DNA of 64,000 nt from Novipirellula artificiosorum (GTDB lineage: Bacteria > Planctomycetota > Planctomycetia > Pirellulales > Pirellulaceae). A model generated the notes under the pieces. The model was not told where the DNA came from, searched no databases, and worked only from the letters and a program-made list of their open reading frames with translations. A program made the translations under genes and the position numbers. Below, piece by piece: positions 1 through 64,000 of the stretch (position 1 is its first letter; the number at the start of each line of letters is the position of its first letter). The stretch spans positions 1,485,299-1,549,298 of the forward strand of contig NZ_SJPV01000001.1 in the NCBI RefSeq assembly GCF_007860135.1, written 5' to 3'.

Positions 1-595
1 TCAGCACGCTGCGGTTGAGCGGTTCGTTGTCGTCCGCGTGCCCCCAAACTTTAGCCACGCCCCAATCGAGCAGGATCACCTCACCGAAGTTCCCAACCCA
101 GATGTTCTCCGGCTTCACGTCTCGGTGGATCACTCCACGAGCGTGCGCGTAGGCGAGTGCTTGGCAAGCCCCAATCAGGATCTCCAAACGGCGGGATAGC
201 GGGTAAGCATCGATCGTGTCCTGTTCGCCTTGTGCAATCCGCTTCAATATTTCGAACAGGTTCTCGCCCGAGATCCGCTTCATGACGAAGTAGATTCCCC
301 ACTCTTCGTCGTTTCCGATATCGTAGACTGGTACCGTGTTGGGGTGCTGCAATTGCGCGGTCACTCGAGCTTCGCGTAGCAAACGCCGCTGTTCACGCTG
401 ATCGTGTCGCGTTTCGGGGAGCAGCGACTTGATCGCGACGGTGCGACCGGTCACGCAATCGAAACCGGAACGCAGCACCGCGCTACCGCCACGTGCCATT
501 TCGCGAAGACCGCTATACCTCGCCAATCCAGGGGGGACGTTCTGTGGCAGGTCGGGATCGGTACCCGACAGGATAATGGTAGGTTCGTTGATCAT
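1..595 (-). CDS. Ser/Thr protein kinase, N-terminal part (gene runs off the left edge)
   Basis: About 198 N-terminal residues of a eukaryotic-like (Hanks-type) protein kinase are visible. The glycine loop is reduced to '[11 protein letters not shown]' (about residues 34-44), the ATP-binding lysine is in 'VAIKSL' (K56), the catalytic loop is 'HRDVKPEN' (D159), and the metal-binding motif reads 'LDWGVAK', DWG in place of DFG, a variant that I recall from many planctomycete kinases. The ATG at 595 gives a short leader 'MINEPTIIL' before the kinase fold; there is no clear ribosome binding site. Whatever follows the kinase domain (often a membrane segment or repeats) lies outside the window, so the signal it reads cannot be judged. 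The kinase assignment itself is secure. Confidence 0.9.
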
Positions 596-727
596 GCATC
601 TATTGTAAAGCAAAAAGCCTTGCCAACGCACCGTCGGTTCTTGTCACCGTGGCGGAGTCGGTTGCTTTGGCATTTGAGGTGTCGTTGCGGACGAAAAAAC
701 AGTCATCCCCGACAAGACCCGAGCAAG

Positions 728-764
728 AAAAAACCCCCCAATGGCTCAATGGGCCATTGGGGGG
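728..764 (-). terminator. Rho-independent terminator of the glutamine synthetase gene
   Basis: A perfect 12-bp stem (734-745 with 753-764, arm CCCCCCAATGGC) closes a 7-nt loop and, read on the minus strand, is followed by six T residues (728-733). It lies about 50 bp past the stop codon of the minus-strand glutamine synthetase gene, and is one of the best intrinsic terminators in the window. Confidence 0.9.
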
Positions 765-812
765 AGTGTTGAATGCCATCGACGCAGGAATCCAAATGAA
801 TCCTGCTGCGTT

Positions 813-1838
813 TTACGCGTTCACGGGAAGCTTGGCGCCCTTGACCGTGGTGATGATTGCGCTGGCAACCATGTAAGGATCCGCGTTCGATGCCGGGCGG
901 CGATCTTCCAGCCAACCTTTCCAGCCATTCTTGACCGTTCCGATCGGAATGCGAATCGACGCGCCACGGTCGGAGACACCGTAGCTGAATTTGTCGATCG
1001 ATTGGGTTTCGTGAAGGCCGGTCAGCCGTTGGTCGTTGTCCGCACCATAAACATCGATGTGATGCTTAATGCGTGGTTCGAACGCCTTGCAAATCGACTC
1101 GTAGATTTCCTTGGACCCGCAAGTTCGCAGGGTCGTATTGGAGAAGTTGGCGTGCATGCCGCTACCGTTCCAGTCACCCTGCATGGGCTTGCAGTGCCAA
1201 TTGATGCTCATTTCATACTTTTCGGCCACTCGCTCGAGCAAATAGCGAGCGATCCAAACTTCGTCACCAGCACGTTGTGCACCCTTGGCGAAGATTTGGA
1301 ATTCCCATTGCCCCATCATGACTTCGGCGTTGATCCCTTCAACGTTCAGACCAGCATCGAGGCACATTTGCAGGTGCTCTTCGACGATGTCGCGGCCAAC
1401 CGCTTTGCCGTGTCCGACGCTGCAGTAATAAGGTCCCTGGGGACCCGGCATCCCATCGACGGGGAAACCAATGGGTTTCATCGTGTCAGGATTCCAAATC
1501 GTGTATTCCTGTTCGAAACCGAACCAAAAATCGTCATCTCCATCTTTGATGGTCGCACGACCATTGGTGCGATGTGGGTTGCCTTCGGAATCGAGCACTT
1601 CACACATGACCAAGAAGCTCTTGCCACTGCGACCGGGGTCGGGGCAAACGAAAACGGGTTGCAGCAAGCAGTCGCTGCTGCCGCCGGGTGCCTGCTCGGT
1701 CGACGAGCCGTCGAACGCCCACATTTTGGCGTCTTCGACCTTACCACTGAAATCCTCGACCACCATCGTCTTGCTACGCAGGCTTTGGGTAGGTTGATAG
1801 CCGTCGAGCCAGATGTACTCTAACTTGCACTTAGTCAT
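813..1838 (-). CDS. glnII: Glutamine synthetase, type II (eukaryotic-like)
   Basis: ATP-dependent synthesis of glutamine from glutamate and ammonium in the cytoplasm. At 341 residues it has the GSII length rather than the roughly 470 of GlnA. It carries GSII blocks in order: 'FDGSSTEQAPGGSSD', 'FGFEQEYTIW', 'GINAEVMMGQWEFQ', 'NGSGMHANFS', 'LTGLHETQSIDKFSYGV', 'RGASIRIPIG' and 'EDRRPASNADPY'. The adenylylation-site region of GlnA is absent, as expected for GSII. An AAGGGGAA ribosome binding site lies about 9 nt before the ATG, and the gene has its own terminator downstream, so it is probably monocistronic. No PII or GlnE gene is nearby. GSII is known from eukaryotes, rhizobia and actinomycetes and occurs in other bacteria too. 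Assignment secure. Confidence 0.93.
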   Translation of the reverse strand: MTKCKLEYIWLDGYQPTQSLRSKTMVVEDFSGKVEDAKMWAFDGSSTEQAPGGSSDCLLQPVFVCPDPGRSGKSFLVMCEVLDSEGNPHRTNGRATIKDGDDDFWFGFEQEYTIWNPDTMKPIGFPVDGMPGPQGPYYCSVGHGKAVGRDIVEEHLQMCLDAGLNVEGINAEVMMGQWEFQIFAKGAQRAGDEVWIARYLLERVAEKYEMSINWHCKPMQGDWNGSGMHANFSNTTLRTCGSKEIYESICKAFEPRIKHHIDVYGADNDQRLTGLHETQSIDKFSYGVSDRGASIRIPIGTVKNGWKGWLEDRRPASNADPYMVASAIITTVKGAKLPVNA

Positions 1839-2349
1839 GTAATCGATTCCCCTTGTGAATCATCGGAAAAAGAGAGAATGCGAGCGTGCTGTGAGTGTCT
1901 CACCATCCGCCCAACAGAATCCAAACGGTTCTACCTACCGCACCCAGGCTTTCGGTCTGCTAGCAAATCCACGCCAGCAAGATCGAGTGGGTTATCCAAA
2001 ACAAGGAGTCCAATCGCCCGCCTCAGACCCTCAATAGGATATCTGATATTTTTTTGCTGAAAAGGATGTAATTGAGCGATCGATGCCAGGGGCCCAGAAC
2101 GGGAACAGAAAAGCCACTGGGTGAGTGGTTTCGCCGAGATTTGCACCAAAAAGTCATGCTCCCGTCGGCCGGCCCCTTGGGCCAACACTAGTCGCACGGG
2201 CGTTTTCGCATTCTAATACGGGGCGAATGCTTGGAGCGGTTCCCCTCAACCCCGCCGGTTCGAGAGGGACCGGGATCGGTCGCCAAAACACGATCGTTCG
2301 AATCCAACAAGTAATCTCACTGCGACCGTTTCCGTACCAGGATCCACCG
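1839..2349. other. Intergenic region between divergent glnII and a Coa1-like gene
   Basis: About 510 bp with no convincing gene. It must carry promoters for both flanking genes. I looked for a sigma-54 type GG-N10-GC site oriented toward glnII and found none I would defend. A short A/T-rich stretch lies near 2040-2055. Open frames here are short and have no family resemblance. Confidence 0.5.
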
Positions 2350-2955
2350 ATGTCGATGAACTCTGATAACCCCTTCCAGAATCCCAACGCTGCACCCCGC
2401 AATCCACAGGGCCAATTCCCAAGCGGGCAGTTGCCGCAAGGCTCGCCACCGCCCAAGAAGAGTAATGTCTGGCTTTGGGTGCTCGGTACCATCGTTGTGC
2501 TGGGCGTTGTCGGGGGCTTGGTCTGTTGCGGTGGTAGCTACTTCATGTTCCAGATGGGCCAGGGCATGATGGGAGAGGAAATTACACGTCAGATCGACGG
2601 AGACCCAACCGTGGTCGAGCAGATCGGTGAGATCGAATCCGTGAAGATGAGTATTTCTGAGACGGCCAACCAAGAAATGACCCAAGGTAAACCTGGGGCG
2701 ATCGCCTTTGACATCCAAGGCGATAAAGGTTCGGGTGTTTTAGTGATCCAGCAGGATCAAGGGGTCCCAGGGCAACCTTTTGCATTGCGATCTGCCGAAT
2801 TGGTCCTGCCCGATGGTACACGTCATCAGCTGATTCCAGCGGACAATGCCGAGCCTTCGAGTGGGGAGTCCGACTCCGAAATGCAGGATCAACCAGAGGA
2901 CCTGAATGATTTTAGGGTTCGCGATATCGAGTCGCCCGAGCCAGCCTTCCCGTAG
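2350..2955 (+). CDS. Membrane-anchored Coa1-like protein
   Basis: 201 residues: a Pro/Asn/Gln-rich cytoplasmic N-terminus, one membrane helix ('VWLWVLGTIVVLGVVGGLVC', about residues 40-60), then an extracytoplasmic domain. That domain resembles the Coa1 family (cytochrome c oxidase assembly factor): 'GDPTVVEQIGEIESVKMSIS' followed by 'IAFDIQGDKGSGVLVI' follows the family pattern of a periodic helix plus a 'G-KG-G' strand pair. The resemblance is from pattern only. The C-terminus is acidic. I chose the ATG at 2350; the frame is open further upstream, but that extension looks non-coding. No cytochrome oxidase gene is in the window, so a role in oxidase assembly is not supported by context. Confidence 0.6.
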   Translation: MSMNSDNPFQNPNAAPRNPQGQFPSGQLPQGSPPPKKSNVWLWVLGTIVVLGVVGGLVCCGGSYFMFQMGQGMMGEEITRQIDGDPTVVEQIGEIESVKMSISETANQEMTQGKPGAIAFDIQGDKGSGVLVIQQDQGVPGQPFALRSAELVLPDGTRHQLIPADNAEPSSGESDSEMQDQPEDLNDFRVRDIESPEPAFP

Positions 2956-3011
2956 TCTTCGGTGCTGCTCCCAAATCATCTCTTTCTACTTTAACTCCAA
3001 AAAATTGATTC

Positions 3012-3443
3012 ATGAAAATTGCAACTTTCGAAACCGACAAAGGCACGATCCGTATCGAGCTGTTTGACGACAAAACACCCAAAACCGTTGAGAATTTTGA
3101 AAAACTGTGCGAGAAGCAATTCTATGATGGCTTGAAATTCCACCGAGTCATTGCGGACTTTATGGTGCAAGGCGGATGCCCGCAGGGAACCGGCACAGGT
3201 GGCCCTGGCTATCAATTCGAAGATGAATTTCATCCTGAACTGAAACACGATGGCCCCGGTGTGTTATCGATGGCCAATGCCGGTCCGAACACGAATGGTT
3301 CCCAATTCTTCATCACGCACCTGGCGACCCCGCACCTGGACGGGCGTCATTCGGTGTTTGGAAAGGTCATCGAAGGCCAAGACGTGGTCGATTCGATCAA
3401 GCAAGGCGACGTGATGACGACGGTGCGAGTCACCGAAGCCTAG
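3012..3443 (+). CDS. Peptidyl-prolyl cis-trans isomerase, cyclophilin type
   Basis: A 143-residue single-domain cyclophilin that catalyses proline isomerisation during folding. Family blocks are intact: '[13 protein letters not shown]' (catalytic Arg), '[10 protein letters not shown]', '[18 protein letters not shown]' and '[14 protein letters not shown]'. It lacks a signal peptide, so it is probably cytoplasmic, like PpiB. Its stop codon is one base from the start of the following membrane-anchored hydrolase gene, so the two are likely co-transcribed, although no functional link is obvious. Confidence 0.93.
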
Positions 3444-3444
3444 G

Positions 3445-4566
3445 ATGCTGCATCGATTCGTCGCCCAGTGGATCGCTGGGGCTATCCTGGGGACGGCGGT
3501 GATTGCGATGACGTCACCGTGGTTTATTCGAAGCTACCTGCCGCAGCGGTTTGATTCCCTTCGCCGCGTTGCCGTGCTTCCGCCCGGCGCGGCCTATCGG
3601 TGGCGAAGTGAAGGGTATGCGACAACCCAGATTGGGCCTTTGGGGATGCCGGGACGAGACGCCGTGCTTGCGCCAAAAGATGCGGCGGAGTTCCGCATCG
3701 CCATCTGGGGCGATTCGCAAGCCGAAGGGGTTTGTCTCGATGATGCGGTCAAGTTGCATCAACAGATCGAGCATTTTGCCAGAGCCGCAGGAATCGATGT
3801 TGTTGCGCTGCCGATGGCCCGAAGCGGAGACAAAATGGCGGATTGGATCGGGCAGCTTTCTCGAATCGACGATCCCTTATCGATCGACGCGCACGTGTTT
3901 CTTGTTGCAGAACTGTCCGACCTCGAGGCGGTCGATGGCGAATTCATCGCCGCAGACCTCGTCGCCGCAGACCTCGTCGCCGCAGAGCTTGACGCAGCAG
4001 AGCTTGATGCGGAAGAGTCGGAAACGATGCGGCGACGAAACCAACTTGCGACGAAGTTGCCGGCGTTCGTCATTCATGCTGGCCGCCGTCTCCTGCAGAC
4101 GGCCGATGGAAGACCTCGACCCTTGCGTTTTCGTGTCGGTCCGGTCCCCCAAAACGACGCGGTGCCCCAAAACGACGCGGTGCCCTTGGACGGCACGACA
4201 TCGAATCCGACCGATTGGCAAACGGTGCTGCTGCAGCTGAAATCGGCTACCGATCGCTCGATCCTGATTGTCTACGCCCCGAATCTCCCTGCGATCGTCA
4301 GGGCTCCCGGCTCGTTGACGAGTCGTGTGGTCAGCGAGGATCCGTGGCATGAATCCTTTCAGCGGCTCACCGACGCGGCTGCTTCGGCAAACGTTGCCAT
4401 CCTTGATGTTCGCTCGAATTTGCTGGCCGCTGCGGAATCCAACGCGTGGCCCCACGGCTTTCATAACGGTCGCTTTGGGTCGGGGCATCTGAATGCGACG
4501 GGATACGAGCAGATTGCACGGCGTTTGGTGGACCACTTCGAACGGAACCTCACACCTGCTCGGTAG
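3445..4566 (+). CDS. Membrane-anchored SGNH/GDSL hydrolase-like protein, probable glycan O-acetylation partner
   Basis: 373 residues with an N-terminal membrane segment (about 9-26) and an SGNH-like domain. Block I is 'IWGDSQAEG' with the presumed nucleophile Ser91, and the C-terminal catalytic block is 'GSGHLNATGY'. In related enzymes the residue three before that His is normally Asp; here it is Gly, so only a Ser-His pair can be proposed. The next gene encodes an MBOAT acyltransferase. SGNH/MBOAT pairs, such as the AlgI/AlgJ/AlgX type, transfer acetyl groups to exported polysaccharides, so this protein may be the periplasmic acetyl handler. Two in-frame tandem repeats (3949-4017 and 4147-4182) suggest loops that tolerate length change. 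The fold is inferred from motifs; the substrate is unknown. Confidence 0.7.
   Translation: MLHRFVAQWIAGAILGTAVIAMTSPWFIRSYLPQRFDSLRRVAVLPPGAAYRWRSEGYATTQIGPLGMPGRDAVLAPKDAAEFRIAIWGDSQAEGVCLDDAVKLHQQIEHFARAAGIDVVALPMARSGDKMADWIGQLSRIDDPLSIDAHVFLVAELSDLEAVDGEFIAADLVAADLVAAELDAAELDAEESETMRRRNQLATKLPAFVIHAGRRLLQTADGRPRPLRFRVGPVPQNDAVPQNDAVPLDGTTSNPTDWQTVLLQLKSATDRSILIVYAPNLPAIVRAPGSLTSRVVSEDPWHESFQRLTDAAASANVAILDVRSNLLAAAESNAWPHGFHNGRFGSGHLNATGYEQIARRLVDHFERNLTPAR
3949..4017 (+). repeat. In-frame 15-bp tandem repeat inside the SGNH-like gene
   Basis: About 4.5 copies of a 15-bp unit: two identical copies of GCCGCAGACCTCGTC, then two diverged copies and a partial one. They encode an acidic, Ala-rich stretch (AADLV, AADLV, AAELD, AAELD, AEE) starting at residue 169 of the protein. 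Confidence 0.85.
4147..4182 (+). repeat. In-frame 18-bp direct repeat inside the SGNH-like gene
   Basis: Two adjacent identical copies of CCCCAAAACGACGCGGTG encode PQNDAV twice. Perfect identity implies a recent duplication. Confidence 0.88.
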
Positions 4567-4630
4567 CGAATCGTTGCATCCGAACAAGGGTTCGGCCGAA
4601 CACTGATGTAGGGTGGTAAAGGAACTTGCG

Positions 4631-6013
4631 ATGCTGTTCACACAACTCGAATTCATTGCCTTCCTTGTTGCGATCGTGGTGGCTGTGTGGCTTGCTCGCA
4701 ACCGCAGCCTGCGCAACGCGATTTTGTTGGCGGCTAGCTACTACTTTTATGCCTATTGGGATTGGCGTTTTTGTGGCTTGCTGCTGTTGTCGACGCTGGT
4801 GGATTTCTTGGCCGCTCAAGGCATTGCTGCTTCGCAAGACAAGCGGGTGCGGCGGAGATGGCTTGGGCTTAGCCTGAGCGTCAATCTAGGGGTCCTCGGT
4901 TTCTTCAAGTACTTTAACTTCTTTATCGATTCTGCATCCCCTTTGCTCGATTCGATAGGGCTCGGTACTCAGACCCTACCGATTGTATTGCCGGTCGGCA
5001 TCTCTTTTTATACGTTCCAAACGCTTAGCTACACGATCGATGTCTATCGGGGCGTGCTGCGCCCGAGCCACCGTTTGAGCGACTTCGCACTCTATGTCGC
5101 ATTTTTTCCTCAATTGGTTGCGGGTCCGATCGTTCGTGCTCGTGAATTGTTGCCACAGTTTGCTACGGCGCCAACTTGGTCGACGTCACGATTTTACGGA
5201 GGCATCCAACAGTTGTTGCGAGGCGCGGTGAAGAAGGTTTTGTTAGCGGACCGGCTTGCCGAAATGGTCGATGTTGTGTTTGCGGGCCCCGATTTGTACA
5301 GCACGGCGACCGTTTGGATTGCGGTCATCGCGTATGGCGGACAAATTTACTACGATTTTTCCGGCTACACGGACATGGCCATCGGTGCGGCAAAGATGTT
5401 GGGTTATCGTTTCCCCAAGAATTTTCGTCATCCCTATCTGGCAACGTCCATCGCCGATTTTTGGCACCGATGGCACATGACGTTGTCTCGCTGGTTGCGT
5501 GACTACCTTTACATTCCGTTGGGGGGGAATCGAGGCCGCGAGCTCGCGACTTATCGAAATTTATTGATCACCATGATTCTCGGGGGTCTTTGGCATGGCG
5601 CCGCATGGACGTTCGTTTTGTGGGGCTTGCTGCATGGATCCGCATTGTGCCTGGAGCGTTGCGTTTCACGGTTTTCTACCCACCGGATCTACCCGGTCGT
5701 CGGATGGGCGACGACGATGATCGTGGTTTTCTTGGGATGGGTGCTGTTTCGTTCGCCTGACTTGGCCACGGCGAAGGCGTTTTCTGCCAAACTGTTTTTC
5801 CCATCAAGTGGGATTCATTGGTACCCACCGCTGGTACTCGCAGTGATTGTCATCATGATGATCGAACACATCGCGTGGCAAACTCGCGCACGCCTTGCGA
5901 TGAGGTTACCCGCAGCGACCTGGTACGCGCCGATTGCAACGGTGATCATGTTATGGTGTCTGTTGCTCTATGCACCCGTCGATTTTCAGCCGTTTGTCTA
6001 TTTTCAATTTTAG
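4631..6013 (+). CDS. MBOAT-family O-acyltransferase (AlgI-like)
   Basis: A 460-residue, very hydrophobic multi-spanning membrane protein of the membrane-bound O-acyltransferase family. Diagnostic stretches are 'SYYFYAYWDWRF' near the N-terminus, 'FPQLVAGPIVRARELLPQ', 'WHRWHMTLSRWLRDYLYIPL' and 'LGGLWHGAAWTFVLWGLLHG', which holds the conserved active-site His. AlgI-like members pass acetyl groups across the membrane for polysaccharide modification. I chose the ATG at 4631 because AAAGGAA lies 6 nt upstream and family members typically begin 'MLF'; a GTG at 4613 is also in frame. It follows the SGNH-like gene by 64 bp and precedes a GT-C-like gene by 41 bp, consistent with a surface-glycan operon. 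The acceptor is unknown. Confidence 0.92.
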   Translation: MLFTQLEFIAFLVAIVVAVWLARNRSLRNAILLAASYYFYAYWDWRFCGLLLLSTLVDFLAAQGIAASQDKRVRRRWLGLSLSVNLGVLGFFKYFNFFIDSASPLLDSIGLGTQTLPIVLPVGISFYTFQTLSYTIDVYRGVLRPSHRLSDFALYVAFFPQLVAGPIVRARELLPQFATAPTWSTSRFYGGIQQLLRGAVKKVLLADRLAEMVDVVFAGPDLYSTATVWIAVIAYGGQIYYDFSGYTDMAIGAAKMLGYRFPKNFRHPYLATSIADFWHRWHMTLSRWLRDYLYIPLGGNRGRELATYRNLLITMILGGLWHGAAWTFVLWGLLHGSALCLERCVSRFSTHRIYPVVGWATTMIVVFLGWVLFRSPDLATAKAFSAKLFFPSSGIHWYPPLVLAVIVIMMIEHIAWQTRARLAMRLPAATWYAPIATVIMLWCLLLYAPVDFQPFVYFQF

Positions 6014-6054
6014 ATCATGTTGTCGCCCGTCGGATTGGATTCGGAGAGAGTCTA

Positions 6055-7443
6055 TTGAGCCAACCTCGTCATCGACCCGCCGCAGTTTCGGAGCCAAAGC
6101 CAATATCGATGATGGTCGCCTTCGTTGCGGCTGGAGTGGTGGTGGCGGGGCTGAGCGGTCGGCTCGCACCCCACTGGGTTCCCGATTCCGCCAGCTATCT
6201 GAACTATCCGTTTGGGTCATTGGATTCGATCTGCCGGTCGATCCGCACGCCCGGTTATCCGCTTTGGTTGAGACTATGGCAAAGTACGCTGGGAATCGCC
6301 GCGGTGCCGCTGATGCAGGTGATCGTTCATGGTGCGGCCAGTGGTTGGTTTGCCACGCAGTTGCGGCGAATGGGTTTGCCGACCACCCCGGCTGTGGTCG
6401 CGGGAATCGCCGTTGCAATTGGATGCACTGCGATGGACCACATCAGCAGCCTTTCAACGGATGCTTTGGCTGCGTCGGTCGGAGTGATGGTGGTTTGTTC
6501 GCTACTGCAATGGGTGTTTGTCGTTCATCAGCCTAGGTGGATGCTCCTCACCGTGGCGCTTGCCACCCTGGCGATCATGCTTCGGCCTGCGTATTTGTTT
6601 CTGATTCCCTGGTTGTTTGTCGCCACCTTTTTGTTGGTCTGCCATCAACGCCGCGGCACGAGGGCTGCGTTTTCGAATGCAGCTATCGTATCATCCGCCT
6701 CGCTGCTTCCGGTTGTGGCTTGGATGTTGATGCGTTTTTTTGTCGTCGGTGATTTCGCCATGTTGCCGTTTGGACACCAGAACTTGGCGGGCGTTCTGGT
6801 GCAATTGGTCTCCGATCAAGAATTGGAGCGTCTCACTGGAGACGCAGGTGATCTTGGTCATGAAGTGGTCCAGGCCAAAACACGCTTTATCGAATCAGGC
6901 GGACGCTTCGCGGACGGGCCCCCAACTGCGACGATGACGATTGACGGTTCCTGGGACGACATGACTTACTCGGTTGTGATTCCCGCTGCCGAAGTGCTCC
7001 GTGGTGATCAGTCCATTGCAAGTCACCACTTGGTTGCGAGGATGAATCAACAAATCGTTGGGCGGTATCCGATCCGATACCTTGTTTGGTATTTAAAGAA
7101 TCTACGGCGTGGCGCGTGGGCGATCGCAGCGGACATGGTGATGCATCCCCTCTTCTTGGGTGTCATCGTTGTGGGGCTTGGCTGGATCGTCTATTGTGCG
7201 GTGACCGTTCCCGGTGCCGGTACGGCCATCGAGTTGCAGGCCCGTCAGGGTGTGGCGCGACTTGCCATCGTTGCAACCACTTACCTGTTCGCCAACTTGG
7301 GCTTTGTTGCGATAACCAGTCCGACGATTGGCCGATTTAGCGACGCGGCAGCGATTTTTCTGCCAGCATGGATTGCCGTCGTGTTCGTGCAAAACTACTT
7401 CGGTACCGCATGCTGTTCGGCAAAGGGGATGCGTCATGAATGA
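6055..7443 (+). CDS. Multi-spanning membrane protein, probable GT-C fold glycosyltransferase
   Basis: About 462 residues with many membrane helices. The first extracytoplasmic loop carries 'WVPDSASYL' followed by 'RSIRTPGYPLWL', the arrangement seen in GT-C enzymes (ArnT/PMT-like), where an acidic residue in this loop is catalytic and the donor is a lipid-linked sugar. No family is securely recognised. The start is the TTG at 6055: it has a GGAGAG ribosome binding site 7-8 nt upstream and avoids a long overlap with the MBOAT gene; internal ATGs near 6110 are alternatives. The 3' end overlaps the next gene by 8 bp. Its place behind SGNH/MBOAT genes fits glycan assembly, but this is inference. 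Confidence 0.6.
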   Translation: MSQPRHRPAAVSEPKPISMMVAFVAAGVVVAGLSGRLAPHWVPDSASYLNYPFGSLDSICRSIRTPGYPLWLRLWQSTLGIAAVPLMQVIVHGAASGWFATQLRRMGLPTTPAVVAGIAVAIGCTAMDHISSLSTDALAASVGVMVVCSLLQWVFVVHQPRWMLLTVALATLAIMLRPAYLFLIPWLFVATFLLVCHQRRGTRAAFSNAAIVSSASLLPVVAWMLMRFFVVGDFAMLPFGHQNLAGVLVQLVSDQELERLTGDAGDLGHEVVQAKTRFIESGGRFADGPPTATMTIDGSWDDMTYSVVIPAAEVLRGDQSIASHHLVARMNQQIVGRYPIRYLVWYLKNLRRGAWAIAADMVMHPLFLGVIVVGLGWIVYCAVTVPGAGTAIELQARQGVARLAIVATTYLFANLGFVAITSPTIGRFSDAAAIFLPAWIAVVFVQNYFGTACCSAKGMRHE

Positions 7444-8569
7444 TCGGATGCGTACCTTGGTGCTACTCGGTGTGGGGCATACCCACGCGGACGTGGTTCG
7501 TCATTGGATCAAATCTCCGATTCCGAATTGCCGATTGGTTTGTATTTCGCGATTTGCCTATTCCACCTATTCAGGGATGTTGCCAGGGACCTTAGCGGGC
7601 CAGTTTGAACGAGCCGAAATGCAAATCGATCTTGAGCCACTGGTAAGAGCCGCAGGAGCTGAGCTGCGGATGGACGAGGTGGTCGGCATGGACCCGCAAT
7701 CGGGCCTTCTTTTCTTTGCCGAGGGGGCGTCTTTGCGCTTTGATGTCCTGTCGGTTGGTGTGGGATCGATGCCCTGGGGAGTGGATCAGTTTCGTACCGA
7801 ATCGGTGGTGCCGATCAAGCCGATGCAAACATTTTTGGACCGACTCGATGCGCGGATCGAGTCGGTTGTCCCTCATCGTCCGCTTCGCGTTGCTATCGTG
7901 GGTGGCGGAGTCGCGGGCGTGGAGATTGCGTTGTGCTTGCGAACTCGCCTTGAAAGCCGTTTCGCGGGGCGTGAGGCATCGATCGAGATCGTTACAAGCG
8001 GAGCGAGTGTCGGTGACGGGCTTTGTGAGAAGAGCATCACGAAGCTCCATCGCCAATTGAAAAAGCGGCAAATCCGTGTTCTTTCTCAGACGCGAGTTGT
8101 CGACGTGACGACGGATTCCGTTGTGAGCGAAGCCGGCGATAGCATCCCAAGCGATTTGGTGGTCCTTGCGACCGCAGCAACGGGCCCACGCGTGCTATCG
8201 GTGCTGGGTTTGCCGATGGATCATCGCGGCTTTCTCGCTACCGATCGAACACTGAAAACCACGGCGGATTTCCCTGTCTTTGCCGTGGGCGATTCAGGCA
8301 CGGTGATCGAATCCCCCTCGCCAAAAGCGGGGGTTTATGCGGTTCGCCAAGCACCGGTGCTGTGGGAGAACCTGAACCGTTTGCTTCGGAACGAACCTCT
8401 CGAAAACTACCATGCACAAGCCGATTTCTTGAAGATTTTGAATACCGGCGATGGGAAGGCACTGCTACAGTACAAAGGCTGGGTCATTCATTCCCGTTGG
8501 TGTTGGTGGCTAAAAACATGGATCGACAAGGGGTTCATCAAGAAGTTCCAGGAGAAGTGGATTGAGTAA
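7436..8569 (+). CDS. FAD-dependent pyridine nucleotide-disulfide oxidoreductase, stand-alone form of the SelD-associated family
   Basis: 377 residues, related to NDH-2-type flavoproteins. An N-terminal dinucleotide fold 'VLLGVGHTHADVVRHW' and 'STYSGMLPGTLAGQFE' match the family usually described as the N-terminal partner of selenide water dikinase (TIGR03169-like). A second nucleotide-binding motif, 'VAIVGGGVAGVEIAL', lies near residue 155; 'FPVFAVGDSGTV' is the FAD-binding 'GD' block; the tail has 'ADFLKILNTGDGKALLQYKG', again typical of that family. No SelD domain or selD gene is present here. The redox partner is unknown; a quinone or cytoplasmic thiol is possible. It overlaps its neighbours by 8 bp on both sides, so the regulator that follows is translationally coupled. 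Confidence 0.8.
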   Translation: MNDRMRTLVLLGVGHTHADVVRHWIKSPIPNCRLVCISRFAYSTYSGMLPGTLAGQFERAEMQIDLEPLVRAAGAELRMDEVVGMDPQSGLLFFAEGASLRFDVLSVGVGSMPWGVDQFRTESVVPIKPMQTFLDRLDARIESVVPHRPLRVAIVGGGVAGVEIALCLRTRLESRFAGREASIEIVTSGASVGDGLCEKSITKLHRQLKKRQIRVLSQTRVVDVTTDSVVSEAGDSIPSDLVVLATAATGPRVLSVLGLPMDHRGFLATDRTLKTTADFPVFAVGDSGTVIESPSPKAGVYAVRQAPVLWENLNRLLRNEPLENYHAQADFLKILNTGDGKALLQYKGWVIHSRWCWWLKTWIDKGFIKKFQEKWIE

Positions 8570-8891
8570 GAAGAGATCGGCCGCCGGCGGTGGTCATGCG
8601 AAACCGAGCGGCAGTCCGGATGCATTTGCCGAAGCTGCGGAATGTTTGAAAACGATCGCTCATCCGGTACGTTTGCGGATGATCCAATTGTTGTTGCAAG
8701 GACGCTACACGGTCGGCGAGTTGGCCGAAGATTGCGAGGTTCCCGATAACGTGGCGTCGGAACACTTGCGATTGATGCAACGCTGCGGCTTCTTCACCAG
8801 TGAGCGAGAGGGACGACGTGTTTATTACCAAGTTGCCGAGCCACACTTGCAACAATTGATGCAGTGCATCGAAGGCCGCTTTCTGAATTAG
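8562..8891 (+). CDS. ArsR/SmtB-family transcriptional regulator
   Basis: A 109-residue winged-helix repressor-like protein. 'CLKTIAHPVRLRMIQLLLQG' and 'YTVGELAEDCEVPDNVASEHLRLMQRCGFF' form the typical ArsR helix-turn-helix, and 'REGRRVYYQV' is the beta-wing. No Cys pair of the metal-sensing CXC type is visible, so it may sense redox state or a small molecule rather than a metal. The start is a TTG with AGGAG 7 nt upstream; the gene begins inside the last codons of the oxidoreductase gene, so the two products probably act in one circuit. The 3' end shares two bases of stop codon with the convergent kinase gene. Confidence 0.9.
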   Translation: MSKKRSAAGGGHAKPSGSPDAFAEAAECLKTIAHPVRLRMIQLLLQGRYTVGELAEDCEVPDNVASEHLRLMQRCGFFTSEREGRRVYYQVAEPHLQQLMQCIEGRFLN

Positions 8892-11350
8892 CGATCTTCC
8901 CCATGCTGTTTCCACCATGCGACTGCCTCTTCGACACCCCACGGGTATTCGCTACGAAGCAGGTCGATCGCTTTGCCGAGCTCCTTCACCGTGCTGTAGC
9001 GATCGTCGGCGTTTTTTGACATGCAGGCGTAAACCAGCCCGCGAATCGATTCGGGGACTTCTTCGCCACGATGAATGCCAATGCCAATCGGCTGTTCGCT
9101 GATGATCAATGCAAACAGAGACTCGGGATCGCATTCGGCAAACGGAGGTCGACCGGCGAGCAAGTAGTAGGCGACGCAGCCGATCGAATAGATGTCCGAA
9201 CGGGGGTCCATGACGGTGGGTGACCGAAATCGTTCGGGAGCCATGTACATCGGTGTTCCCGCCCAAACCACCTCGCTGGTTTGATACGTGCTGTTGTCGG
9301 GGCTCAGCGGCTTGGCCAAGCCATAGTCAAACACCACTGCCCAGTCGCCCACCGAGGCATCGAGCGACAACATGATGTTCTGAGGTTTGATATCACGATG
9401 AACCAAGTCCATGCCGTGGGCTTCAATCAACGCTTCGCAAACTTGCCGTAGCACGTAAAGCACTCGACCGATTGGTTGAGAGCCACTTCTCGCAACAACC
9501 TCTTGCAGCGTAAGACCGTGCAGGTACTCCATCACACAGTAAGCTTCCCCTTCTTCGGATCGTCCATAATCGTAGATCATCACGCTATGCGGGCTGCTCA
9601 GTGAAGCGGCAAGCTTGGCTTCGCGATCGAAACGCAAGCGATCTTCTTTGTTGTGACGATCCCCACGAAGCAATTTAAGTGCCGTATCACGGCCAAGTTG
9701 ACGATGCTTGGCTTTGTAAACCACCCCCATCCCTCCGCTCCCCAACTCCGAAACAATTTCGTAGCGGCTAAGCGGATGAACGGCCGCATGATCTAATAGC
9801 GATCGCCGCGCCAATCGGCTTGCCGCAACGAAAGCCGTCACGGTCAACAGGCTGCCAAGCAACAGAAAGCTCGACCAAACGATACGAGCTGGGGCAAAGG
9901 CTTCTCTCACGCCCTTTTCGACAATGACCGCAAAATGCCATTTCGAGCTCCATCGCCATCCGCCGACGACCGATTCGCCAGCGTAGTTGTTGTAGGGCTT
10001 CAAACGCACGTCGGATTCGCCTTGCGTTGCCGACGCGACCGATTCGGTTAGCGGCAAGGCCCTGCGTTGGATCTTGCTGGCGGTGTCCGCGGAAAGCCGA
10101 ACGCCGGGATCCGTCACTCGTAGACCATCGGCGATTTTGTCGGGAGCCATTTCGAGATTCCCCCGGTGATATAGCGTTGCGGCATGTCCGCTTTCGCTGA
10201 TCATCATTCCTTCAGGGTTGACGGCATAGGCATCCAGTCCATTCCCCAAAGCGGCATCACGAAGCTTTTCGTTGAATTGTTCGTACAGCTGGATGCCCGA
10301 AACCAACATGGCTGCAATCACTTCGTCGTTGTCATCTCGGATGGGGACGATACAGGCCATGGCGGGGCGACCGGTCTTGGGAACGTAGCCCTCGATCGAG
10401 TCGTCGATTCGTTCGGGGCCGAAGAACATCGTTTCGCCTCGCAGAGCACGGGCGACATCACCGGCACCGGTCGGAGCAACCGGCTGGCCAATGTCCTCAC
10501 GGCTTTCGAGCCAGCTTGCAATCGTCGTGAAGGAGTGATTCCAAACGATAAAGCTGACCGATTCGACTCCGGATAGGATTTGCAGTTCATCATGAATGCG
10601 GTCCGACTGCGGCGCCGCCTTGAGCGTTTCGATCGGTGGCCGGGTTTCCGCGAGGTCCACCAGTTCAACGACGCAGTCGCGAATGCGAGTTTGCCGCGCC
10701 CACGATTCGACAAGCTGCGATTTGTTGTCCATGAATTGATCGGCCACCAAATTCACACTATCCGCCACTCCCGTCAACTCATTGCGCAGCGCCATTCGAA
10801 CGCTGTCTTCCACGCTTCGGTAAGTCCACCATCCGACCAATGCGGTCGGCAAGACGGCGGCGACCCATAGCCAACCCGAATTGATCCGCCGGGTACGACG
10901 CGATTTCTTGGCGAACAGCAATTGGCTTGGCGAACTGTGGTCGTGTGACCGGCGGGTGTCGTAATCCCGCGGCGAGGCATGCGTTCGCTCGGCACCACGT
11001 TGTGTGATCTCCGAGGCGGAAGCTTTCTTTTTTTGTTTTGGCGGGGCGGGGTTTTTCCCCTCGGCGTGGACCGGCGACGTCGTCTCTCCACCTCGCTCGG
11101 TTTCCCCCGGTTGGGAGACCGCGGAGGGCATCGCAGGGGGCAAACCGAGGGAGGCTTGCAGCGGAATGGCGTTTTCCCCTTCGGCTTTCGCCGATTCCGC
11201 GTCATGTTCCCCCAACAACGACATGACTTCGGCCACCAGTTCTTGGTCGCCCGCGGCCTGTCTCACCACAAAAGCTCGTTGATCCGCCCCAGAGAGTTCC
11301 TCGGCAGCGAGAAACAAATCGCGGACGAGCGTGTACCGCTTTGCGTCCAT
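8888..11350 (-). CDS. Membrane Ser/Thr protein kinase with extracytoplasmic Cache-like sensor and C-terminal kinase domain
   Basis: 820 residues. Order: a conserved opening segment ('RYTLVRDLFLAAEELSGADQ') seen in ECF-linked planctomycete kinases; a charged linker; helix 1 (about 160-178); an extracytoplasmic region of about 300 residues whose layout ('ACIVPIRDDNDEVIAAMLVSG') resembles a double Cache ligand sensor; helix 2 (about 491-512); then the kinase: 'LGSGGMGVVYKAKH', Lys near 560, 'HRDIKPQN' near 652. The metal-binding motif is 'FDYGLAK' (DYG, not DFG). The common bacterial order places the kinase first and the sensor after. The start ATG overlaps the stop of the upstream sigma factor gene as TGATG, so translation is coupled. 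Kinase secure; Cache inferred. Confidence 0.88.
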   Translation of the reverse strand: MDAKRYTLVRDLFLAAEELSGADQRAFVVRQAAGDQELVAEVMSLLGEHDAESAKAEGENAIPLQASLGLPPAMPSAVSQPGETERGGETTSPVHAEGKNPAPPKQKKKASASEITQRGAERTHASPRDYDTRRSHDHSSPSQLLFAKKSRRTRRINSGWLWVAAVLPTALVGWWTYRSVEDSVRMALRNELTGVADSVNLVADQFMDNKSQLVESWARQTRIRDCVVELVDLAETRPPIETLKAAPQSDRIHDELQILSGVESVSFIVWNHSFTTIASWLESREDIGQPVAPTGAGDVARALRGETMFFGPERIDDSIEGYVPKTGRPAMACIVPIRDDNDEVIAAMLVSGIQLYEQFNEKLRDAALGNGLDAYAVNPEGMMISESGHAATLYHRGNLEMAPDKIADGLRVTDPGVRLSADTASKIQRRALPLTESVASATQGESDVRLKPYNNYAGESVVGGWRWSSKWHFAVIVEKGVREAFAPARIVWSSFLLLGSLLTVTAFVAASRLARRSLLDHAAVHPLSRYEIVSELGSGGMGVVYKAKHRQLGRDTALKLLRGDRHNKEDRLRFDREAKLAASLSSPHSVMIYDYGRSEEGEAYCVMEYLHGLTLQEVVARSGSQPIGRVLYVLRQVCEALIEAHGMDLVHRDIKPQNIMLSLDASVGDWAVVFDYGLAKPLSPDNSTYQTSEVVWAGTPMYMAPERFRSPTVMDPRSDIYSIGCVAYYLLAGRPPFAECDPESLFALIISEQPIGIGIHRGEEVPESIRGLVYACMSKNADDRYSTVKELGKAIDLLRSEYPWGVEEAVAWWKQHGEDR

Positions 11351-11964
11351 CAATCCGACTCAGTAGGCATGTTTCCCCGCTGCGTGTCGTCCGACTCATC
11401 GATCATCGACTCATCTTGCCGGAGTTCGCGACGCATCCAGGCGCGAGCCATCGCCCAGTCCTTTTCTACCGTTCGCAGGCCCAAGTTCATCTCTGCGGAA
11501 ATCTCACGCATCGTCATGCCACCAAAAAAACGAAGCTCAACGATCCGAGCTTGGCGAGAATCCAGATTCGCGAGGGTGTTGAGCAAGTCATCCAACGCGA
11601 CGACGTCTTCATCGGAGCTCAGTTGGAAGGTGACATCATCGGTCAACATTCGGCGGTCCCAACCACCGCCCCGTTTTTGGGAACGCACCTTGCGAGCGTG
11701 ATCCACCAAGATACGCCGCATCACGGTTGCACCAATGGCGAAGAAATGCGTCTTCCCCTGCCAATTGATCCGAGATTGGTCAATCATCCGCATGTAAGCT
11801 TGATGGACCAACGAAGAGGAACTGAGCCGCTCGCGCATCGGTTCGTGCTGCAAGAATCGACCAGCCAATCGACGCAAGTCATCATACATCAACGTGAACA
11901 ATCGGTCGGTATCGGCCGGTTGCCCCTTGACGCTCTGTTCCACTAAATCGTTGACACTGCTCAT
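11350..11964 (-). CDS. ECF-family RNA polymerase sigma factor
   Basis: 204 residues. Region 2 is recognisable in 'LFTLMYDDLRRLAGRFL' and 'SSLVHQAYMRMIDQ', and region 4 in 'RIVELRFFGGMTMREISAEM' with 'RTVEKDWAMARAWMRREL'. This is the planctomycete/acidobacterial ECF class usually encoded next to a protein kinase rather than an anti-sigma factor, and the kinase gene follows here with overlapping stop and start codons. The likely model is phosphorylation-dependent control of the sigma factor by the membrane kinase. I chose the ATG at 11964 because upstream sequence in the same frame has no family resemblance. Targets are unknown. Confidence 0.92.
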   Translation of the reverse strand: MSSVNDLVEQSVKGQPADTDRLFTLMYDDLRRLAGRFLQHEPMRERLSSSSLVHQAYMRMIDQSRINWQGKTHFFAIGATVMRRILVDHARKVRSQKRGGGWDRRMLTDDVTFQLSSDEDVVALDDLLNTLANLDSRQARIVELRFFGGMTMREISAEMNLGLRTVEKDWAMARAWMRRELRQDESMIDESDDTQRGNMPTESD

Positions 11965-12138
11965 TTTTCGCCGCTTCCAGGGTATCGGCAATTCAGTATA
12001 GCTCGACAGTAAATATAGGTTGGCTAATAAATCGCAATCCGGGCCCCGTTTTCCATCTTTCCATGCGTTCTTCGTCGAAAGAGAATAACGCGCTGGCCGT
12101 TGGGTGCGATCGGAAATTGTCGCCGTCATCGAAAGTTA

Positions 12139-12894
12139 TCATGGTTTTCTGCCGACAAGGACTTCTCGTTTTCCTCCCACGGGTCCGGGGGCCTTCTGAA
12201 CATCGAAACCAACCTCGCTGAGTCGGTCACGAATCTCACGTTTGACGCAATAGGTAACAAGTGTTCCTCCCGGTCGAACCATTGAATGCATTTTTTTCAG
12301 CATGGGACCACTCCACAAACCGGGGTTGTCCTGGGGAGCAAACGGATCGAAATAGATGGCATCAAACGGCTCCGAATCGCTGTTCCAATCCGACGCGTCG
12401 GCAAGGTGTATCTGAATCCGTTGCTGTGCACCGGCATCCCAGCCGTAAATCGCCGGGCCGAATGGCAGTTCGCGGCCATGCTTCACTTCCAATCGCTCCC
12501 GCCAACTCATGTATCGATGCACCAGATCAGGGTCGCTCACCCAAGAATCGCATTGAAGTTGGTTCATGATCTGCGCAGGCAGCCACGCCTGTTCGATCGC
12601 GACGTAACGCAGGGGGGTCCCGTTGGCGATCGCCGCGTCCACCGTCATCAGCATGGCCATCGACGTGCCCAAGCCGATCTCTAACACGGATGTGTCCAGG
12701 CGTGCACTTATTCTTTCTTCCACGCCACTGTTGTGGAAATAAACATGCCGCGTCTCCGTCAGAGCGCCAGAACAGCTGTGGAACGTGTAACCTCCCTCGT
12801 TTGTTCGAAGCGTGCGGCTACCATCGTCGGTGATTTGGATCGTCAACTTTGGGTCCACGGTCGTCAAGGTTTCTCGTTCGTGGCGATCTGGCAT
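12139..12894 (-). CDS. MnmD-like tRNA U34 methyltransferase
   Basis: About 251 residues. A class I SAM-dependent fold is indicated by 'SVLEIGLGTSMAMLMTV', and the family-specific block 'FDAIYFDPFAPQDNPGLW' matches the N-terminal domain of MnmC (stand-alone MnmD), which methylates the aminomethyl group on wobble uridine 34. The oxidoreductase half of MnmC is absent. The ATG at 12894 has GAGAAG upstream; an in-frame ATG at 12918 is an alternative that would overlap the divergent gene's earliest possible start. A role in tRNA modification is inferred from family. Confidence 0.8.
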   Translation of the reverse strand: MPDRHERETLTTVDPKLTIQITDDGSRTLRTNEGGYTFHSCSGALTETRHVYFHNSGVEERISARLDTSVLEIGLGTSMAMLMTVDAAIANGTPLRYVAIEQAWLPAQIMNQLQCDSWVSDPDLVHRYMSWRERLEVKHGRELPFGPAIYGWDAGAQQRIQIHLADASDWNSDSEPFDAIYFDPFAPQDNPGLWSGPMLKKMHSMVRPGGTLVTYCVKREIRDRLSEVGFDVQKAPGPVGGKREVLVGRKP

Positions 12895-12992
12895 GATACT
12901 CGACTTCTCGATGGCCATTGACAGAGGATGTGGTAAAATGTCGCAGCCTAATCGTGGTAACCGCCCCTTTATTTGACGGACTTCTCCCGCGC

Positions 12993-13829
12993 ATGATGAA
13001 CCAAGACACGGACTTTGACATTATCCCGACGCGTGAAGCGATCGCAACGGTGGAGCGTGACATCCAATTTTTCCCTGCGAAAAACGGTGCCCCCGCTTCG
13101 CTGAGGCAGGACCAAATCACCGAATGGAATGAAACGGGGTATTTGTGCCCATTAGATGTTTATGATTCGGGTGAGATTCGCGACATCCGACAATACTTTG
13201 ACGAGTTGCTCGCGAGCGAGATTGCAGCGGGTGGCAACAGCTATTCCATCAGCAGCGCCCATCTGAAACATGCCCGGGTATGGGACATGTTGACGAACCC
13301 ACGGATTGTTGGCTACGTGGCGGATTTGCTTGGCGAGGATGTCGTGGGTTGGGGATCCCATTTCTTTTGCAAAATGCCACACGATGGCAAGCGAGTCGAT
13401 TGGCATCAAGATTGTAGTTTTTGGCCCCTCACGCCTACCAAAGCGGTGACCGTTTGGTTGGCGATCGACGACGCCGATGCAGAAAACGGTTGTATGGAAG
13501 TCTATACGGGATCACACACGCAGGGGCTTCTCGATTTTGAGAGCAGCGACGCGGAATCGAACAATGTGCTGGACCAGGTGGTCAAGAATCCTGAGCAGTA
13601 CGGAAAATGGACCCGGACGCCGCTGCGAGGCGGACAGATCTCAATCCATAGCGATTTGCTTGTTCACGGCTCGATGCCCAACCATAGTGACCGCCGGCGC
13701 TGCGGTTTGACGCTGCGATATTGTCCTGCCGACGTGCACGCTTACTTGGGCTGGAACCGGAAAGGCGTGGTCGTTCATGGCATGGCGGATCGTCAAGCTT
13801 GGCCCGGCGTTTCCCGTCCAAATGCCTAG
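12993..13829 (+). CDS. Phytanoyl-CoA dioxygenase (PhyH) family protein
   Basis: About 278 residues, a predicted Fe(II)/2-oxoglutarate dioxygenase. The iron-binding facial triad is visible: 'WHQDCSFWPL' supplies His-X-Asp and 'HGSMPNHSDRRRCGLTLRY' supplies the distal His and the Arg that would bind 2-oxoglutarate. 'VTVWLAIDDADAENGCMEV' is a typical family block. The substrate is unknown; bacterial homologues hydroxylate diverse small molecules. The ATG at 12993 is my choice; an in-frame TTG at 12918 would add 25 residues of unconvincing sequence. It lies divergent from the tRNA methyltransferase gene with about 100 bp between. Confidence 0.87.
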   Translation: MMNQDTDFDIIPTREAIATVERDIQFFPAKNGAPASLRQDQITEWNETGYLCPLDVYDSGEIRDIRQYFDELLASEIAAGGNSYSISSAHLKHARVWDMLTNPRIVGYVADLLGEDVVGWGSHFFCKMPHDGKRVDWHQDCSFWPLTPTKAVTVWLAIDDADAENGCMEVYTGSHTQGLLDFESSDAESNNVLDQVVKNPEQYGKWTRTPLRGGQISIHSDLLVHGSMPNHSDRRRCGLTLRYCPADVHAYLGWNRKGVVVHGMADRQAWPGVSRPNA

Positions 13830-13908
13830 AACGACTGGACTTTGATTGACTTTCATCGACAATGGTTACATCATTCATCGACTCGAACATCTCCACCCGA
13901 CGCCATTC

Positions 13909-14781
13909 ATGACTTTAGCCTCACACTACTCCTCCTCGCGCTGTGCGATCTCGTTTGAGTTGTTCCCTCCCAAGACGCCCGCCGGAATGCAGGCCTTGGT
14001 GAAGAATGTGAAGCGGTTGACCGAGTTCGGACCGAGCTATTTTACTTGCACCTACGGCGCCGGTGGCTCGACTCGGGGGACCACCCTGGATGTGGTCGAG
14101 CAGGTCAAACGGGTCACGGGGTTGCCGGTCGCATCGCATTTGACCTGTGTTGGATCGACCGTCGATCAGCTTGCGGATTATTTGGTGGAAGCATCGCAAC
14201 GCGGCGCCGAATACATCGTTGCGTTGCGTGGTGACCCGCCCAAGGGGAGTGACCGTTTTGAGGCGGTTGAGGGAGGCCTTCGGTATGCGAACGAGTTGGT
14301 CGAACTGATTCGTCAACGCTTTGCGGGTCTGGGAATCGCGGTTGCGGGGTACCCCGAAGTCCACCAGGAAGCACCCGATGCGAAGACGGATCTGGACAAC
14401 TTGAAGCGAAAGGTCGACGCAGGAGCGGACATCGTGGTGAGTCAGTTGTTTTACAACAACGACGATTTTTATCGTTTCCGCGATGCATGTGTTGCGGCGG
14501 GAATCTCCATTCCGATCGTACCGGGGATCTTACCGGTGACCAATTATAAGCAAGCTGAGCGGATCGCCGCGATGTGCAAGGCTGCGATTCCTGCTTCGCT
14601 CGCCAACGCCATGAGTGAGAACGATGACGAGGATTATCAATTCAACGTGGGTGTCGAGCACGCTCGGGCGCAAACGGTTGACTTGATTGAAAACAACGCG
14701 GCCGGCATTCACTACTATGTGTTAAACAAAAGCGAAGCCGCCGCAAAAATGCTCGACGGGCTGGAATTGGCTACCGGCTGA
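13909..14781 (+). CDS. metF: 5,10-methylenetetrahydrofolate reductase
   Basis: 290 residues, close to the usual MetF length. It reduces methylene-THF to methyl-THF with FAD, feeding methionine synthesis. Family blocks: 'ISFELFPPKTPAGMQ' at the N-terminus, 'FTCTYGAGGSTRGTT' (catalytic/FAD region), 'ASHLTCVG', 'IVALRGDPPKG', 'AGYPEVHQEA', 'KRKVDAGADIVVSQLFYNN' and 'IPIVPGILPV'. I chose the ATG at 13909, immediately before the conserved start; the upstream ATG at 13846 adds sequence without family support. The stop lies 7 bp from the stop of the convergent gene. Confidence 0.95.
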   Translation: MTLASHYSSSRCAISFELFPPKTPAGMQALVKNVKRLTEFGPSYFTCTYGAGGSTRGTTLDVVEQVKRVTGLPVASHLTCVGSTVDQLADYLVEASQRGAEYIVALRGDPPKGSDRFEAVEGGLRYANELVELIRQRFAGLGIAVAGYPEVHQEAPDAKTDLDNLKRKVDAGADIVVSQLFYNNDDFYRFRDACVAAGISIPIVPGILPVTNYKQAERIAAMCKAAIPASLANAMSENDDEDYQFNVGVEHARAQTVDLIENNAAGIHYYVLNKSEAAAKMLDGLELATG

Positions 14782-14788
14782 ACTCTAG

Positions 14789-16663
14789 CTATTGCGCCCG
14801 GAGGTTGAACGCACCAAAGTGGATTCCAGTCGGTTCGTTGTAACCGAAGACGCCGCCAGGAGCAAAGTACTTTTCAAACGCTTCGTATTCAGGCAGTTCG
14901 TTGCGCTCGAGCAGTTCCGAAAAATTGCGAGCGACAACGTTCTTCTCACCCGCTTTTCGCAAAAAGCCACGGGAATCCTCCGACTTGGCCAATTCGTACA
15001 ACAGCCGCAGGTAGTCGGCTCCCCGGACAAACGAGACCATAAACGGTTTTTCGCCGTCCAGTTTTCCACCCAATTCGCTGACGATCAAATCAAAGTCTGA
15101 GTCTTCGACCAAGCGGGGGATCCCGCCTTGTTTGGCTCGAATGATTCGTTCGCGAAAGGTATCGCTGTCGCCCAAAACGATCCAGTTGCCAACAATGGTC
15201 ATGCCGGGTTCGGGTTGGCGAAAGCTCTGGGGGAGATTCCGTCTTGGTTGCGGCGGCGAATAGACGATGCTTCCAGCGACCGTCTCGACCTTGACCGCAT
15301 TGGGTTTGAATTCTCGAAAACGGGCAATCGCACTTTTCGCCTTCTCTGGATCCTTTAACTCAAAGGCGTAGGCCACCACTTGGCTGTTCAGTTTGACCGG
15401 CGGCTGCAACCAGGTCGCGCTCGCATAGCGGCCGGTCAAATTGTCAATAATGTCTTCTTGGAAATTCATCCGGGTTGCTTTTTCAAACGGCTCCTCAACG
15501 AGTCGTTTGAGCGGATCTTCTCCTTGGAACAATGCAAGAATCTGATCAAGGTTCTCATAGGCTTTGGCAAAATTCCAATGGACGGTCGAATAGGCGGTGA
15601 CATCCGAGGGAACCCAATCCGGAGCCGTGATGTCGCCGGTTTCTGGGCGAAGCACACCGAAGATTCCGTCTCGTGGGGTGTCAATCAAGACATGCAGGTG
15701 ATTGATGTCCTCGAACGTTTCGCCTCCACGAAAGGAGCTGCCGCCAATACCACGAATCTTCTTCAGCCCCAGATCCTCCAAGATTGGCCATACCAGGGCG
15801 GCCGCACCACCCCGCTTGACCAATCGTTCGACCAACCGATACGGATCGGCATAAAACGTCACCTGAGGCCGCGTCGCCTCGGCGCCAATGCAGCGTGACA
15901 TGACGTTGCCAAAGTTCGAATTGTCGGACAGCGACGCTTCCTCACTGCGGTCCAACCAATGATCGAGCGCCTTGGCAGCCGTATCGTGTCCAATTCCGAA
16001 GACGACCGTCCCGTCCTTTTTGAAGTACTCAACTTCCGGACGTCCTGGGCGCGGCGGCAGCAACCGAACCAGTTCCACTTTGTCGATCGTGCTGGTTCGC
16101 CGCACATAGCCGCCACCGGTCATGCGAGCTTCCAAGCGATCGATGATCGCCATCAAGTCACCGACGTTCTCTTTGGCATCGACCATGAACAACCCCGCTA
16201 ACCCGTATTGCTCCCGTCGTTTTCGAGCGATACGACGACGAATCGCGGCGTCCGACTCGTCGGCCTCGTCTTCCTGCGATTGGGCAGCATCCGTGTCACT
16301 GTCCGGGGGGTTACCCGGCATCATTGCCGCCGCGACCTGACCTCGAGGAATCGCCAGCAACTCATCAAGTGTCACCCCGACCTCATCGCTGATCTGGGTA
16401 AACAACTCTGCTGCCGTGGTGTAGATATCACCCGCGAACGGCCTGAGCTTCGGATCATTGAGCATGCGGCCGACCGACGATTCTCTCATCGCGACTCGGC
16501 TTTCATCGGCATTGTCGATCCGCAGGTAAAGCAGGGTGTCCTCGGGAAGCAAGTGAGGTGAGCCTGGGATCACCACCTCGTCGGCTGCCGTCGCATCCGA
16601 GGGGAAAGCCAGCGTCAGGACCGAAACAGAGATGGCTATCAAAGGAGCAAGGAATCGCAACAT
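14789..16663 (-). CDS. Large exported protein of unknown function, DUF3352-like
   Basis: 624 residues with a Sec signal peptide ('MLRFLAPLIAISVSVLTLAF', cleavage near 'ATAAD'). The mature part begins 'LLPEDTLLYLRIDNADESRVAM', a pattern shared with DUF3352-type exported proteins of planctomycetes and cyanobacteria, and ends in a region with a repeated 'W..LGDSDTF' style. A charged Asp/Glu/Ser insert is present near residues 150-190. No catalytic motif is visible. The start at 16663 places the signal peptide at the N-terminus; the reading frame is open further upstream but without signal features. It probably acts in the periplasm; function unknown. Confidence 0.75.
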   Translation of the reverse strand: MLRFLAPLIAISVSVLTLAFPSDATAADEVVIPGSPHLLPEDTLLYLRIDNADESRVAMRESSVGRMLNDPKLRPFAGDIYTTAAELFTQISDEVGVTLDELLAIPRGQVAAAMMPGNPPDSDTDAAQSQEDEADESDAAIRRRIARKRREQYGLAGLFMVDAKENVGDLMAIIDRLEARMTGGGYVRRTSTIDKVELVRLLPPRPGRPEVEYFKKDGTVVFGIGHDTAAKALDHWLDRSEEASLSDNSNFGNVMSRCIGAEATRPQVTFYADPYRLVERLVKRGGAAALVWPILEDLGLKKIRGIGGSSFRGGETFEDINHLHVLIDTPRDGIFGVLRPETGDITAPDWVPSDVTAYSTVHWNFAKAYENLDQILALFQGEDPLKRLVEEPFEKATRMNFQEDIIDNLTGRYASATWLQPPVKLNSQVVAYAFELKDPEKAKSAIARFREFKPNAVKVETVAGSIVYSPPQPRRNLPQSFRQPEPGMTIVGNWIVLGDSDTFRERIIRAKQGGIPRLVEDSDFDLIVSELGGKLDGEKPFMVSFVRGADYLRLLYELAKSEDSRGFLRKAGEKNVVARNFSELLERNELPEYEAFEKYFAPGGVFGYNEPTGIHFGAFNLRAQ

Positions 16664-16944
16664 GGGACGATTTTTCGAGGGTGGGAGGGATTCGCGTGAG
16701 AAAGGTTCCGTCAATGTTGTATTCGAGATGGCAGGCAAAGTCTTGCCGTTGGCAAAGAAATTTATTGTTTTTCGAAGCGACAAATCCCTCTTCAACCCCC
16801 GGCCGGATCGCGACGATTTTGACGGCAACGCTCCCAAGTTGTTGGCTTCGAGGGCGGATTTTCAGAACCTTTTCATCGATTCGCGGTTAAAATAGGCAGG
16901 TTCCTGAAGTTACTTTGTTCTTGCCGTCTTGAAGAGTTACGTCG

Positions 16945-17553
16945 ATGCACGCACGTCTCCTTGCATTCGCTAGTTTCGTCGCCCTGATGGCGATGCCCTC
17001 GTGGGCCCAGTTCGACTCCCAGCCGGCAACATCCAGTTCAGGAACGGGAACCGGCACGACCGCGACGCCGATCGCCGGCGGTCTGGACGCTGCGTCCGCT
17101 TTTTCAAACGTCGAACGAACCGGAGCGATTGGTGAATCGGGGGACTCGGGCAAGGGGTTTAGCGTTGTCGGCACCTCGACCAGTTCCAGCCGCAGCTCTC
17201 TCGGTGGTGGGATGGCTGGTGGAATGGGCGGCCTTGGTGGGTTCTCAAGTCTGTTCGGTATTGGCAACGCGACCGGTGGCGGCGCATCGAAGCCGGTGAT
17301 CCGAACGCGACTGCGTAGCGCCGTCCAATTCCAACCGAGTTCGCCCGCGCTGGTTCAGCAGATTGCAAATCTCAGAATGCAGACCCTTCCGAGTACGAGT
17401 CGAATGCCCGGAGTCAACGTTCGAGTGGATGGGCAAACCGCGATCCTTGGCGGGACCGTTCGCAGCGAGAGAGATCGTCGGATGAGTGAACTTCTGCTGC
17501 GACTCGAACCCGGTGTTCGCAACGTCGAAAATCGAATTCAAATCTCGCCCTGA
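16945..17553 (+). CDS. Exported BON-domain protein
   Basis: 202 residues: a signal peptide ('LLAFASFVALMAMPSWAQ'), a Gly/Ser/Thr-rich low-complexity middle, and a C-terminal BON domain ('MPGVNVRVDGQTAILGGTVR' to 'LRLEPGVRNVENRIQI'). BON domains are thought to bind membranes or phospholipids in the periplasm, as in OsmY-like proteins. The role here is unknown. It sits alone on the plus strand between minus-strand genes, with only 5 bp between its stop and that of the clpB gene. Confidence 0.8.
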   Translation: MHARLLAFASFVALMAMPSWAQFDSQPATSSSGTGTGTTATPIAGGLDAASAFSNVERTGAIGESGDSGKGFSVVGTSTSSSRSSLGGGMAGGMGGLGGFSSLFGIGNATGGGASKPVIRTRLRSAVQFQPSSPALVQQIANLRMQTLPSTSRMPGVNVRVDGQTAILGGTVRSERDRRMSELLLRLEPGVRNVENRIQISP

Positions 17554-17558
17554 GCTGG

Positions 17559-20207
17559 TTAGGACTTTCCTTGAAACTGAAAGTCCGTTCCGTCAAAGTC
17601 GACTTCGACGGTCATCCCCTCCTCATAGGCATTTTTCAACAGCGACGCCGCTAACGGGTTTTGGATTTCATTTTGAATCACCCGCTTCAAAGGCCTTGCT
17701 CCGTAGGTCGGGTCGTAACCGGCCGATGCGATCTGGTCGATCGCGGCATCGGTGACGTCCAAGTGCAGCCCATTTTGCTCGAGTCGTCGCGCTAGCAATT
17801 GCAATTGAAGTGTGACGATTTGTCGAATCTCTTTGCGATTGAGTGGGTGGAAGATCACAATGTCGTCGACCCGGTTCAAGAACTCAGGCAAGAACCTTGC
17901 CTTCAATGATTCTTGAACGGCTTCGCGCATTTCCTGTTCCGTCCCTCCTTCTTCGGCCACGCGCTGGATCGCCTGACTGCCGGCGTTGCTGGTCATCACA
18001 ATGACCGTGTTGGTAAAGTCGACCGTGCGGCCGTGACCATCGGTCAACCGGCCATCGTCAAGCACCTGCAGCAAGATGTTGAAGACGTCGGGGTGTGCCT
18101 TTTCCATCTCGTCAAGCAGCAGCACCGCATAGGGGCGACGGCGGACTGCTTCGGTCAACTTACCGCCCTCTTCGTAGCCGACGTATCCCGGAGGTGCACC
18201 AATCAAACGAGCGACGCTGTGTCGTTCCATGAACTCGCTCATGTCAATCCGCAGCATCGCTTGTTCGTCATCAAACATGACTTCCGCAAGGGCTTTACAG
18301 AGCTCGGTTTTCCCCACACCGGTTGGTCCCAGGAACAAGAACGATCCAATCGGTCGGTTGGGATCCTGCAGGCCGCTGCGACTGCGGCGGACGGCATCGG
18401 AGACGCCCTGCACCGCTTCGTCTTGACCGATCACCCGGCGGTGCAACCGTTCTTCCATCACCAATAACTTGGCGCGTTCGGTTTCCAGCATTCGGGTCAG
18501 CGGAACACCGGTCCATGCGCTAACGACTTCCGCGATTTCATCTTCGGTCACGTCATGACGTAGCAGTCGCCGCTTTTCTTCCTGCTTCGACTCACTGGTT
18601 TGGCTATCCGTTTCCCGCTGTTCGGCATCATCCAGCCGATCTTGCAGTTGCGTTAGTCGACCGCGAACGTCGAGCATTTCGCGATAGATCGACTCGGGGC
18701 TTTCACCGCGCAGTTGTTTTTGCTTCGCTTCGGTATCGAGTGTCGCGAAGCGATGCTCGAGTTGTTCAATTTCTTGACGGACCGATTGGACGTCGTCCAG
18801 CCCCATTTTTTCCGCGTCCCATTGTTCCCTGAGGCTCGCCAATTCATGGTTGATCGCTTCCATTTCCGTCTCGATCTCTTGGCGTTTTTCAACGGCGGAC
18901 TCTTCCTGCTCATCCACCAATTGGCGGTGGGCCAATTCGAGTTGTCGCAATCTCCGCTGCAAACGATCGATTGGTTCCGGAACACTTTCCTTTTCCATTG
19001 CCAAGCGGCTTGCCGCTTCATCGATCAAATCGATTGCCTTATCGGGCAAAAATCGATCGGCGATGTAGCGATTGGAAAGCGTCGCTGCCGCGACAATCGC
19101 GCTGTCGGTGATGCGAACACCGTGATGCGACTCGTAGCGAGACTTCAAACCTCTCAGGATCGCGATCGTGTCCTCGACGGTGGGTTCGCCTACGTAGACC
19201 GGTTGGAAACGACGTTCGAGCGCCGCATCCTTTTCGATATTCTGGCGATACTCGTCGAGAGTGGTGGCACCGATACAGCGGAGCATACCCCGGGCTAATT
19301 CTGGTTTCAACAAATTGGCCGCATCGGCGCTGCCTTCAGCTTTTCCGGCTCCGACGACCAAATGAAGTTCGTCGATAAACAGAATGACCTGTCCACCTGA
19401 ATCTTTGACCTCGCGCAAGACTGCCTTCAGCCGTTCTTCGAAGTCACCACGGAATTTTGCACCGGCAACCAGCGCGCCCATGTCCAACGAGATGACACGC
19501 TTGTCTTTCAAGCTCTGCGGGACATCCCCTTCAAAGATTCGCAATGCCAACCCTTCGGCAATCGCTGTCTTGCCGACGCCAGGCTGTCCGATCAAGACTG
19601 GATTGTTCTTGGTTCGCCGCGAGAGAACCTGAATCACTCGGCGGATTTCGTTGTCACGACCAATCACGGGGTCGAGTTTCCCCTGAGCGGCAAGTTGCGT
19701 CAGGTCGATGCCATATTTTTCCAGCGCCTGGTAGGTGTCTTCCGCGTTCGGGTCGGTTACCCGTGCCGATCCGCGAACCTCGCTCATCGCCTTGAGCACA
19801 TCGTTCTCTGCCACACCGATCAAACTCAGCAAGTTCTTGGCTTTGCTCTCCGCTTGCGTGAGCCCAAGCAGTAAATGTTCGGTGCTGACGTATTCGTCTT
19901 TTAGTTTTGCTGCCGCATCGGCTGCGGCGTCAAAGGTCTTCTGCAGACTCGCTGCGAGTTGCGGTTGGCGGCCACCGGAAACGGACGGCAGTTTCTTTAA
20001 TTCGCTATCCACCAAGCCTTTCAGCTTTGCGGAATCGGCGTTCATCTTGTCGAGCAAAGGACGCGTGATGCCGTCTGACTCGGCCAACATCGATGCAAGA
20101 AGTTGCAGCGGCGTGATCTCGGGATGGCCGGCCGAAGCGGCATTTGCCTGTGCGTCGGCGACGAGTGATTGTGCCTTCGTCGTGAGTTTGTCAAATCGAA
20201 ATGCCAT
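17559..20207 (-). CDS. clpB: ATP-dependent disaggregase ClpB
   Basis: An 882-residue Hsp100 chaperone that, with DnaK, rescues aggregated proteins. Domains in order: double N-domain ('[16 protein letters not shown]'), AAA-1 with Walker A '[13 protein letters not shown]', a long middle coiled coil (about residues 410-530) that is diagnostic of ClpB over ClpA/ClpC, and AAA-2 with Walker A '[14 protein letters not shown]', then '[15 protein letters not shown]' at the end. A GAGGAG ribosome binding site precedes the ATG. It lies 90 bp downstream of dnaK on the same strand, with two strong hairpins between them, so co-transcription with partial processing is likely. Confidence 0.97.
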
Positions 20208-20231
20208 CTTGAATCGCTCCTCTTGCCCCGT

Positions 20232-20293
20232 CGTCCTGCGACCTTGGCCGCAGGACGTTTGTTGAATCCTGTCCCGCGGTGACCCCGCGGGAC
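20232..20293 (-). promoter_or_regulatory. Two hairpins between dnaK and clpB
   Basis: Two perfect 9-bp stems: 20232-20240 with 20249-20257 (arm CGTCCTGCG, 8-nt loop) and 20271-20279 with 20285-20293 (arm GTCCCGCGG, 5-nt loop). Neither is followed by a T-run on the minus strand, so they are not classical terminators. They could protect or punctuate the dnaK-clpB message, or be dispersed palindromes. Confidence 0.7.
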
Positions 20294-20297
20294 GATC

Positions 20298-22232
20298 TTA
20301 ATCCTTGACTTCGAAATCTGCGTCGATTGCGTCGTCATCTTCGCTCGGTGCAGCCGCAGCCGCACCGGCTGGGTCCGCACCGGCTGCCGCTCCCGCAGCA
20401 TCGGTCTTTTCATACAGCACTTTGCTGAATGCTTGTGACGCTGCGTCGAGCTCGTCGGTCGCTTGTTTGATCGCGGCAACGTCCTCCGTTTCAGCGGCAT
20501 TCTTGACCTTTTCGATCGCCTTGTTCATCGGTTCGGTATCCGAATCCGCCAGCTTTTCCTTGTGCTCGGCCATCAATTTTTCAAGTTGATAAACCTGCTG
20601 GCTTGCCTTGTTGCGGGCTTCAACCAACTCGAACTGGCGACGGTCTTCGTCGGCGTTGACGTCGGCGTCCTTTCGCATTTGTTCGATTTCGTCTTCGCTT
20701 AGACCGCCTGCTTCCTTGATTTGGACCGACGCTTCTTTACCGGTTTTTAGTTCCTTCGCGGAAACGCTCAAGATCCCATTCTGGTCAATGTCGAACTTGA
20801 CTTCGATCTGAGGCACACCACGTGGTTGTGGGGGAATGCCTTCCAAATTGAATTCGCCTAGCAAGCGGTTGTGTGCGGCCATCTTTCGTTCACCTTGGAA
20901 CACACGCACGGTGACCGCGGTCTGGTTATCCGCTGCGGTACTAAAGACGTTCTTCTTCTCGACGGGGATCGTGGTGTTTCGCTCGACCAAAGCCGTCATC
21001 ACGCCACCTTCGGTTTCAATCCCAAGGGTCAGAGGCGCCACATCGAGCAGTAGCACGTCGGTACGGTCGCCCGCCAACACGCTCGCTTGAATCGCAGCGC
21101 CGACGGCAACGACTTCATCGGGGTTCACACCTTGGTGGGGATCTTTGCCGAAGATCTCTTTCACAATCTCGCGAACCTTCGGGACACGCGTGCTACCGCC
21201 GACCAAAACGACTTCGTCGATGTCGCCCGGCTTCATGCCAGCGTCCTTCAACGCTTGCAGTACCGGTTCCTTCACCTTTTCGACTAACGAATCGATCAGT
21301 TCCTCGAACTTGCTTCGAGTGATCTTCATCGTCAAATGCTTCGGTCCTGATTGGTCCATCGTGATGAAGGGCAAATTGATGTCGGTTTCCGGCAGCGTGC
21401 TGAGTTCCTTCTTGGCTTTTTCACACGCTTCTTGCAAACGCTGCAACGCCATCGCATCGTTACGCAAATCGATACCGCTGTCCTTCTTGAACTCGTCAGC
21501 GACATAGTGAATGAGGGCCTCGTCAAAGTCATCCCCACCGAGGTGCGTATTACCCGAGGTGCTGATCACTTGGAAGACTCGGCTCTCTTGCTCTTCATCA
21601 CCGCTGTCGGCAACTTCCAAAACCGAAACGTCGAACGTCCCGCCACCGAGGTCGAACACGATGATCTTTTCATCTTTCTTTTTATCCAGCCCATACGCCA
21701 ATGCCGCAGCGGTCGGTTCATTAATGATTCGGGCGACTTCCAAGCCCGCGATCTGACCCGCATCCTTGGTCGCTTGGCGCTGCGCGTCGTTGAAGTAAGC
21801 AGGTACGGTAATCACCGCTTTGTTGACTTTGTGTCCCAGATAGGACTCCGCAGATTCCTTCAACTTTCGCAGCACCTTTGCCGAGATCTCTTGCGGTGTG
21901 TATTCCTTGTCACCGACTTTGATCTTGACGTATTCGCCTGCCCCACCGGTGACGCCGTACGGCACCATCTTTTCTTCGGACTCGACCTCATTGTGTCGCC
22001 GGCCCATGAATCGTTTCACCGAGTAAACGGTTCGCTTTGGGTTGGTCACGGCTTGCCGACGAGCCGGTTCGCCAACGATCGTATCTTCCTTGTCGGTGAA
22101 AGCGACCACACTCGGGGTCAAACGGTTGCCTTCGGGGTTGGGGATGACCTTCGGCTCGCTACCTTCCATAATCGCTACAACGCTATTCGTTGTGCCGAGG
22201 TCAATTCCGATAATCTTTTCGCCTTGAGCCAT
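20298..22232 (-). CDS. dnaK: Chaperone DnaK (Hsp70)
   Basis: A 644-residue Hsp70 with an intact ATPase domain ('[15 protein letters not shown]', '[17 protein letters not shown]', '[16 protein letters not shown]', '[13 protein letters not shown]'), the substrate domain ('[14 protein letters not shown]') and an Ala-rich acidic tail ending 'DFEVKD', the EEVD-like end of bacterial DnaK. AGGAG lies upstream of the ATG. Unlike many bacteria, grpE and dnaJ are not adjacent; clpB follows instead. No CIRCE operator is visible upstream, so control is probably not by HrcA at this promoter. Confidence 0.98.
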
Positions 22233-22656
22233 GCTGGTTCTCCTAAAACTTTCGAATCAATGATGTGTCGCGTTGACCAGACCGAATCAAGATTCGAGCC
22301 CTGCGGCGACGTTGGTGGTGAGTGAAACGGTCGCTCGTCCGCTGGGGCGGACTGGCGCTGGGCCGACCGGCAATCAAAACGTTGTCGAATCGTCAGCTCC
22401 ATTGAGGACACGAAGAAGATTGGCAAAGCTTGTGCCGAACAGCTTGTCAAGACGCCGTTTTTTTTCTGGCAGCCGAGAAATACCCCGTTTTTTCCGGTAA
22501 AATCGCTTTTGCGTTTCTTCAACTCTTATTGGGCGAGCTCGAAACTGGCAGTCGCTGCCGAGTGGCTCGATCGATGCGATGCGCCCGGTGTCAAAATGAC
22601 AGCCTTTGGGGTTAAATGAGATCCGATTCTATTGTCACCCTTCAAAAGCCCAATCG
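22233..22656. other. Divergent regulatory region between dnaK and pheA
   Basis: 424 bp without a convincing gene. On the minus strand a TTGACA hexamer (22445-22450) could be a -35 box for dnaK, but no good -10 box follows it. No inverted repeat of the CIRCE type was found. Runs of T lie at about 22458-22465 and 22488-22493. Confidence 0.4.
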
Positions 22657-23727
22657 ATGAATCTTCCGACCGACCGCATCCGAGAAATTGACTCGCAAAT
22701 CCTCCGGCTGATTGAATCACGTGCCGCGGAGGTCGATGGGGTGTCCGGCATGGCGATGGACCCAAACGAAGCCGCACTCGGACGCGTTGCTGCGGCTGCC
22801 CGAGACATCGATGCAACCGTTGCCGCCAACACGTTGAAGTCTTCTCGGATCGCTCCGTCATCGCAGGCCGAGATCCTCAAGCATATCGCAAGCGTTTGTC
22901 TCGCTACCGTGACCGAGCTTCGTGTTGCGTTTTTGGGGCCGAAGTACAGCTACAGCCATTTGGCCGCGATCAAGTATTTTGGCGAAGGAGCCGATGTGGC
23001 TCCGGTCGGTTCGATCGCTGCGGTGTTCGAAGCCGTTACGCGTGGGGACGTGACTGCGGGGTTGGTGCCGATTGAAAATAGCACCGATGGGCGGATCGTG
23101 GATACGTTGGGGTTGTTCATTCGCAAGCAGGCGCACATCTGTGGCGAAGTGGTGCTGCCGATTCATCACAACTTGTTGTCGAGTTCGCCGCGAGAATCCA
23201 TTCGTGAAATCCATAGCAAGCCCCAGGTGTTGTCGCAGTGTCGCAAATGGTTGGCGTCACACTTCCCGGACGCAAAGCTTGTGGAAAGCGGCAGTTCCAC
23301 GGCGGCCGCCCAGTGGGCTGCGAGCCAACCCGGAGCCGCAGCGGTCGCAAGCATCGAAGCGGGGCGTCAGTACCGGTTGGACGTGTTGGCTGCAAACATT
23401 GAAGACAACTCCAATAACGTCACTCGCTTTGCCGTGCTCGGCAAAGAGCATCCTCAACGGACGGGTGACGATAAGACATCGTTGTTGTTCCAGGTCAACC
23501 ATCAACCCGGTGCGCTTGCGGACGTGATGACCGTCTTTAAAGCGAACCGATTGAATTTGACTTGGATCGAGTCCTTTCCCTCACCCGATACTCGAGCGGA
23601 GTACCTGTTCTTTGTGGAGTTGACCGGCCACCAAGACGACCCCGCCGTCGCCGCTGCCTTGCAAACGCTGAGCCAACAAGCTCAGCGTTTGGAAGTACTC
23701 GGCTCCTATCCACGGGCGTTGGATTAG
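22657..23727 (+). CDS. pheA: Prephenate dehydratase (P-protein-like)
   Basis: 356 residues; converts prephenate to phenylpyruvate for phenylalanine synthesis. The dehydratase domain is clear: 'VAFLGPKYSYSHLAAIKYFG', 'PIENSTDGRIVDTL', 'NNVTRFAVLG' (catalytic Thr-Arg-Phe). An ACT domain follows ('LLFQVNHQPGALADVMTVF', 'LTWIESFPS'), the site of phenylalanine feedback. The first 90 residues start like an AroQ chorismate mutase ('REIDSQILRLIESRAAEV') but then contain an Ala-rich stretch and lack the Lys and Arg block expected downstream, so mutase activity is doubtful. The ATG at 22657 fits the domain start. Its stop is one base from the stop of the convergent protease gene. Confidence 0.92.
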   Translation: MNLPTDRIREIDSQILRLIESRAAEVDGVSGMAMDPNEAALGRVAAAARDIDATVAANTLKSSRIAPSSQAEILKHIASVCLATVTELRVAFLGPKYSYSHLAAIKYFGEGADVAPVGSIAAVFEAVTRGDVTAGLVPIENSTDGRIVDTLGLFIRKQAHICGEVVLPIHHNLLSSSPRESIREIHSKPQVLSQCRKWLASHFPDAKLVESGSSTAAAQWAASQPGAAAVASIEAGRQYRLDVLAANIEDNSNNVTRFAVLGKEHPQRTGDDKTSLLFQVNHQPGALADVMTVFKANRLNLTWIESFPSPDTRAEYLFFVELTGHQDDPAVAAALQTLSQQAQRLEVLGSYPRALD

Positions 23728-23728
23728 A

Positions 23729-25225
23729 TCAACGCACAACGAGAAGCATCCGTGTATTGCCACGGCGGACGGTCAAGCGGACCGATTGCCGTTGCTCGAT
23801 CGCTTCGTCCATGATCATCTTCAACTGGTCCGCCGAAGAAACCTGGATACCGGCGGCCGATTCGATCACGTCGCCGACTTGCAGTTCGCCTTGAGCGGCG
23901 AGGCTGCCATCTCGGATGCTGTTGACAATCAACCCGCTGCGGAGTCCTTCGTAGCCATACTTGCTGGCCGATTCGGGCGTCACGGGAATCAATAAAGCGC
24001 CCATCACCTCACCGCTACCGAACATGGCCATCGCGGCGCCTGTCCGTTCCTGCAAATGGACGGTGACTTTCGATTCCTTGCCATTTCGATTGACATCCAT
24101 CACGACGGTCGATCCGGGAGGACGGCTGGCGACATAGTTGCGCAATTGAGCACCCGATTTGATCTCTTTTCCGTCGAGTCGTGTGACGACGTCGCCGGGT
24201 TGCAGTCCCGCGGTGGCGGCGGGCTGGTTCTCTAAAACCGCACCGATCAATGCACCCGATTGGGCCGAAAGACTGTACTTCTTGATGCGTTCAGGGGTCA
24301 CATCGACCACCTGAGCGCCGAGAAAGCCTCGTCGGACCTCGCCATTCTCGATAATCGATTCAAGGACCGGTTTCGCGAGCGATACCGGAATCGCGAAGCC
24401 GATCCCCGCGCTGACGCCTGAGCGAGACAGGATGGCTGTATTGATGCCAACCAGTTCGCCTCGCAAATTCACCAACGGTCCCCCCGAGTTGCCAGGGTTG
24501 ATGGCAGCGTCGGTCTGCAGAAAGTCCTCAAAACCATTGCCATCGTCGACAATGCCTTGGATCCGGTTCTTTCCGCTGATGATCCCGGCCGTGACCGTTT
24601 GGTCCAATCCAAACGGGCTGCCGATCGCCAGCACCCAATCGCCGACGCGAATCTCGTCGGAATTGCCCAGCAGAACGGGCTGCAGCCCGCTGAGGTCCAC
24701 TTTCAAAACGGCCAAGTCGGTTTGCGGATCGGTGCCGACGACTTTTGCATCGATGACCGTATCGTCACTCATCTGCACCGATAGCGTGTCTGCGTCTTCG
24801 ACGACATGATTGTTCGTCAGAATGTAGCCGTCACTGCGAACGATCACACCGCTTCCCATTCCCTCATGTTCTCGTTTCTGGGGGCGCCTGGCTCCGAAGT
24901 CAAAAAAATCTTCAAAACCGGGGGGGACTTGTTGACGTAGACCGGGCGGTAAGCTTTGTGCACCTCCGATCACTTCGGTTTGCTTGGTGCTGATACTGAC
25001 CACGCTCGGACGGATCGACTCGGCAACATTGCGAAAGGCCGACGACAAATCTTGCGCCGTCGCGAGAGGATGACTCTGAAGCGGGCGGTCAGGTTGACGC
25101 GGTGCGTCCTGCGCCAAAACGCCACGGTTGAGCGGCTGAGGTAGCGTCAAAACCGCGCCGGTCAGTAGCGAGCCGACGATCATCGCTCCGAACAGAAGGC
25201 TTATTCTTTTCCACAATTGGTCCAC
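23729..25225 (-). CDS. HtrA/DegP-type periplasmic serine protease
   Basis: 498 residues. An N-terminal hydrophobic signal/anchor (about 8-28), trypsin-like protease with His140 ('ILTNNHVVED'), Asp170 ('DPQTDLAVLKV') and Ser247 ('INPGNSGGPLV'), then two PDZ domains ('QPGDVVTRLDGKEI' and 'LQVGDVIESAAGIQV'). This is the DegQ/MucD architecture for quality control of exported proteins. The start is a GTG preceded by a GAGGAG ribosome binding site. It is transcribed alone, divergently from glgC. Confidence 0.95.
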   Translation of the reverse strand: MDQLWKRISLLFGAMIVGSLLTGAVLTLPQPLNRGVLAQDAPRQPDRPLQSHPLATAQDLSSAFRNVAESIRPSVVSISTKQTEVIGGAQSLPPGLRQQVPPGFEDFFDFGARRPQKREHEGMGSGVIVRSDGYILTNNHVVEDADTLSVQMSDDTVIDAKVVGTDPQTDLAVLKVDLSGLQPVLLGNSDEIRVGDWVLAIGSPFGLDQTVTAGIISGKNRIQGIVDDGNGFEDFLQTDAAINPGNSGGPLVNLRGELVGINTAILSRSGVSAGIGFAIPVSLAKPVLESIIENGEVRRGFLGAQVVDVTPERIKKYSLSAQSGALIGAVLENQPAATAGLQPGDVVTRLDGKEIKSGAQLRNYVASRPPGSTVVMDVNRNGKESKVTVHLQERTGAAMAMFGSGEVMGALLIPVTPESASKYGYEGLRSGLIVNSIRDGSLAAQGELQVGDVIESAAGIQVSSADQLKMIMDEAIEQRQSVRLTVRRGNTRMLLVVR

Positions 25226-25581
25226 CTTAGGTACTCCTCACTTAAATCATCGTTATTGAAATCGGTTTCATCTCATTGGCATGATTGTATTCTGCCGATA
25301 CGTCAAAATATCGCCTATCTTCACTAAAAAGCAAACCGGAAAACCTGACCCTAGCAAGCACCTCGATGGGAGTTCGCCCCGCTCGGGAGAACGCGGGGGC
25401 TTTGTGTTTGGCTCCCGAAAACGCAGCCCGTCGACGTTGTCAGCGCGGCCGAAAAGAGTTCGCACCCTTTTTCAAAGACCTGGGTCCTTTTTACGCCATT
25501 GACCGAGTGCCGTTGAACATTTGCAGCCCTTCATCTGCTAAGCTGAGAGGGAACGCCTACACGCAAGGAGCAACCAAATTG
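25226..25581. other. Intergenic region between htrA-like gene and glgC
   Basis: 356 bp. The glgC reading frame stays open upstream through this stretch, but the extra sequence has no family resemblance and is rejected as coding. An AAGGAG ribosome binding site lies at 25565-25570. No terminator or convincing promoter pair was identified. Confidence 0.45.
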
Positions 25582-26838
25582 ATGCGAGACACTTTGACGG
25601 TGATTTTGGCCGGAGGACGCGGGACGCGGCTTGAATCCTTGACGCGGGATCGAGCAAAACCAGCCGTGCCGTTCGGTGGTTTGTATCGGATCGTCGATTT
25701 TGTGCTGAGCAATTGCCTCAATAGCGACATGCGCCGCCTCTTGCTGCTGACGCAGTACAAAGCCCAATCGCTTGATCGCCACATCAACCTCGCTTGGCGG
25801 AATTATTTTTGTCGCGAACTGGGTGAATTCATCGATGTGATGCCGCCACAACAGCGGATCGATGACAATTGGTATCAAGGCACCGCGGACGCGGTTTACC
25901 AGAACATCTATGCGATTGAGAACGCGCAGCCCAAGGATGTGGTGGTTCTCGCGGGCGACCATATCTACAAGATGAATTACAAGCCGATGGTGGATTTTCA
26001 CCGCAAGATGGACGCCGATATCACCATCGGCGCGCTGCGAGTGGCTCGTAACGAAGCGACTCAATTCGGCGTGCTGCAAACCGATGTGGATCATCGGTTG
26101 ACGGGTTTTCAAGAAAAACCAGCCGATCCAATTGCCATGCCCGAAGACCCCGACATGTGTTTAGCGTCCATGGGCATATACGTTTTCAACGCCAGGTTCT
26201 TGTACGAACAGCTTTGCGACGACGCGACAAACACCGGAAGCGATCACGACTTTGGCAAGAACATCATTCCGGCGGCGATTGACGATTACCGTGTTTTTGC
26301 CTTTCCGTTCTTAGACGAGAATCGCAAGCGAGATGCCTATTGGCGTGACGTCGGGACCATCGATGCCTACTACGAAGCGAATATGGACCTCGTCGGTGTT
26401 GATCCTCAGCTCAACCTCTATGACCAAGTTTGGCCGATTCGGTCCTACCAACCGATGCTTCCGCCACCCAAATTTGTTTTCGGCAGCGAGGGGCCTTCGT
26501 CGCGACGGGGTGAGGCGCTCGATTCAATCGTTTGCCAAGGGGCGATCATCAGCGGCGGTAGCGTCTCGCGTAGCGTGATCGGGCCCAACGTGCGGATCAA
26601 TAGCTATGCGCAAGTCGAAGACAGCATCTTGTTTGACGGCGTCGAAGTCGGTCGGCGATGTCGCTTGCGGCGCGTGATTATCGACAAGGGAGTCCACATT
26701 CCCTCGGAAACCGAAATCGGTTTTGACCCAGCCGCCGACGCCGCTCGCGGTTTCACGGTGACCGATAGCGGGATTGTGGTGATCGCTCGAGGGGAACAGA
26801 TTGAACCGTCACGCGGACGAATGAACGTTCTATCCTAG
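25582..26838 (+). CDS. glgC: Glucose-1-phosphate adenylyltransferase
   Basis: 418 residues. It makes ADP-glucose from glucose-1-phosphate and ATP, the committed step of bacterial glycogen synthesis. Motifs: '[20 protein letters not shown]' (nucleotide binding), '[13 protein letters not shown]', '[12 protein letters not shown]', 'LAGDHIYKM', 'FQEKP' and '[19 protein letters not shown]', followed by a left-handed beta-helix C-terminal domain. AAGGAG lies upstream; a TTG one codon earlier is an equally spaced alternative. No other glycogen gene is in the window. The next gene on the strand is a diguanylate cyclase about 70 bp downstream. Confidence 0.96.
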
Positions 26839-26909
26839 GCGCAGGTTGAACTCCAACAACTCCGACGATATCGCGTGATGAGAACGTTACATTGCAGGGA
26901 AATGCGATC

Positions 26910-27818
26910 ATGATGATGGCTGGCGGATTATCGCTCGCGCTCGTGTTGCTGGTCATCGGCATCGCGATTGGATTGAGGCTTGCTCGACGGCAATCCAAAA
27001 CGAATGCAGCGATGAGTCAAGACGAACGTGAACGGATGCTGCAGATGCTCCACGAGCTCGGGGCCTGGACCAGCGAGTATTCAGGAAATGTGTCGCAGTA
27101 CCAAAGTCGGCTCGGCGAACTGAGTGATGCGGTCCGTGTCGATCCGGCGGTCCATCAAGCTGCTCCCAAGGTGGTTTCGCTGCTCCAGCAGATCATGGAC
27201 AGCAATTCTCAGTTGAAATCACGACTCGATGCTGCCGAGCGCCAACTCGATAAACAGACCAAGCAGATCGAGAGTTACCTGACCGAGGCCCGTACGGACG
27301 GGCTAACCGGACTCTACAATCGCCGAGCCTTTGACCAACGGCTCGACGAGCTGTTTGCTGCATTTCGCAAAGGAGGTCGGTCCTTCGTCTTTGTGCTCGT
27401 CGACATCGACCACTTTAAGTCCTTCAATGACACCCACGGGCACCAAGTTGGCGACCAGGTGTTACAGCAGGTCGCCAAGACGCTTCGATTGGAGTTGCAG
27501 GAATCGATCATGGTTGCCCGTTTTGGTGGCGAGGAGTTTTCCGTCTTGATGAATGGGCCGCTACGGATCGCTGCGGAAAAGATGAATGAAGTGCGAAAGA
27601 AGATGGCAGCCCTTCAGATCGAAATCGGCGCCAAAAAACTGTCGGTCACCATCAGTGTTGGTTTGACGGAACCACGCGACGATCTGGTGGTCAGCCCCGT
27701 GGTTCGCCGTGCCGATGAAGCGCTTTATGCAGCCAAAAACATTGGTCGCAACCGAGTGTATTACCACGATGGCAAGGGAGCCATGCTCGTTGGAGCACCG
27801 GAAGTGGCGAGAGGTTGA
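26910..27818 (+). CDS. Membrane-anchored diguanylate cyclase (GGDEF)
   Basis: 302 residues: one N-terminal membrane helix ('LSLALVLLVIGIAIGLRL'), a predicted coiled-coil linker, and a GGDEF domain ('DGLTGLYNRRAFDQRL', 'DIDHFKSFNDTHGHQVGDQVL', active site 'ARFGGEEFSVLM'). The catalytic signature is the permitted GGEEF variant, so it should synthesise c-di-GMP. No upstream RxxD inhibitory site is obvious. No sensory domain is visible, so signal input may come through the membrane helix or coiled coil. The ATG at 26910 is chosen; an in-frame TTG lies at 26892. Confidence 0.92.
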   Translation: MMMAGGLSLALVLLVIGIAIGLRLARRQSKTNAAMSQDERERMLQMLHELGAWTSEYSGNVSQYQSRLGELSDAVRVDPAVHQAAPKVVSLLQQIMDSNSQLKSRLDAAERQLDKQTKQIESYLTEARTDGLTGLYNRRAFDQRLDELFAAFRKGGRSFVFVLVDIDHFKSFNDTHGHQVGDQVLQQVAKTLRLELQESIMVARFGGEEFSVLMNGPLRIAAEKMNEVRKKMAALQIEIGAKKLSVTISVGLTEPRDDLVVSPVVRRADEALYAAKNIGRNRVYYHDGKGAMLVGAPEVARG

Positions 27819-28046
27819 CGGGGCGCGGAAGGGGCCGCTGACGTCGTGATCGGGCAAAATCGGTCGTGGAGGGAAGCGGGTGGCTGGTCGCTCACGTGCT
27901 GAAATGGCTTCGTGGTTTGCCTTGTTCAACGCGGGGACCTGGGAAACGAAAAATCCCGTATATTGTAGAACCGCGTGCCCTGCGTTTTATTGTCTTCTGT
28001 CGCCCGAGCGACATCCATCCTTTTCCTCATCAAGATCGACTGAACC

Positions 28047-29639
28047 ATGAGTGGTGACAACGACGGCATTCCGAAAGATGGTGTGCATCCCGAACAGAAT
28101 CCCTACCATTTTTCGGACGTCGAGATGGACCGAGAGCCTGATACGGCGGTCGCACCGGATGAGCTTCAACTCAAACAGCCACCGGGGTTGTGGGTTTTGT
28201 TCATCACGGAAATGTGGGAGCGATTCAGTTACTACGGGATGCGTGCCCTGTTGGTGCTGTATTTGATCGCTTCGACACAGACTCAAATTGAAAATTCGAG
28301 TGGCGAGATGGTCGCCAACACGAACCCCGGTTTTGGTTGGACCGAAGCGAACGCCGCGATCCTGTATGCGATCTACACGTGGGCCGTCTACCTCACACCG
28401 ATCGCCGGTGGTTGGCTTGCCGACAAACTGCTCGGCACGCATCGATCGATGTTGTTGGGTGGATGGATTATCGCATTGGGGCATATCACCTTGGCGGGGA
28501 CCGAGCTTTTCGGTGTCACCGCGGGCGAAGTGGTCACTCTGCAAACCAGCCCCGGCGCATTGATTTGTTTTCTGTTGGGTCTCGGTTTGATCATTATCGG
28601 CACCGGCTTCTTTAAGCCGTGTGTTAGCGTGATGGTGGGCCAGTTGTATGGCCCCCAAGACGATCGTCGAGACTCGGGATTCACCATTTTCTATATGGGA
28701 ATCAATCTTGGTGCGTTTTTATCACCGATCATCGCAGGCACCCTCGGCCAAAAAGTTGGCTGGCATTGGGGTTTTGGTTCGGCAGCGGTTGGCATGATCT
28801 TGGGGTTGATCTTCTATCAAATCTATCGTCCCAAGTACCTTGCGGGAGTCGGTCTATCGCCCAAGCAGGTTGCCGAGGATCGGGCGGCCGGTGTGGTCAA
28901 TCGTTCTCATGTCGATGAAACCGAACTGACGCGATCGTTCAATAAGGTGGACTTGCAACGACTGCTTGTCATCTTGATCTTGGCCTTCTTCGGTAACATT
29001 TTCTTTTGGGCGGCCTTTGAACAAGCTGGGAGCTCGTTGAATGTGTTCGCAGAGCAAAACACCAACCGAACGATCTTGGGTTATGAGTTTCCTTCCACTT
29101 GGTATCAATCGGTCAATGCGCTGACCATCGTTCTTTGCGCGCCACTGTTTTCTATCCTCTGGGTCTGGTTGGAGAAACGAAAAGCGAATCCATCCACACC
29201 GGTCAAGTTTGCAATCGGTTTGTGGTTGTTGGGATTGGCCTTCGTTGCCATGGTGCTTGCTGCACTGGAAGCGACCGGAGGCGAGTTGGCAGCCCCCTAT
29301 TGGCTGCTGATCACCTACGTGATTTGTACCTGGGCCGAATTGTGCTTGTCCCCCGTTGGTTTGTCGATGGTGACTAAATTGGCGCCCGCGCGGTTGCAAT
29401 CGCTGATGATGGGGGTTTGGTTCTTGTCGTTCTCGGTGGCCAACTTGCTGGGCGGCTTGATGGCCGCGTTTTCGACCAAGTTCAAGCCGGGGCCCGAAGG
29501 GCAGCCCCCTGAGGCATCGTTTATCTTCGAAGGGTTGCCGGGGTTCTACCTGCTGCTGATCTTGCTACCGATGGTTGCGGGATTCATCATTTTTGCCTTG
29601 TCCCCAATCTTAAAACGAATGATGCATGGGGTAAAATAG
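28047..29639 (+). CDS. POT/PTR2-family proton-dependent oligopeptide transporter
   Basis: A 530-residue MFS-type inner-membrane carrier that imports di- and tripeptides with protons. The first helix region has 'WVLFITEMWERFSYYGMRAL', the ExxER-type signature of the family, and the second signature is 'FTIFYMGINLGAFLSPIIAG'. It has a charged N-terminal extension of about 45 residues. The ATG at 28047 is the natural start. About 230 bp without a gene lies upstream. The next gene starts 28 bp downstream and may be in the same transcript. Confidence 0.94.
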   Translation: MSGDNDGIPKDGVHPEQNPYHFSDVEMDREPDTAVAPDELQLKQPPGLWVLFITEMWERFSYYGMRALLVLYLIASTQTQIENSSGEMVANTNPGFGWTEANAAILYAIYTWAVYLTPIAGGWLADKLLGTHRSMLLGGWIIALGHITLAGTELFGVTAGEVVTLQTSPGALICFLLGLGLIIIGTGFFKPCVSVMVGQLYGPQDDRRDSGFTIFYMGINLGAFLSPIIAGTLGQKVGWHWGFGSAAVGMILGLIFYQIYRPKYLAGVGLSPKQVAEDRAAGVVNRSHVDETELTRSFNKVDLQRLLVILILAFFGNIFFWAAFEQAGSSLNVFAEQNTNRTILGYEFPSTWYQSVNALTIVLCAPLFSILWVWLEKRKANPSTPVKFAIGLWLLGLAFVAMVLAALEATGGELAAPYWLLITYVICTWAELCLSPVGLSMVTKLAPARLQSLMMGVWFLSFSVANLLGGLMAAFSTKFKPGPEGQPPEASFIFEGLPGFYLLLILLPMVAGFIIFALSPILKRMMHGVK

Positions 29640-29667
29640 GACGGCTTGCTCGGTCCCAACGGTCTCC

Positions 29668-31305
29668 ATGAACGATAACGACGAATCTCGTTTGATCGGT
29701 ATGCTACGTCGCGTCATCCGCGATTGTGGCAAGTTGTACAATCAGTGCGGGAAATGGATGGTGCGCCGCTATCCCAGTTTGATTGAAGGCGATCCGAACA
29801 CGTTCGTCGAATTGATGGATGATCTGCACCGCGGGTTGTTGGTGAAGGTCTACGTGACGATTGTCCGAGCCGACGACAAATGGACGGCACCGGAAAAACG
29901 TGTGGCAGCCGCGATGATCGAACACCTTTGGGGCCAGCAACTCCACGGTGCTCAGCTCCGCGAGGCCGCTGTGGGGCTGTTCCAACAAGCGGACCAATTG
30001 ACTTGGGAGTCGCTGGTCGCCCCGTTTGTTCGCTACACCCCCTTGTCCGACAGCAAGGTGCAAGTGGAAACGATCGTGATGCGATTGGCCAACCTCGTTG
30101 CCAAGTGCGACGGACAGACCATGCCCGAAGAAGGGGTCGCGTTGCACACGCTGCAACGTTCGATCGATATGGCACTCCATCCCGCGGATCCCAAGTCGGT
30201 TCTTGCTCCCTTGGGGACCTCTTCATCGGAAGGCCCGTCGGCATCGGCGTATCAGTACGCACAAAAGCAAGCGGAGGAATCGGATGAGGCGATGTCCGAA
30301 GCCGAGAGCCAAGAGGACCGTCAACGGCGTTTGCAAGCGGCCATGCAAGAACTCGACTCGCTGATTGGGCTGCAATCGGTCAAGGACCGCGTGCGAAGTT
30401 ATGCCAACTTCCTGAAGCTTCAGCAACAGCGGCGTGATGCGGGATTGTCGACCATGCCGATCAGCTTACACATGACGTTTGTTGGCAATCCGGGAACGGG
30501 CAAGACGACCGTTGCGAGAATTGTAGGGCAAATCCTCGGCGCACTCGGCACTCTGGAAAATGGCCATGTGATTGAAACGGATCGCAGCGGATTGGTCGCC
30601 GAGTATGCAGGGCAAACGGCACCGAAGACCAATAAGTTGTGTGACTCGGCGCGAGGCGGTGTGCTGTTTATCGACGAAGCTTACAGTTTGATCGATGCCT
30701 CGGGCGATGACGCGTACGGTCGAGAAGCGATTCAGACGCTGCTGAAACGGATGGAAGACGATCGCGAATCGATGGCGGTCATTTTAGCCGGATACAGTGA
30801 TGAGATGGCCAAGATGATTCGAAGCAATCCTGGATTGTCCTCGCGAATCAACACACGGATCGATTTCGAGGATTATTCGCCAGCCGATCTGGGACGGATC
30901 TTTGAGTCATTGTGCCGTCAAAACCAATATCAATTGCCGAGCCCGGCACGACATCGATTGCTGCTGGGATTTCACCATCTGCATCAGCACCGAGACCGCC
31001 ATTTTGGAAACGGAAGAATGGTGCGGAATGCCTTTGAAGATACCGTGCGGCGGTTGGCGGACCGGATTGCCGAGGTCGCGCAATTGACCGAATCGCTGTT
31101 GACGGTCTTGGTGGAAAGCGACATCTGCGTGCCAAGAGTTAGCGGCGAAGAGCTCGATGCGTTAGCATCCCAGCCACACACGCTTCGAATCCGGTGCAGT
31201 GGCTGTCAGCGCTTGGTTCGAATTCAACCGGGCTCGCTCGGGATGCAAGTGCGATGCAAGAAATGCGAGCAGGTACAGTTGGCGGATTGGGCAGAGGTTT
31301 GCTGA
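29668..31305 (+). CDS. TerB-like / CbxX-type AAA ATPase / zinc-ribbon fusion protein
   Basis: 545 residues. Residues 50-170 hold two TerB-like acidic motifs ('VRADDKWTAPEKRVAAAMI' and 'AKCDGQTMPEE'). A charged linker leads to a CbxX/CfxQ-type AAA domain: 'LDSLIGLQSVKDRVRSY', Walker A 'GNPGTGKTTVARIVG' (about 273-287), Walker B 'GVLFIDEAYSLI' and 'SSRINTRIDFEDYS'. The last 40 residues carry two CXXC pairs ('IRCSGCQRLV', 'VRCKKCEQVQL'), a probable zinc ribbon. CbxX proteins are Rubisco-activase-like remodelers, but here no Rubisco or Calvin genes are nearby. TerB domains are linked to stress and membrane-associated complexes. Function unknown; the three-part build is unusual. Confidence 0.85.
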   Translation: MNDNDESRLIGMLRRVIRDCGKLYNQCGKWMVRRYPSLIEGDPNTFVELMDDLHRGLLVKVYVTIVRADDKWTAPEKRVAAAMIEHLWGQQLHGAQLREAAVGLFQQADQLTWESLVAPFVRYTPLSDSKVQVETIVMRLANLVAKCDGQTMPEEGVALHTLQRSIDMALHPADPKSVLAPLGTSSSEGPSASAYQYAQKQAEESDEAMSEAESQEDRQRRLQAAMQELDSLIGLQSVKDRVRSYANFLKLQQQRRDAGLSTMPISLHMTFVGNPGTGKTTVARIVGQILGALGTLENGHVIETDRSGLVAEYAGQTAPKTNKLCDSARGGVLFIDEAYSLIDASGDDAYGREAIQTLLKRMEDDRESMAVILAGYSDEMAKMIRSNPGLSSRINTRIDFEDYSPADLGRIFESLCRQNQYQLPSPARHRLLLGFHHLHQHRDRHFGNGRMVRNAFEDTVRRLADRIAEVAQLTESLLTVLVESDICVPRVSGEELDALASQPHTLRIRCSGCQRLVRIQPGSLGMQVRCKKCEQVQLADWAEVC

Positions 31306-31346
31306 CCGCGTTGTGCCCAACCAGGGTGCTTCCGGTCGAGAGCGTC

Positions 31347-32243
31347 TTATGATTTTAGATAGCTTGCTAGCGACTTTGCCGGAGCGGGCAGTTTCAACAG
31401 CGGCGCAAAGTCGGCGGTCGATTCATCCACGATGGCAAACAGTTCGGCGAGCGCTTTGGTGTCGGTTCCCGTCAGCCGCTCAAAGGCCTGGGTGAATTCA
31501 GCTTGTTCGGTCCACGATAGTTCGCTACAGGAAGGTAGCAGTGACGCAAGCGCGACGCAGGCGCTGCCCCGAGCCGGTTCGCCCTGGTCGAGCAGGTCTC
31601 CGATTTGCGTATGCTGCGCGATCAGTGCGATGAACTCTTGCGGCAGACTCCAACGACTTGCCAACAGTGCCGCGGCATCGGCGTGGTTCCAGCCAAACAT
31701 TTCTTGTTCGAGCCCACTCAAACGCCGCCCTTCCATCGCCCGTCGTTCGACCAAGCTTTGGTATTGTTCGGGCAATTCCTTTAACAGCAACGGGATTGCC
31801 ATGTCTTGCAGCAAAGCACCCGCGAACAGGTCTTCCGCGTTCTCGACCTTCAGGTTCCGTCCAAGTTTGCGCGCAAAAATCGCTCGGCGCAGCGAATCCT
31901 GCCAAAGGGACTTCAAGTCAAAGGGACCGAATTTTGGATTCGGAATCACGCTGAAGACCGCGTTCCACAAAGCAAAGTTGGTGATGGCACGGCTGCCAAC
32001 GAGCGTCAAGGATTGTTGAACGCTCATGATTTCCCGACTAAATCCAAAGTACGACGAATTGACGAACTTCAGCACTTGCCCCATTAATCCTGGATCGGCT
32101 TCGATCGGCTTGGCAAACTCAGCTGGCCCCACGTCGGCCCGTTGCGAAAGCTGAAGCAGTGCGATCGCGCTGTGAGGTAAGGCTGGCAAGACTTCCGAGT
32201 GAAAGACGTCTTCAAGCGTTGTGGGATCGATTGCAGTCGACAT
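31347..32243 (-). CDS. HDOD-domain signalling protein
   Basis: 298 residues covering a single HDOD domain: 'LPALPHSAIALLQLSQRADV', 'IEADPGLMGQVLKFVNSSYF', 'QQSLTLVGSRAITNFAL'. HDOD is a degenerate relative of HD phosphohydrolases and usually acts as a regulatory domain in c-di-GMP, stress or chemotaxis signalling rather than as an enzyme; the full His/Asp metal set is not present. The partner is unknown. It lies convergent with the TerB/AAA gene with 41 bp between. Confidence 0.88.
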   Translation of the reverse strand: MSTAIDPTTLEDVFHSEVLPALPHSAIALLQLSQRADVGPAEFAKPIEADPGLMGQVLKFVNSSYFGFSREIMSVQQSLTLVGSRAITNFALWNAVFSVIPNPKFGPFDLKSLWQDSLRRAIFARKLGRNLKVENAEDLFAGALLQDMAIPLLLKELPEQYQSLVERRAMEGRRLSGLEQEMFGWNHADAAALLASRWSLPQEFIALIAQHTQIGDLLDQGEPARGSACVALASLLPSCSELSWTEQAEFTQAFERLTGTDTKALAELFAIVDESTADFAPLLKLPAPAKSLASYLKS

Positions 32244-32646
32244 GATGGGAATCTGCTTTGCTAGTTTGTCAGGTTACGAAAAGGGCTGCGAGGCCAGAGC
32301 GAAAACGTTTGTCGTGATGCTCAAGGAATCCGCCCGTAGAAAATCTAGGTCGAAAAGCGATCGGATCAAACTATTTTTCGATCGGATGCGATTTCATTGT
32401 CAACGTTTCCTGCCTATTATTCCGGCCCGTTGATCGGCGGAATCGACAGGATCGTTAGCAAGCCCGCGGTGTTTCGCGGAATCAACAGGGAGGGCGTTTT
32501 TGCATCCTGCAGCCGTTTGCTTTCGGCAACGCGGATCGCAGGGTGTCGCCACCGAGATACCGATAACGTGTTGCCAGAGCAGGAGTTGTGGCGGGAGATC
32601 TGCGGCGGAATTCGCGTTGGCTCGCGATCTGCGTCAAGTGACCGTC
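32244..32646. other. Intergenic region of about 400 bp
   Basis: No gene I can support. The frame of the next gene is open back to 32500, but the extension is Cys/Arg-rich and unconvincing. A small hairpin (CCGCG 32464-32468 with CGCGG 32475-32479) is present. Promoters for the divergent flanking genes must lie here. Confidence 0.4.
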
Positions 32647-33138
32647 ATGACTCTCCTCAACGCTCCCGTCGACGATCGATGGCAACTGAAGCGCTTGCTT
32701 CTGGTCCATGCGAAGTGTTTGGCTGTCTCTATCCTGTTGACATTAGCCTGTGGGTTCAGCGGTTCCCGCGAGTTTGGGGACCCCGAATCCATTGCGGTTG
32801 AAAGCTTACACCATGACATTCCGCTGCCGCCCGAGTCCAAGATGCGGCTACTGGATCCGCAGAACCCTCGCTCGATTCCCCCGATGGGCTGGAGACGAAC
32901 CAATCGCGGCTGGGAACACACATCGACTTGGCCTCGCGAAACCCAGTTCCGTACGGATCGATCGATCAGTGAGTTGATCGCGCTGCAAGAGTCGCGTGAA
33001 CCCAAGTGGTTACAGTTCACGCTTGAAAAAGTGAGTCAGATTCCACCGCTGATGATTGCGGTGTTGCAAATCACTGCGATTGCAGCACTGATCCATCTCA
33101 GTCGCCACAAACGTGCGGAGCAAGGCCCAGCGGAATAG
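32647..33138 (+). CDS. Small membrane protein of unknown function
   Basis: 163 residues with two membrane segments: one near the N-terminus ('HAKCLAVSILLTLACGFSG') and one near the C-terminus ('IPPLMIAVLQITAIAALIHL'). The domain between them is polar, with a 'PPMGWRRTNRGWEHT' stretch. No family recognised. The ATG at 32647 is chosen because it puts the first helix at a normal distance. Its stop codon abuts directly the stop of the convergent lipoprotein gene. Confidence 0.65.
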   Translation: MTLLNAPVDDRWQLKRLLLVHAKCLAVSILLTLACGFSGSREFGDPESIAVESLHHDIPLPPESKMRLLDPQNPRSIPPMGWRRTNRGWEHTSTWPRETQFRTDRSISELIALQESREPKWLQFTLEKVSQIPPLMIAVLQITAIAALIHLSRHKRAEQGPAE

Positions 33139-33600
33139 CTACGGCATGGGAATCGTTGCGGTTTCCGCGTAGACTTTGGCGGTGACGTGTTGGACGTTGC
33201 CGTCTCCATAGGCCACATAGCCGCCCGACCCCGGAACCCCTGCCTCAAAGCTGAGGATGTACTTCGCATCCGCGGAGGGATCGTCGCTCAAGTTTCCACC
33301 GTAGAGGACGATGAAGTCACCTGCGAGTAGACGCAACAGCGTTTCACCACTGCGGTTCGTTTCCGCCTCGTCGCGTGCAGCTTCCTTGGAGAGAAACTCG
33401 ACAAATGCCTCTTGGCTCGGAGGCGACGTCCCGTGTTGTTGATGAAACGACCGGTAACGCGAGGCGATTTCTGCCAGGCAGGCCTTTCGAGTCAAAATCT
33501 CGTTCGCCGCTCCGTCGTCACTGCATCCACTTGATGTCATGACGACGGCAACCGCGAGCCATCCGAGTGAGAAGGAGACGCGTTTTGAGAGCAGGTTCAT
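33139..33600 (-). CDS. Predicted lipoprotein of unknown function
   Basis: 153 residues with a lipoprotein signal peptide: 'LGWLAVAVVMTSSGCSDD', with the lipobox 'SSGC'. The mature part has an alpha-helical segment ('LTRKACLAEIASRYRSFHQQ') and a Gly-rich strand region ('LVLYGG', 'VAYGDGNVQHVTAKVY'-like). It resembles small exported planctomycete proteins carrying a 'DGN-V' end as in H-X9-DG type pilin-like domains, but I cannot assign it. The ATG at 33600 gives the standard signal length. Confidence 0.7.
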   Translation of the reverse strand: MNLLSKRVSFSLGWLAVAVVMTSSGCSDDGAANEILTRKACLAEIASRYRSFHQQHGTSPPSQEAFVEFLSKEAARDEAETNRSGETLLRLLAGDFIVLYGGNLSDDPSADAKYILSFEAGVPGSGGYVAYGDGNVQHVTAKVYAETATIPMP

Positions 33601-33623
33601 GGAAGGACTCACTTAGGATGGGG

Positions 33624-34586
33624 CTAGGAACGCATCAGGATACCGATGGCATCCAAGTATCGCTGCACCGTCTCGGCATCGACATCCGCCCACTTGTTTG
33701 TTTTGTGCCGAAGCACCGATAGCTTCAGCGATTCGATTGCATCGGCTAAATCATCGGGCAGCTCGGGGAGACCCGCGAAAGGTTGGCTGGCGGGTTGATC
33801 CGGGTCCTCGACTTCGGCTCCGTGCGATTCGCCCTTGGGTTTGTTGGATTCCAAGGAGGAAAACTCTTCTGTGTCGCCGAAGTCTGGGTCTTCGTAACGC
33901 GGCCCTGCGCCAACCCCGTCCGGTTCATCGCCATATTCTTTCGTCCGTCCACCACCTTGTGCTGGCAACACGACGTCTTCATCGGTATCGACTTCGATGA
34001 TTTGGCTCAGGGTTGGCCGCTGCGATTCGACGGCTCCGGTCGCTTCCCAGCGTTTTTCCCGCATCCCCGAAACGCTCCACGATTCCTGGACCGCTCCTTC
34101 AAGCCACATCGCTGCGTCGTCCCAATCGAGTGCGGCCAAAAAATGACTCCAGTACAACCCTTCGTAGGTGTTGTAGGTCGAACCAAAACGATCGAAAACG
34201 CGACGCAACCGACCAACGTGTGGGGCGGTCACTCCGCCCACGCGACGAGCCCACGCGTCGTCGGAATGCTCGGTTGCAGGGGCACCCGAATCGATCAACG
34301 CTTGTCGCCAATTGTGAATGATCTCGCCTTTTTCCCAGTTTGTGGTGCTGATCAGCGTGTTCCATTGGCCCACGAACGGTTCGGCCAACTCCGCCATTTT
34401 GGGGTCATGCTCCCAAGCCTGTTTCGCCTCCACCACGTCGGGTTCGATCACTTCGGCACCGGAATCATAAGGGTCGGTGCTCGCTTCGATTTCTGCATCG
34501 TCAGCAAGTTCGACAGCCTCGGGTTCCTGTCGTTCGTCGTCGATTTGGAAGGGGGTTTCGTAAGGTTCGTCAGGAGTCATCGGCAT
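33624..34586 (-). CDS. Acidic protein of unknown function, probably lineage-specific
   Basis: About 320 residues without membrane segments or signal peptide. It starts with a strongly acidic low-complexity stretch, then a compact alpha-helical region ('PFVGQWNTLISTTNWEKGEI' through 'YNTYEGLYWSHFLAALDWDD'), another acidic linker, and a helical C-terminus ('DDLADAIESLKLSVLRHKTN'). The first helical region looks like a folded domain with conserved Trp residues. No known family recognised. Two in-frame ATGs, 34586 and 34580, are possible starts. It lies 23 bp upstream of the lipoprotein gene on the same strand. Confidence 0.7.
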   Translation of the reverse strand: MPMTPDEPYETPFQIDDERQEPEAVELADDAEIEASTDPYDSGAEVIEPDVVEAKQAWEHDPKMAELAEPFVGQWNTLISTTNWEKGEIIHNWRQALIDSGAPATEHSDDAWARRVGGVTAPHVGRLRRVFDRFGSTYNTYEGLYWSHFLAALDWDDAAMWLEGAVQESWSVSGMREKRWEATGAVESQRPTLSQIIEVDTDEDVVLPAQGGGRTKEYGDEPDGVGAGPRYEDPDFGDTEEFSSLESNKPKGESHGAEVEDPDQPASQPFAGLPELPDDLADAIESLKLSVLRHKTNKWADVDAETVQRYLDAIGILMRS

Positions 34587-34995
34587 CCATCGCAGAGAAA
34601 AAGGGGGCAAAGATCAGGCCTCTGAGAGGCTAACGAAGGATCAAGCTGCGATGAAGCGGACGCGGCCAATTTCGCCCTCACGGCGGCAAAAAACGGGTGG
34701 GTCGACGCATTTGGGCAAACCCACGGGTGTGGATAACCTGTCACGGTTATGCCGAGATTCCCAATCCCGCGTTTTTTTGTGCGGCGGTTGCCGCGCCGAA
34801 TGAGATTCCAGCAAAACAAAAACAGTCTGGATGGGGAACCTCGGACCCGCACATGATAGAATCGTTTCGGGGATTCCTCGACCATTTCCCCTTTTCTGCC
34901 CGTGAATTCTGCCCCTGAAGCCAGTCTCGCAGGAGCCGCTTGTTTGTGAATCGGTTGTTTCCGTACTTTCGACGACTCCTGCCTGAGATTTCTCC
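34587..34995. other. Intergenic region upstream of the PSCyt/PSD1 gene
   Basis: 409 bp. No coding region supported; a 50-codon plus-strand frame near 34650 is basic and looks like chance. A small inverted repeat, ATAACC and GGTTAT with 6 nt between, lies near 34735-34752 and could be an operator, but the evidence is thin. Confidence 0.4.
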
Positions 34996-37680
34996 ATGCC
35001 TTTGACCGCGCCATTGAAACGAGTCCTGGTCTGTCGCCCGATCGTTTTCTCTGCAATCGTCCTCGCCCTTCTGTGTTCGATGCCATCGCCGGTCGGTGCG
35101 GACGCCCCAGGGCCGACGCGGGAAGGACTCGATTTTTTTGAGACGAGTATTCGTCCGTTGCTGGTCGATCATTGCTACGAATGTCATTCACGCGAAGCGG
35201 ATGAAAAAGCAGGCGACTTGTATCTCGACTCCGCCACAGCGATGCTTCGTGGTGGAGCGCGTGGGTCGGTACTTTCAAGACAGAACCCAATCGACAGTTT
35301 GTTCCTGACAGCCATCCGCTACGACGATGCAGATTTGCAGATGCCACCGGATGGGAAATTGGATTCCGAAGTGATCCAAACGTTTCAGCGTTGGATTGAA
35401 ATGGGAGCCCCAGACCCTCGCGGCGAGGTCACGGAGCCAACGGTTTTGTCCGGTTCGCCGATGGATAAAGATCCTCGCTCTCATTGGGCATTCGTTCGGC
35501 CCGTTTTTCCTGAGCCATCGAGTCGGATCGACGATGCTTCGCAGGATCGAATCGATGCGTTTGCTGCCGATGACGCAGCTGCAATCGGTTTGGAAATCGT
35601 CGATCAAGCATCCAAGCCAACGCTGATTCGACGTGTCTACTTTGATCTGACGGGCTTGCCGCCAACGAAAACGCAGGTCGATCGATTCGTTGCATCGGAC
35701 CGGCCCGATTCCTTTGAACGGGTGGTCGATGCGCTCCTTGCATCGCCGGAGTTTGGTGAACGGTTTGGCCGTCACTGGCTCGACGTGGCCCGCTACGCCG
35801 ATACGGTGGGGTATGCTTTGGCGGGCAAGGAACGACGGATCAAAGGCAGCCATCGATACCGTGATTGGGTGATTCACGCTTTTGCCAGCGACATGCCTTA
35901 CAGCGAAATGATCTTGCATCAACTTGCTGGCGATCGGACGGATCCTCAAAACGAAGCCGGCAACCTCGATGCAATGGGCTTTCTAACGATCGGACGCCGA
36001 TTTTTGAATCCGCTCGATACGATGGATGACCGGATTGACGTGATCTCGCGAGGGCTATTGGGGATGACGGTCAGTTGTGCTCGATGCCATGACCACAAAT
36101 TTGATCCCATCCCCGCAGCGGATTACTACGCACTGTTCGGGATCCTGCACAGCAGCAGGCAGAACGAAGACGGGCCGAGTCCGTTGATGATGACCGATGT
36201 TGAAAAGCCTCACGACAGCCCGATTCTGTTACGAGGTCAAGCGGGAAACCGCGGCGAAATCGCGCCACGCCAATACTTGACCGCGTTGCGTACCGTGAGT
36301 GATTCTCCGTTTACCGATGGAAGTGGTCGTTTGGAGTTCGCAACCAAAATTGCTGCGTCCGACAACCCGCTGACCTCGCGCGTGATCGTGAATCGGTTAT
36401 GGGGTCATTTGATCGGCAAACCGCTTGTGGATTCGACGAGTGACCTGGGCATTCGAACCGATCGACCAAGGATCGCGGAGGTGTTGGAGGAGTTTTCGGC
36501 CGATTTCTCACAGCACCAAAGTATCAAGAAGACCGTGCGGCGGATCGTCCTGAGCCGGATTTACCAGCAATCGGCGGACGCCAACCGCGATGGCGTGGAA
36601 AAAGATCCTGATAATCAACTGCTCGCTCGCGCGAACCGCCGCCGACGTGACTTTGAATCGCTTCGAGATTCGCTGTTGCAGGTTTCGGGATCGCTGGACC
36701 AAACGATCGGTGGTGAACCGGTTGAGATCACGTTGCCAATGCCCACCAACCGCCGCACGGTTTATGCGTTGATCGATCGCCAGAACTTGCCAGGCGTGTT
36801 TCGCACGTTTGATTTTGCCAGTCCCGACACGCACTCGCCGCAACGCTACTTCACGACTGTGCCTCAGCAATCGTTGTATCTGATGAACAGTCCCCAGGTC
36901 GTCGAGCTGGCTCGCAGAACCGCAGCGAAAGTGCGTGCCGTCTGCGAAACTTGTGACGAAGCCACCTTAGCGAGCACGTTGGTAGAACAAGTGCTCGCTC
37001 GCGAGTTGAGGGAATCCGAGTTCACCCCATTTGTGGCGTTTTTGAAGCAGCCCGTTTCCGAAGCGGACCCGATTGAGGATCCGCGGCGGTTTTGGACCCA
37101 CGGGACCGCGACGCTCGACCCAACCGAAGGTGTCCACCATTTCAAGCCTTTTGGCATCTTTCAAAAAGGTCAATGGCAAACGGAAGCCGCATTTCCTGCC
37201 GATGGCCCCTTCGGGTACGCAAGCCTAAGCCGTGAAGGTGGGCACCCCGGGCGCCAGAAAGATGGGGCCGTGGTCCGCAGATGGACATCGCCCCAATCCG
37301 GCGTCGTCACCCTTCGCGGCACGCTGGGTCACCGGTCCGATCAGGGTGATGGTGTGCTGATGGAAATTTGGTGCGATGGGAAGCGGCTGTTTGGTGGCGT
37401 GCAGAAAGGAAGTAATCGGCCCTACGGCCCGATCACGGTTGAGGTTGAGAGAGGGGACGCGATCGATTTCGCTGCAAACTGTCATCAAACGGACGCTTTC
37501 GATTCCTTCGCTTGGCGGGTTCAGTTGAAGCTGACTCGCGACGGCGACAGGGGAATTGCAACCGATTCGGTTCGAGACTTTGATGGTCCGATCCGCACGA
37601 CAGAACTCGAGCCACTCGATCGGCTTGAGCAGCTTGCTCAGGTGCTATTGATGAGTAACGAATTCGCGTTTGTGGATTGA
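34996..37680 (+). CDS. Exported planctomycete c-type cytochrome protein (PSCyt1-PSCyt2-PSD1)
   Basis: 894 residues: a signal peptide, then PSCyt1 with haem motif 'CYECHSREADEKAGDLYL', PSCyt2 (DUF1549) with 'GRHWLDVARYADT' and a second haem-type motif 'CARCHDHKFDPI', then PSD1 (DUF1553) with 'SRVIVNRLWGHLIGKPLV' and the end 'QVLLMSNEFAFVD'. These fusions are abundant in Pirellulaceae and probably act in periplasmic electron transfer tied to degradation of sulfated or complex glycans. Normally a DUF1501 gene follows; none does here. A beta-rich insert of about 140 residues ('FWTHGTATLDPTEGVHHFKP' onward) sits before the final PSD1 helix and may bind a ligand. Confidence 0.93.
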   Translation: MPLTAPLKRVLVCRPIVFSAIVLALLCSMPSPVGADAPGPTREGLDFFETSIRPLLVDHCYECHSREADEKAGDLYLDSATAMLRGGARGSVLSRQNPIDSLFLTAIRYDDADLQMPPDGKLDSEVIQTFQRWIEMGAPDPRGEVTEPTVLSGSPMDKDPRSHWAFVRPVFPEPSSRIDDASQDRIDAFAADDAAAIGLEIVDQASKPTLIRRVYFDLTGLPPTKTQVDRFVASDRPDSFERVVDALLASPEFGERFGRHWLDVARYADTVGYALAGKERRIKGSHRYRDWVIHAFASDMPYSEMILHQLAGDRTDPQNEAGNLDAMGFLTIGRRFLNPLDTMDDRIDVISRGLLGMTVSCARCHDHKFDPIPAADYYALFGILHSSRQNEDGPSPLMMTDVEKPHDSPILLRGQAGNRGEIAPRQYLTALRTVSDSPFTDGSGRLEFATKIAASDNPLTSRVIVNRLWGHLIGKPLVDSTSDLGIRTDRPRIAEVLEEFSADFSQHQSIKKTVRRIVLSRIYQQSADANRDGVEKDPDNQLLARANRRRRDFESLRDSLLQVSGSLDQTIGGEPVEITLPMPTNRRTVYALIDRQNLPGVFRTFDFASPDTHSPQRYFTTVPQQSLYLMNSPQVVELARRTAAKVRAVCETCDEATLASTLVEQVLARELRESEFTPFVAFLKQPVSEADPIEDPRRFWTHGTATLDPTEGVHHFKPFGIFQKGQWQTEAAFPADGPFGYASLSREGGHPGRQKDGAVVRRWTSPQSGVVTLRGTLGHRSDQGDGVLMEIWCDGKRLFGGVQKGSNRPYGPITVEVERGDAIDFAANCHQTDAFDSFAWRVQLKLTRDGDRGIATDSVRDFDGPIRTTELEPLDRLEQLAQVLLMSNEFAFVD

Positions 37681-38009
37681 CCGTTCCGATCGAGACTGTA
37701 CTTTTGAACCCCTTTGCCGGTCGCATTCATGTCGGCTGCGGTGACAGCGATCACCGAACGTGTACTGAGATTTGCCACTCGAGCGCCCCGTGGAACCGAA
37801 GGCCGCAGCACGGTCTCATCCTACCGCTGGACCGATGACAAAAAAATGGTGGAATTACCAAGAAACTCGGTCGTGGTTGGGATCCTTGGCGAAACTTTGC
37901 AAAGTGGTGGTGGTTTCAATTCTAATCAGCTTGCCGCGAATCGATCCAAAGGGTCCAAGAAGGCAGGCCATCCTGTCGTTCTACACTACTCTTTCGGGGA
38001 AACACGTCA
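37681..38009. other. Intergenic region between the PSCyt/PSD1 gene and a glycine-rich exported protein
   Basis: 329 bp. Overlapping short frames exist but none has domain features or a good ribosome binding site, and they run into the next gene. No terminator is recognised after the cytochrome gene. Confidence 0.4.
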
Positions 38010-38909
38010 ATGAAAATGAAACACATCGTGGCTAGCTTCTTTGCTGTCGCAGCCTTGGCTTTAATGGTGGGCGACGCGTGCGCTCAAGGTGGTCGTGGTG
38101 GCGGACCGGGTGGCGGTGGCCCCGGCGGAGGAGGTTTTGGGGGACGAGGTGGCGGCCCCGGTGGGGGTGAATCGAGTAGTGGTGAAGCCATGGTCGGACT
38201 GCTGAGAATCGAAGAGGTCCGCGCCGAGTGTGAGCTCATGCCCGATCAAGAGGAAGCGTTGAAGAAGATTCAGGACGACAGTCGAACCGAACGGCCCGAT
38301 TTTGATTTCCGCAACGCGAGCGAAGCGGAACGAACCAAGTTCTTCGAGAAGATGCAAGAGGAACGCGCCGAGCGGGCAAAGAAAATCGAGGGTCAGTTGG
38401 ACCAAGTGCTGATGCCTGCCCAGATGAAGCGTCTGAAGCAAATTGCGCTGCAGGTGCGAGGCGTGGGTGCGCTCAGCGACCCCGAGATTCAGAAGGAACT
38501 CGAAGTAACCGATGCTCAAAAGAAGGAAATGGAAGAGGTTCGCACTCGAGTTCAGGAAGAGATCCGGAGCAAGATGCAAGAGCTGATGCAATCGGGTGAT
38601 CGTGATCGCGAAGCGATGCAAGAAGCGTTCTCCAAGGTTCGCACCGAAATTGAAGACAAGGTTTTGGCGGTGCTGACTTCGGACCAAAAGGCCAAGTTCG
38701 AAGAGATGAAGGGCGAGGCCTTTAAAATGCCTGAAGGCGTTCGTGGAGGCGGATTCATGGGCCGTGGCGGTGCACAAGGTGGTCAAGGCCGTGGCGGTGC
38801 ACAGGGTGGTCAAGGCCGTGGCGGTGCACAGGGTGGTCAAGGCCGTGGCGGTGCACAGGGTGGCCAAGGTGGCCGTGGCGCACGACGTCCCGCTGGAGCC
38901 GGCAATTAG
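38010..38909 (+). CDS. Exported glycine-rich protein with a Spy/CpxP-like helical core
   Basis: 299 residues: a signal peptide ('VASFFAVAALALMVGDACAQ'), a Gly-rich segment, a long alpha-helical, charged core (about residues 55-235) with repeating 'LMPDQEEALKKI' and 'LEVTDAQKKEMEEV' motifs similar to the LTxxQ motif of Spy/CpxP periplasmic chaperones, then four copies of a 9-residue Gly/Gln repeat. A similar helical protein is encoded at 54084-54617. A role in periplasmic stress or protein chaperoning is inference. A strong terminator follows the gene. Confidence 0.72.
   Translation: MKMKHIVASFFAVAALALMVGDACAQGGRGGGPGGGGPGGGGFGGRGGGPGGGESSSGEAMVGLLRIEEVRAECELMPDQEEALKKIQDDSRTERPDFDFRNASEAERTKFFEKMQEERAERAKKIEGQLDQVLMPAQMKRLKQIALQVRGVGALSDPEIQKELEVTDAQKKEMEEVRTRVQEEIRSKMQELMQSGDRDREAMQEAFSKVRTEIEDKVLAVLTSDQKAKFEEMKGEAFKMPEGVRGGGFMGRGGAQGGQGRGGAQGGQGRGGAQGGQGRGGAQGGQGGRGARRPAGAGN
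38760..38867 (+). repeat. Four tandem copies of a 27-bp in-frame repeat
   Basis: Units at 38760-38786, 38787-38813, 38814-38840 and 38841-38867, nearly identical, each encoding GRGGAQGGQ at the C-terminus of the glycine-rich protein. Copy number is likely to vary between strains. Confidence 0.92.
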
Positions 38910-38949
38910 CCAAACTCGGGACGCGACGAAGCGCTCCGTCGCTCCGATA

Positions 38950-38986
38950 GGGGCAGGCTCCGAAACGAGTCTGCCCCGTTTTTTTT
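38950..38986 (+). terminator. Rho-independent terminator after the glycine-rich protein gene
   Basis: Stem GGGGCAG (38950-38956) pairs with CTGCCCC (38971-38977), extended inward by CTC/GAG, and is followed by a run of T residues to 38986. It lies about 40 bp past the stop codon. Confidence 0.88.
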
Positions 38987-39044
38987 AGAAACTCGCAATG
39001 CCGTGATCAGACAGTTTCGAGCGCGGTTCCCTACCCTTCGCTGT

Positions 39045-41246
39045 TTAGCTTTCGCCTAGCCAATCGAACACCGATTGGCTCGCCAAACGCTCGCGGCGGA
39101 GACGCTGCTCGGGGTCGTCGTCGATCAAGCCGCCCAGTGGGATCAGACCGGTCGAGGGAGTCGACAATTCAATCGGCTGGTATTGTTCGAACGCTTGCAT
39201 GCGTTCGAAGCCCCGAGCGATTCGCTCACTGCCATCTTCGCTTGTCCATTGAAGCCGGTCGCTTTGACGATCCCATTGGCTGGCGGAATCATCGGTGTAA
39301 AGGTTGGCGATATCTTCGCCACCGTTGATTGCGAACGCTTCGATGGATTGGAATCCACGAGCACTTGCTTGATACCCGGGGCCATTGATCATCGAGCGGC
39401 TTGATGAAATGTTCATCGTGTCGTCGCCCACCGAATCATACAGCGATGCCGAATCGTGCCCGCCCGCCGTTGAGTAGGCATAGAGTCGCTCAAAACCGTA
39501 TGCAGCTTGAAACGTATCTTTGCTGCGCAGACTGGAGAATTGGGGTTTGACCGAGAGCGTGTCATCGCCTTCGGAGTCACTCAGAAAAGCATGGTCTTCG
39601 CCGCCCGCGTTGGCATGCACATAGATGCGATCGACTTGGTTGACTTGAAACTCAAATCCAACACCCGACAACCGTGCGCTGTTTGGCTGTGAACGCAAAA
39701 TGTCATTGCCAATCGAATCATAGAGCGTTGCTCGATCGGGACCGCCACCTCCGTCAAAAACGACCGATTCCACACCTCGTAATTCAATTTCGAAGGTGTT
39801 GGTCGACAAACGGCTGATCCCATCCGTCGTCGATCCCGGAAACAGGATCAGACGTTCGGCCTGGTTCGACCCAAGAATCTGTAGCGAGTCAGCGCCAGCG
39901 CCAACATCGATCGAGAACGGCGTTTCAGCGGATAGGGGCGAATCGAAACGATAAAGTTGACCAGCGTTACGAAGTTCGATTCCGTTGCGAAGGTCCAAGA
40001 CATACGAATCGTTCTCGTTCGAACCGAGAAAATGTTTCCCGTCAAAGTCAGCGAGGTTTGTGTCCACGCTCTCCGGCGCAGCGGTATCGTGATTCAAGGG
40101 ATGGATGGATGCTTGCAAGTCGATCACCGAGTAGGACACGCCCGTTTGCGGATCGGTCTTCGTTGCGGCTCCGTCATGCAGTCGGGCGAGGATGTCGTCA
40201 GCCGATGGTTCAAGGCCTTGGTCGATCATCGATTGACGAACCAGCATGGAGGCGGCAGCGATTTGCGGCGTCGCCATACTGGTTCCATCGAGCGTGGCAA
40301 AATCATCGATGTGTCCGTCCCATCCATAAACATGTTCGGGGACGGCGCTACGGATCGATTCACCGCTGGTGGCAAGCAAACCACTGGCGCGTTGCGAGAA
40401 AGAACTGAGCAGCCCCGTGTCGTCGACCGACCCAACCGCGACGACCGACTCGCTCGAAGCGGGAAACATCAAGGAAGTGTCATGAACCGAATGACCGAAG
40501 AAATTTCCTGCAGCGGCGAAGACCAAGATGTTGTCCTCACGCAGTAGTTGCAGTTCGTCTGCTAAGAGGCTGCGAGCTTCTGCCAAGTTATCGGCATTCA
40601 ACGCGGCTCCCACCGACAAGTTGACGGTGGTGATGGGCGAGTCAAAGCTGTTTCGATGCTCGTGAACCCACTTGAGCGACGATTCGATCCAGGCCAATTC
40701 TCCGCGACCGGCGTCATCGAAGACGCGAAGGGCAACCAGATCGGCTCCAGGAGCGACGCCGGAGAATCCTTCCGATTCGCCCGCCAGCAAGCCGGCGACG
40801 TGCGAACCGTGAAACCCAGCAGGGCCATCGTCGTAAGGATTCGAGTCGTTTTCGGCGAAATCCCAGCCGCCAACGACTCGGTACCCTGGTCCGAAACCAC
40901 CGCCAAGCGCGACATGATCCCATGCGACGCCGCTGTCGATGACTGCCACCGTCTGGCCATGGCCGTCCAAGGGCGTGGTTGCCGTGTCGGCAGCCAGGGC
41001 GCGAAGATCGGCGGCTTGTTCCAGGAGGTCCGGACGCTGGGTGTTCTCGCTCGGATGGATCGACGGCAGCAGCGGCTCGGTCGTGTCGTCAGCCGTGTCG
41101 ATGTGCAGCGGAAGGACTTCGAGCAACAGATCGCCCGGTAGACTGGCCGACAACGCATACCGCTCTTCGCAGGCTTGGATGGAATCGTCGGTCTCGAATG
41201 CGTTCCGATCGTGAAGGGAGGGGGCGTTTCTACGATTCGTCATCAA
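39045..41246 (-). CDS. Subtilisin-like serine protease (S8) with C-terminal repeat region
   Basis: 733 residues. The catalytic triad is intact: Asp104 ('VAVIDSGVAWD'), His146 ('FHGSHVAGLLAG') and Ser323 ('LDGTSMATPQIAA'), with oxyanion Asn248 ('AAAGN'). The N-terminus has no classical signal peptide but opens with 'CEERYALSASLP', a variant of the 'E.R.LLSA' segment that many planctomycete exported proteins carry. The C-terminal half has several diverged copies of a beta-rich unit ('HAFLSDSEGDDTL', 'DSASLYDSVGDDTM'), a calcium-binding or surface-repeat style. Probably a secreted protease; the substrate is unknown. It is transcribed alone. Confidence 0.93.
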   Translation of the reverse strand: MMTNRRNAPSLHDRNAFETDDSIQACEERYALSASLPGDLLLEVLPLHIDTADDTTEPLLPSIHPSENTQRPDLLEQAADLRALAADTATTPLDGHGQTVAVIDSGVAWDHVALGGGFGPGYRVVGGWDFAENDSNPYDDGPAGFHGSHVAGLLAGESEGFSGVAPGADLVALRVFDDAGRGELAWIESSLKWVHEHRNSFDSPITTVNLSVGAALNADNLAEARSLLADELQLLREDNILVFAAAGNFFGHSVHDTSLMFPASSESVVAVGSVDDTGLLSSFSQRASGLLATSGESIRSAVPEHVYGWDGHIDDFATLDGTSMATPQIAAASMLVRQSMIDQGLEPSADDILARLHDGAATKTDPQTGVSYSVIDLQASIHPLNHDTAAPESVDTNLADFDGKHFLGSNENDSYVLDLRNGIELRNAGQLYRFDSPLSAETPFSIDVGAGADSLQILGSNQAERLILFPGSTTDGISRLSTNTFEIELRGVESVVFDGGGGPDRATLYDSIGNDILRSQPNSARLSGVGFEFQVNQVDRIYVHANAGGEDHAFLSDSEGDDTLSVKPQFSSLRSKDTFQAAYGFERLYAYSTAGGHDSASLYDSVGDDTMNISSSRSMINGPGYQASARGFQSIEAFAINGGEDIANLYTDDSASQWDRQSDRLQWTSEDGSERIARGFERMQAFEQYQPIELSTPSTGLIPLGGLIDDDPEQRLRRERLASQSVFDWLGES

Positions 41247-41482
41247 ATCAAGCGATCCGCTTCGGGTTGAATAGGTGGCCCCTCGGACACGGTGGTCCGG
41301 GTCGAGCGTGACTCGGTGTTTCGGCGGCTGCCAAAGAAAGCCTAGATCGCAGACTCGCCCACCACCTACCTAACCCGACTTTCTCAACAACCAATCGATC
41401 GAGGTGGTCGGAATTGCCGACACAATATGACGAGTCGTCATATCTGTTACCGCGAAAGCTGGATTTGCGAGGCCTCCGACCG

Positions 41483-42133
41483 ATGTCGCTGCTGAAACTT
41501 TGGAATTCTCTGTGTGGGCGATCCTCTGAAGCGAAAAAACAACCGCTCGATGGTGGTCCTGACGAGAAGAGCCAATCGGCTGCCTCGACGGCCCAGGGGA
41601 CTCCGGAACGGGCGGCCAGCGAAAAGCTGGATCCCAAGCCCAGTCGCAGTCGGTTCGGATTGAACATCGGCTCAGGCCGGAACTCGGATTCGGGGCTCTG
41701 TAAGCTGCTGAAGCCGTTGGAAATCAACACGTTACTGGAAGTGGGCGTCGGTGATGGGGCGCGGGCGGTTGCAATCGTCTCGAGCCTTCAACGATCCCGA
41801 CCCGACGCGAAGTTGCGTTATGCGGCCATCGACCAGTTCGAATTGGGGGAGGGCGCGGTCACGCTGATGCAGTTTCACAAGCGAGTCCGGGCCGAGGGAA
41901 TCTCGCCACAAATCTTCCCTGACGCTGTCGACCAAGGGTTGATGCGGTTGTCGCACACCATCGGTCGAGTCGACGTGGTTGTCATGGGGTTGTCAGCGGA
42001 AAAGTGGCAAACTCCGCCAACGCTGGGGATGCTTCGACGGGTTTGCCATGAAAAAACCTCCATCTTTTACAGCGATGATGGCACCTGGAAATCGTACCAG
42101 CTGGTGTCGGATCGAGTCCGCAAAGCAGCGTAA
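41483..42133 (+). CDS. Methyltransferase-like protein of unknown function
   Basis: 216 residues. After a polar, Ser/Lys-rich N-terminal 80 residues, a Rossmann-like glycine motif 'LLEVGVGDGARAVAIVSSL' suggests a SAM-dependent methyltransferase fold, with 'YAAIDQFELGEGAVTLMQF' as the acidic second strand. The final strands are short and 'IDVVVMGLSAEKW'-like sequence replaces the usual catalytic NPPY/DPP blocks, so it may be an inactive or specialised member. It starts a three-gene plus-strand set with a HEAT-repeat protein and a small membrane protein. The ATG at 41483 is chosen over one at 41414. Confidence 0.6.
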   Translation: MSLLKLWNSLCGRSSEAKKQPLDGGPDEKSQSAASTAQGTPERAASEKLDPKPSRSRFGLNIGSGRNSDSGLCKLLKPLEINTLLEVGVGDGARAVAIVSSLQRSRPDAKLRYAAIDQFELGEGAVTLMQFHKRVRAEGISPQIFPDAVDQGLMRLSHTIGRVDVVVMGLSAEKWQTPPTLGMLRRVCHEKTSIFYSDDGTWKSYQLVSDRVRKAA

Positions 42134-42334
42134 ATCCATTTGAGAGCGGTTTGTATCGATCGTAGCGATTACGGAGTTCCGCGGGCGTGTTCGCCGATCA
42201 AATTGCCGGCATTCGCAACGATTTGACACCGTCCTAAGAGCTAGGTTTGGGAAGCAATTGTCATTGCCCCGAGGCGACACCCGCCTCGAGACGCAAGCTC
42301 GAGCCACCCGCTTCCTTTGATCGTCGTGATAACC

Positions 42335-43873
42335 ATGCAAGGACTTCAGCTTACCTATACACAATTGGCCGGTTCTTCAAATCGGGCGGCGGTCGACGTA
42401 CTTGTCAGCATGATCGATCATCCAAATCCGGCCACGCGGTTGATGACGATTCAAGCGCTGCTTCGTCGAAGTGAACCGGAGTGTGGCGAAGCCGTTTTGT
42501 CACGTTGGGAATCCTTGGACTTGGAATGTCGCCGTCATTTGCGCAACAAGAAAGATTGGATTGCACCGGCCATTGAAAATTCGCTTCAGCAGCGAGACGC
42601 GAATTTGGGGCGAGCGATCGCGGCGACCGAAACGTTAGGGGTCCAGGCGGCCGTTTGTCACTTGATTCCGATTGCGGAAATCCATCCCTCGGAGGTCGTT
42701 CGCGAATCGGCGACAAAGACGATTCTAGAATTGGTCCACCAATTGGGACGTGACGCAAGAGCCGAAAGGGGGCAGCCCTCCGTTCGGATGCCGATTCTTG
42801 CCAGGTTGGCCGAATCGGTGAAGCGATTTAGCATCCATCGAAATGAGGATTTGGTTGACGCGTTCTTGATGGTGTGCACGTGGGGTGATGCCGAGTTGCG
42901 TGATTTGATTGCCCCCGATTCGCAATGCCGGAATCGCATCGCCGAGCGATTGCATCGGACTTCGCGCGTCGGCATTGTCGAGTTGTTGACAGGGTTTCTT
43001 CATCGCCGAAGCGTCCCACCGTTTATCCTGAAAATTTTGGCCGATCGCCGTGATGAAGTCTATCGCGATTTCTACTTGCGAACGATTGGACACGAGCCTT
43101 CGCCGATTGTGCAACGGAACCTGGCCGAGGTTGGTATTCCAACTTGCTGTTTCGGTGATGCAAAGCTCATGGATCAAATTAGCCCAGACCACCGTGCCGC
43201 AGCGGTATTCGTTTACAACCAAGCACACGCGGACTTGATGGGGTACTTGCGAACCGTGGTCGCTGCGCTCAAGCGTGGCGGTCCTGGCGTCGTGACGGCA
43301 TCGGTGATTGGCTTGGGAAAGTGCGAAGTCCCGAACGTCAAAGTTTGGTTGCGGTCCGCAGTCGTCTTGGCCAGCGGTGACTCCGCCGCCATTCAGGCGG
43401 ATCCCAATGCTCAGCTTCTTGAAAATATGATCCAACTACTCGATCATCCCGACGCGGCTTTGGTCCGGATGGTACGACGAACGCTCGAACCCCTTCATGT
43501 GGATTCGATGTTGGACCGACTGCAAGCGTTACCAGCGGAACACCGGCGTGCGATTGGGCGAATTGTCTTGACCATTGACTCCGACGCAATCGCTCGGATT
43601 CGTGACGGCCTTCGTCATCCCGTTTTGAAGAAGAGACTCTCGGCGATCGCTGCGGCAGACGCCTTGGCTGCGGTCGATCTGCTAGGCGATGCCTTTGAGA
43701 GGATTTCGCGAGAAGATCACCAAGAAGCCCGCATGTTGGCTTGTGAAGTGATGGCGCATGCCGAAAGCACGCGTTCCTTGACGCTGTTGAAGGAGATGGC
43801 CGCGCTGCCGCCGTGTCCGGTCCGTGATGCTGCGATCAAAGCGCTCGAACATCGTGGCGCGTCGTTGGTTTGA
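42335..43873 (+). CDS. HEAT-repeat-like alpha-solenoid protein
   Basis: About 512 residues built of paired helices with periodic 'NPATRLMTIQALLRRSEPE', 'PSEVVRESATKTILELVHQL' and 'HPVLKKRLSAIAAADALAAV', typical of HEAT/armadillo solenoids that act as protein-binding scaffolds. No catalytic motif or membrane segment. Residues from about 180 to 350 are less clearly repetitive. The ATG at 42335 is preferred; one at 42317 is also in frame. It lies between the methyltransferase-like gene (201 bp upstream) and a small membrane protein (46 bp downstream), so an operon is plausible. Function unknown. Confidence 0.7.
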   Translation: MQGLQLTYTQLAGSSNRAAVDVLVSMIDHPNPATRLMTIQALLRRSEPECGEAVLSRWESLDLECRRHLRNKKDWIAPAIENSLQQRDANLGRAIAATETLGVQAAVCHLIPIAEIHPSEVVRESATKTILELVHQLGRDARAERGQPSVRMPILARLAESVKRFSIHRNEDLVDAFLMVCTWGDAELRDLIAPDSQCRNRIAERLHRTSRVGIVELLTGFLHRRSVPPFILKILADRRDEVYRDFYLRTIGHEPSPIVQRNLAEVGIPTCCFGDAKLMDQISPDHRAAAVFVYNQAHADLMGYLRTVVAALKRGGPGVVTASVIGLGKCEVPNVKVWLRSAVVLASGDSAAIQADPNAQLLENMIQLLDHPDAALVRMVRRTLEPLHVDSMLDRLQALPAEHRRAIGRIVLTIDSDAIARIRDGLRHPVLKKRLSAIAAADALAAVDLLGDAFERISREDHQEARMLACEVMAHAESTRSLTLLKEMAALPPCPVRDAAIKALEHRGASLV

Positions 43874-43919
43874 TTGTCATTTTTGTCGTTCGATTCCCTT
43901 ACCTCCCCCTGCGTGAACC

Positions 43920-44336
43920 ATGATGTCGATGTTCCTCACCGCGTTGATTGCCGAAACTCGGATGGCTGAGATTAGCATGCAATATAGTGAAACGACGGTT
44001 GACAGCGGGATGTCGGCCATTTGGCTGGTGCTCGCTGCCGCTATCTTGGTGGGATTGGTCTTTGCCGGATACCGCGTCTATCGCACTCACACTCAGTCCC
44101 TCAATTGCCCGAAGTCTTTGTTTGTCGAATTGTGTCGAGCGCACCGAGTCAATCGTGCGGGCACGAAGATGTTACAATCGATTGCAACTGCATCCGCGTT
44201 GGAACAACCGGCGAGCCTGTTCTTAGGCGAATCCTTGTTTGATGCTGCCGTTACCCAGGCCAAGGAAACCCTTCGCTTCAAGCCGGAACAGATCGCTCAG
44301 TTGAGCATGATTCGGCGACGTTTTTTTGAGGCATAA
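43920..44336 (+). CDS. Small single-pass membrane protein of unknown function
   Basis: 138 residues with one membrane helix ('AIWLVLAAAILVGLVFAGYRV', about residues 33-53) and a basic cytoplasmic C-terminal domain ('KSLFVELCRAHRVNRAGTKM', 'AQLSMIRRRFF'). No family recognised. The conserved-looking 'LFVELCRAHRV' suggests a folded helical domain. It directly follows the HEAT-repeat gene and may be its membrane partner; that is inference from position only. Confidence 0.6.
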   Translation: MMSMFLTALIAETRMAEISMQYSETTVDSGMSAIWLVLAAAILVGLVFAGYRVYRTHTQSLNCPKSLFVELCRAHRVNRAGTKMLQSIATASALEQPASLFLGESLFDAAVTQAKETLRFKPEQIAQLSMIRRRFFEA

Positions 44337-44348
44337 GCTCTGCACGCC

Positions 44349-46340
44349 CTAAAACGCATCTCGATCCGCATCACTCGGCATTCGCCAATCACCTCGTGGT
44401 GACAAGCTTACCGAACCGACCTTTGGCCCATCCGGCACACAGTTTCGCTTGAATTGGTTCTTGAAGAAACGGTCGAAGAACGTGGCGAGCGTTGCTTCGA
44501 TTGTCGCGTTGTCGTACGGTTGGCTGAACGAAGCGTGCTTTGCCAAGTACAAGATCTTTTTTCGATTGAAACCGCAGCGGACGAACTGATAGAGGAAGAA
44601 ATCGTGAAGCTCGTATGCGCCGATAGACGCTTCGGTTTCTTGCCGGATCGTCCCGTCGGAAGCCGGTGGCAGCAACTCGGGCGAAATCGGTGTGTCGGCA
44701 ACGCGATGCAACAATTGCGTGATGTCGCCGCTAAAATAGTGATCGGCTACAAACCGTACCAAGAACCGAACCAACGTTTTGGGGATCGAGGTATTGACGT
44801 TGTACATCGACATGTGGTCAGCATTGTAGGTGCACCATCCGAGCGCTTGCTCGCTCATGTCACCGGTACCCAGTACAAAACCACGACTCATCAGCAACAG
44901 GGTTCGAACGCGAGCTTGGACGTTTTCGAAGGTTAAATCCGTTGCTTTGGGTGAAACCTCGCTAAGTGCCTGTTGCAACGATTGGGGGGTTGTCTGTTCG
45001 TCAAGGGTGATGCCAAGTGGGCAATGGTCGATCGCGAAGAACGTGTCGAGGCAAAGTTTGCGAATGTCGATGGTGTCGCCGCTAATTCGGGTCAACTCGA
45101 TGAGTGAGTCGGCGCTTCGTTTGGTGTGTTCGGTGGTGCCGTAGCCCGGCATCGTGATCCCATGGATGCGTGTCCGTGGGATTCCGCTTGCGTCGCACGC
45201 CCGCAACGCCACCAACAGCGCCAAGGTGCTATCGAGCCCTCCGGAAATACCGATCGACAGCGGAGTACTCGCTGACAGACGGGACAACCGTTTGGTCAAC
45301 GCTGCCGTTTGGATCGCGAAGATCTCTTCGCAACGCGCTTCCAATTCGTCCGATTGCTTGGGAACAAAAGGCTGCGCGTCCACCTGGCGAAGCAGCGGTC
45401 GGTTCGGTGACGCGGTCACGCCATCACGACGTGGCAGTTCGATCGAACGGTAAACGGTTTGCAAGGACTGTTTTTCATCGTCAAACGATCCAATCACACG
45501 ACGATCGTGAGCGAGTTTCCCCAGGTCGACGTCGCAGGTGACGATTGTTTCCGTTTCGTCGGTGGGGGACGGATCATCCATGATCGATCTTCCTTCGGCC
45601 AAGATGAGTCCCGCTTCTGCGATCAAACAATGCCCGCCGAACACCAAGTCGCTGCTCGATTCACCGGGACCTGCGGACGCATAGGCATAGGCGGCGATAC
45701 AACGCCCTGATTGGCTGCGCAACAAATCGCGTCGCCATGCAGCTTTGCCGATGGTTTCATTGCTCGCCGACAAATTCACTAACACATTGGCTCCCGCAAG
45801 CGCCGCACGACTTGAAGGCGGAATTGGCGTCCACAAGTCCTCGCACAATTCCACCGCAATCACCGCAGGGTCGTGTTGAAACAACAGATCGGTTCCAAAC
45901 GGAATCGTTTGCCCCAGCAACTTGAGAGCCCCGGGGTCATTCTTGGAGGCGGCTCGAAAGTGGCGTCCCTCGTAAAACTCACGATAGGTGGGTAGGAACG
46001 ATTTTGGAACCATTCCTTGGAGCTGTCCCGCGTGAATGACCGCCGCAACGTTCATCAACGAGTCGTCAACCGCAACCGGCAAGCCTACGATCACCACCTT
46101 GGGATGCGAAAGACTATGTTGAACGATCGTGTTGAGTGAATCGATCGATGCGCTGAGCAGCGAATCGGTGGCGAACAGATCGCCACACGTGTACCCCGTC
46201 AATCCAAGTTCCGGAAAGACGACCAAGTCCGAGTCAACTTGTTCGACGATCCGGATGGTCGCCAAGGCATTCGCAGCCGGATTGGCAACACGAACAACAG
46301 GTGAAACGGTCGAGATTCGGTAGAAATCCTTAAAGGGCAC
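44349..46340 (-). CDS. nadE: Glutamine-dependent NAD+ synthetase
   Basis: 663 residues with an N-terminal nitrilase-type glutaminase domain (Glu in 'VVFPELGLTGYTCGDLF', Lys in 'VPKSFLPTYREFYEGRHF', Cys in 'AVELCEDLWTP') and a C-terminal NAD synthetase domain ('IGISGGLDSTLALLVAL', the ATP pyrophosphatase motif). It amidates deamido-NAD to NAD using glutamine-derived ammonia channelled between domains. The start is a GTG at 46340 placed by alignment with 'FYRISTVSPVVRVANP', the usual family opening; the ribosome binding site is weak. The stop lies 12 bp from that of the convergent membrane protein gene. Confidence 0.96.
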   Translation of the reverse strand: MPFKDFYRISTVSPVVRVANPAANALATIRIVEQVDSDLVVFPELGLTGYTCGDLFATDSLLSASIDSLNTIVQHSLSHPKVVIVGLPVAVDDSLMNVAAVIHAGQLQGMVPKSFLPTYREFYEGRHFRAASKNDPGALKLLGQTIPFGTDLLFQHDPAVIAVELCEDLWTPIPPSSRAALAGANVLVNLSASNETIGKAAWRRDLLRSQSGRCIAAYAYASAGPGESSSDLVFGGHCLIAEAGLILAEGRSIMDDPSPTDETETIVTCDVDLGKLAHDRRVIGSFDDEKQSLQTVYRSIELPRRDGVTASPNRPLLRQVDAQPFVPKQSDELEARCEEIFAIQTAALTKRLSRLSASTPLSIGISGGLDSTLALLVALRACDASGIPRTRIHGITMPGYGTTEHTKRSADSLIELTRISGDTIDIRKLCLDTFFAIDHCPLGITLDEQTTPQSLQQALSEVSPKATDLTFENVQARVRTLLLMSRGFVLGTGDMSEQALGWCTYNADHMSMYNVNTSIPKTLVRFLVRFVADHYFSGDITQLLHRVADTPISPELLPPASDGTIRQETEASIGAYELHDFFLYQFVRCGFNRKKILYLAKHASFSQPYDNATIEATLATFFDRFFKNQFKRNCVPDGPKVGSVSLSPRGDWRMPSDADRDAF

Positions 46341-46502
46341 AGCGCGCGTCGGAGGATAGGGTGTCGAAGTACACGTTAAAACGTGCGAAGGAGGAAGTTG
46401 GATTTCACGCTTTGGCGTGCAGGGATACGAGTGAGACGAAATCGCAGTGACGCCTTCACCACTGCCACTCGGTCGTCACGCTTTCACTCTGTTTATCGAT
46501 CG

Positions 46503-47456
46503 CTAAAAATCATCTGCTTTTTGATACGCTTCAATCAATTGCTGCTCGCCCTCTTTTCCTTTTCCACTTAAACCATGCTCCATGCCCACGACCCCCTTGT
46601 AGCCTTTTTGGTGAAGGTGTTGGAAGACGTTTTGGTAGTTGATTTCGCCCGAGTAAGGCTCTTTGCGACCGGGGTTGTCGCCCGTTTGGAAATACGCGAT
46701 CTCACTCCAACTGGCGTCAATATTCGGGATCAAGTTGCCTTCGGTGATTTGTTGGTGGTAGATGTCGAACAAGATCTTGCAACAGGGACTGTTGACCGCT
46801 CGACAAATCGCGTAGGCCTGATCGCTCCGCTGCAAGAAGGTTCCACCATGATTGGCGTACCAGTTGAGAGGTTCAAGGACCATCACCAAGCCTTCGGGTT
46901 CCACGATCTCAACGCAGCGTCTTAGCATGTCGATCACGTTTGCTGTTTGATAGCCTTCAGCCAAGCGGCCGCCACCGTAACGATTCCACTTGCTGTCCGC
47001 ATGTTGTTGATCCACGCTGCCGGGCACGACCGTACACCACTTTGCATTGACGCGTTTGGCCACGGTCACCGCATCCTTGACCGCTTGAAGAATCTCCGCG
47101 GTTGAATCTTCTTCGGGCCTCACAAAGGTCGGCTTGTCGAAACTGGCGTAAGCGACGAAGACGCCCATTTGCATGCCGAGCGAATCAAGTGTCTTGCCAA
47201 TCTTCTCTTGCAGTTCCGCGGGTTTCGAAGGCATCCCATTGTCTTCCCAAGCGGTAAAGCCTTGGTCAGCCGCGAACTTGATCTGATCGATCACGTCGTC
47301 GCCAGCAAGGTTGCGAAACATTCCTTGGTGAGGTGCATAACCCAACTTGAAAGTCTTGACGCTGCTGGCAGCGTCTTGGGCGGTGAGTGCGGATGGGGTC
47401 AGCATCGCGACGGTTCCGGTCACGGTGGCAGACTTTAAAAACTCTCTTCGTTGCAT
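46503..47456 (-). CDS. Tat-exported TIM-barrel protein, hydroxypyruvate isomerase-like
   Basis: 317 residues. A twin-arginine signal ('QRREFLKSATVTGTVAML') precedes a sugar-phosphate-isomerase/AP-endonuclease type TIM barrel ('IKFAADQGFTAWEDNGM', 'LVMVLEPLNWYANHGG', 'CCKILFDIYHQQITEGN', 'YKGVVGMEHGLSG'), which carries the Glu/Asp/His metal ligands of the Hyi family. Planctomycetes export many such barrels through Tat; most have no proven substrate. The ATG at 47456 puts the twin arginines at residues 3-4; upstream in-frame sequence is not credible. The fold assignment is good; isomerase activity is inferred. Confidence 0.88.
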   Translation of the reverse strand: MQRREFLKSATVTGTVAMLTPSALTAQDAASSVKTFKLGYAPHQGMFRNLAGDDVIDQIKFAADQGFTAWEDNGMPSKPAELQEKIGKTLDSLGMQMGVFVAYASFDKPTFVRPEEDSTAEILQAVKDAVTVAKRVNAKWCTVVPGSVDQQHADSKWNRYGGGRLAEGYQTANVIDMLRRCVEIVEPEGLVMVLEPLNWYANHGGTFLQRSDQAYAICRAVNSPCCKILFDIYHQQITEGNLIPNIDASWSEIAYFQTGDNPGRKEPYSGEINYQNVFQHLHQKGYKGVVGMEHGLSGKGKEGEQQLIEAYQKADDF

Positions 47457-47645
47457 GGTTCGTCTCGAGGAATTAATGGCTTGAATGTGCTGCGCTGGTG
47501 GGTCGGCCACCCGATTCGTACTCTTCGCACCCCAGTATAACCGCCGGATCCGGCGTGTGTCGTCCGCTCGCTTGGTAATCTTCGTCTGCCTACAACGAAC
47601 CTTTCAGACAAACTGTTTCGCGGTCGAAGCGATCCGTACGCAGAC

Positions 47646-48413
47646 TCAGCCTGCAAGCGATTTGACAAACGGGATCACATCTTCGTCGTAGCTGAAACCC
47701 GCCGTTTCACCGGCGTCGACAAACCGTTTCACCAAATTACCTTCCGCGTCATAGACGAAGACCGCTGGAATCGACGCGAGCTCAAGCTCGGCAAAAATCT
47801 CGTCACTGGCGGTTTGGCTGATGAACGTGGGGAACGTCGCTCCAACGGAGGTCAAGAAGTTGACGATGCGTTCTTCATAGGATTCTGGTGGCCGAGATTT
47901 GCGGCCGTCGAAGTCGACATCGACCGACATGCATTTGACTTTGTCACCCAATTCTTTGTTCAATCGCACCAAGCCGGGGAACTCTTCCAGGCAGGGTTGG
48001 CAAGACAGTGACCAGAAATCGACCACGGTCAATTTGTTGACCAACGTGATCTGCTGTTCGATTTCTTGCCAAGATGCGTAGGCGATGGTATCGCTTGCTC
48101 GCGCCCCGGTGCTGCTCTGGTCGGAGTCGATTGGGGGCATTTCCAATCCCTCCGATTTGTCCGGCGGTTCAGGGGAGGTTTCCAACGCGGGATCCTCACT
48201 CGGCGGTAATTCGAGACCGCCAGCAGCATCGTTGATCGATGAGGTCTCCTTGGGAGGCGTTTCGCTGTTCATCGCTGTCGATGGAGTCATCGCTGCCGAT
48301 GGAGGAGGCGAGACAACGACCGGTGATGTGGATTCCTGTTTTCCACATCCGTTGAGCGAGATGGCGAGGGAAATGGAAGTGATAAGCAGGGGGCTGAAGT
48401 GTTTGATCATCAT
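47646..48413 (-). CDS. TlpA-like thioredoxin-fold lipoprotein
   Basis: 255 residues with a lipoprotein signal ending in 'ISLNGCGKQ', a Pro/Ser/Thr-rich linker of about 90 residues, and a thioredoxin-fold domain with the redox centre 'FWSLSCQPCLEEF' (CXXC) and the cis-Pro block 'LASIPAVFVYDAEGNLVKRF'. Such proteins reduce disulfides or support cytochrome maturation on the periplasmic side; the exact partner is unknown. The long linker would let the domain reach away from the membrane. It is divergent from the giant TPR/FG-GAP lipoprotein gene. Confidence 0.9.
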   Translation of the reverse strand: MMIKHFSPLLITSISLAISLNGCGKQESTSPVVVSPPPSAAMTPSTAMNSETPPKETSSINDAAGGLELPPSEDPALETSPEPPDKSEGLEMPPIDSDQSSTGARASDTIAYASWQEIEQQITLVNKLTVVDFWSLSCQPCLEEFPGLVRLNKELGDKVKCMSVDVDFDGRKSRPPESYEERIVNFLTSVGATFPTFISQTASDEIFAELELASIPAVFVYDAEGNLVKRFVDAGETAGFSYDEDVIPFVKSLAG

Positions 48414-48624
48414 GATTAGGCTCGAGGTCGTTGAAGGAAACAGTCCTGTACCGCCATTCTATCGCCAAGCAGCCGTCTGCGGAGAGTGCCCTGACGAAAA
48501 TCGCACGGCCTCGTCTGCTAGCATCCAAGACTTCCCACGCGGGCAAACCCTTGGCCGTTGTTGGAACTTGACAAACAAGCAACAATTGCAAGCCGACTTC
48601 GTTCCTCACTCTCGCAACCCACCT

Positions 48625-51600
48625 ATGAACCCTTTATTTCGCCATTTTTCGCTCTTGTTGGCTCTCTCGGCATGCTGCGCCGGTTGTGGAAGGAACCCAG
48701 CCGAACAGGCGGGTTTACCACAACGGTCCAACGAGACCGTCTCGACCATGCCGCTTGCGGCTCCGCAGAGCGAACGAGCCGAAATCGAAGGGCAAGCCTT
48801 AGCCGAATTCAATCGCGGCGCGGGTTTGATCGAGCAGTACAAATACAGCGACGCGGCAGAAGCCTTTGAAAAGGCCCTCAATTTGGCTCCGGATTGGACC
48901 GCTGCGAAATTCAATATTGGCTTGGCGCTGTTGAATCTGAATGGCGAAAAAGGTGCCAAGGAAACACTCGGGCGGGCGAGAGATTTGTTCCTCGAAATCT
49001 TGCAAGCCCATCCCGATCATAAACACGCTCACTTTTCGCTCGGAACCTATTACCAGCACGCAGGGGACAACGAGAAAGCACTCGAGCATTTTCGAGCCGT
49101 GTATGAGCTGGATCCTCAAGACCCGTTTGTCAGTTTTCGTTATGCCGAACTGTTGATTGGCTCGAACGATCATGAACAGGCTCGCGAGATTTTAACGGAC
49201 ATTGTCGACAACGATCCCGGTTTCACGTCGGCGGTCTACCGGTTGATGATTGAATACCAACGAGCCGGTAACCCGCAGCGAGCCATGGAGTTGGCAGAAC
49301 GGTTTCAGAAACTAAAGTCGACCGAGTTGACCCCAGAAATCTACAGCATTGGCAAGGTCTACGGAGCGTCCGGACAGTACTACCAAGTGCTCGGCGCCGA
49401 CAACCTTCCACTGTCGCCTCGCCCCGCGACGGAAGTGAGGCTTGATTTCTCGCCTGAGGTTCTCAAGTTCGACGCCATGCTGGTGGATTGGAAACAGCGG
49501 AGTGCACCCGAGGGCGCCGGCATTCGCTTGGCGGGTGTCGCCGCGGAGGACATCGACGACGATGGTGATTTTGATTTGTGTTTGACCGCTTTGGATGAGG
49601 AAGGCAAAACGACGCTTTGGATGAATGATGGTTTCGGGCACTTCTCCGAGGGCGCGGCGATTGCCACGCAAGGCGTTTCACCCTGCATTGCGGATGTGGA
49701 CAACGACGGAGATGTCGATCTTTGGCTGGGCCGCGTGGGGAAGGACCAGTTGTTTGTCAATCGCGGTGACGGCACATTCCAGAGCGTCGATTCGGTGAAA
49801 CAGGCAGACGAGGATTGGGTGACCACCTGTGCTCGGATGATCGACGTCGATTGTGATGGCGATCTTGATTTGGTCGCATGCCGATCGGCTTCGCAATCGA
49901 TACCGCCATCGCCGGATGCCCCAGCGGTTCGATCGAGCATCCTCGGAAACAATCGTGACGGAACGTATCAGGATTTGACTGGACCCTTGGGGCTTGATGA
50001 TCCGATGAACGCGTCGCTGGTTGTTTCGGGTGATTTCGACAACGACCGCGACTTGGATATGGTGTTTTTCAAGGCGTCGGATCAACTCCCCACCGTTTGG
50101 GTCAATGATCGAGCCTGGTCAAGCCATCTTGCGGATGTGGAGAAGTCGGGTTTAACGATGACGCATGTCCTTGGCGCCACAACCGGGGACCCTGACAAAG
50201 ATGGCGACCGTGACTTATTGGTTTGGACGACCGATGGTATGACGTTGCTCGAAAACGATGGACACTTTCACTTTACCGCACTGACTCGTTTCGCCGATGC
50301 TCATGGCGGGATGGGGGGAACAGGGGGGCAGTTCGTTGACATGGACAACGACGGTGATTTGGATATCGTCATCGGTGATGCCGCTCGCAAGGATGGTTCG
50401 ATCGGTCCAGCCATTCTTGTGAACCAGTGGCCGCAACCGGCGTTTGAATCGCTGTCGGACATCAACCCGAAGTCTCTTTTGTCGGCGATCGAGACGGGTG
50501 GGCCGAGCAGTTGCGTGGCGGCTGATTTCACAGGCGATGGAAAATGTGATTTGTTTCTCAATCCGATCGGGCAGGCTCCTTTCATCTTGGTCAATCGCTC
50601 GGCGGATGCCCACTGGGTCGGGCTGAAGATGGCCGGAGCCGAGGGAAGCGAAAAGAAAACGCGTTCGAACCAATCGGCGCTGGGCACTCGAGTGGATGTG
50701 AAGAGCGGCAGGGTTTGGCAACAGTATGTCGTCGGGGCGCCTTCGGGCTCGGTCGCCATGCCCCCATTGCGGATCCATGCGGGGTTGGGCGACGCGACGA
50801 GTGTCCAGTGGTTAAGGGTCGTTTGGCCCGACGGGGTGCTGCAAGCCGAATTGGAGTTGGCTGCGGACCAAGTCGTCGAACTCGCTGAATTGCAACGCAA
50901 AATATCTTCCTGCCCCCATTTGTTTGTCTTCAATGGCGATCGCTATGAGTTTGTTAGCGATTTCGGCGGCATGGGTGGGCTGGGCTACCTCGCCGCGCCC
51001 GGCATCTACGGACAACCGGATCCGACCGAGTATGTCCCCCTTCCGAAGTTGGCTCCCGTGGAGGGTCAATTTGTGATGCAAGTTCTCGAACCGCTTGAAG
51101 AGGCGGTCTATTTTGACGAAGCAAAATTGGTTGCGGTCGATCACCCCGTCGGGACAACCGTCTATCCGTCCGAGCTGATGGCGATCAATGTCAGCCCGCC
51201 GAGTTTTGAAATGTTCTTGTGCAACGATCCGATTCGGCCGGTTGCCGCTACCGATCATCAAGGCCGCAATGTGACTGCGGCCGTGCAAGCGATTGACCGT
51301 CAATACGCGGGTGCGACCGATCTCGATCCGCGGTTTTTGGGGTACGCCGACGACCATTACGTCGAATTGGATTTCGGCGATGCGATGGATGATTTGGATC
51401 CAAACTTGCGGTTAATTCTGTGTGCGTATGGTTGGGTTGAGTACAGTTATTCAACGACAAATTTTGCCACCGACCAAGCGAAGTTGCCACTCAAAGCACC
51501 GACCCTCTCGGTCTATCGCGACGGCAAGTGGATCGACGAGTTTGTCGAGTTTGGCTACCCTGCGGGTCTCAATCATTACATGACGCTCGACGTCACCGGG

Positions 51601-52176
51601 CACCTTCGCGCTGGCGATCGACGCGTCCGAATCCGCACAAACATGGAATTGTTTTGGGATCAAATCTTCTTGATGCAACATCGCGAACAGATGGAGATGA
51701 GGATCCAAGAGATTTCGGTTGCTAACGGCGAGTTGCATGACCGGGGTTATCCACGCGAGTACTCACCGGATGGTCGCCATCCTAACTTGTTGGACTACAC
51801 CAACATCGATCGGGGGGCGCCGTGGAAACGTCAAGAAGGTGACTACACCCGGTTCGGTGAGGTCACGGAGCTGCTCCATGAACCCGATGACCGGTATGTC
51901 ATCTTTGGTCCAGGCGAGGAATTGACGTTGAAGTTTGATGTCGATTCGCTCGAACCTTTGCGGGACGGGTTCACTCGCAGCTACCTGTTGAAAGCCGACA
52001 GCTATTGCAAGGACATGGACTTGTATACGGCTGAGCCCGATACGATCTCGCCGCTGCCGTTTCACGGCATGAGCGCGTATCCCTACCCACCATCCGAACA
52101 CTATCCCAAAACGCCGGCCCACGTTGAGTATCGCCGCAAATACAATACTCGATCCGTTCGTAGTCTCCGGCAATAA
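48625..52176 (+). CDS. Giant lipoprotein with TPR, FG-GAP/VCBS and ASPIC/UnbV domains
   Basis: 1183 residues. A lipobox signal ('LLALSACCAGCGR') is followed by TPR units ('GLIEQYKYSDAAEAFEKALN', 'HAHFSLGTYYQHAGDNEKAL'), then a beta-propeller of FG-GAP/VCBS repeats with Ca-binding 'DIDDDGDFDL', 'DVDNDGDVDLW', 'DMDNDGDLDIV' loops, an ASPIC/UnbV segment ('SVQWLRVVWPDGVLQAEL'), and a C-terminal region of about 400 residues starting 'CPHLFVFNGDRYEFVSDFGG' that I know only from similar planctomycete and acidobacterial proteins. It probably sits on the outer side of a membrane and binds protein or carbohydrate ligands. An in-frame upstream extension to 48085 is rejected because the lipoprotein signal starts at 48625. 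Confidence 0.9.
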   Translation: MNPLFRHFSLLLALSACCAGCGRNPAEQAGLPQRSNETVSTMPLAAPQSERAEIEGQALAEFNRGAGLIEQYKYSDAAEAFEKALNLAPDWTAAKFNIGLALLNLNGEKGAKETLGRARDLFLEILQAHPDHKHAHFSLGTYYQHAGDNEKALEHFRAVYELDPQDPFVSFRYAELLIGSNDHEQAREILTDIVDNDPGFTSAVYRLMIEYQRAGNPQRAMELAERFQKLKSTELTPEIYSIGKVYGASGQYYQVLGADNLPLSPRPATEVRLDFSPEVLKFDAMLVDWKQRSAPEGAGIRLAGVAAEDIDDDGDFDLCLTALDEEGKTTLWMNDGFGHFSEGAAIATQGVSPCIADVDNDGDVDLWLGRVGKDQLFVNRGDGTFQSVDSVKQADEDWVTTCARMIDVDCDGDLDLVACRSASQSIPPSPDAPAVRSSILGNNRDGTYQDLTGPLGLDDPMNASLVVSGDFDNDRDLDMVFFKASDQLPTVWVNDRAWSSHLADVEKSGLTMTHVLGATTGDPDKDGDRDLLVWTTDGMTLLENDGHFHFTALTRFADAHGGMGGTGGQFVDMDNDGDLDIVIGDAARKDGSIGPAILVNQWPQPAFESLSDINPKSLLSAIETGGPSSCVAADFTGDGKCDLFLNPIGQAPFILVNRSADAHWVGLKMAGAEGSEKKTRSNQSALGTRVDVKSGRVWQQYVVGAPSGSVAMPPLRIHAGLGDATSVQWLRVVWPDGVLQAELELAADQVVELAELQRKISSCPHLFVFNGDRYEFVSDFGGMGGLGYLAAPGIYGQPDPTEYVPLPKLAPVEGQFVMQVLEPLEEAVYFDEAKLVAVDHPVGTTVYPSELMAINVSPPSFEMFLCNDPIRPVAATDHQGRNVTAAVQAIDRQYAGATDLDPRFLGYADDHYVELDFGDAMDDLDPNLRLILCAYGWVEYSYSTTNFATDQAKLPLKAPTLSVYRDGKWIDEFVEFGYPAGLNHYMTLDVTGHLRAGDRRVRIRTNMELFWDQIFLMQHREQMEMRIQEISVANGELHDRGYPREYSPDGRHPNLLDYTNIDRGAPWKRQEGDYTRFGEVTELLHEPDDRYVIFGPGEELTLKFDVDSLEPLRDGFTRSYLLKADSYCKDMDLYTAEPDTISPLPFHGMSAYPYPPSEHYPKTPAHVEYRRKYNTRSVRSLRQ

Positions 52177-52322
52177 AATGGGGGGTCTTGATCTGTGGAG
52201 GTTCGGTTCCATTCGCCGCGCGTGCCTGACCCAACAGGGGGTGATTCGGTACCCTCGTTGATGAGGTACGATGGGGGGGATCGCACTGAGGTCGTGCGGA
52301 TTCCAGACAAGTGTAAGAGCTG

Positions 52323-54047
52323 ATGCCGGACGAAGGCCCCAAAACGGACAGTGATGACGAGGATCGCGAAGACGAGCATCGCGAAGATGAGGATGTTGCT
52401 TTCCAACGCTTGCTTGCTGACTTGATCGCCGCCGTGGAACGCGGTGAAAGGGTCGATCGCGATGCTCTGGATCGTGACTATCCGCGATATGCAAAATCCA
52501 TCTGTGAGTTCTTGGACGATCACGAGCGGCTTCATGGTGCGGTAGACGAGCTCTTCGAACCGCCGAGTGAAGAGGATCCTTACGCGACGCTCCATTCCTC
52601 CGAGGATCATCGTAGCGGTAGCCGAGTGTGGTCGCTTGCTCGCTTTGGGGAAACCGAATTTCCCATTTCGTTTGGTGACTATTCCCTTTTGCGAGAGATC
52701 GACCGCGGCGGAATGGGGATCGTTTTCGAAGCCTTGCACTGCAGTTTGAACCGCGTCGTTGCACTGAAAATCATGCGGACCGCGGGATTGGCAAGCGAGG
52801 AAGAACTGCGGCGTTTTCGTTTTGAAGCGGAAGCGTCGGCGGCGATCAAGCATCCGAACATCGTCCCCATTTTTGAAGTAGGCGAAGCACACGGGCTGGT
52901 CTACTTCACCATGGCGTTCGTCGATGGCGAGGACTTAAGCTCATTGGTGAGGCGAAGGCAAATACAGCCGCGAGAAGCGGCAAAGATCATGAGCAAGGTC
53001 GCCGATGCCGTCGCGACCGCTCATCGTCAGGGTGTGATCCACCGCGATTTAAAACCGTCCAATATCCTGGTCGACGAGAAAGGCGAGCCCTATTTGATTG
53101 ATTTTGGTTTAGCCAAACAAGAAGAATCTCGCGATGCATTGACCTGTGCTGGGCAAATTCTCGGCACTCCCGCCTACATGGCACCCGAGCAGGCAAGCGG
53201 AAAATGTATTCAGAATCCAGCGTCCTGTGACCTCTATTCGCTCGGCGCGGTGCTGTACGAGTTGCTGACTCGTCAAGCTCCGTTTCACGGTCCCACTCCC
53301 TTCGACGTTTTGTTGCAAGTCGTTGATCGGGACCCTGCAAGACCACGACAACTATGCAAACAGATTCCTCGTGATCTGGAGACGATTTGCATGCGAGCGA
53401 TGGAGAAGGATCCTGCACAACGCTACCCGTCCGCCGAGCAGATGCAGTTGGATCTGCAACGTTTCCTACTCAACGAGCCCATCCTCCGTCCACGCCCGAC
53501 GCTTTCCGATCGTATGCAGATGTGGTGGCGGCGTGAACCGATCTTAGTAAGTCATCTTTGCGGGATTTTCTCGGTCTTGCTGGTGGTCATCGCGGCACAG
53601 TTGATTCGCGAGACCGATTCGCAGAACACGAAATTGAAGGTGACACTGTTGCTCGTCTGGCTCGTCGGTAGCCTGCTCTTTCAGCGTCTTTCGGTGGTGA
53701 ACCGAATGACCGACGTGGCGCATTGGTTGTGGGCAGCGTTTGATGTTGCAACCTACACCACGCTCATCTATTGGGCGGATCCCCCACGCGGGCTATTGCT
53801 GGTCGGCTATCCCATGATGATCACCGCCAGCGGGCTGTTTTATCGAGCCCGCTTTGTCGTTTTCGTGACTTCCGTCTGCGCCATCGGATTCCTGTTGCTC
53901 TGCGTGAGCGTCGAGGATCCGATGACGCTGCGGACGGATTTCTGTGTGATCTATTTGTCGGGACTGGTGGTTCTTGGCCTATGCCTTGTTTCGATGATCC
54001 GCCGGGTCCGAGGCCTCAGTGACTACTTTGGCAGAGGCAACGAGTAG
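52323..54047 (+). CDS. Ser/Thr protein kinase with C-terminal membrane helices
   Basis: 574 residues. An acidic N-terminus (including two tandem 5-residue units, DREDE and HREDE) and the segment 'DRDYPRYAKSICEFLDDHE', often seen in planctomycete kinases, precede the kinase: 'IDRGGMGIVFEALH', Lys in 'VALKIMR', 'HRDLKPSNIL' and an orthodox 'LIDFGLAKQ' (DFG). 'GTPAYMAPEQ' marks the activation loop end. The last 150 residues hold about five membrane helices ('HLCGIFSVLLVVIAAQLI', 'GLLLVGYPMMITASGLFY'), so the kinase is tethered from its C-terminal side. The substrate is unknown. It lies 146 bp after the giant lipoprotein gene. Confidence 0.93.
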   Translation: MPDEGPKTDSDDEDREDEHREDEDVAFQRLLADLIAAVERGERVDRDALDRDYPRYAKSICEFLDDHERLHGAVDELFEPPSEEDPYATLHSSEDHRSGSRVWSLARFGETEFPISFGDYSLLREIDRGGMGIVFEALHCSLNRVVALKIMRTAGLASEEELRRFRFEAEASAAIKHPNIVPIFEVGEAHGLVYFTMAFVDGEDLSSLVRRRQIQPREAAKIMSKVADAVATAHRQGVIHRDLKPSNILVDEKGEPYLIDFGLAKQEESRDALTCAGQILGTPAYMAPEQASGKCIQNPASCDLYSLGAVLYELLTRQAPFHGPTPFDVLLQVVDRDPARPRQLCKQIPRDLETICMRAMEKDPAQRYPSAEQMQLDLQRFLLNEPILRPRPTLSDRMQMWWRREPILVSHLCGIFSVLLVVIAAQLIRETDSQNTKLKVTLLLVWLVGSLLFQRLSVVNRMTDVAHWLWAAFDVATYTTLIYWADPPRGLLLVGYPMMITASGLFYRARFVVFVTSVCAIGFLLLCVSVEDPMTLRTDFCVIYLSGLVVLGLCLVSMIRRVRGLSDYFGRGNE

Positions 54048-54083
54048 GCGGTTCACCGTTGTCGGCGGCCATGAACTCACGGA

Positions 54084-54617
54084 CTAAGTCGCTTCCTTGT
54101 TCTTGTTTCGCTTCTTGCCGCCTTGGTTGGCTTTTTTCTCGCCAGCAGGTTTCGTCATTCGTTCCGGCAATAGTTCCTTTTGTTCGTCGGTCAGAATTGC
54201 CATGACCTCCTTCTGCAACTTCTGGCGAACCGCCATGATCTTCTTCATGGCTTCGGCCTGAGCTTCGGTCAGCCCGGCGGCTTTGTTGATCGCGGCAACC
54301 ATCTCACTCCCTTTTTTGTCCGAGTCTTTCATCGACTGCTGGGCTTCCATCCGCTTTTTCAACAGTTCAGGCGTTAACTTGGCGGACTCGCGAATCTGAT
54401 TCATTTCCGTATCGACCTTTTTGGCCATCTCTTTGATCTTCTCAACTTGCGCGTCCGTTAACTGGACACTCTCAAGCTGCTTGATCAGTTGATTGGCAGC
54501 ACTGCGGCTGGCACCGCGGTTGCCTCGCTTCTTCGTTGTTGTTTCGTCGGCGCTAGCGGGGATCGTCAAACACATGGCCAATGCCAACACACTCATCATT
54601 CGGATCTTCATGGACAT
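54084..54617 (-). CDS. Exported Spy/CpxP-like helical protein
   Basis: 177 residues: a signal peptide ('MMSVLALAMCLTIPASADE'), then an almost wholly helical, Lys/Glu/Gln-rich domain with two LTxxQ-like motifs ('VQLTDAQVEKIKEM' and 'AGLTEAQAEAMKKI', plus 'AILTDEQKELLPERM'), the signature of the Spy/CpxP family of ATP-independent periplasmic chaperones. The C-terminus is Lys/Gly-rich. It resembles the helical core of the glycine-rich protein at 38010-38909. ATG codons at 54617 and 54611 are both plausible starts. Chaperone function is inferred from motifs only. Confidence 0.78.
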   Translation of the reverse strand: MSMKIRMMSVLALAMCLTIPASADETTTKKRGNRGASRSAANQLIKQLESVQLTDAQVEKIKEMAKKVDTEMNQIRESAKLTPELLKKRMEAQQSMKDSDKKGSEMVAAINKAAGLTEAQAEAMKKIMAVRQKLQKEVMAILTDEQKELLPERMTKPAGEKKANQGGKKRNKNKEAT

Positions 54618-54945
54618 TACTCTATCAAAGGGGGGAAAGCACGCAGCCAGGCGAAGCCGCAATTGGGGAGCTGCTGCTCGGCACCAATCGTCGCAGCAAG
54701 CGAGGATTCGCCCGATACCTGCGTGTCGGGGAGCTAGGGATGTTAAACCACCCGCGTCGGCAGGTGTTTCGCCAAAAGACCGTAGCAACACGAAACCGGC
54801 AAGAATTCCGGGGCGGGTGCATTGTCCCGATTCAAATCGAGGGTCCGGTTGAAGGTGGCGCGGCGGTCCTCTAACGAGAGTTTCGGTGCAAGGCCGCCGA
54901 GCGACGTTGAGGTCGTCCTCAACTCAAAATTGGAGGAAACGCTCG
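54618..54945. other. Intergenic region between two exported-protein genes
   Basis: 328 bp. Short frames on the plus strand are basic and featureless, and the minus-strand extension of the Spy-like gene is not credible. A promoter for the Spy-like gene must be here but I could not place it. Confidence 0.4.
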
Positions 54946-56076
54946 TTAAATCCCCGTTTCAGCATAGGGATCAAGGTAATCATCGTCGGAGGCCGGTTTC
55001 TTCTCTGCTGGTTTCGAGGCCTTCTCGGATGGCGTTTGTGCTGGCTTGATTGGCTGAGCGAGCGTGGGTTGACCTGACTGCGGTCCTTGCGTTGATGAGC
55101 TGCCGCCAAGATCGGGTTCGGGAGCCGGCAGCGGCTCGAGAACGGACCGGCCCGATGCGTCAGAGTTGTTTGCCGGCGATGCAGGATTGGAAAATGGCGA
55201 ATGTGAACCGCTTTCGGACAGGAACCGCGGATCGCCGTTGTCGACTCGAAGGTGAAGTTGATGCCGAGTTTCAGCAAAGCCGGCAAGCGAGGTGATCCAG
55301 CCCAATTCGGGATTGCCGACCACACCGTCATAGTGCAGTACGAGTTCGGCGAGTAGGTCCGTCGAGGGCGAACCGGAGTCGACCCACTCGACGATGCGGT
55401 GCGGAGCCAAATAGTCGCGCCATCCCTCCGCCTCGTCACCGAGGAATTCGAGGCCATCGGAAAGCTGGGCCGCCGCTCGAGCCAGGGTGGTGTTGGAGAG
55501 GTTGGGATTGAAACCGCCCTCGGGATAGACGGGCTGGTCCCAAATCGGCGGTTGCAGCCCGTTCGGGGCGTCTGCGGAATCGTAGGCAGACGTGTCTTGT
55601 GGGCCTGCTGGGGAGGCGGCGTCATAGCGTGAACCACCGTAATCGGGGTAGTCGTATTCCGGATAGCTGTAACCCGGTACGCGTTGGCTGGGGACACGGT
55701 AGCTTGGGGAGACCCCGTAACTTGGCAGGACCCCGTAACTTGGCAGGCCGTAATCACGCGGGATCGTCGGGACAACGAATCCAGGAATCAGCGGACCGTA
55801 GCCGGGGTAAAACGAACGGTAGCCGTAGCTGTACGGCCGATAGTCGTAGATGCCTGCTCCATAAGAACGGTAAGCCCCATAGCCGATCCCCGTGTCGATT
55901 GACGTAAAGGGAGCACGTACGCGCGCGGCCCCCCAAGGAGCGACATCGACTGCGACATACGGAGCACGCACTCGGACACCACCCCCGAACCATTGGGCGG
56001 ACGCGACGGTTGAAGGCAGCACCAGAAACAGCGTAGCGGCGAGGAGAGAATGGCAGCGGTCGATGGCAGTCGTCAT
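54946..56076 (-). CDS. Exported tyrosine-rich protein of unknown function
   Basis: 376 residues with a signal peptide ('LLAATLFLVLPSTVASAQ') and then 'GGGVRVRAPYVAVDVAPWG' with a second copy of 'VRAPF.S.D', a start shared by several small planctomycete exported proteins. A Tyr/Pro/Gly-rich stretch of about 130 residues contains PSYGV-type units, partly as near-identical direct repeats near 55700-55750. The C-terminal half looks globular ('ARAAAQLSDGLEFLGDEAEG', 'WVDSGSPSTDLLAELVLHYD') and ends in a Lys/Ala/Pro tail. No known function. Probably periplasmic or surface-associated. Confidence 0.72.
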   Translation of the reverse strand: MTTAIDRCHSLLAATLFLVLPSTVASAQWFGGGVRVRAPYVAVDVAPWGAARVRAPFTSIDTGIGYGAYRSYGAGIYDYRPYSYGYRSFYPGYGPLIPGFVVPTIPRDYGLPSYGVLPSYGVSPSYRVPSQRVPGYSYPEYDYPDYGGSRYDAASPAGPQDTSAYDSADAPNGLQPPIWDQPVYPEGGFNPNLSNTTLARAAAQLSDGLEFLGDEAEGWRDYLAPHRIVEWVDSGSPSTDLLAELVLHYDGVVGNPELGWITSLAGFAETRHQLHLRVDNGDPRFLSESGSHSPFSNPASPANNSDASGRSVLEPLPAPEPDLGGSSSTQGPQSGQPTLAQPIKPAQTPSEKASKPAEKKPASDDDYLDPYAETGI

Positions 56077-56147
56077 GGCAAGGGGGTGTCAGTGAGTCGC
56101 GAAGTGGTCCGATAGGAGCTAGTGGACCGTCAGCATTAAATTTTAGG

Positions 56148-56212
56148 GTAGTGGATTTCGCCAGAAATCCGTAACTCAAATTTTCTTAGGGACTTCTGGC
56201 GAAGTCCACTAC
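56148..56212. repeat. REP-like pair of palindromes in inverted orientation
   Basis: Two 23-bp arms (56148-56170 and 56190-56212) are inverted copies differing at two positions. Each arm contains its own perfect hairpin: GGATTTC/GAAATCC in the left arm and GGACTTC/GAAGTCC in the right. The two differences are compensatory within each hairpin. This is the pattern of BIME/REP-like intergenic elements. Confidence 0.8.
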
Positions 56213-56495
56213 GTCCCAACTCGCAGTTTTAACCTTGACGTCCATCAAAGGGTTTTCCGAGCAAAGGGAATATTTCGGGGTCAAGGAATGCTCCCGAGGT
56301 TGTCGCCTTGACCGAGCGGCGGGGCCGTCGTCGATCGCAGGGCAGACTCCCTTATTCTACATCCCGGAGCGTTTTTCGAACGAAGTTTGCCGATAATTGT
56401 GTCTTCAATTTTGCGAGAGCAAACGTTTTCGGCGATTTTTGGGCACTGGAGAGCAATTTTCGCCGCTTCTACGCACGACTTCGCTTCGGTAGCTC

Positions 56496-56523
56496 TTGAC
56501 AGAACAGCCCGGAAACGGATACT
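56496..56523 (+). promoter_or_regulatory. Probable sigma-70-type promoter of rpsL-rpsG
   Basis: TTGACA (56496-56501), a 16-bp spacer and GATACT (56518-56523), about 50 bp before the rpsL start. The -35 box is a perfect consensus; the -10 box differs from TATAAT at three positions. It is the best promoter seen in the window and lies where a ribosomal promoter is expected. Confidence 0.7.
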
Positions 56524-56575
56524 TGCCCTTCCAATTGACTCAAGCTCGACGGAAAAGATCCACAAACACCTTCCT

Positions 56576-56941
56576 ATGCCAACCATTAATCAACTCGTCC
56601 GAAAACGACGAAAGCTGAAAAAGAGCCAAAGCAAGTCGCCTGTTCTGGAAAAATGTCCTCAAAAGCAGGGCGTTTGCTTGCAAGTCCGTACCATGACTCC
56701 CAAGAAGCCGAACTCGGCGTTGCGGAAGATTACGCGTGTACGATTGAGCAATGGCAAGGAAGTGACGGTTTATATCCCTGGCGAAGGCCATAATTTGCAG
56801 GAACACTCGATCGTCTTGGTTCGCGGCGGCCGAGTTCGTGACTTGCCGGGGGTTCGTTACCAAGTGGTCCGCGGTTCGCGTGATGCCTTGGGCGTCGACG
56901 GCCGGAAGCAGTCGCGAAGTCGTTACGGCGCCAAGAAGTAG
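56576..56941 (+). CDS. rpsL: 30S ribosomal protein S12
   Basis: 121 residues. S12 sits at the decoding centre. Conserved blocks are '[20 protein letters not shown]', 'CPQKQGVC', '[11 protein letters not shown]' (K43 present), '[13 protein letters not shown]' and '[12 protein letters not shown]'. Numbering coincides with E. coli S12 counting the initiator Met, and position 88, normally Lys, is Arg here (codon CGT at 56837-56839). Asp89, the methylthiolation site, is present. The ATG at 56576 gives the standard start. rpsG follows after 117 bp, the usual str order. Confidence 0.98.
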
Positions 56942-57058
56942 GGCGACGGGAAGTAACGAATCGCATTTAACGTTTTTGATCCAGCACTTTGATCTCGGTG
57001 TTTGCTCGCGTCCATCGCGAAGGCCACCCCGATCCACACCGATTAACCAAAATCAATT

Positions 57059-57529
57059 ATGGGACGTATCACAGCTAGCCGGACCTCGCTCAAAGGCGAT
57101 CCGAAGCACAATTCGATGTTGGCAGGCAAGTTCATCAATTGTTTGATGCTTGATGGCAAGAAAACGACCGCACAAAAGGTGTTCTACGACGCGTTAGCCG
57201 AGATCGGAAAGCGGAATTCCGATTCCGAGCCGATTCAGATCTTCGAGGAAGCGGTTGAGAACATCAAACCGTACATCGAAGTTCGCAGCAAGCGGGTCGG
57301 TGGTGCGAGCTACCAGGTTCCGATGCAGGTCAATCGGACTCGCCAGCAAAGTTTGGCCATTCGTTGGTTGCTTGCTGCGGTGCGAGACAAGAAGGGTCGC
57401 CCGATGCACCTGAAATTGGCCGATGAGGTGTTGGCTGCTTACAAGAAAGAAGGCGTCGCTTACACGAAACGCGAAAATACCCACCGCATGGCGGATGCGA
57501 ACAAGGCGTTTGCTCACTTCGCTTGGTAG
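57059..57529 (+). CDS. rpsG: 30S ribosomal protein S7
   Basis: 156 residues, normal length. It nucleates the 3' domain of the small subunit by binding 16S rRNA. Blocks '[20 protein letters not shown]', '[20 protein letters not shown]' and '[16 protein letters not shown]' match the family. It is followed by an intrinsic terminator, then the EF-G gene, so EF-G expression needs readthrough or its own promoter. Confidence 0.98.
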
Positions 57530-57553
57530 GATGCTCGCTCGAAATGATTCAAC

Positions 57554-57590
57554 AACCGCGATCCGGTGTCTCACCCGGTCGCGGTTTTTT
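57554..57590 (+). terminator. Rho-independent terminator between rpsG and the EF-G gene
   Basis: Stem AACCGCGA plus CCGG (57554-57566, with one bulged T) pairs with CCGGTCGCGGTT (57575-57586) around a short loop and runs into six T residues ending at 57590. It starts about 25 bp after the rpsG stop. Confidence 0.85.
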
Positions 57591-57719
57591 ATGCGCTGCG
57601 GTAATCTACCTGCAGCAGCCACTCGCTAAGATACAGTCACCGTCTCGTACTTTGTTTTCTTGTCAGTGTTGAACTGACCCTCCACCTCTAAGCCCGCAAT
57701 TGGATAAGCTCGCAATCGG

Positions 57720-59813
57720 ATGGCCACCAATATTTCTAAACTTCGCAACATCGGTATCATCGCTCACATTGATGCCGGCAAGACGACCGTGACCGAGCGG
57801 ATGTTGTACCTCAGCGGGGCAAAGCATCGTGTGGGTCGCGTCGACTTTGGGACGACGGACACCGACGATGACCCTGAAGAGCAAGAACGCGGGATTACGA
57901 TCTTTAGCGCCTGCGTCAAATACAATTGGAAAGACTATTCCATCAACTTGCTTGATACACCGGGGCACGTCGATTTCACGGCCGAAGTCGAACGCTGCTT
58001 GCGCGTCCTCGACGGCGCCGTGACGGTCTTTTCCGCACGCGAAGGCGTTGAAGCGCAAAGCGAAACCGTTTGGCGACAAGCGGACAAGTATGGGGTTCCG
58101 CGAATCGTCTTTATCAACAAGATGGATCGCGAAGGAGCGAACTTTGAGGCCGTCTTCAACGATATCGGTCCGCGACTCGGTGGCCGGCCCGTGGCGCTTG
58201 AAATACCGGTCGGCCAAGGACCGCCCCACACCAACAATCCCTTTCGCGGCGTGATTGACTTGGTCGAAATGAAACTGATGGTGTATGACCCGGAAACCGA
58301 AGGCAAACAGGTTAGCGAGACCGACATCCCCGACGACTTGATCGATGAGGCGACGTTGTGGCGTGAGCAGATGCTCGACGTCGTCTACGAACTCAGCGAC
58401 GAAGCGATGCAATTGGCGATGGAAGAAAAGCCGGTGCCGCGCGAGTTGATTGTCGGAGCGATTCGTCAAGGTTGCATCGAGATGACGATCCAGCCGGTGT
58501 TGTGCGGATCGGCGCTGCACGGGATCGGTGTGCAGCCGCTGATGAGCGCCGTGGGCAACTACTTGCCCAGCCCGTTGGATCGACCACCGGTGGCAGGCGT
58601 TGACCCCAAGAAGCCAGACAAGGTCCTGAGCCGGAAACCCGATTCGACGGAACCCTTCTGTGGTTTGGTGTTCAAGATTTTGCCCGCCAAAACGGGTGAC
58701 AACTATTGGCTGCGTGTTTACAGCGGCGAATTAAAGCAGAACTCACGCGTCCAATGTCCCAACCGTGACAAGAAAGAAAACGTTGCTCAGTTGTGGCAAA
58801 TTCATGCGACCAAGAAAGATCGCGATGGTCAGATCGACTCGGTCGGTGCCGGCGACATCTGCTGTTTGATCGGCCCGCGTTTTGCCATCACGGGGGACAC
58901 GCTTTGTGACACAAAGCAGTGGATCGAGCTACCAAGCATCAAGTTTGCCGAAACCGTGTTGTCGATGGCCATCGAGCCGGAAAGTACGGCGGATCGGAAG
59001 AAGTTGGAAGAAATCCTGGAGATGCTCAAACGGCAAGACCCAACCTTCCAAGCGGTCGAGAACGCGGAACTGGGGCAAACGCTAATCAGTGGGATGGGCG
59101 AATTGCATTTGGAAGTGATCCAACATCGGTTGACGCGTGATTTTGGCTTGAACGTGAAGTTTTATAAACCACGAGTCAATTACCGCGAAACGATTGGTGG
59201 CCATGCCGATGTTACCGGACAATGCAATCGGCAAATTGGTGCGTCACATATGTTTGCGAGATTGAAGGTTCGGGTGGCCGCTTTGGAGGATCCCTCGGCT
59301 CCGGTGCTTGTGTTTGATCGTTTGCCGGCTGAATGTCCGTTGCAAGGCAATGCCCGCGCTGCGGCGATCGAAGAGCTCCGCCAGCGGGCTCAAGGAGGCG
59401 GTTTGATCGCAGGTTTTCCACTCTCGGGTGTGAAGATCGAAGCCTATGACGCTGAGGTCCACGAAGAGGGCAGTGATGAAGTGGCGTTTCGAATTGCCGC
59501 AGGCGATGCCTTTGATCGTGGATTGGAAGCGGCTGGCCCCGTGCTGCTTGAACCCGTCATGAAAATTGAAGTCACCACACCCGAAGACTACATGGGCGAG
59601 ATTGTGGGTGACCTGCAGCAACGTCGAGCGATCATCGCGGCAACGGAAACACGGGGCGCGATGACGGTGATCACCGCACACGCGCCGCTCAAGGAATTGT
59701 TCGGCTACAGCAGTGCCGTTCGCAGCTTGAGCCAAGGACGTGCGGGTAGCAGCATGGAACCGCACAGCTATCAACCCGCCCCCAAAGCAGACGCGGAAGC
59801 GTTTCAGTATTAG
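57720..59813 (+). CDS. fusA: Elongation factor G, divergent type
   Basis: A 697-residue translational GTPase with all G motifs: 'AHIDAGKTTVTERML' (G1), 'RGITI' (G2), 'DTPGHVDF' (G3), 'NKMD' (G4) and 'CGSAL' (G5), plus EF-G domains II-V ending in 'YSSAVRSLSQGRAGSSME'. Two regions differ from ordinary EF-G: switch I reads 'TTDTDDDPEEQERGITI', and domain IV has 'CNRQIGASHMFARLKV' where most EF-Gs have the 'SGGRGQYG' loop that enters the decoding site. It may be the main EF-G of this organism or a specialised EF-G2-like paralogue. It follows rpsL-rpsG as in the str operon, but a terminator intervenes and no tuf gene follows. Confidence 0.93.
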   Translation: MATNISKLRNIGIIAHIDAGKTTVTERMLYLSGAKHRVGRVDFGTTDTDDDPEEQERGITIFSACVKYNWKDYSINLLDTPGHVDFTAEVERCLRVLDGAVTVFSAREGVEAQSETVWRQADKYGVPRIVFINKMDREGANFEAVFNDIGPRLGGRPVALEIPVGQGPPHTNNPFRGVIDLVEMKLMVYDPETEGKQVSETDIPDDLIDEATLWREQMLDVVYELSDEAMQLAMEEKPVPRELIVGAIRQGCIEMTIQPVLCGSALHGIGVQPLMSAVGNYLPSPLDRPPVAGVDPKKPDKVLSRKPDSTEPFCGLVFKILPAKTGDNYWLRVYSGELKQNSRVQCPNRDKKENVAQLWQIHATKKDRDGQIDSVGAGDICCLIGPRFAITGDTLCDTKQWIELPSIKFAETVLSMAIEPESTADRKKLEEILEMLKRQDPTFQAVENAELGQTLISGMGELHLEVIQHRLTRDFGLNVKFYKPRVNYRETIGGHADVTGQCNRQIGASHMFARLKVRVAALEDPSAPVLVFDRLPAECPLQGNARAAAIEELRQRAQGGGLIAGFPLSGVKIEAYDAEVHEEGSDEVAFRIAAGDAFDRGLEAAGPVLLEPVMKIEVTTPEDYMGEIVGDLQQRRAIIAATETRGAMTVITAHAPLKELFGYSSAVRSLSQGRAGSSMEPHSYQPAPKADAEAFQY

Positions 59814-59834
59814 GGCAGCAACCATGGGACGGAC

Positions 59835-60941
59835 ATGACCGAGACTCTTTCCTACATCCGTGGTCAGGCAAAGCAGTGTTTCCCTGCCGACGCTCTGTCC
59901 GCGACCGGCAACTCGCCCCTCGCGGCGCCGTCGAACCACGACCATGACACGCTCGTGCTGATCGACCAAACACGCTTGCCCGCCGACTTCGTGACCGTCG
60001 AGTGCGGCACGGTGGAGCAGGTTTTCGACGCGATTGTTCGCCTGGTCGTTCGCGGCGCACCGGCGATTGGGATCGCCGCAGGCTACGGCGTCTGCTTGGC
60101 TCGAGATGCCGATGGGAATCGTTCGCCGATGGCCTACCTTGAAGCGATCGATCGATTGGCCGGCAGCCGTCCGACCGCCGTCAATCTGTTCTGGGCACTC
60201 GAGCGAATGCGAACGGTCGTCGAATCGGTGGGGGCCGGCGACGGACTGCATCATCGATTGGTGGCCGAAGCGATCGCCATCCACGATGAAGACCGGCAAA
60301 TGTGCAAAGCCATGGGCCGGCACGGGGCGTCGCTGCTGAGCGAATGCGAATCGGTCATGACCCACTGCAACGCGGGTGGATTGGCGGCGTCGATGTGGGG
60401 AACCGCGTTGGCACCCATTTACCATTTGCACCAATCAGGCCACACGCTGAACGTCTTTGCCGATGAAACGCGACCCTTACTGCAAGGCGCACGGTTGACG
60501 GCCTGGGAACTGTCTCAAGCAGGCATTCCCGTCACCGTGCTGACCGATTCGATGGCAGGATCGCTGCTGCGAACCGGTCGCATCGACGCCGCAATCGTCG
60601 GCGCCGATCGCATTGCTGCCAACGGTGATGTCGCGAATAAGATTGGAACCTACCCGTTGGCAGTCCTGGCGAGCTACCACAACGTTCCGTTCTACGTCGC
60701 CGCACCGTCGAGTACCTTTGACCCCAAGTTGGCGAGTGGGGATTTGATCCCCATCGAACAGCGACACCGAGACGAAGTGGCTCGACCCTACGGCGTTCCA
60801 CTGGTTCCCGATGCCGCCAAAGTCATCAACCCCGCTTTCGATGTGACACCCGCCGAATTGGTCACGGCACTGATTAGCGAACGGGGCGTGGTGAGGCATC
60901 CCAATCGTGAAAAGCTAGCAAAACACTTTGAGCAGGCTTAA
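59835..60941 (+). CDS. mtnA: S-methyl-5-thioribose-1-phosphate isomerase
   Basis: 368 residues. It converts methylthioribose-1-phosphate to methylthioribulose-1-phosphate in methionine salvage. Family blocks: 'VVRGAPAIGIAAGYGV', catalytic Cys in 'VMTHCNAGGLAASMWGTAL', 'DETRPLLQGARLTAWEL', and catalytic Asp in 'VGADRIAANGDVANKIGTY'. The paralogous eIF2B-like proteins lack this full set. It starts 21 bp after the EF-G gene, so the two are probably co-transcribed; no other methionine-salvage gene is nearby. A large palindrome follows the stop. Confidence 0.95.
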   Translation: MTETLSYIRGQAKQCFPADALSATGNSPLAAPSNHDHDTLVLIDQTRLPADFVTVECGTVEQVFDAIVRLVVRGAPAIGIAAGYGVCLARDADGNRSPMAYLEAIDRLAGSRPTAVNLFWALERMRTVVESVGAGDGLHHRLVAEAIAIHDEDRQMCKAMGRHGASLLSECESVMTHCNAGGLAASMWGTALAPIYHLHQSGHTLNVFADETRPLLQGARLTAWELSQAGIPVTVLTDSMAGSLLRTGRIDAAIVGADRIAANGDVANKIGTYPLAVLASYHNVPFYVAAPSSTFDPKLASGDLIPIEQRHRDEVARPYGVPLVPDAAKVINPAFDVTPAELVTALISERGVVRHPNREKLAKHFEQA

Positions 60942-60953
60942 GGCGGATGATTC

Positions 60954-61024
60954 GTTGGAGTGGTAGGCTTTAGCCGATTGCGTACTGGATCCTTGCGCAA
61001 TCGGCTAAAGCCTACCACTCCAAC
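60954..61024. repeat. Perfect 29-bp inverted repeat after mtnA
   Basis: Arms 60954-60982 and 60996-61024 are perfect inverted copies separated by 13 nt. Each arm contains a minor inner palindrome (GGCTTTAGCC). There is no T-run, so it is not a classical terminator; it has the look of a dispersed intergenic palindrome, and may still stop or stabilise the mtnA message. Confidence 0.92.
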
Positions 61025-61099
61025 GTGCGCAGTCTGTTTTTGACTCAATCGATGTAAGCTGATTGCATACAAAGGGTTACGGGGAATAGGTTTGGACGG

Positions 61100-61228
61100 A
61101 TGAATAACCCTCCACGCCTGCCCCGCGATGACCTGAAGGAACTCGATAGTGAGTTCCTGGAGAATCCGGGTTATGGCGGTTCGGCGAAGCTACGATCCGT
61201 AGAGAAAAAGATTTGCGATTTCTTGTAG
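61100..61228 (+). CDS. Possible 42-residue protein upstream of csrA
   Basis: ATG at 61100, stop at 61226-61228. The product is Asp/Glu/Lys-rich: 'MNNPPRLPRDDLKELDSEFL' is followed by 'ENPGYGGSAKLRSVEKKICD' and 'FL'. Codon third positions are about 60 percent G/C, similar to neighbours. AGG at 61088-61090 could be a weak ribosome binding site. An 8-bp hairpin (61137-61144 with 61151-61158) lies inside it, so it may instead be part of a structured leader. No homologue is recalled. Confidence 0.3.
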   Translation: MNNPPRLPRDDLKELDSEFLENPGYGGSAKLRSVEKKICDFL

Positions 61229-61564
61229 ATTCCCCTTCGCGGTGACCAGACTTGTCACAGCACCGGCTGATACTTCTGTTGTCGAGCCAACGTGGTCTTT
61301 TGGGTTGTCTCAATGCGAGACAGGAAGATCAATTCGGAATCGACGCGAACCGTTTCCGCGCAAGGTGTCTGATACAGGGTCAGTCGTTTCTTTCGTGTTC
61401 TTGCACGAATAAAAGAACAAAAACGTGGTCAAACACGCAATAAAGTTCAAGAATACAAACGAACCTAGCACCAGAGCCTGCCGTGTGTCCAAGATTGGCA
61501 CACCATTTGTTGGTAGAAGGAACTTGTTCGCAACATTTAACAAGCAAGTCAAGGAAGTAGAGCA
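61229..61564. promoter_or_regulatory. csrA leader region with two GGA motifs near the start
   Basis: 336 bp with no gene I trust. Close to csrA, GGA triplets sit in AGAAGGAACTT (61515-61525) and AGTCAAGGAAGT (61547-61558); the second overlaps the ribosome binding site and agrees at 9 of 12 positions with the CsrA-binding consensus RUACARGGAUGU. This suggests autorepression. A minus-strand 80-codon frame here is considered spurious. Confidence 0.45.
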
Positions 61565-61798
61565 ATGCTAGTATTAAGCCGCAAAGAGGGTGAGCAGCTA
61601 TTGATTGGTGAGAATATCGTTTTGACGATCAATCGCATCTCTGCGAACCGTGTTGCGATCGGCATCGAGGCCCCCAAAGACATTCGAATTGTGCGGGGGG
61701 AACTCGACCAAAAGGAGATCTCGCCGCGGGGCGTGTCCCCGATGTCGGTGGTTGTGGAACAGTCGACCGTTTCGGTCGCTAGCCAGGCGGATCGGTGA
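61565..61798 (+). CDS. csrA: Carbon storage regulator CsrA
   Basis: A 77-residue RNA-binding translational regulator. The core is canonical: 'MLVLSRKEGEQLLIGENIVL' then 'RVAIGIEAPKDIRIVRGEL' (with the RNA-contacting Arg44-type residue in 'IVRGEL'), followed by a short C-terminal tail. CsrA dimers bind GGA motifs in mRNA leaders; targets here are unknown, though its own leader is a candidate. An AAGGAAG ribosome binding site lies about 7 nt before the ATG. No fliW or flagellar gene is adjacent. The stop codon is 1 bp from that of the convergent glycosyltransferase gene. Confidence 0.96.
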   Translation: MLVLSRKEGEQLLIGENIVLTINRISANRVAIGIEAPKDIRIVRGELDQKEISPRGVSPMSVVVEQSTVSVASQADR

Positions 61799-61799
61799 T

Positions 61800-62732
61800 C
61801 TAAGCGGCGCGACGAAGACGCCCGTAGACCGGTTTTTGCATTCGGATTGTTTCTTGCAACGCCTCGGCTGCCAGCTTGACTTCGTCAACTCTCACTCGCC
61901 GCTGCATTTCAGCCGCGGCGGAATTGGCTGAGAATTGGCCGAGAGCTTCGCTCAGGCGTGAAGGTCGTGTGAGGTTGCAGATCATACCGGCGAACGCATC
62001 ACTTAGCGGCTTTCGATCGCCCAGGATTGCTTGGCGGATTGCGGCGAGCCGTTTCCCCCGGCGAAAAGAGGGCGTGTTCCATGACACCACCCCGTCCTCG
62101 GCCTGGATTTCGCAGTTCTCCGCGGTCACGGAACGCCAATCGGACGTCTTGGCGGCTAATCCGGCGCAGTAGGACGCCTCCAGCAGATCGGTTCCCCGAT
62201 AGCAATGGACCGCTCCGCGCAGCGTTTCTCGGCGCCAGAACGACGCTTCGATGAAAACGCCGTCGATTCGAGCGACGTCCCGACGATCCAGTGCGGATTG
62301 GCCTGCTCCGGTCGGTTCACACAACCGTCCCGGGTGATCATGCCATCCTGCGGCGAGGATTTGGTTGGAACGGATTTGCCTCACCACCGGCGCCACCGAT
62401 ACGACGTCAGAATGCTCAAATTTCTCCAGCGCAGCATCCGTCCATCCCGCGGTTGCTTTCAAACCAGAGCCGAGGACATGGACTAATCGCCCGCGAGCCG
62501 AATCCACTCCCTTGGCGATCAGGTCGAGCTCATCGGATGAATCTGCTGTGACGAAGCGGACTTCACCGCTCAAACCGAACGGATCGTCGTAGTGTCCGTC
62601 ATGTGCGACGATCACTTCACATGCGGCTGGTTGATGCTCGAGAACGCTGATGAGGCTGTTTTCGAACGCCACCGTGTCCTGACCAACAGGCACGACGACA
62701 CTCAGATGGGGAAGGAGAGGGATTTTTGGCAC
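61800..62732 (-). CDS. GT2-type glycosyltransferase-like protein
   Basis: About 310 residues. The N-terminus has the GT-A fold start 'LSVVVPVGQDTVAFENSLIS' with 'CEVIVAHDGHYDDP' as the nucleotide-sugar region. The usual DXD is not clear; 'HVLGSGLKATAGWTDAAL' occupies its position. The remainder ('VARIDGVFIEASFWRRETL', 'FRRGKRLAAIRQAI') is helical. It may be a true transferase or an inactive relative. The start is a GTG at 62732 with GAGGTG just upstream; the frame is open to 62855 but would overlap the divergent reductase gene. Confidence 0.68.
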   Translation of the reverse strand: MPKIPLLPHLSVVVPVGQDTVAFENSLISVLEHQPAACEVIVAHDGHYDDPFGLSGEVRFVTADSSDELDLIAKGVDSARGRLVHVLGSGLKATAGWTDAALEKFEHSDVVSVAPVVRQIRSNQILAAGWHDHPGRLCEPTGAGQSALDRRDVARIDGVFIEASFWRRETLRGAVHCYRGTDLLEASYCAGLAAKTSDWRSVTAENCEIQAEDGVVSWNTPSFRRGKRLAAIRQAILGDRKPLSDAFAGMICNLTRPSRLSEALGQFSANSAAAEMQRRVRVDEVKLAAEALQETIRMQKPVYGRLRRAA

Positions 62733-62840
62733 CGATACACCTCGGGGAAGAACGCCAGGCTCGTTGTACTCTCTCTTTTTCGGTAGAAATATCGACACAG
62801 ATGAGATCTTCGCCACCGAAACGCCCAAAATGGACAACCC

Positions 62841-63827
62841 ATGGACACTCGACAACTCTCTAGCGATGGCCCGAAGGTCTCAGAAATCGGCTTTGGTGGG
62901 TGGGCGATTGGCGGCGGATGGGGCGGCACCAATGATGCCGAATCGATTCGGGCCTTAAACGTGGCAATCGATCGAGGCGTCAATCTGATCGACACGGCGG
63001 AAGGCTACGGCGATGGGCATGGTGAACGGGTGATCGCCGATGTTTTGAAAAGTCGCGCTGAACCCTTGTTTGTCGCGACGAAGACTCCGCCGGCAGCGGG
63101 GCCGTGGCCACCAAGTCCCTATTGCCGCTGGCAAGATCGCTATTCGGCCGCTTACCTGCGTGACAACGTGAACGCGCGGCTCAGGAACCTCGGTATCGAT
63201 CGAATCGACCTGCTGCAATTGCATACGTGGACGCGAGCTTGGAATGATGATCCTCAACCTCTGCTCGTCCTACGTCAACTTCGCGATGAAGGCAAAATTG
63301 GCCTGATTGGGGTCAGCACTCCCGAACAGGACCAAGACTGTGTGATCCAATTGATGCGAAATGGGCTCGTCGATGTCGTTCAAGTGATTTTCAACCTATT
63401 CAACCAGGACGCAGCTGCTCAGATCCTGCCCGTTGCCGCAGAAACCGGCACCGGGGTGATTGTTCGCGTCGCTCTCGATGAAGGTGCATTGGCCGGCAAG
63501 TACGCCGCGGACCATCTTTTCGCCGAAGACGATTTTCGCCACCGGTACTTTGCGGGGGATCGTATGAGTCGCACGGTCGAACGCGTGGATCAGATCCGCG
63601 AGGATGTTGTGGCGTTTGGCTTGGCAGACGACTACACCCTTGCCGATGTAGCACTCAAGTTTGCGTTATCTCGGCCCGAAGTCAGTACCGTGATTGCGGG
63701 AATGCGAACCGTCGAGCAAGTCGAGCAGAACACACGGACGAGCCAATTGCGGGATTTGCCACCCGAGATGTTGACAAGACTTCGCCGACACAACTGGCGC
63801 CGAGGTGTCTGGTATTCCGGCAAGTGA
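62841..63827 (+). CDS. Aldo/keto reductase
   Basis: 328 residues, a TIM-barrel NADPH-dependent oxidoreductase. Tetrad residues are visible: Asp and Tyr in 'NLIDTAEGYGDGHGERVI', Lys in 'LFVATKTPPAAGP', His in 'IDLLQLHTWTRAW'. The C-terminal block 'PEVSTVIAGMRTVEQVEQN' is the cofactor-binding end. It resembles sugar-acting members of the family (L-fucose or galactose dehydrogenase-like), but the substrate is not determinable. It has its own start 108 bp from the divergent GT2-like gene. Confidence 0.94.
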   Translation: MDTRQLSSDGPKVSEIGFGGWAIGGGWGGTNDAESIRALNVAIDRGVNLIDTAEGYGDGHGERVIADVLKSRAEPLFVATKTPPAAGPWPPSPYCRWQDRYSAAYLRDNVNARLRNLGIDRIDLLQLHTWTRAWNDDPQPLLVLRQLRDEGKIGLIGVSTPEQDQDCVIQLMRNGLVDVVQVIFNLFNQDAAAQILPVAAETGTGVIVRVALDEGALAGKYAADHLFAEDDFRHRYFAGDRMSRTVERVDQIREDVVAFGLADDYTLADVALKFALSRPEVSTVIAGMRTVEQVEQNTRTSQLRDLPPEMLTRLRRHNWRRGVWYSGK

Positions 63828-63858
63828 CACCGTATTCACTTGGCCGGTGAGGTTCCAG

Positions 63859-64000
63859 CTAGCCTTCGCTGTCGCTGAGGACGGCCATGAACGCTTTCTG
63901 GCTGATTTCGACGTTGCCGATCGCCTTCATCCGTTTCTTGCCTTCTTTTTGTTTTTGCAGCAGTTTGCGTTTTCGCGTGATATCACCGCCATAACATTTG
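63859..64000 (-). CDS. lepA: Elongation factor 4 (LepA), C-terminal end
   Basis: Only the last 46 residues are in the window: '[20 protein letters not shown]' followed by '[17 protein letters not shown]' and 'MAVLSDSEG', the highly conserved LepA-specific C-terminal domain. LepA is a ribosome-associated GTPase involved in initiation/back-translocation. The gene enters from the right edge. Confidence 0.95.

Follow-up and report, generated by a model that had tools for sequence, protein, structure and literature searches.

The genome of Novipirellula artificiosorum (Planctomycetota; Pirellulaceae) yields 95 kinase-domain matches and 22 matches to the ECF sigma factor considered here, numbers that make the specificity of kinase-sigma wiring a real problem. 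Where one gene of each kind stands directly beside the other, as at the locus described here, the question arises whether the kinase governs the sigma factor, and through which part of the protein its partner would be recognized. We address this for a pair within a stretch of 64,000 nt, referred to throughout as the window (GCF_007860135.1, NZ_SJPV01000001.1, positions 1,485,299-1,549,298 of the forward strand); coordinates below are those of the window, and all features given for the pair lie on its minus strand.

Organization and conservation of the gene pair

The upstream member of the pair (11350..11964, 204 aa), recognized by its ORF and profile matches, encodes an ECF sigma factor of the TIGR02999/PF07638 type, matching PF07638 with an E-value of 1.8e-61 (207.7 bits, cut-off 21.1) and TIGR02999 with 202.6 bits (cut-off 126.15). 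It is followed by a gene for a receptor Ser/Thr kinase (8888..11350, 820 aa plus stop), assigned from its ORF, a profile match and a structure model. As an earlier note on this DNA had pointed out, the sigma stop codon (TGA, 11352-11350) and the kinase start codon (ATG, 11350-11348) share one base in a TGATG read directly from the sequence (11348..11352). Its further claim, that this overlap enforces near-equal synthesis of the two proteins, was not supported as worded: the overlap is present in 20 of 30 close copies and in 12 of the 27 loci of the Ser group (described below), with other spacings in the remainder, and TGATG was dropped as a defining feature of the pair for the same reason.

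The pair is neighboured by a convergent ArsR-type repressor gene (8562-8891) and a stand-alone MnmC2-like methyltransferase gene (12139-12918), and profile searches of the neighbour genes revealed no anti-sigma gene adjoining it, as the earlier note had also stated. A kinase gene adjacent and an anti-sigma gene absent is the arrangement that characterizes STPK-activated ECF factors (the ECF43-like mechanism). Among the 30 best sensor matches, a TIGR02999-type sigma factor and the opening segment of the kinase are kept at all 29 non-self loci (opening segment at E <= 2e-9, 52-sequence profile), and the kinase is readable at each of the 27 where no contig end truncates the locus; the pair is conserved in these closest sensor relatives, and its neighbour genes are not. 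In a set of 80 named loci, seven have no kinase within 1.5 kb downstream of the sigma gene. At two of the seven (L181, L194) the sequence runs out less than 1.7 kb past the sigma stop and at two more (L256, L257) at the stop itself; the other three (L206, L254, L255) have 2.4-5.0 kb of sequence beyond the sigma gene, still without a kinase. A comparison of 18 relatives disclosed no common motif as a promoter footprint 5' of the sigma gene, and neighbour conservation across the 27 Ser-group loci gave no hint of a regulon.

Region 2.2 of the sigma factor

In region 2.2 of the window sigma factor, the acidic DxxD/DAED motif is replaced by four uncharged residues, Ser48-Ser51 (codons 11812..11823), which alignments and comparison with the factors EcfP and EcfK, as presented in the portions of PMC8999054 and PMC13147305 used here, mark as the likely phosphorylation site or sites. 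The motif reads SSSS in 27 of the 30 close copies (window included), SSAS in two and TSSS in one; positions 1, 2 and 4 are Ser or Thr in all 30, and the third position, Ser50 in the window, is Ser in 28 and Ala in two. In a wider alignment of 150 sigma factors, drawn from two source sets such that copies of one species may sit in both, DxxD occurs once (L257), and Thr occupies the third position in all 88 sequences outside the Ser group. Membership of the latter in this alignment required Ser or Thr at position 1 together with Ser at position 4, and the invariance of these two positions in it is a matter of definition; at the third, Ala or Val is present in nine (9/62).

The third position corresponds to the phosphorylated Thr of EcfP (STTA; PMC8999054, in part) and to T51 of EcfK (QATE; PMC13147305, in part). 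EcfP of Vibrio parahaemolyticus (PknT-EcfP, ECF43) lacks DAED and is activated by phosphorylation at this position, according to the same portion of PMC8999054; the window sigma factor likewise lacks DAED, but carries Ser where EcfP has Thr. In Xanthomonas citri, PknS phosphorylates EcfK (ECF43) directly, on a QATE with phospho-Thr in contrast to the SSSS of the window, and the linker residue T106 of EcfK matters as well (PMC13147305, cited portion). The SSAS and SSVS members weaken the idea that the third Ser is the sole phosphosite, and since this residue is Ala or Val in some copies, the exact site may differ from that of EcfP.

Kinase-linked ECF groups are also recorded for planctomycetes, namely ECF59, ECF61, ECF62 and ECF217, which have planctomycete examples (table of PMC8999054), and the original ECF60 (PMC8103513, in part). 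For ECF59 and the original ECF60 a Ser has been presumed to be the target (PMC8103513, same portion), and groups other than ECF43 may retain DAED-like motifs (PMC8999054, same portion). These groups resemble the window in that a planctomycete ECF factor adjoins a kinase; their descriptions, in the portions of PMC8999054 and PMC8103513 used here, mention neither an opening segment nor a Cache sensor.

With SSSS in place of DxxD in region 2.2, and Ser at its third position, the window sigma factor is placed among the kinase-activated ECF factors, a class already known. Having lost its acidic contacts to RNA polymerase, it is probably inactive by itself and, by analogy with its characterized relatives, is very likely switched on through phosphorylation by the kinase. 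That it should instead be active unphosphorylated, with the neighbouring kinase serving some other target, we regard as very unlikely: the Ser block could reflect neutral drift, and no planctomycete pair with biochemical data turned up in the literature searched, but the block is near-invariant across close copies, sigma factor and kinase occur together at 27/27 Ser-group loci against a recurrence of at most 1/27 for the window genes on either side, and phosphorylation of two relatives of the class has been described (PMC8999054 and PMC13147305, cited portions).

Architecture of the receptor kinase

The kinase is built in the order opening segment, transmembrane helix, dCache-like sensor, transmembrane helix, Hanks kinase and WW tail. 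Profiles, alignment and model bear out this order, which the earlier note had proposed as far as the kinase. The opening segment is joined to the first transmembrane helix (TM1, residues about 158-178; 10817..10879) by a linker with pLDDT below 50 over residues 61-152. The sensor (residues about 179-487; 9890..10816) is followed by a second helix (TM2, residues about 488-512; 9815..9889), both helices being placed by alignment, model and charge counts. The counts of K+R against D+E at the helix ends, 6/0 before and 3/3 after TM1, 3/2 before and 3/1 after TM2, favour a topology with the sensor outside the inner membrane, as its profile match and model also predict, and with the opening segment and kinase inside. 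The kinase domain (residues 530-787; 8990..9763) carries GxGGMG, ALK and HRD motifs, has DYG in place of DFG, and belongs to the Hanks-type Ser/Thr kinases by alignment and by its match to PF00069 (E 1.3e-43; 149.7 bits, cut-off 31.7). At the C-terminus, alignment and model indicate a W..A..WW tail (residues about 803-816; 8903..8944) common to many kinases with the sensor in the middle.

A Cache-like nature of the sensor, anticipated in the earlier note, was supported, with a caution, by a profile search. The full protein matches dCache_1 (PF02743) over residues 190-389 with an E-value of 1e-7, but its 32.2 bits (35.8 for the sensor alone) fall short of the Pfam cut-off of 45; 29 of the 38 homologous sensors scanned match at E <= 0.001 (best 1e-15), and the sensor at one locus (L219) exceeds the cut-off with 46.7 bits. 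Because the 50 Foldseek matches shown for the full-length model were all kinases, the sensor fold was not confirmed by that route, and a sensor profile found no match among solved structures at E <= 0.1. The TM-dCache-TM arrangement feeding a cytoplasmic output domain is familiar from histidine kinases and chemoreceptors, from which the window protein differs in having a Hanks kinase as output and a conserved cytoplasmic module before TM1.

The earlier note also had the sensor inserted between an opening segment and a kinase that are adjacent in similar proteins. It had rightly seen this adjacency; the insertion itself was not supported as worded. In the kinase-domain tree, kinases with the sensor in the middle constitute one clade (support 0.997), and 18 kinases of the same genome with the opening directly before the kinase domain form a separate one (0.992), although backbone supports are low and not all direct opening-kinases belong to a single clade. 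Recent insertion of a sensor into a direct opening-kinase is made unlikely by this separation.

The opening segment and its association with the sigma factor

The opening segment (residues 1-59; 11174..11350), which profiles and the structure model resolve as a three-helix module, is here proposed as a sigma-docking domain. The segment carries no name in Pfam or NCBIfam, and the 29 Foldseek matches of its model against the PDB included none below an E-value of 3.7. What is new here, and was missed by the earlier note, is that this segment follows the TIGR02999-type sigma factor. By a 52-sequence profile, made from other genomes and a single segment of this one, the window's, such a sigma gene lies within 0.5 kb upstream of 14 of the 17 kinases of the genome with the opening (absent from 3/17) as against 2 of 78 without it, one of the latter (L117) having fewer than 600 bases of upstream sequence. 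An earlier count gave 16/20 versus 0/75 (no sigma factor for 4/20) with a 17-sequence profile that included the genome's own 16 sigma-linked kinases, and is partly circular because that profile was built from segments chosen as lying after a sigma gene; E-values in the 17-sequence counts (the 20 genome kinases and the close copies) are conditional domain values, those of the 52-sequence recount independent ones. The segment is missing from seven kinases that lie no more than 1 kb from other ECF factors, and six of those factors keep DxxD.

The association extends beyond this genome. Among distant sensor relatives (80 of at least 120 places beyond the 30 best, less two that showed no sigma factor in fewer than 500 upstream bases), 78 could be scored: sigma factor and opening occur together in 20, the sigma factor alone in none, the opening alone in two (four at E < 0.01) and neither in 56. 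The two exceptions (L264, L289) retain the opening with no sigma factor in the stretch examined. In a phylum-wide sample of 28 loci, the best one or two matches per genome, the opening precedes a same-frame kinase in all 28 and follows a TIGR02999-type sigma factor in 25; DxxD is missing from every one of these 25 sigma factors, and in 23 the third residue of the motif is Thr. Four Ser-group members (L198, L201, L203, L205) were unmatched by a first opening profile, which matched 21 of 25, and were found by a second at E <= 8e-7. The profile also matches PknS of X. citri (residues 6-61, E 2.3e-11), so that the PknS-EcfK and window pairs both combine a DxxD-less ECF factor with a kinase starting with the same segment (for the pair, PMC13147305, cited portion); unlike the window kinase, PknS has the opening directly before its kinase domain, followed by a transmembrane helix and a periplasmic TPR region. 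We therefore define sigma-linked opening-segment kinases as those having the N-terminal three-helix module and a TIGR02999-type sigma gene directly upstream, a set that includes the window kinase.

From this co-occurrence alone, the opening segment is most likely a docking site for the sigma factor. It might conversely regulate its own kinase, by dimerization or autoinhibition, and track the sigma factor only through joint inheritance of the pairs. In most opening kinases 13-46 residues separate the segment from the kinase domain that follows it; the window kinase and its group, however, retain it at a distance of about 430-530 residues and across two transmembrane helices, and 56 of the 58 distant relatives without a sigma factor score no opening at E < 0.001. 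Co-losses of sigma factor and opening on the tree are few (a single 55-member clade and an eroding pair, separated by poorly supported nodes), which accords with self-regulation, and the Fisher's value of 1e-16 for the 78 distant relatives is inflated by shared descent. Covariation speaks on both sides. When the kinase is controlled for, opening and sigma distances correlate at 0.41 over 97 sigma/opening/kinase triples, more strongly than any of the 26 kinase windows (48 columns each) achieves, and in the direct type the opening follows the sigma factor (partial r 0.36), which the kinase hardly does (r 0.19); in the 64 triples with the sensor in the middle, 13 of the 26 kinase windows equal or pass the opening. 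On balance we consider self-regulation unlikely.

Membrane anti-sigma factors, too, are encoded just downstream of their sigma factors and carry a helical segment on the cytoplasmic side, and the opening could accordingly be a built-in anti-sigma domain that keeps the sigma factor membrane-bound and lets it go upon phosphorylation. This seems distinctly improbable, as no anti-sigma family appeared among the Pfam and NCBIfam matches of the 52 segments, no fold match was obtained, and sequestration would be redundant for a sigma factor that is probably inactive in itself.

A proposed signal-to-promoter switch

We accordingly favour docking, within a model in which the two genes would form a one-operon switch from signal to promoter, and which, taken as a whole, we hold to be reasonably probable. 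The dCache-like sensor would perceive some ligand or condition on the outer side of the inner membrane and, via the two transmembrane helices, alter the activity of the cytoplasmic kinase, which would phosphorylate the neighbouring sigma factor within Ser48-Ser51; the negative charge of the phosphate would replace the missing acidic residues, allowing the sigma factor to bind RNA polymerase. Since binding would depend on phosphorylation, no anti-sigma factor would be needed. The three-helix segment, cytoplasmic and tethered by a disordered linker, would be the most likely place for the sigma factor to dock. The transmembrane signal-to-promoter device conceived in the earlier note is in this form upheld in its Cache-like sensor, two helices and lack of an adjoining anti-sigma gene, and agrees with the phosphorylation-type region 2.2 of the sigma factor, shorn of its wording on insertion and equal synthesis.

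More tentatively, the opening may represent an unrecognized sigma-docking domain that marks kinases licensing DxxD-less ECF factors in several phyla (Planctomycetota, Acidobacteriota, Bacteroidota and, in Xanthomonas, beyond): a portable adaptor, placed directly before the kinase or beyond a whole membrane receptor and lost along with the sigma factor, such that sensors and kinases could be exchanged while sigma specificity stays in the module. If the opening does mark sigma-partnered kinases, it would assist in predicting kinase-sigma pairs from sequence, and their specificity could be probed by exchanging about 60 residues. PknS, too, would gain a role for its N-terminal segment of 83 residues, which is left without a function by its authors in the cited portion of PMC13147305.

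A sigma factor and receptor kinase maintained as a pair

The ECF sigma factor gene (11350-11964, minus strand; 204 residues, with TIGR02999 and PF07638 matches) is followed downstream by a kinase gene (8888-11350, minus strand; 820 residues). The TGA stop of the first and the ATG start of the second have one base in common, the TGATG overlap described in the earlier note. The domain order proposed there was also borne out: an opening segment of three helices (residues 1-59) and a linker of low model confidence precede a first transmembrane (TM) helix, a dCache-like sensor, a second TM helix, a Hanks kinase domain (residues 530-787) and a C-terminal tail, W..A..WW. Charges at the TM ends favor a sensor lying outside, not in the cytoplasm, with the opening segment and kinase cytoplasmic. 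A convergent gene for an ArsR/SmtB-type repressor (8562-8891, plus strand) overlaps the end of the kinase gene by four bases, and an MnmC2-like tRNA methyltransferase domain (152.8 bits against a cut-off of 136) is encoded on its own at 12139-12918 (minus strand), the fused oxidoreductase half being absent from this reading frame.

A blastp comparison of neighbors (E <= 1e-15) that covered frames of at least 100 residues within flanks of up to 5 kb shows that the conserved unit is the pair itself, since the sigma factor and the kinase each had a relative in 27 of 27 loci of other genomes, versus 1 of 27 for the window's oxidoreductase gene and likewise for the MnmC2-like methyltransferase. The sensor (361 residues) was matched in 102 of 199 Pirellulaceae genomes (E <= 1e-6), and all 30 loci with the best matches, the window among them, contain both a TIGR02999-type sigma factor and the opening segment (E <= 2e-9 with a profile of 52 sequences, mostly from other genomes); TGATG overlaps occur in 20. 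Wherever the kinase was readable (28 loci), the Lys that binds ATP and the Asp of the DFG/DYG motif are retained, with HRD in 26 and HLD in two (L052, L053). A genome scan with the sigma alignment yielded 80 loci, among them loci of Rhodopirellula baltica, R. europaea, R. sallentina, Stieleria, Rubripirellula and Roseimaritima.

More distant sensor relatives carry the two features together or not at all, with few exceptions. Among 78 scorable relatives (of 80 taken from the 120 further matches listed), 20 had sigma factor and opening segment, none the sigma factor only, two the opening only and 56 neither (opening only four and neither 54 at E < 0.01), a co-occurrence with a Fisher value of 1e-16 without correction for descent. 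On their tree the combination is inferred to be ancestral, with at least two changes for the opening and at least four for the sigma factor; both are missing from one clade of 55, and in a pair of loci (L277 and L278) the sigma factor is gone and the opening eroded.

The opening segment as a module linked to the sigma factor

The opening consensus is RYxRVKExFLxAxELPxxxRxxFLxxxCGxDxxLxxEVxSLLxxH, modeled as three helices with block mean pLDDT values of 86-92 across residues 1-50. It carries no Pfam or NCBIfam name: in a scan of 52 members (E <= 0.1), no Pfam family matched more than two and no NCBIfam family more than one. Among 95 kinase-domain hits in this genome, a few of them two pieces of a single protein, the 52-sequence profile found the opening in 17 (E < 0.001), and a TIGR02999-type sigma factor lay within 0.5 kb upstream of 14 of these versus two of the other 78. 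Both exceptions (L139 and L143) have the opening according to a first profile of 17 sequences; this gives 16 of 20 versus 0 of 75, but had itself been made from segments chosen for their position after sigma genes. The opening was absent from all seven kinases within 1 kb of other ECFs, which retain DxxD in six cases and have QTED in one. Kinases at L093, L116, L124, L147, L152 and L170, which adjoin DxxD-keeping ECFs, some spaced as tightly, represent another kinase-ECF pairing, one that lacks the opening. Two more kinase-domain genes of the window (2-643, minus strand, cut by the left edge; 52680-53441, plus strand) have neither the opening nor a nearby TIGR02999-type sigma factor.

Across the phylum, the opening profile matched in 18 of 59 genomes, the window's included. 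In the other 17 genomes all 28 loci examined, the best one or two hits of each, have an in-frame kinase after the opening, and 25 a TIGR02999-type sigma factor before it, within 1.5 kb; the 20 hits in this genome comprised 14 with sigma factor and kinase, three with kinase only, one with sigma factor only and two with neither (1.5 kb flanks). The distance correlation between opening and sigma factor, given the kinase, was 0.41 over 97 triples and exceeded 26 of 26 kinase windows. Kinases in which the opening immediately precedes the kinase domain ("direct"; 33 triples) gave 0.36, reached by none of the 26; the sensor-in-the-middle type (64 triples) gave 0.26, reached by 13 of 26, and therefore lends no support.

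When all PDB sequences were searched with the opening profile, the single match at E <= 1e-5 was 9EED (residues 6-61, E 2.3e-11), PknS of Xanthomonas citri, which shares its N-terminal opening with the window kinase. PknS phosphorylates its own sigma factor, EcfK; its N-terminal segment of 83 residues, conserved among Xanthomonadaceae, was invisible in the crystal, is predicted to form three to four helices and, according to the authors, "may play a functional role" (PMC13147305). The available text of that report draws no connection to other sigma-linked kinases, nor was such a connection seen among the papers listed by literature searches. The word Cache is absent from the main text of a survey of planctomycete kinases (PMC11032199).

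Kinase lineages

The earlier note supposed that a sensor had been inserted into a direct opening-kinase. This is probably not the case, judging from a tree of 152 kinase domains, where sensor-in-the-middle kinases form one clade (support 0.997) and this genome's 18 direct opening-kinases a separate one (0.992). The former includes the window group, a multi-TM group to which a second pair from this genome (L105) belongs, and two-TM relatives in Planctomycetota, Flammeovirga and one Bacteroidales genome. It also takes in L107 and L127, kinases of this genome that have a similar layout with neither opening nor sigma factor. Some direct opening-kinases of other genomes fall elsewhere, and backbone supports are low. 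That the same opening occurs in distinct lineages of kinases is consistent with a module that accompanies the sigma factor.

The L105 paralogue (G000:C3:101192-103449) has the nearest sigma factor, 50% identical, and a kinase composed of the opening, a multi-TM region, the kinase domain and a WW tail like that of the window kinase; here another membrane sensor occupies the slot. A further sigma factor and opening in this genome (L016/L343, G000:C5:285806-286430) are followed by a hydrophobic stretch and, by eye, a Cache-like start; the frame stops before any kinase, which suggests a pair that is truncated or survives as a remnant.

A serine version of the region 2.2 motif

Ordinary ECFs touch RNA polymerase through the DAED/DxxD motif in their region 2.2. 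At this site the window sigma factor has Ser48-Ser51, and the 30 close copies, itself included, read SSSS (27), SSAS (two) or TSSS (one). Among 150 aligned sigma factors, a Ser group of 62 is defined by Ser or Thr at the first motif position together with Ser at the fourth; nine of its members carry Ala or Val at the third, where every one of the other 88 carries Thr. An acidic residue occurs within the four positions in six of the 150, and DxxD in one; a further 25 from the phylum sample have Thr at position 3 in 23 cases and DxxD in none. Of the nine relatives with SSAS or SSVS (L052, L053, L195, L198-L201, L203 and L205), seven give only a weak match, or none, with the 17-sequence opening profile. 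No common upstream motif was seen among the sigma genes of 18 relatives.

EcfP and EcfK are phosphorylated at motif position 3 (PMC8999054; PMC13147305), EcfK having a second important site in its linker (PMC13147305). In ECF43 the presumed target is Thr, whereas for ECF59 and the original ECF60 it is Ser (PMC8103513), so that the Ser version was already foreseen.

Proposed mechanism

dCache receptors provide a model for the signal-sensing step. Most likely, an external signal would be perceived by the dCache-like sensor, which would activate the kinase; the sigma factor would dock on the opening segment, as suggested by their co-occurrence and partial coevolution; the kinase would phosphorylate the Ser block, by homology to EcfP and EcfK; and the phosphorylated sigma factor would bind RNA polymerase. 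The class of kinase-activated ECF pairs is already known. What is new is an opening module, a putative docking domain, that is recognized across phyla and that, in the window kinase, is placed beyond a membrane receptor.
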